Source: Actinomycetota bacterium (lineage in GTDB: Bacteria; Actinomycetota; Acidimicrobiia; Acidimicrobiales; Ilumatobacteraceae). Taken from it: DNA of 11,513 nucleotides. The notes below the pieces were generated by a model. The model was not told where the DNA came from and did no database searches. It worked only from the letters and a program-made list of their open reading frames with translations. Positions 1 to 11,513 of the stretch are shown here, one piece after another. Within the stretch, counting starts at the first letter, position 1. Each line of letters begins with the position of its first letter. A program made the position numbers and the translations under genes. Location of the stretch: the NCBI GenBank assembly GCA_009704065.1, contig WLEX01000017.1:1-11513 (forward strand), read 5' to 3'.

Positions 1-1
1 A

Positions 2-190
2 GTACAGACCGATATGACTGCAGCATTGTCCGAAGATCGGCTCCAAGAGCTCACAAAAGCCGTACCACTGCAACGTATGGCAACTGCCGACGAAGTGGCC
101 GGTGTGGTTGCTTTCTTGGCCAGTTCCGACGCCGCCTACATCACTGGGGCCCTGATACCCGTCGATGGCGGATTAGGCATGGGGCACTAG
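2..190 (+). CDS. fabG: 3-oxoacyl-ACP reductase FabG-type SDR, C-terminal fragment
   Basis: Only the last 62 codons are present; the gene begins before the window, and the frame opens at base 2 and ends at TAG 188-190. The translation holds the SDR C-terminal signature: a V-Q-T-D-M-T stretch (the substrate-loop region after the missing catalytic Y-x-x-x-K), then a P-L-Q-R-M-A-T-A-D-E-V-A segment, an F-L-A-S-S-D-A-A-Y-I-T-G helix and a closing V-D-G-G-L-G-M. This is typical of FabG, which reduces 3-oxoacyl-ACP with NADPH in type II fatty acid synthesis. Position directly before acpP and fabF supports FabG over another short-chain dehydrogenase. The catalytic residues and Rossmann motif lie outside the window and cannot be checked. 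About 71 bases separate its stop from acpP. Confidence 0.85.
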   Translation, partial: VQTDMTAALSEDRLQELTKAVPLQRMATADEVAGVVAFLASSDAAYITGALIPVDGGLGMGH

Positions 191-248
191 CCCCTTCCTC
201 AATCGCCCACTGGCCTACTCTGCTGTGCGAAACTAGAAGCCACTCAAC

Positions 249-254
249 AAGGAG
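249..254 (+). promoter_or_regulatory. Shine-Dalgarno site of acpP
   Basis: AAGGAG lies 7 bases before the ATG at 262. It is the best ribosome-binding match on the plus strand here, consistent with the high expression expected for acyl carrier protein. No convincing -35/-10 pair is visible in the rest of the 191-248 gap. Confidence 0.7.
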
Positions 255-261
255 ACTCCCC

Positions 262-498
262 ATGGACCAAGAACTTTTCGCCCGCTTCGTAAAGTGCGCA
301 GTAGAAACACTTTCAGTCGAAGCCTCACAAGTTGTTCCCAGTGCAAATTTTGCCGACGACCTCGATGCCGACTCGCTCGACGTAGTCGAATTGGTAATGG
401 CTCTTGAAGAAGAGTTCGGCATCGAAGTTCCTGAAGACGACCTTGCAGAAGTTAAGACCGTCGGACAAGCTTTCGACGTCATCGTTAGCAAACTCTAA
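262..498 (+). CDS. acpP: Acyl carrier protein
   Basis: A 78-residue acidic protein with the usual ACP length. The D-A-D-S-L-D-V-V-E-L segment is the phosphopantetheine attachment motif, with Ser38 as the predicted 4'-phosphopantetheine site. Helix II continues as V-M-A-L-E-E-E-F-G-I-E-V-P, the acidic surface that docks to fatty acid synthase enzymes. It carries the growing acyl chain as a thioester in the cytoplasm. The start is set by a strong AAGGAG 7 bases upstream. It lies between fabG and fabF, the classic type II fatty acid synthase order, and fabF follows 11 bases after its stop, so the two are probably cotranscribed. A cysteine at residue 12 is unusual for an ACP but lies in helix I, away from the active Ser. 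Confidence 0.96.
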   Translation: MDQELFARFVKCAVETLSVEASQVVPSANFADDLDADSLDVVELVMALEEEFGIEVPEDDLAEVKTVGQAFDVIVSKL

Positions 499-509
499 AT
501 CTCATAGCC

Positions 510-1694
510 ATGAACGGCATCGGACATCGCGTAGCCATTACAGGCCTCGGAGTAGTTGCTCCGTGCGGTATTGGTAAAGAGGCTTACTGGAACGGGCTAA
601 TGGGGCCGGGCATCACCGATACTCGTTCTCTCGAAATAACCGACTGGGATCCTCAGCCGTTCTTCGATTCTCCAAAAGACGCCCGACGCGCAGACAGAGT
701 TGAGCAATTAGCCCTTGCTGCAGCAGCTGAAGCGTTTGAACAAGCCGGCACCCTCAATGTGGACCCTGCCCGATTCGGAACCATTTTTGCTACTGGAATC
801 GGTGGACTTCATACTCTCGAAGAGCAAGTCATTGTTCGTGTAGAAAAAGGTGAACGTCGCGTATCACCATTCCTTGTTCCGATGATGATGGCCAATGCTT
901 CCGGTGCAGCGATTTCGATGCGCTACGGCCTTCAAGGACCGAACGAAACGATTTGCACCGCATGTGCTGCGGGAACACACGCAATTGGTTATGCGGCTCG
1001 CCTCATTGCATGGGGTCGGTGTGACGCTGTTGCAACGGGTGGTTCAGAATGCGCAGCCACGCTCACATCTTTGGCCGGATTTGGCAACATGACTGCTTTG
1101 TCATCAACCGGATCGTCAAAACCCTTCGACACAACTCGCGATGGTTTTGTCATGGGTGAAGGTGCCGCTGTATTTATTCTTGAGCGGTACGACCTTGCTG
1201 TCGCACGTGGGGCCACAATTTTGGGTGAAATACTCGGATCGGCATCCAATGCTGACGCTCATCACATCACTGCTCCAGCACCCGGCGGAACAGGAGCTAT
1301 CGCATGCATGCAACTAGCTCTCGACGATGCTGGTCTACAACCGTCTGATATTGCTTTGGTCAACGCGCACGGCACCTCAACACCTCTCAATGATGCTGCA
1401 GAATCAGCCGCTATGTCACATGTTTTCGGATCCCGGGGCGTGCCAGTCACTAGTGGCAAAGGCGTCACCGGTCATGCTCTTGGCGCGGCCGGAGCATTAG
1501 AAGCAGCTCAAGTTGTTCTTTCGATACAACACAAAATGATTCCGCCGACTGCAGGCACTACCGAACTCGATCCCACCATGGATATCGACTTAGTGATGGG
1601 AACAGCTCGAGCATGGGAGCCAGGTCCAGCCATCTCTAATAATTTTGGTTTTGGCGGACACAACGGTTCAGTCATCATCGGCCCTGCGAAGTAA
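510..1694 (+). CDS. fabF: Beta-ketoacyl-ACP synthase II
   Basis: A 394-residue thiolase-fold condensing enzyme. The nucleophile is Cys152 in T-A-C-A-A-G-T-H-A. The two catalytic histidines are His287 (N-A-H-G-T-S-T-P-L-N-D) and His322 (V-T-G-H-A-L-G-A-A-G), with the conserved Lys317 before the latter. The Cys-His-His triad marks the FabF/FabB elongating class rather than FabH (Cys-His-Asn). It condenses malonyl-ACP with acyl-ACP during fatty acid elongation. The N-terminus R-V-A-I-T-G-L-G-V-V-A-P fits the family start, so the ATG at 510 is accepted despite a poor Shine-Dalgarno; coupling to acpP 11 bases upstream may compensate. The length is a little short of the usual 410. Its TAA (1692-1694) directly abuts the TTA stop complement of the convergent GNAT gene, leaving no room for a terminator between them. 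Confidence 0.95.
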   Translation: MNGIGHRVAITGLGVVAPCGIGKEAYWNGLMGPGITDTRSLEITDWDPQPFFDSPKDARRADRVEQLALAAAAEAFEQAGTLNVDPARFGTIFATGIGGLHTLEEQVIVRVEKGERRVSPFLVPMMMANASGAAISMRYGLQGPNETICTACAAGTHAIGYAARLIAWGRCDAVATGGSECAATLTSLAGFGNMTALSSTGSSKPFDTTRDGFVMGEGAAVFILERYDLAVARGATILGEILGSASNADAHHITAPAPGGTGAIACMQLALDDAGLQPSDIALVNAHGTSTPLNDAAESAAMSHVFGSRGVPVTSGKGVTGHALGAAGALEAAQVVLSIQHKMIPPTAGTTELDPTMDIDLVMGTARAWEPGPAISNNFGFGGHNGSVIIGPAK

Positions 1695-2252
1695 TTAACT
1701 TCCCTCTCGGGTCATGTGCCAGCGCATGCACACTCCCACTTCACCCGGCGCTTCAGCTACGCGTTCATATTGATCGACAAGTAAGAATCCGAGTGATTCT
1801 GGAATACGTCGTGAATTCTTGTTTGCCTGATCGTGGACTATCTCGACAACAGAAATCTCTGGCCAAGTTGCAAATGCACATTTGGTCAATGCTGAAGTTA
1901 CCTGTACTGCAATTCCTTGTCCCACGAAATCCACATGTAACCAGTACCCAATTTCTATGGAGCCATTATCGCCACGCAAATGAAAGCCGGTGCCACCTAC
2001 AACCCGTTCACCTTTGAAGATGCCCATAACAAAATTCGAATGATTGCGCCATTCTGCATCCCATTCACGAATCAGTGCCTTGCGCTGCTCAACCGATTGT
2101 GGTTCAAACTTTGCCCATGGCATCCATGGCAACAAATGGTCGAGACTCTCGGTCACTGCACGCATTAATGCAGAAGCGTCATCTTCCTCATATTTGCGCA
2201 CCACATAATCCCCCACCACCAATAGCTCCGGGGCACGTGAAACGGTTCGCAT
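1695..2252 (-). CDS. GNAT family N-acetyltransferase, RimJ/RimL-like
   Basis: A 185-residue single-domain GNAT protein. The N-terminal strand and helix (V-V-R-K-Y-E-E-D-D-A-S-A-L) and the L-L-P-W-M-P-W-A segment near residues 40-47 resemble RimJ/RimL-type protein or small-molecule N-acetyltransferases. The acetyl-CoA pyrophosphate loop is V-G-Q-G-I-A at about residues 110-115. The family's C-terminal N-x-x-S-x-R-I-x-E-S-L-G-F motif lies at about 144-156. The substrate cannot be told from sequence; ribosomal protein, amino acid or antibiotic acetylation are all possible. Its ATG overlaps the fabZ stop by one base (TAATG), so it is translationally coupled and is the last gene of the minus-strand run. 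It converges on fabF with the two stop codons directly adjacent. Confidence 0.82.
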   Translation of the reverse strand: MRTVSRAPELLVVGDYVVRKYEEDDASALMRAVTESLDHLLPWMPWAKFEPQSVEQRKALIREWDAEWRNHSNFVMGIFKGERVVGGTGFHLRGDNGSIEIGYWLHVDFVGQGIAVQVTSALTKCAFATWPEISVVEIVHDQANKNSRRIPESLGFLLVDQYERVAEAPGEVGVCMRWHMTREGS

Positions 2253-2680
2253 TATTTATCGACGAGAACAAACATCAGGTCGCACTCACAGGCAACCTTT
2301 CCGTTGAGCAACGCTCGTCCAGATCCTTTACCTCCACGTGCACTGATGTGACCAAGAGTTGCCTGCAGTTCGAGTTCGTCTCCAGGTGATACTTGCCTGC
2401 GAAATCGTGCACCATCGAGCCCACCGAAGAGTGGAAGTTTCGATTGATGTACTGGGTCTGTAAGAAGTGCATACGCACCCAGCTGGGCGATTGCTTCGCA
2501 CATGAGAACACCAGGCAATGTGGGCCGTCCAGGGAAATGACCTGGGAAGAACCACTCATCGCCCACCAACTTCCAGTGCCCAACTGCGCTGACACCGACT
2601 TCTAGCGCCGAGACTGAATCGAGGAAAAGAAAAGGGGAACGATGCGGCAAGACATCGATTGGGAGAGGAAACAAACTCAC
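2252..2680 (-). CDS. fabZ: 3-hydroxyacyl-ACP dehydratase, FabZ type
   Basis: A 142-residue single hot-dog protein, the usual FabZ length. It opens with V-L-P-H-R-S-P-F-L-F-L-D, the FabZ N-terminal signature. The catalytic pair is His48 in F-F-P-G-H-F-P-G-R-P and Glu62 in L-M-C-E-A-I-A-Q-L-G. It dehydrates (3R)-hydroxyacyl-ACP to trans-2-enoyl-ACP, the step after FabG, so it completes the elongation cycle with the plus-strand fabG-acpP-fabF genes about 0.6 kb away. It starts with GTG, and that codon overlaps the bcp stop (GTGA), which argues for this start and for translational coupling. Its TAA overlaps the ATG of the GNAT gene. FabA-like isomerase activity cannot be excluded, but the length and motifs favour FabZ. 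Confidence 0.9.
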   Translation of the reverse strand: MSLFPLPIDVLPHRSPFLFLDSVSALEVGVSAVGHWKLVGDEWFFPGHFPGRPTLPGVLMCEAIAQLGAYALLTDPVHQSKLPLFGGLDGARFRRQVSPGDELELQATLGHISARGGKGSGRALLNGKVACECDLMFVLVDK

Positions 2681-3126
2681 TTCTTCAAAGCCTTCAATAA
2701 ATTAGTTGGAGTATCGGCAGGCGAAATCTTGTACCAAGCATGCAACACAATTCCGTCTTGAATGAGAAAAGCCGAGCGTTCGATTCCCATGTATTTCTTT
2801 CCATACATCGACTTTTCTTTCCACACTGAAAATGCTTCAGCCACAGTGTGCTCAGTATCTGCCAACAAGGTGAAACCAAGTTCGTATTTGTCATCAAACT
2901 TCTTTTGCTTTTCACACTTGTCTGGGCTGATGCCCACGATCACCGTTCGACCAATCTGCTCTTTGATATCTCGCAAACCACACGACTGAGTAGTGCAACC
3001 CGGGGTATCAGCCTTCGGATAGAAATACACCAACACCTTCTTCTTGCCGAGAGAAGCCAATGAAAATTTCTTTCCGTCTTGATCGAGCAGTTCAATCTTG
3101 GGAGCTTTAGATCCGTCTTTCAACAT
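2677..3126 (-). CDS. bcp: Thioredoxin-dependent peroxiredoxin, Bcp/PrxQ type
   Basis: A 149-residue thioredoxin-fold peroxiredoxin. The active-site segment is Y-P-K-A-D-T-P-G-C-T-T-Q-S-C, giving peroxidatic Cys44 and, five residues later, resolving Cys49. This is the atypical 2-Cys PrxQ/Bcp arrangement that forms an intramolecular disulfide. The P-x-x-x-T-P-G-C motif holds the catalytic Thr and Pro. The downstream I-E-R-S-A-F-L-I segment carries the conserved Arg of the active site. It reduces hydrogen peroxide and organic hydroperoxides in the cytoplasm using thioredoxin. No signal peptide is visible. The ATG at 3126 gives the normal family N-terminus (L-K-D-G-S-K-A-P), although no clear Shine-Dalgarno precedes it. 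Its stop overlaps the fabZ GTG start, and the small Cys/His protein ends 25 bases upstream. Confidence 0.93.
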   Translation of the reverse strand: MLKDGSKAPKIELLDQDGKKFSLASLGKKKVLVYFYPKADTPGCTTQSCGLRDIKEQIGRTVIVGISPDKCEKQKKFDDKYELGFTLLADTEHTVAEAFSVWKEKSMYGKKYMGIERSAFLIQDGIVLHAWYKISPADTPTNLLKALKK

Positions 3127-3151
3127 GAGTTAACGGTAGTAGATGATTGCC

Positions 3152-3472
3152 TTACGCCGTGGGACGACGTGTGCCGTGTCCGTAAAAGCCACCTTTAGGT
3201 CGTGCATGAGCGTGATAGTGAGTCGGGATAGTACGCATATTGTCGTCGATTCTCATCTCGAATATGAAGTGCTTCTCCACTACCTCTGCAAGCAGTTGAT
3301 GCAACCGTATACGGACTTCTTCCGGCGGCTCGGGATCGTGTTGGCGCCACACCACCATGGGCACTGAGCAACTCTCGCACTCGGCAATCCAGCATTCCTC
3401 ATCTTCGTAAAACCACTCGGACATCTTTGATGCTTCGCATAGCTCACATCCTCCGTCGCCAAAAATGCTCAC
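3152..3472 (-). CDS. Small Cys/His-rich protein, possibly compact HIT-like
   Basis: I do not recognise a named family. It is a 106-residue soluble protein with two C-x-x-C pairs (Cys9/Cys12 and Cys32/Cys35), an extra Cys27, an acidic W-F-Y-E-D-E-E-C-W patch, and a C-terminal T-H-Y-H-A-H-A-R with His85, His87 and His89 spaced H-x-H-x-H. The order C-x-x-C, then Y-E-D, then a P-M-V-V-W strand followed by R-Q-H, then H-x-H-x-H, is reminiscent of histidine triad (HIT) proteins, which often begin with a zinc-binding C-x-x-C and end with the His triad. At 106 residues it would be a very short version, and the conserved G-H before the middle strand is missing. A zinc ribbon with an unrelated His cluster is the alternative. 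The start is GTG 3472; beginning at a later Met would remove the first C-x-x-C. It lies 6 bases after trpA and 25 before bcp. Confidence 0.7.
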   Translation of the reverse strand: MSIFGDGGCELCEASKMSEWFYEDEECWIAECESCSVPMVVWRQHDPEPPEEVRIRLHQLLAEVVEKHFIFEMRIDDNMRTIPTHYHAHARPKGGFYGHGTRRPTA

Positions 3473-3478
3473 AGGGAA

Positions 3479-4258
3479 TTACCAAGTTGCTGCATCGAGG
3501 GCTTTTCGCACACCCGACACAAAATCACCAACAGCCTCTGAGCCACCCTCGATCATTCGACGCACTACAGCCGCGCCCATAATGACTCCGTCAGATACGC
3601 GGGAAGCCTCCACTGCTTGTTCAGCATTAGATACACCGACGCCAACGAGTACTGGCTTATCGGTTACCTTCTTCACACGTGCAGCCAAAGTGGTGGCGGT
3701 ACTCGACAATTCGGAACGCTCACCAGTGACTCCCAACAACCCCACGGAATACACAAAACCACGTGCGCGCGCCACCACCAAAGGTAAACGAGCATCGGGA
3801 GCAGTTGGGGCAGCCAACATAATTGTTTCAATACCTGCAGCGTCTGCAGCAGTACACCAATCCCCTGCTTCTTCTAGAGGAAGATCCGGAATAATCGCAC
3901 CCGACACCCCAGCAGCAGCAAGACTCTCTGCAAATCGTTCGTGACCCGCATGAAAAACGGTGTTGTAGTAACACATCACCGCTAACGGAACATCTACGTC
4001 GAGGGTACGAATTTCTTGCAAAATAGAAATGGGAGTTGCGCCTGCATCGAGAGCCACCTGCGACGACTGCTGAATGATGGGACCGTCCATCACGGGATCA
4101 GAAAAGGGAATTCCAATCTCGATTGCATTCGCCCCATTGGCGGCACAAGCACGAACTGAGTCGATCCATCCGGGATAGCCACCCGTAATGTAGGGCACAA
4201 GTCCTTTACCACCCGCGTCGATTGTGCGGCGTAACGCAGTCTCGATTTTGCCTGTCAC
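3479..4258 (-). CDS. trpA: Tryptophan synthase alpha subunit
   Basis: A 259-residue TIM barrel. The family signature [15 protein letters not shown] gives catalytic Glu47 and Asp58, matching Glu49 and Asp60 of the Salmonella enzyme. Further on are P-D-L-P-L-E-E and the phosphate-binding segments G-V-T-G and V-G-V-G-V-S near the C-terminus. It cleaves indole-3-glycerol phosphate to indole and glyceraldehyde 3-phosphate and passes indole through the tunnel to TrpB. The start is GTG at 4258, overlapping the trpB stop as GTGA, a tight coupling that suits an alpha2-beta2 complex needing equal subunits. The small Cys/His-rich gene follows 6 bases after its stop. Confidence 0.96.
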
Positions 4259-5421
4259 TTGAGTCCGTCCAGGATGGTCATCATCTGGCCAACGTCTTTA
4301 TCTCCACGACCTGACAGGTTCATGAGAACTGTTTTACCTTGCATGTTCTTTGCTTCGCGACTAATCCACGCCATCGCATGCGCGCATTCAAGTGCAGGAA
4401 TGATTCCTTCTTCACGTGACATCAACTGGAAAGCTTCAATTACTTCCTCGTCGGTGACAGTTGGATAATGAGCACGCCCAATTGACGCAAGATATGAATG
4501 CTCTGGACCAACGCCTGGATAATCGAGACCGGCAGAAATGCTATGAGCCTCTGCTACTTGGCCGTACTCGTCTTGCATAAGGTAACTCTTCATGCCGTGA
4601 ACAACACCGGGCTGACCTCTTGTTACTGCAGCACCACCAGCAGGTTCGACACCGATTAGTTGTGCAGGCGTATCAACAAATCCTGAAAAGATTCCCATGG
4701 CATTTGACCCACCGCCAACACACGCGACCACATAATCAGGAGTAGTACCAAGTAGTTCATTGGTCTGTTCAAAAGCCTCAGTACCAATCACGCGGTGAAA
4801 TTGGCGAACCATATACGGGTACGGATGCGGACCCATAACTGAACCAAGGCAATAGTGAGTTGTCTCAACCGATGCGACCCAATCTCGCATTGCTTCATTC
4901 ACGGCATCTTTCAAAGTGCGGCTACCAGAAGTAACAGCCTCTACTTCAGATCCAAGCAAGCGCATGCGAAAAACGTTGAGTTCTTGACGCGACACATCAA
5001 CTTCGCCCATGTACACCTTGCATGACAAACCAAGAAGTGCAGCAGCAGTGGCAGAGGCAACACCGTGTTGACCGGCTCCCGTTTCTGCAACAATGCGCTT
5101 CTTGCCCATACGTTTTGCCAACAACACTTGACCAAGAACGTTGTTGATCTTGTGAGAACCCGTGTGGTTCAAATCTTCGCGCTTCAAAATCAAACGAATA
5201 CCTAGCTTGCGACTGAGGTTATGGCATTCCGTGATTCCGCTGGGGCGCCCGGCATACTCGTGCAACAACTGGTCGAGGTCACTGCGAAACATAGGGTCAG
5301 CCCAGGCATCGGCAAACGCTGCTTCCAACTCTTGACACGCAGGCACAAGTGTCTCGGGAACAAAACGTCCACCGAACTCGCCGAAGCGTCCATCTGAACC
5401 GGGGGTCACCATAATCGACAT
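4255..5421 (-). CDS. trpB: Tryptophan synthase beta subunit
   Basis: A 388-residue fold-type II PLP enzyme of the TrpB1 class, the partner of TrpA. It opens with [14 protein letters not shown]. The PLP lysine is Lys91 in H-T-G-S-H-K-I-N-N. The catalytic Glu113 sits in E-T-G-A-G-Q-H-G, matching Glu109 of Salmonella. The PLP-phosphate glycine loop G-G-G-S-N-A and the H-S-Y-L alpha-contact region are present. It condenses indole with L-serine to give L-tryptophan. The ATG at 5421 is preferred; a second ATG three codons later would also keep the family core. It follows trpF after 55 bases and overlaps trpA. Confidence 0.97.
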
Positions 5422-5476
5422 CTGTCAATTCCACCACGAAATGGCCCTAAACACATCACTCATTGCAAGTGACTCT

Positions 5477-6130
5477 TTACTCGTCCATCCAGTCATACGC
5501 CAGCACATCACCGGGGTCATATTCTGAACGAGAAACAGAACGAACGGCCTCTAGAAATCGCTTCAAGAGGAGCGGGTCTTTTCGGCCAGGAGCCGATTCC
5601 ACACCACTCGAAACGTCGACCCCGAAAGGCCTCACCGCTTCGATGCCACCAGCCACATTCTCGGGGCTCAAGCCTCCAGCCAAAATGATGTTGACACCTT
5701 CGGGGACTTCTCCTGCAAGCTTCCAGTCGAAGACTGAGCCTGAACCAGGCGACGGAGCGTCGAGAAGAATCAGTGGCGTATTGAATTCGTTTGCATGTAC
5801 AGAGTCGAGAGATCCGGCAGAGACTGCCTTGATCACCGTGCGAACATGCTGGGATACCCGAAGAACGTCGTCTGGTGATTCGTGGCCATGTAATTGAGCT
5901 GCCTTTACACCGCTCGCCTGCACCATCTCGATCACACGTTGTGGGAGCTCATCGCGAAAAACGCCCACTGTGAGAATTTCAGGCGGGAGTCTCCGCGTGA
6001 TGTCGTACACCTTTTGTGCTGCAATTTGCCGAACCGATGGCGCAAAGACGAACCCAATGGCATCCGCCCCGAGCGCGACTGCCAACAGGGCATCTTCTTC
6101 GGTGGTGACTCCGCAGATCTTTACGAACAT
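5477..6130 (-). CDS. trpF: Phosphoribosylanthranilate isomerase
   Basis: A TIM barrel of 217 residues from the preferred ATG at 6130. It begins M-F-V-K-I-C-G-V-T, with the general base Cys6, and has Q-L-H-G at about 79-82, the general acid Asp124 in L-L-D-A-P-S-P-G-S-G, and phosphate-binding A-G-G-L-S-P-E-N-V and F-G-V-D-V-S-S-G-V-E motifs. It performs the Amadori rearrangement of phosphoribosylanthranilate to CdRP, feeding TrpC. An in-frame GTG at 6151 would add seven residues (18 bases after trpC), but family members normally start just before V-K-I-C-G and neither start has a strong Shine-Dalgarno. A dedicated trpF is notable because many actinobacteria rely on bifunctional PriA for this step. 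Confidence 0.95.
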   Translation of the reverse strand: MFVKICGVTTEEDALLAVALGADAIGFVFAPSVRQIAAQKVYDITRRLPPEILTVGVFRDELPQRVIEMVQASGVKAAQLHGHESPDDVLRVSQHVRTVIKAVSAGSLDSVHANEFNTPLILLDAPSPGSGSVFDWKLAGEVPEGVNIILAGGLSPENVAGGIEAVRPFGVDVSSGVESAPGRKDPLLLKRFLEAVRSVSRSEYDPGDVLAYDWMDE

Positions 6131-6169
6131 GTCAGTACGGTACTCGCCCACTGAGGTGCGAAGGTGTGA

Positions 6170-6949
6170 TTAATCGACGCACAAGTCTGTGAGCGCGCGA
6201 ATGGGGTCCGACGAGGTCACCAAATGCTCACCCACTAACACTGCGTCGTATCCCGCTTGGCGCAATGCCAGTGCATCGTCTCTGCCTCGCACACCAGATT
6301 CAGCCACCTTGATGATTCCCTTTGGCATCATTGCCGCAACACGTACTGCACGATCCTGGTCGACTTCGAAGGTGACAAGGTCACGCTGATTCACACCGAC
6401 CAAAGTTGCTCCAGCAGACAACGCCCGGTCTAGCTCGCGCTCATCGTGCACTTCAACTAGTGCGTCAATATCAATCTCTGTAGACAGCGCGAGAAATGAT
6501 GCCAATTCGGCATCGGATAATGCAGCCGCAATCAAGAGCACACAATCAGCCCCCATAATTCGTGCGTCGCATACGTCGCGCGCGTCAACCGAGAAATCTT
6601 TGCGTATTACCGGAAGTGAACATGCAGAGCGAGCAGATTGCAGATCGGAGACCGAGCCACCGAAATGGTTGACATCGGTCAACACCGACATGCACGAAGC
6701 ACCACCTTGTTGATACATCGATGCAATATCGGCTGGATCGAGATCGATGTTGAGATCACCTTTAGAGGGCGACTTTCTCTTTAATTCCGCAATGACGGCC
6801 AAGTGCGGCGTCGTTGAAATCGCAGATGCGAACCCACGTGCTGGAGCACACGCCAAAGCAGCAAGACGAAGGTCTTCGAAAGTCCGCGCGTCTTCGTGGG
6901 CACGCTTGCGGTGCCACTGCAAAATGGAATCGAGATAGGTGCTAGCCAT
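6170..6949 (-). CDS. trpC: Indole-3-glycerol phosphate synthase
   Basis: A 259-residue single-function TIM barrel. The N-terminal helix begins Y-L-D-S-I-L-Q-W-H. Catalytic and substrate residues visible are Lys57 in A-E-L-K-R-K-S-P-S-K-G, Lys117 in I-R-K-D-F, Glu166 in A-L-V-E-V-H, the V-G-V-N-Q-R-D-L loop and the E-S-G-V segment near the C-terminus. It closes the indole ring of CdRP with loss of CO2 and water, giving indole-3-glycerol phosphate for TrpA. The start is ATG 6949, 20 bases after the monooxygenase-like gene. trpC, F, B and A are consecutive. trpE, trpG and trpD are not in the window, so the chorismate-to-phosphoribosylanthranilate steps must be encoded elsewhere. Confidence 0.96.
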   Translation of the reverse strand: MASTYLDSILQWHRKRAHEDARTFEDLRLAALACAPARGFASAISTTPHLAVIAELKRKSPSKGDLNIDLDPADIASMYQQGGASCMSVLTDVNHFGGSVSDLQSARSACSLPVIRKDFSVDARDVCDARIMGADCVLLIAAALSDAELASFLALSTEIDIDALVEVHDERELDRALSAGATLVGVNQRDLVTFEVDQDRAVRVAAMMPKGIIKVAESGVRGRDDALALRQAGYDAVLVGEHLVTSSDPIRALTDLCVD

Positions 6950-6969
6950 TCAACTGCACCCGTAGAGGT

Positions 6970-7275
6970 CTATAGACCCTTGCCGCCAAGTGGTGTCAAG
7001 AACATCAATTCAGGACGACCACCCATGAACGGTGCCAACGACATACTGAAGGGTCCAAACCAATCGGCACCCATGTGTGCATTGGCTGCATCCTGGTTTT
7101 CATAGAGTTCGTACACCCACAACACATCGGCATTCGCTGCATCGACATGCAATACATACATGCGAGTGCCAGCCTCTTTATTGACATGCTCAAAAGCAGC
7201 CTTAAATGCTTCGGCGAGTTCTCCGCCCTTACCTTCAGCTGCTGGAAGTTTTGCAAGAAGTGCAATGGTGCTCAT
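6970..7275 (-). CDS. Antibiotic biosynthesis monooxygenase (ABM) domain protein
   Basis: A 101-residue dimeric alpha/beta-barrel-type protein of the ABM/quinol monooxygenase-like superfamily. It begins with a strand (M-S-T-I-A-L-L-A-K-L) and a G-K-G-x-E-L helix region, followed by T-R-M-Y-V-L-H-V-D and V-L-W-V-Y-E-L-Y-E-N-Q-D-A-A-N-A-H. This pattern, with the E-x-Y-x-x-x-x-A-x-x-x-H core, is characteristic. Members include cofactor-independent quinol oxygenases, haem-degrading enzymes and many of unknown role; the substrate here cannot be named. I chose ATG 7275 because a G-rich GGGGGA lies just upstream (7279-7284); an in-frame TTG at 7329 would add an atypical 18-residue leader. It sits between glyS and trpC, with no evident functional link to either. 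Confidence 0.8.
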   Translation of the reverse strand: MSTIALLAKLPAAEGKGGELAEAFKAAFEHVNKEAGTRMYVLHVDAANADVLWVYELYENQDAANAHMGADWFGPFSMSLAPFMGGRPELMFLTPLGGKGL

Positions 7276-7339
7276 GGTTCCCCCAAAATAATGATGTCGA
7301 ATTGCCGACACAGCCAAACTACACCGCAAATGCAGGAAA

Positions 7340-8647
7340 CTAAAAGCCCAAAATGGCTGAGACTTCTGCGACTAGGTCGGCGATGGGTACGCGGACCTGC
7401 TCAGTGGAATCGCGATGACGAATGGTGACCGCGTTGTCTTCTAGTGAGTCGAAATCAACTGTGACACACAATGGCGTTCCGATTTCGTCCTGGCGGCGAT
7501 ACCTACGGCCGATGGCTTGAGTCTCGTCGTAGTCACACATATATCTCTGTGACAACGTGCCATATATTTCCCGTGCCAAAGGAGACAACGTGTCTTTCTT
7601 TGACAATGGCAACACAGCAACCTTGTACGGCGCCAAACGTGGATGCAATCGCAACACGGTTCGTGGCTCATCGTTAACAATGTCCTCGTCATAGGCCGCC
7701 AAAAGAAATGCAGCCATAGTGCGGTTGGCCCCGGCTGCTGGCTCGATGACATAGGGGATGTACCGCTCATTAGTTGCTTGATCGAAGAAATCAAGTTTCT
7801 GACCAGAGGCATTGCTGTGTTGTGTGAGGTCGAAGTCAGTTCGCTGAGCGACACCCTCTAGTTCGCCCCAACCCCACGGGAACATAAATTCAACGTCGCT
7901 AGTACCCGCTGAGTAATGCGACAACTCATCTGCATCGTGTGCACGAATGCGTAACATTTCGCGTGGGATACCTAGATCGACATACCAATCAAGGCGTGCC
8001 TTGCACCAGTATTCGTACCACTTAGGACCTTCAGCTGGAGGAACAAAGAATTCCATTTCCATCTGCTCGAACTCGCGTGTACGAAAAATGAAGTTTCCAG
8101 GAGTAATTTCGTTACGAAAACTTTTACCCACTTGTGCGATACCAAACGGTGGTCGCTTGCGGCTTGTCTGTAAAACATTGGCAAAGTTCACAAACATTCC
8201 TTGGGCTGTTTCAGGACGTAGATACACATCGGCGCCTGAACCTTCAACAGGTCCAGCTGTTGTCTTAAACATGAGGTTGAAGGCTCGAGATTCAGTGAAC
8301 TGACAGCCCTTCATTCCTTGAGGGCAATCGCGAGTCTCAATATGATCTTCCCGAAAGCGGCGCTTACACACAGTGCAATCGACCAGCGGATCAGAAAAAT
8401 TAGCCAAGTGACCGCTTGCTTCAAATATTTGCGGTGGTCCGAGAATGGCAGCATCAATAAGAACCGTGTCATCGCGCTGTTGCACCATGGTGCGAATCCA
8501 TGCATCTTTTACATTGCGCAACATGAGGGAGCCCAATGGGCCGTAGTCGTATGAGGACCGGAAACCTCCATAGATCTCGGCGCTCGGATATACGTACCCG
8601 CGTCGCTTGCAGAGATTGACGATTTGCTCGAGGTCGCTTGCTGGCAT
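7340..8647 (-). CDS. glyS: Glycyl-tRNA synthetase, homodimeric type
   Basis: A 435-residue class II aminoacyl-tRNA synthetase of the alpha2 type, slightly short of the usual 450-460. The N-terminus has C-K-R-R-G-Y-V-Y-P-S-A-E-I-Y-G-G, followed by D-Y-G-P-L-G. A zinc-knuckle-like insertion has Cys91, Cys94, Cys108 and Cys115. R-P-E-T-A-Q-G (144-150) and motif 2, F-R-N-E-I-T-P-G-N-F-I-F-R (177-189), bind ATP and glycine. Motif 3 is G-A-N-R-T-M-A-A-F-L. The C-terminal anticodon-binding domain starts near L-A-P-Y-K-V-A-V-L-P-L. It charges tRNA-Gly in the cytoplasm. The start is ATG 8647, 11 bases after recO, so the two are probably cotranscribed. No tetrameric glyQ/glyS pair is present in the window. 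Confidence 0.96.
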   Translation of the reverse strand: MPASDLEQIVNLCKRRGYVYPSAEIYGGFRSSYDYGPLGSLMLRNVKDAWIRTMVQQRDDTVLIDAAILGPPQIFEASGHLANFSDPLVDCTVCKRRFREDHIETRDCPQGMKGCQFTESRAFNLMFKTTAGPVEGSGADVYLRPETAQGMFVNFANVLQTSRKRPPFGIAQVGKSFRNEITPGNFIFRTREFEQMEMEFFVPPAEGPKWYEYWCKARLDWYVDLGIPREMLRIRAHDADELSHYSAGTSDVEFMFPWGWGELEGVAQRTDFDLTQHSNASGQKLDFFDQATNERYIPYVIEPAAGANRTMAAFLLAAYDEDIVNDEPRTVLRLHPRLAPYKVAVLPLSKKDTLSPLAREIYGTLSQRYMCDYDETQAIGRRYRRQDEIGTPLCVTVDFDSLEDNAVTIRHRDSTEQVRVPIADLVAEVSAILGF

Positions 8648-8658
8648 AGGGGTTAAGC

Positions 8659-9378
8659 CTACAAGTGGCGGTCGAACACACCGAGGCTTCGGAGTCGCCG
8701 TTCAAGGTGGCTTTCCATTGCTTCCATAGCCAATTGGCTCACCTCATGTACCGCGGGAGACTCCTCGAGCGATAACGCCTCGTTCATGCGCCCACCGAGA
8801 ACCATTTTCATAATGTCGAGCGCTGCCGAAGAGATGGGAACACCGGATCGGCATGCTGCGCAGTGGCCACCGCCTTCCAGTACATCGAACGAGACAATAT
8901 TTCCCTCTTCACCGCACTGCACACAATGATCTATTTGAGGTCCGTGGCCTTCTATGGATAGCAGTCTCCAATAGAACGCTCCCAACATAAGAGGTGATCC
9001 ATGTTGATTCAGAGCGTGAAGCGCCCGAGATAACACTTCATACAGATGCGGTACTGGCTCCCTGTCTGGAGTCAATTTGTTAACCGCCTCCAACATCGAC
9101 AACCCCTGATTCAAACGATCAAAATCTGTTCGAAGATCCGAGTGCGTGTGAATGAGTTTCACCTCTGCAACGGTGTCTAGGTCTTTGCCGCTACGTAGCG
9201 ACACGTCGACATGACTCATTGGCTCGAGCCGTGCGCCAATCGAAGATTTAGTTTTGCGAACCCCGCGAGCAACTGCGCGAATTTTTCCATGGTGCTGAGT
9301 GAGAAGCACAACTACACGATCAGCTTCTCCGAACTTGTACGTGCCGAGCACAACAGCGTTGTCTCTATAAGAACTCAC
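8659..9378 (-). CDS. recO: DNA repair protein RecO
   Basis: A 239-residue protein with the RecO order: an N-terminal OB fold (Y-R-D-N-A-V-V-L-G-T-Y-K-F-G-E-A-D-R, then H-G-K-I-R-A-V-A-R-G-V-R), a helical middle and a zinc finger with Cys152/Cys155 and Cys173/Cys176. It anneals complementary strands and, with RecR, loads RecA on SSB-coated gaps in the RecFOR pathway. The GTG start at 9378 overlaps the stop of the upstream degenerate cis-prenyltransferase gene (GTGA), so translation of the two is coupled. recO beside a cis-prenyltransferase and glyS matches the mycobacterial neighbourhood as I recall it, although here the prenyltransferase homologue precedes recO instead of following it. Confidence 0.94.
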   Translation of the reverse strand: MSSYRDNAVVLGTYKFGEADRVVVLLTQHHGKIRAVARGVRKTKSSIGARLEPMSHVDVSLRSGKDLDTVAEVKLIHTHSDLRTDFDRLNQGLSMLEAVNKLTPDREPVPHLYEVLSRALHALNQHGSPLMLGAFYWRLLSIEGHGPQIDHCVQCGEEGNIVSFDVLEGGGHCAACRSGVPISSAALDIMKMVLGGRMNEALSLEESPAVHEVSQLAMEAMESHLERRLRSLGVFDRHL

Positions 9379-9992
9379 GAATCGAGTCCGCCAAAGCGGC
9401 GATGACGTCGATTGAAGTCATCGATAGCAAGTTCAATATGAGAAGAAATCATGTCTTCCCAATGGATATCAAGGAACACCAACTCGCTATAGGCCAATTC
9501 CCAAATCAATGATTTCGGAATCCGATCTGGGGGACCAATAACAACGACAAGGTCAGCCTCTGCCGTAGCCGGGGCAAGAACAGCTTCTGATATCGATTCT
9601 TCTGTGAGGCTGGAAGCATCAACACCGGCTTTGCGCAAATTCTCAATGGTGTGAGCAAAACGCATACGACCATCGGCATTGCAATCCACAATGACTGTTA
9701 AGCGATCATCTCGTTTCCACATAAAGCGACGCGACGAGGATTCCACAGAAAGTACGCCTGTAGTTTCAAGCAAGGCGGTGCGAAACACATCTTCGTCTTC
9801 GGATGAAAAATTCTCGCCATGATGCGGCAGTACCGACACCCAACGCGCTCCACCGGCTGCTGCCCCTACTGCCACCGATTCCAAACGTTGACGCCACTCC
9901 CGACCCGACATCTTCAACCAGTCGTGAGGGGTGCCACCTACGACCACCACATGGTCAAGGCCAGTTTCGGGTGACTCAGAACGATGCGGCAC
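9375..9992 (-). CDS. Catalytically degenerate cis-prenyltransferase homologue, NgBR/Nus1-like subunit
   Basis: A 205-residue UppS-fold protein that has lost its active site. Its N-terminal strand aligns without gaps to E. coli UppS around the P-loop: D-H-V-V-V-V-G-G-T-P-H-D-W replaces H-V-A-I-I-M-D-G-N-G-R-W, so catalytic Asp26 becomes Gly20, Asn28 becomes Pro22 and Arg30 becomes Asp24, with only the Trp kept. The C-terminal half also aligns without gaps: Arg194 becomes Val151, while Arg157 (Arg200), Trp164, Glu170 (Glu213) and the terminal R-R-F-G-G (residues 198-202) are retained. Its D-L-V-V-V-I-G-P-P-D stretch resembles D-L-V-L-K-F-G-P-V-D of human NgBR as I recall it. Alone it should be inactive; I infer that it supplies the R-x-G motif to the divergent catalytic UppS. 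The only in-frame start is GTG 9992, with GGGAG nine bases upstream. Its stop overlaps recO. Confidence 0.8.
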   Translation of the reverse strand: MPHRSESPETGLDHVVVVGGTPHDWLKMSGREWRQRLESVAVGAAAGGARWVSVLPHHGENFSSEDEDVFRTALLETTGVLSVESSSRRFMWKRDDRLTVIVDCNADGRMRFAHTIENLRKAGVDASSLTEESISEAVLAPATAEADLVVVIGPPDRIPKSLIWELAYSELVFLDIHWEDMISSHIELAIDDFNRRHRRFGGLDS

Positions 9993-10001
9993 ATAGCCAT
10001 T

Positions 10002-10006
10002 CTCCC
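10002..10006 (-). promoter_or_regulatory. Shine-Dalgarno site of the NgBR-like gene
   Basis: On the minus strand GGGAG ends nine bases before the GTG at 9992. Reading further upstream in frame, no ATG, GTG or TTG occurs before a TAG, so this site and the GTG together fix the start of the degenerate cis-prenyltransferase gene. Confidence 0.65.
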
Positions 10007-10012
10007 ACGCCG

Positions 10013-10026
10013 GCCTCTATCGAGGC
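10013..10026. repeat. Short inverted repeat in the divergent region
   Basis: GCCTC-TATC-GAGGC forms a perfect 5-base-pair stem with a 4-base loop. It lies 21 bases upstream of the minus-strand GTG. It could be a small operator or a hairpin in the leader of the minus-strand transcript, but a stem this short arises often by chance and no second copy was seen. Confidence 0.3.
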
Positions 10027-10070
10027 GTTGCACTGCCATCCACACAGCCAGTAACTAGGGTGCTTAGGTC

Positions 10071-10760
10071 ATGGATTCTTCACTTTTGCCCTCCCCCATT
10101 CATGTGGCTTGCATCATGGACGGCAATGGTCGGTGGGCCAACCGGCGTGGATTACCACGCAATGAAGGCCACACCGCCGGAGAAGAGGCATTAGCTGGAG
10201 CAGTGCGAGCAGCCTCGGCACGCCAGATCCCTTGGCTGACAGTTTTCGGATTTTCTACTGAAAACTGGGTACGACCACGAGCAGAAGTTCGTCATATTTT
10301 GTCTCTTCACCGAAAACTATTCGCTCGCATCGACGAGATGAATGAAAACAATGCGCGCACCCGCTGGATTGGTCGCCCGTTCAAGGAACGTGGAGCCAGG
10401 ACACCGATCTATGTTCAAAAAGCCATCACTAAGGCAATTGCCGACACAGCCCACAACTCTGGGCTCGAAGTGACCGTTGCCTTCGATTACGGCAGCAGAG
10501 CAGAACTGTTGCGCGCAGCACAATTGGCTATGAGTCACGGCGAGGTAACTCCCGACTCCATCTCTTCACACTTGTATAGCCCCGATATGCCTGATGTTGA
10601 TTTGCTTATTCGCACATCGGGTGAGACGCGAATTTCGAATTTTATGTTGTGGCAGATACCAGAGGCAACCGTCTATTTCACCGATCATGCATGGCCAGAC
10701 TTCAATGCTGCTGAACTCGACAATGCAATCTCTTCCTTCCAACGCGACAAACAACGATGA
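10071..10760 (+). CDS. uppS: Undecaprenyl (polyprenyl) diphosphate synthase, catalytic-type subunit
   Basis: A 229-residue cis-prenyltransferase. The P-loop M-D-G-N-G-R-W carries catalytic Asp17. G-H-T-A-G supplies His34, and F-S-T-E-N-W-V-R-P supplies Ser62, Asn65, Trp66 and Arg68. The pyrophosphate-binding arginines are Arg181 and Arg187 in I-R-T-S-G-E-T-R-I-S-N-F. It condenses isopentenyl diphosphate units in cis to make the lipid carrier precursor for peptidoglycan at the membrane. Two features are odd. Residue 200 is Thr where E. coli UppS has Glu213 (a Glu lies two residues earlier), and the protein ends R-D-K-Q-R, exactly at the Arg that starts the R-F-G-G motif of homodimeric enzymes. 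Loss of that motif suggests dependence on the divergent NgBR-like protein. The stop overlaps dinG (ATGA). The Shine-Dalgarno is weak (AGGG near 10057). Confidence 0.93.
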   Translation: MDSSLLPSPIHVACIMDGNGRWANRRGLPRNEGHTAGEEALAGAVRAASARQIPWLTVFGFSTENWVRPRAEVRHILSLHRKLFARIDEMNENNARTRWIGRPFKERGARTPIYVQKAITKAIADTAHNSGLEVTVAFDYGSRAELLRAAQLAMSHGEVTPDSISSHLYSPDMPDVDLLIRTSGETRISNFMLWQIPEATVYFTDHAWPDFNAAELDNAISSFQRDKQR

Positions 10761-11513
10761 GTAGGTCTCTTGCAGGCGACGAGGCAATTGCGGCTCTTCG
10801 TAAAGTCACCTCTTCATTCGACGGAGCAGAAGAACGACAAGGCCAGATCGACATGTCTCATGCAATCGCCGTAAACCTTGCCGCTGGTCGTTCAATAATT
10901 GTGCAAGCCGGAACTGGTACTGGCAAGTCACTCGGTTACCTGGTCCCTGCGTTACTCAATGGCAAAAAAACTGTGGTGGCCACAGCAACTAAAGCACTGC
11001 AAGATCAATTAGATCGAAACGATTTACCACTACTCGAGCAACACCTAGGCATCGACTTCACTTGGGCAGTTGTCAAGGGTCGAAGCAATTATGTGTGCAA
11101 GCAACGCGTCAGTGAATTATCCGATAAGTCGAATCAATTGGAGTTCGACGAAGTATCGAGTGGAACCAAGAAAGAAATCGACACAATAATCAAATGGGCT
11201 GCCAAAACTAAGACAGGTGATTTCGAAGAACTCGATCGTGTGCCAAGCGAGCGTGCACGTATGGCCACAAGCGTTGGTAGCGACGAGTGTCCAGGACGCA
11301 CAAAATGCCCTGTTGGCGGATCATGTTTCGCCGAGCGAGCGCGTGAAGCAGCAACCGATGCCGATGTGGTGGTAGTCAATTTGCACTTGTACGGACTCCA
11401 CGTAGCAAGCGGCGGGGCAATCCTTCCTCCCCACGACGTGGTCATCTTCGACGAAGCCCACCAGCTTGAAGCGGTCATGAGCGACACAGTGGGTGTCCAG
11501 CTCAGTGGTGGTC
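10757..11513 (+). CDS. dinG: ATP-dependent DNA helicase, DinG/XPD family, N-terminal part
   Basis: The first 252 codons of a superfamily 2 iron-sulfur helicase; the gene runs past the window end. After a D-E-A-I-A-A-L-R leader and a Q-x-x-M-S-H-A-type Q-motif region comes Walker A, G-T-G-T-G-K-S at residues 52-58. Four cysteines, Cys114, Cys178, Cys184 and Cys190, form the Fe-S cluster signature expected between motifs I and II. The Walker B D-E-A-H box is at 232-235. DinG-family enzymes unwind DNA 5' to 3', including R-loops and D-loops, in repair and replication-transcription conflicts. The ATG overlaps the uppS stop as ATGA, implying cotranscription and coupling. Motifs III-VI lie outside the window. 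YoaA-like paralogues share this layout, so the exact subfamily is uncertain. Confidence 0.9.
   Translation, partial: MSRSLAGDEAIAALRKVTSSFDGAEERQGQIDMSHAIAVNLAAGRSIIVQAGTGTGKSLGYLVPALLNGKKTVVATATKALQDQLDRNDLPLLEQHLGIDFTWAVVKGRSNYVCKQRVSELSDKSNQLEFDEVSSGTKKEIDTIIKWAAKTKTGDFEELDRVPSERARMATSVGSDECPGRTKCPVGGSCFAERAREAATDADVVVVNLHLYGLHVASGGAILPPHDVVIFDEAHQLEAVMSDTVGVQLSGG

Follow-up and report, generated by a model that had tools for sequence, protein, structure and literature searches.

Do two divergent genes of an actinobacterium of the family Ilumatobacteraceae, each encoding a cis-prenyltransferase homologue that has only some of the residues of a complete active site, specify the two subunits of one enzyme? 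The question arises from the stretch of DNA analysed here, 11,513 nucleotides in length (the window), which is contig C79 of assembly G000 (230 contigs totalling 1.41 Mb, 71% complete). The original prediction, made from the letters alone, had read the region 9375..10760 as a divergent gene pair encoding a two-subunit cis-prenyltransferase resembling DHDDS/NgBR of eukaryotes. A review gives bacterial cis-prenyltransferases as homodimeric and heteromers as typical of eukaryotes (PMC7839719), and a second source calls the short- and medium-chain enzymes homodimeric (PMC7573591); an archaeal exception, the heteromer MM_0618/MM_1083 of Methanosarcina mazei, is cited in a third (PMC8131916).

Our answer is that the product of the plus-strand gene (P) and that of the minus-strand gene (M) very likely assemble into an obligate heteromer, a cis-prenyltransferase that makes the peptidoglycan carrier, and that their genes probably stem from a duplication of uppS followed by reciprocal loss of residues. 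The complex, its activity, its product and the order of events are what we infer from the observations below.

Gene layout of the window

Both open reading frames match the Pfam profile PF01255 (curated cut-off 27), which bears out the predicted divergent pair and its coordinates. P matches over profile positions 1-217 (E 2.8e-66, 223.6 bits), and M over positions 110-219 (E 4e-13, 49.9 bits). The genes of the window are closely packed (Table 1): M shares 4 bases with recO, and the stop codon of P is overlapped by the ATG of the dinG-type helicase gene. The region between the two divergent starts presumably holds the promoters of both genes. A search of the window against Rfam gave no match.

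Table 1. Features of the window, with positions counted from its first letter.
Feature	Position	Strand	Remarks
P	10071..10760	+	229 aa; DHDDS/Rer2-like, predicted catalytic subunit
M	9375..9992	-	205 aa, GTG start; NgBR/Nus1-like, predicted non-catalytic subunit of heteromeric cis-prenyltransferase
RRFGG of M, residues 198-202	9387..9401	-	R-x-G active-site tail; action in trans on P predicted
Y168-S-E170 of M (E. coli Glu213 position)	9483..9491	-	residue alignment
Gly20 of M, replacing the catalytic P-loop Asp	9933..9935	-	residue alignment
P-M intergenic region	9993..10070		78 bases between the divergent starts
DGNGR, catalytic P-loop of P (D17, N19, R21)	10119..10133	+	residue alignment
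R181, R187, S189 of P, pyrophosphate-binding (S2 site) residues	10611..10637	+	equivalence to human residues by motif
recO	8659..9378	-	Pfam; directly downstream of M; marks the ancestral uppS slot
glyS (presumed)	7340..8647	-	next after recO; synteny marker
dinG-type helicase (presumed), gene start	10757..11513	+	synteny marker

Two proteins with reciprocal sets of active-site residues

The residues of the two proteins agree with those foretold for them. P of the window carries the P-loop residues, H34 and both pyrophosphate arginines together with S189, has Thr200 at the position of E. coli Glu213, and ends in FQRDKQR, without an R-x-G motif. M has lost the P-loop residues and the Arg194 equivalent, the latter being replaced by Val151; it retains Glu170 and has RRFGG three residues before its C-terminal end.

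We examined how constant this division is by aligning rows from the fetched loci jointly, with fragments and duplicates excluded and the window included, which gave 66 P, 64 M and 35 single-gene rows (M rows were selected as open frames, so their openness in the alignment is by construction). In the numbering of the window P, residues D17, N19, R21, H34, E64, N65, R68, R181, R187 and S189 are kept in 66/66 P and 35/35 single-gene rows. The position of the catalytic Asp, occupied by Asp in all of these, is Gly in every one of the 64 M rows; the M equivalents of N19, R21, H34, R68 and R181 are kept in 0/64, and the S189 equivalent is invariably Pro (64/64). M keeps the R187 equivalent, the second pyrophosphate arginine, in 26/64 rows (R157 in the window), that of E64 in 8/64 and that of N65 in 4/64.

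Conversely, Tyr168, Glu170, Arg196, Arg198, Arg199, Phe200 and Gly201 of M are each present in 64/64 rows, as is the whole RRFGG motif. The Tyr and Glu of Tyr-x-Glu are shared by all 64 M and all 35 single-gene enzymes, one of which (1/35) has Leu at the column of the R-x-G Arg. At the same two columns P has Tyr in 0/66 and Glu in 2/66 rows. None of the 66 P rows has an aligned R-x-G, or any residue aligned at the Gly of the motif; two (L033 and L095) have an R-x-G near their very end that does not align with it. The tails of P differ in length and sequence and share no common substitute motif. Over 49 M rows there are 19 invariant columns, the entire RRFGG included, while much of the remainder of M drifts.

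Neither protein combines in one chain the P-loop Asp/Asn/Arg and the R-x-G of a canonical homodimeric UppS. P has the intact active-site residues and absent R-x-G of a heteromeric catalytic subunit; M has the cis-prenyltransferase fold, missing catalytic Asp and retained R-x-G of its partner. The median NG86 dN/dS was 0.25 for P and 0.46 for M (27 usable pairs; a crude measure, with many pairs near saturation). M evolves faster than P, and purifying selection appears to act on both genes. Given this selection and the constancy of the residue pattern in all 66 P and 64 M rows, neither chance nor local decay accounts for it.

In BLASTP comparisons, P shares 40-49% identity with the single-gene enzymes found in other families of its order (L004-L019, L055-L061). 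M of genome G158 is identical over 188 residues to an Ilumatobacter coccineus protein annotated as 'undecaprenyl diphosphate synthase family protein', a database label to be read with caution, as M is probably not an enzyme by itself.

Co-occurrence of the two genes across the family

Within the genus of the window genome, 23 of 24 sampled relatives had both a P-type and an M-type match, and the remaining one (70% complete) had none; all 16 relatives sampled from other families had one full-length match. Among 221 genomes of the family, PF01255 matches numbered two in 186, three in 5, one in 17 and none in 13 (counted by eye), the last group being 84% complete or less. Sequences confirmed the two matches as P and M at 64 loci and a few more; elsewhere the assignment was judged by the number and strength of the matches. 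The pair spans the family of I. coccineus, whose genus the taxonomy places in Ilumatobacteraceae, Acidimicrobiales. In all 64 loci that hold both genes these are divergent, with gaps that come to 26-664 bases when measured between the aligned starts. In G347, P and M are separated (~2.3 kb) by a gene for a membrane protein, and fragments of a similar gene are seen in G324.

The original prediction would have been undermined by relatives that carry one gene without the other, and inspection of the 17 single-match genomes revealed no proven case. Both genes turned out to be present in G359, where M falls short of the Pfam threshold, and in G324, whose M is frame-shifted and lies ~2.3 kb from P. 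A contig end cuts the pair region in G185, G341, G351, G386, G397, G455, G462 and G479. G326 and G346 have a full M on contigs that end 1.2 kb and 0.2 kb upstream, with no P in that stretch. The other five (5/221 family genomes: G431, G433, G441, G495 and G496) have, in place of the pair, a full-length enzyme of another type. G433 (81% complete) has no M match, and its 72-residue fragment at a contig edge is not a cut P, since it shares 98.6% identity with the full-length G431 enzyme. In every genome whose contigs permit a decision, P and M are either both present or both absent.

A separate canonical UppS, the other finding that would have spoken against the pair, is absent from the window's assembly (71% complete) and from G041, G158 and G425, three single-contig genomes (99% complete) with exactly two PF01255 matches each, namely the pair. 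The third PF01255 match of the window genome (contig C178, L002) is a truncated, 98%-identical strain duplicate of P, likewise without R-x-G. The gene mraY, whose product uses the lipid carrier, was above cut-off in 21/21 genomes tried, the window genome included.

Outside the family, an M profile was run against 396 genomes sampled over the phylum. The 11 family genomes gave E-values of 5.2e-52 or lower; G058 came next, at 2.0e-28, with a match at the place of its full-length enzyme, and unrelated heteromers may exist elsewhere. Genomes with two matches from other families of the order do not show an M/P split: their whole second copies span profile positions 1-219 and, where placed, belong to another clade, and the matches of G118, G192 and G302 include fragments. 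Apparent matches with an internal TGA in G428, G429 and G391 arose where the profile overran the normal stop of P, and no RRFGG follows; in L155 a chance RRFL lies past the stop of P.

M in the ancestral uppS slot

Gene order places M where single-gene relatives mostly have uppS. Of the 35 loci with a single gene, 28 have uppS immediately upstream of a recO that runs on the same strand, recO not being seen in the fetched stretch in 7; dinG was seen in 12 of the 35, divergent from uppS in 11, and ~1 kb or more away in L034 and L038. In pair loci, P and dinG run in one direction and M and recO in the other, with glyS next where seen. M occupies the old uppS slot, and P is its neighbour on the dinG side.

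The family members without the pair vary in this region. In G441, dinG is divergent from uppS, recO and glyS, and the uppS product is a canonical enzyme with RRFGG near its end. G495 and G496 have dinG and recO divergent with no PF01255-family gene between them (the ORF starts are 65 bases apart in G495), and one full-length enzyme each on another contig. Inspection by eye of the G495 locus places its enzyme beside an apparent trans-prenyltransferase gene. G431 (72% complete) has the same distant enzyme type as G495 and G496; recO was not found there. In the genus of G431 and G433, the other 8 sampled members have two matches.

A species tree built from pieces of recO, glyS and dinG recovered the family as one clade, with G441 and G495/G496 together near its base (support 80/79). 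When unconstrained this tree splits the pair rows, but a topology that constrains them to a single clade is not rejected (p-AU 0.267), which leaves room for one origin of the pair. The enzyme tree resolves P as one clade and M as another, both on long branches. It does not recover the two as sisters and joins P with the distant rows L040 and L041 (support 96/93), a grouping that we ascribe to long-branch attraction. The gene order speaks for a pair that arose locally, in bacteria.

Single-chain structure models of P and M are both confident. Against PDB sequences, M matches E. coli UppS at E 1.1e-12 and NUS1 at 0.73, and P matches a bacterial enzyme at 5.2e-51 and DHDDS at 3e-29; NgBR/Nus1 is absent among the 50 matches listed for the M model. 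We rejected descent from eukaryotic NgBR/DHDDS on the grounds that both chains are closer to bacterial enzymes in these PDB sequence matches and that the synteny is ancestral and bacterial.

Proposed mechanism and its alternatives

In the mechanism that we favour, P would bind Mg2+ and both substrates through its intact P-loop, other conserved N-terminal polar residues and the site formed by R181, R187 and S189. The human residues R205, R211 and S213 bind phosphate (PMC7573591). M would be a pseudo-enzyme that pairs with P via the usual cis-prenyltransferase dimer interface, and its C-terminal R-R-F-G-G, aided by Tyr168 and Glu170, would enter the active site of P, giving one working active site per P-M heterodimer. 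Action of R-x-G across the subunit interface is documented both for the homodimer of M. tuberculosis (Arg292*; PMC6450523) and for human NgBR/DHDDS (PMC7573591). The product would be an undecaprenyl-type diphosphate for peptidoglycan. As to origin, a single uppS at the dinG/recO junction would have been duplicated in inverted orientation within the Ilumatobacteraceae. Afterwards the copy in the old slot (M) would have lost the residues that serve its own chain, and the new copy on the dinG side (P) those that act on a partner.

A heteromer is favoured because the reciprocal residue split is constant, R-x-G is known to act in trans and the two genes co-occur. It is favoured further because M sits in the ancestral uppS slot, the loci are uniformly divergent and both single-chain models are confident, and because the M profile separates the 11 family genomes from the next best genome. 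That P-M is the sole enzyme for the carrier is favoured because the three complete genomes hold only the pair and mraY was found in every genome tried. The two-subunit reading of the original prediction is therefore supported by the residue split and the co-occurrence, with the heteromer itself following by inference from sequence.

Several observations count against this interpretation. A few P rows keep the Glu or have an unaligned R-x-G (2/66 each), and M retains some equivalents of R187, E64 and N65. P and M are not sisters in the enzyme tree, though a local duplication predicts that they should be. Five family genomes live without the pair, and the assembly of the window is incomplete.

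There is a small chance that P and M are heteromeric but that they mainly make something other than the carrier for peptidoglycan, such as a polyprenol of greater length or a shorter precursor of terpenoids. The chains made by eukaryotic heteromers are longer (PMC7839719, PMC7573591), and chain length is not readable from the present data. Against such a product stand the lack of any other PF01255 member in the three complete genomes, the mraY gene in 21/21 genomes and the identity of the locus with the ancestral uppS locus; moreover, the known archaeal heteromer makes C45-50 (PMC8131916).

The main rival concerns the heteromer itself and strikes us as quite improbable: a P homodimer would make the carrier alone without R-x-G, and M would be a regulatory or stabilising pseudo-enzyme whose tail stays outside the active site. 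P alone might indeed keep some activity, because homodimers without R-x-G are known to work: MM_0014 of Methanosarcina mazei, with a TLGG tail in place of the motif, is active in homodimeric form (PMC8131916), and homodimers of human DHDDS show a low but genuine activity (PMC7573591). However, precisely those parts of M with a known or inferred role in trans (RRFGG, Tyr and Glu, 64/64) are conserved while much else in M drifts, and the variable tails of P offer no common substitute for R-x-G. That M is a decaying former UppS kept merely through its coupling to recO, with P as the sole functional enzyme, is scarcely credible: its place in the old uppS slot, the recO overlap in the window and its faster evolution would fit, but its 19 invariant columns include the whole RRFGG, its dN/dS is below 1, frame shifts occur among the M regions inspected in G324 only, where a neighbouring gene is broken on the same contig, and P has lost what M keeps.

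Relation to known enzymes and significance

The heteromeric P-M enzyme that we propose would resemble eukaryotic DHDDS/NgBR (Rer2-Srt1/Nus1 in yeast), in which a catalytic chain without R-x-G is joined by a pseudo-enzyme chain that keeps an R-x-G end. Two short strands in the M model (80-83 and 89-93), between the third helix and the next strand, are reminiscent, by order of elements only, of the antiparallel betaC-betaC' described for Nus1 (PMC7573591). Unlike DHDDS/NgBR, the window pair is bacterial and its genes are adjacent and divergent; M has no N-terminal membrane segment and P no C-terminal helical domain, as judged by eye and from the order of elements in the models. The M. mazei heteromer MM_0618/MM_1083 (Emi 2019, as cited in PMC8131916, on which our comparison is based) is likewise a prokaryotic two-gene heteromer and is thought to make a glycosyl carrier, but it is archaeal. 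Homodimeric UppS (E. coli, S. aureus) and Rv2361c of M. tuberculosis share the fold of both chains, the catalytic residues of P and the R-x-G of M; whereas one chain holds both residue sets in these enzymes, P and M divide them between two genes. By the logic of their sequences, P and M seem to work like DHDDS/NgBR and to have a separate, bacterial origin. In keeping with the original prediction, which knew of no description of such a bacterial pair, the titles and abstract openings of the literature searched named no bacterial heteromeric cis-prenyltransferase (few subscription papers were covered, and this is not proof).

Together, these results make it likely that an obligate heteromeric cis-prenyltransferase, serving an essential cell-wall carrier, evolved independently in a bacterial clade through inverted duplication of uppS in place and reciprocal loss of residues acting within the chain (in M) and on the partner (in P). 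If true, a bacterial heteromer for an essential enzyme would break the homodimer rule. It also makes testable how and why a symmetric homodimer becomes an obligate heteromer, and whether the heteromer sets chain length. Relatives with the undivided gene, and lineages that lack both subunits and have a full-length paralogue, provide living comparisons, and Ilumatobacter coccineus (strain YM16-304) together with single-gene sister lineages would give experimental access.

Surroundings of the pair

The region from the gene for P, the predicted catalytic subunit, to dinG is near-identically duplicated on a second contig of the window's assembly (C178, locus L002), which suggests that this bin combines more than one strain. 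Some genomes of genus g172 have a membrane-protein gene that separates P from M, its predicted non-catalytic partner, or stands upstream of P; at L189 (genome G324) this gene is in pieces.

Other cis-prenyltransferases

Other families of the order carry second, divergent cis-prenyltransferases that cover the whole profile and form a separate clade.

Features and loci
Feature	Locus	Position	Strand	Taxon
Apparent trpC-trpF-trpB-trpA run (presumed), upstream of pair region	window	3479-6949	minus	
Membrane-protein gene, 695 aa	L188 (G347)	4814-6901		g172
Membrane-protein gene, further locus	L067			g172
Second divergent cis-prenyltransferases	L138-L141			f31 and f15
Second divergent cis-prenyltransferase	L128			f29
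Apparent replacement of the uppS-slot enzyme, further loci	L110, L064, L108, L163			g188/g21

Within the window's own family, the uppS slot at the dinG-recO junction is empty in genus g188 (L147 in G495; L148 in G496), where a distant full-length cis-prenyltransferase seems to have replaced the enzyme; in G495 a trans-prenyltransferase-like gene adjoins it. The same distant type occurs in G431 and G433 of genus g21, unlike the other 8 sampled members, each of which has two matches to the cis-prenyltransferase profile (PF01255).
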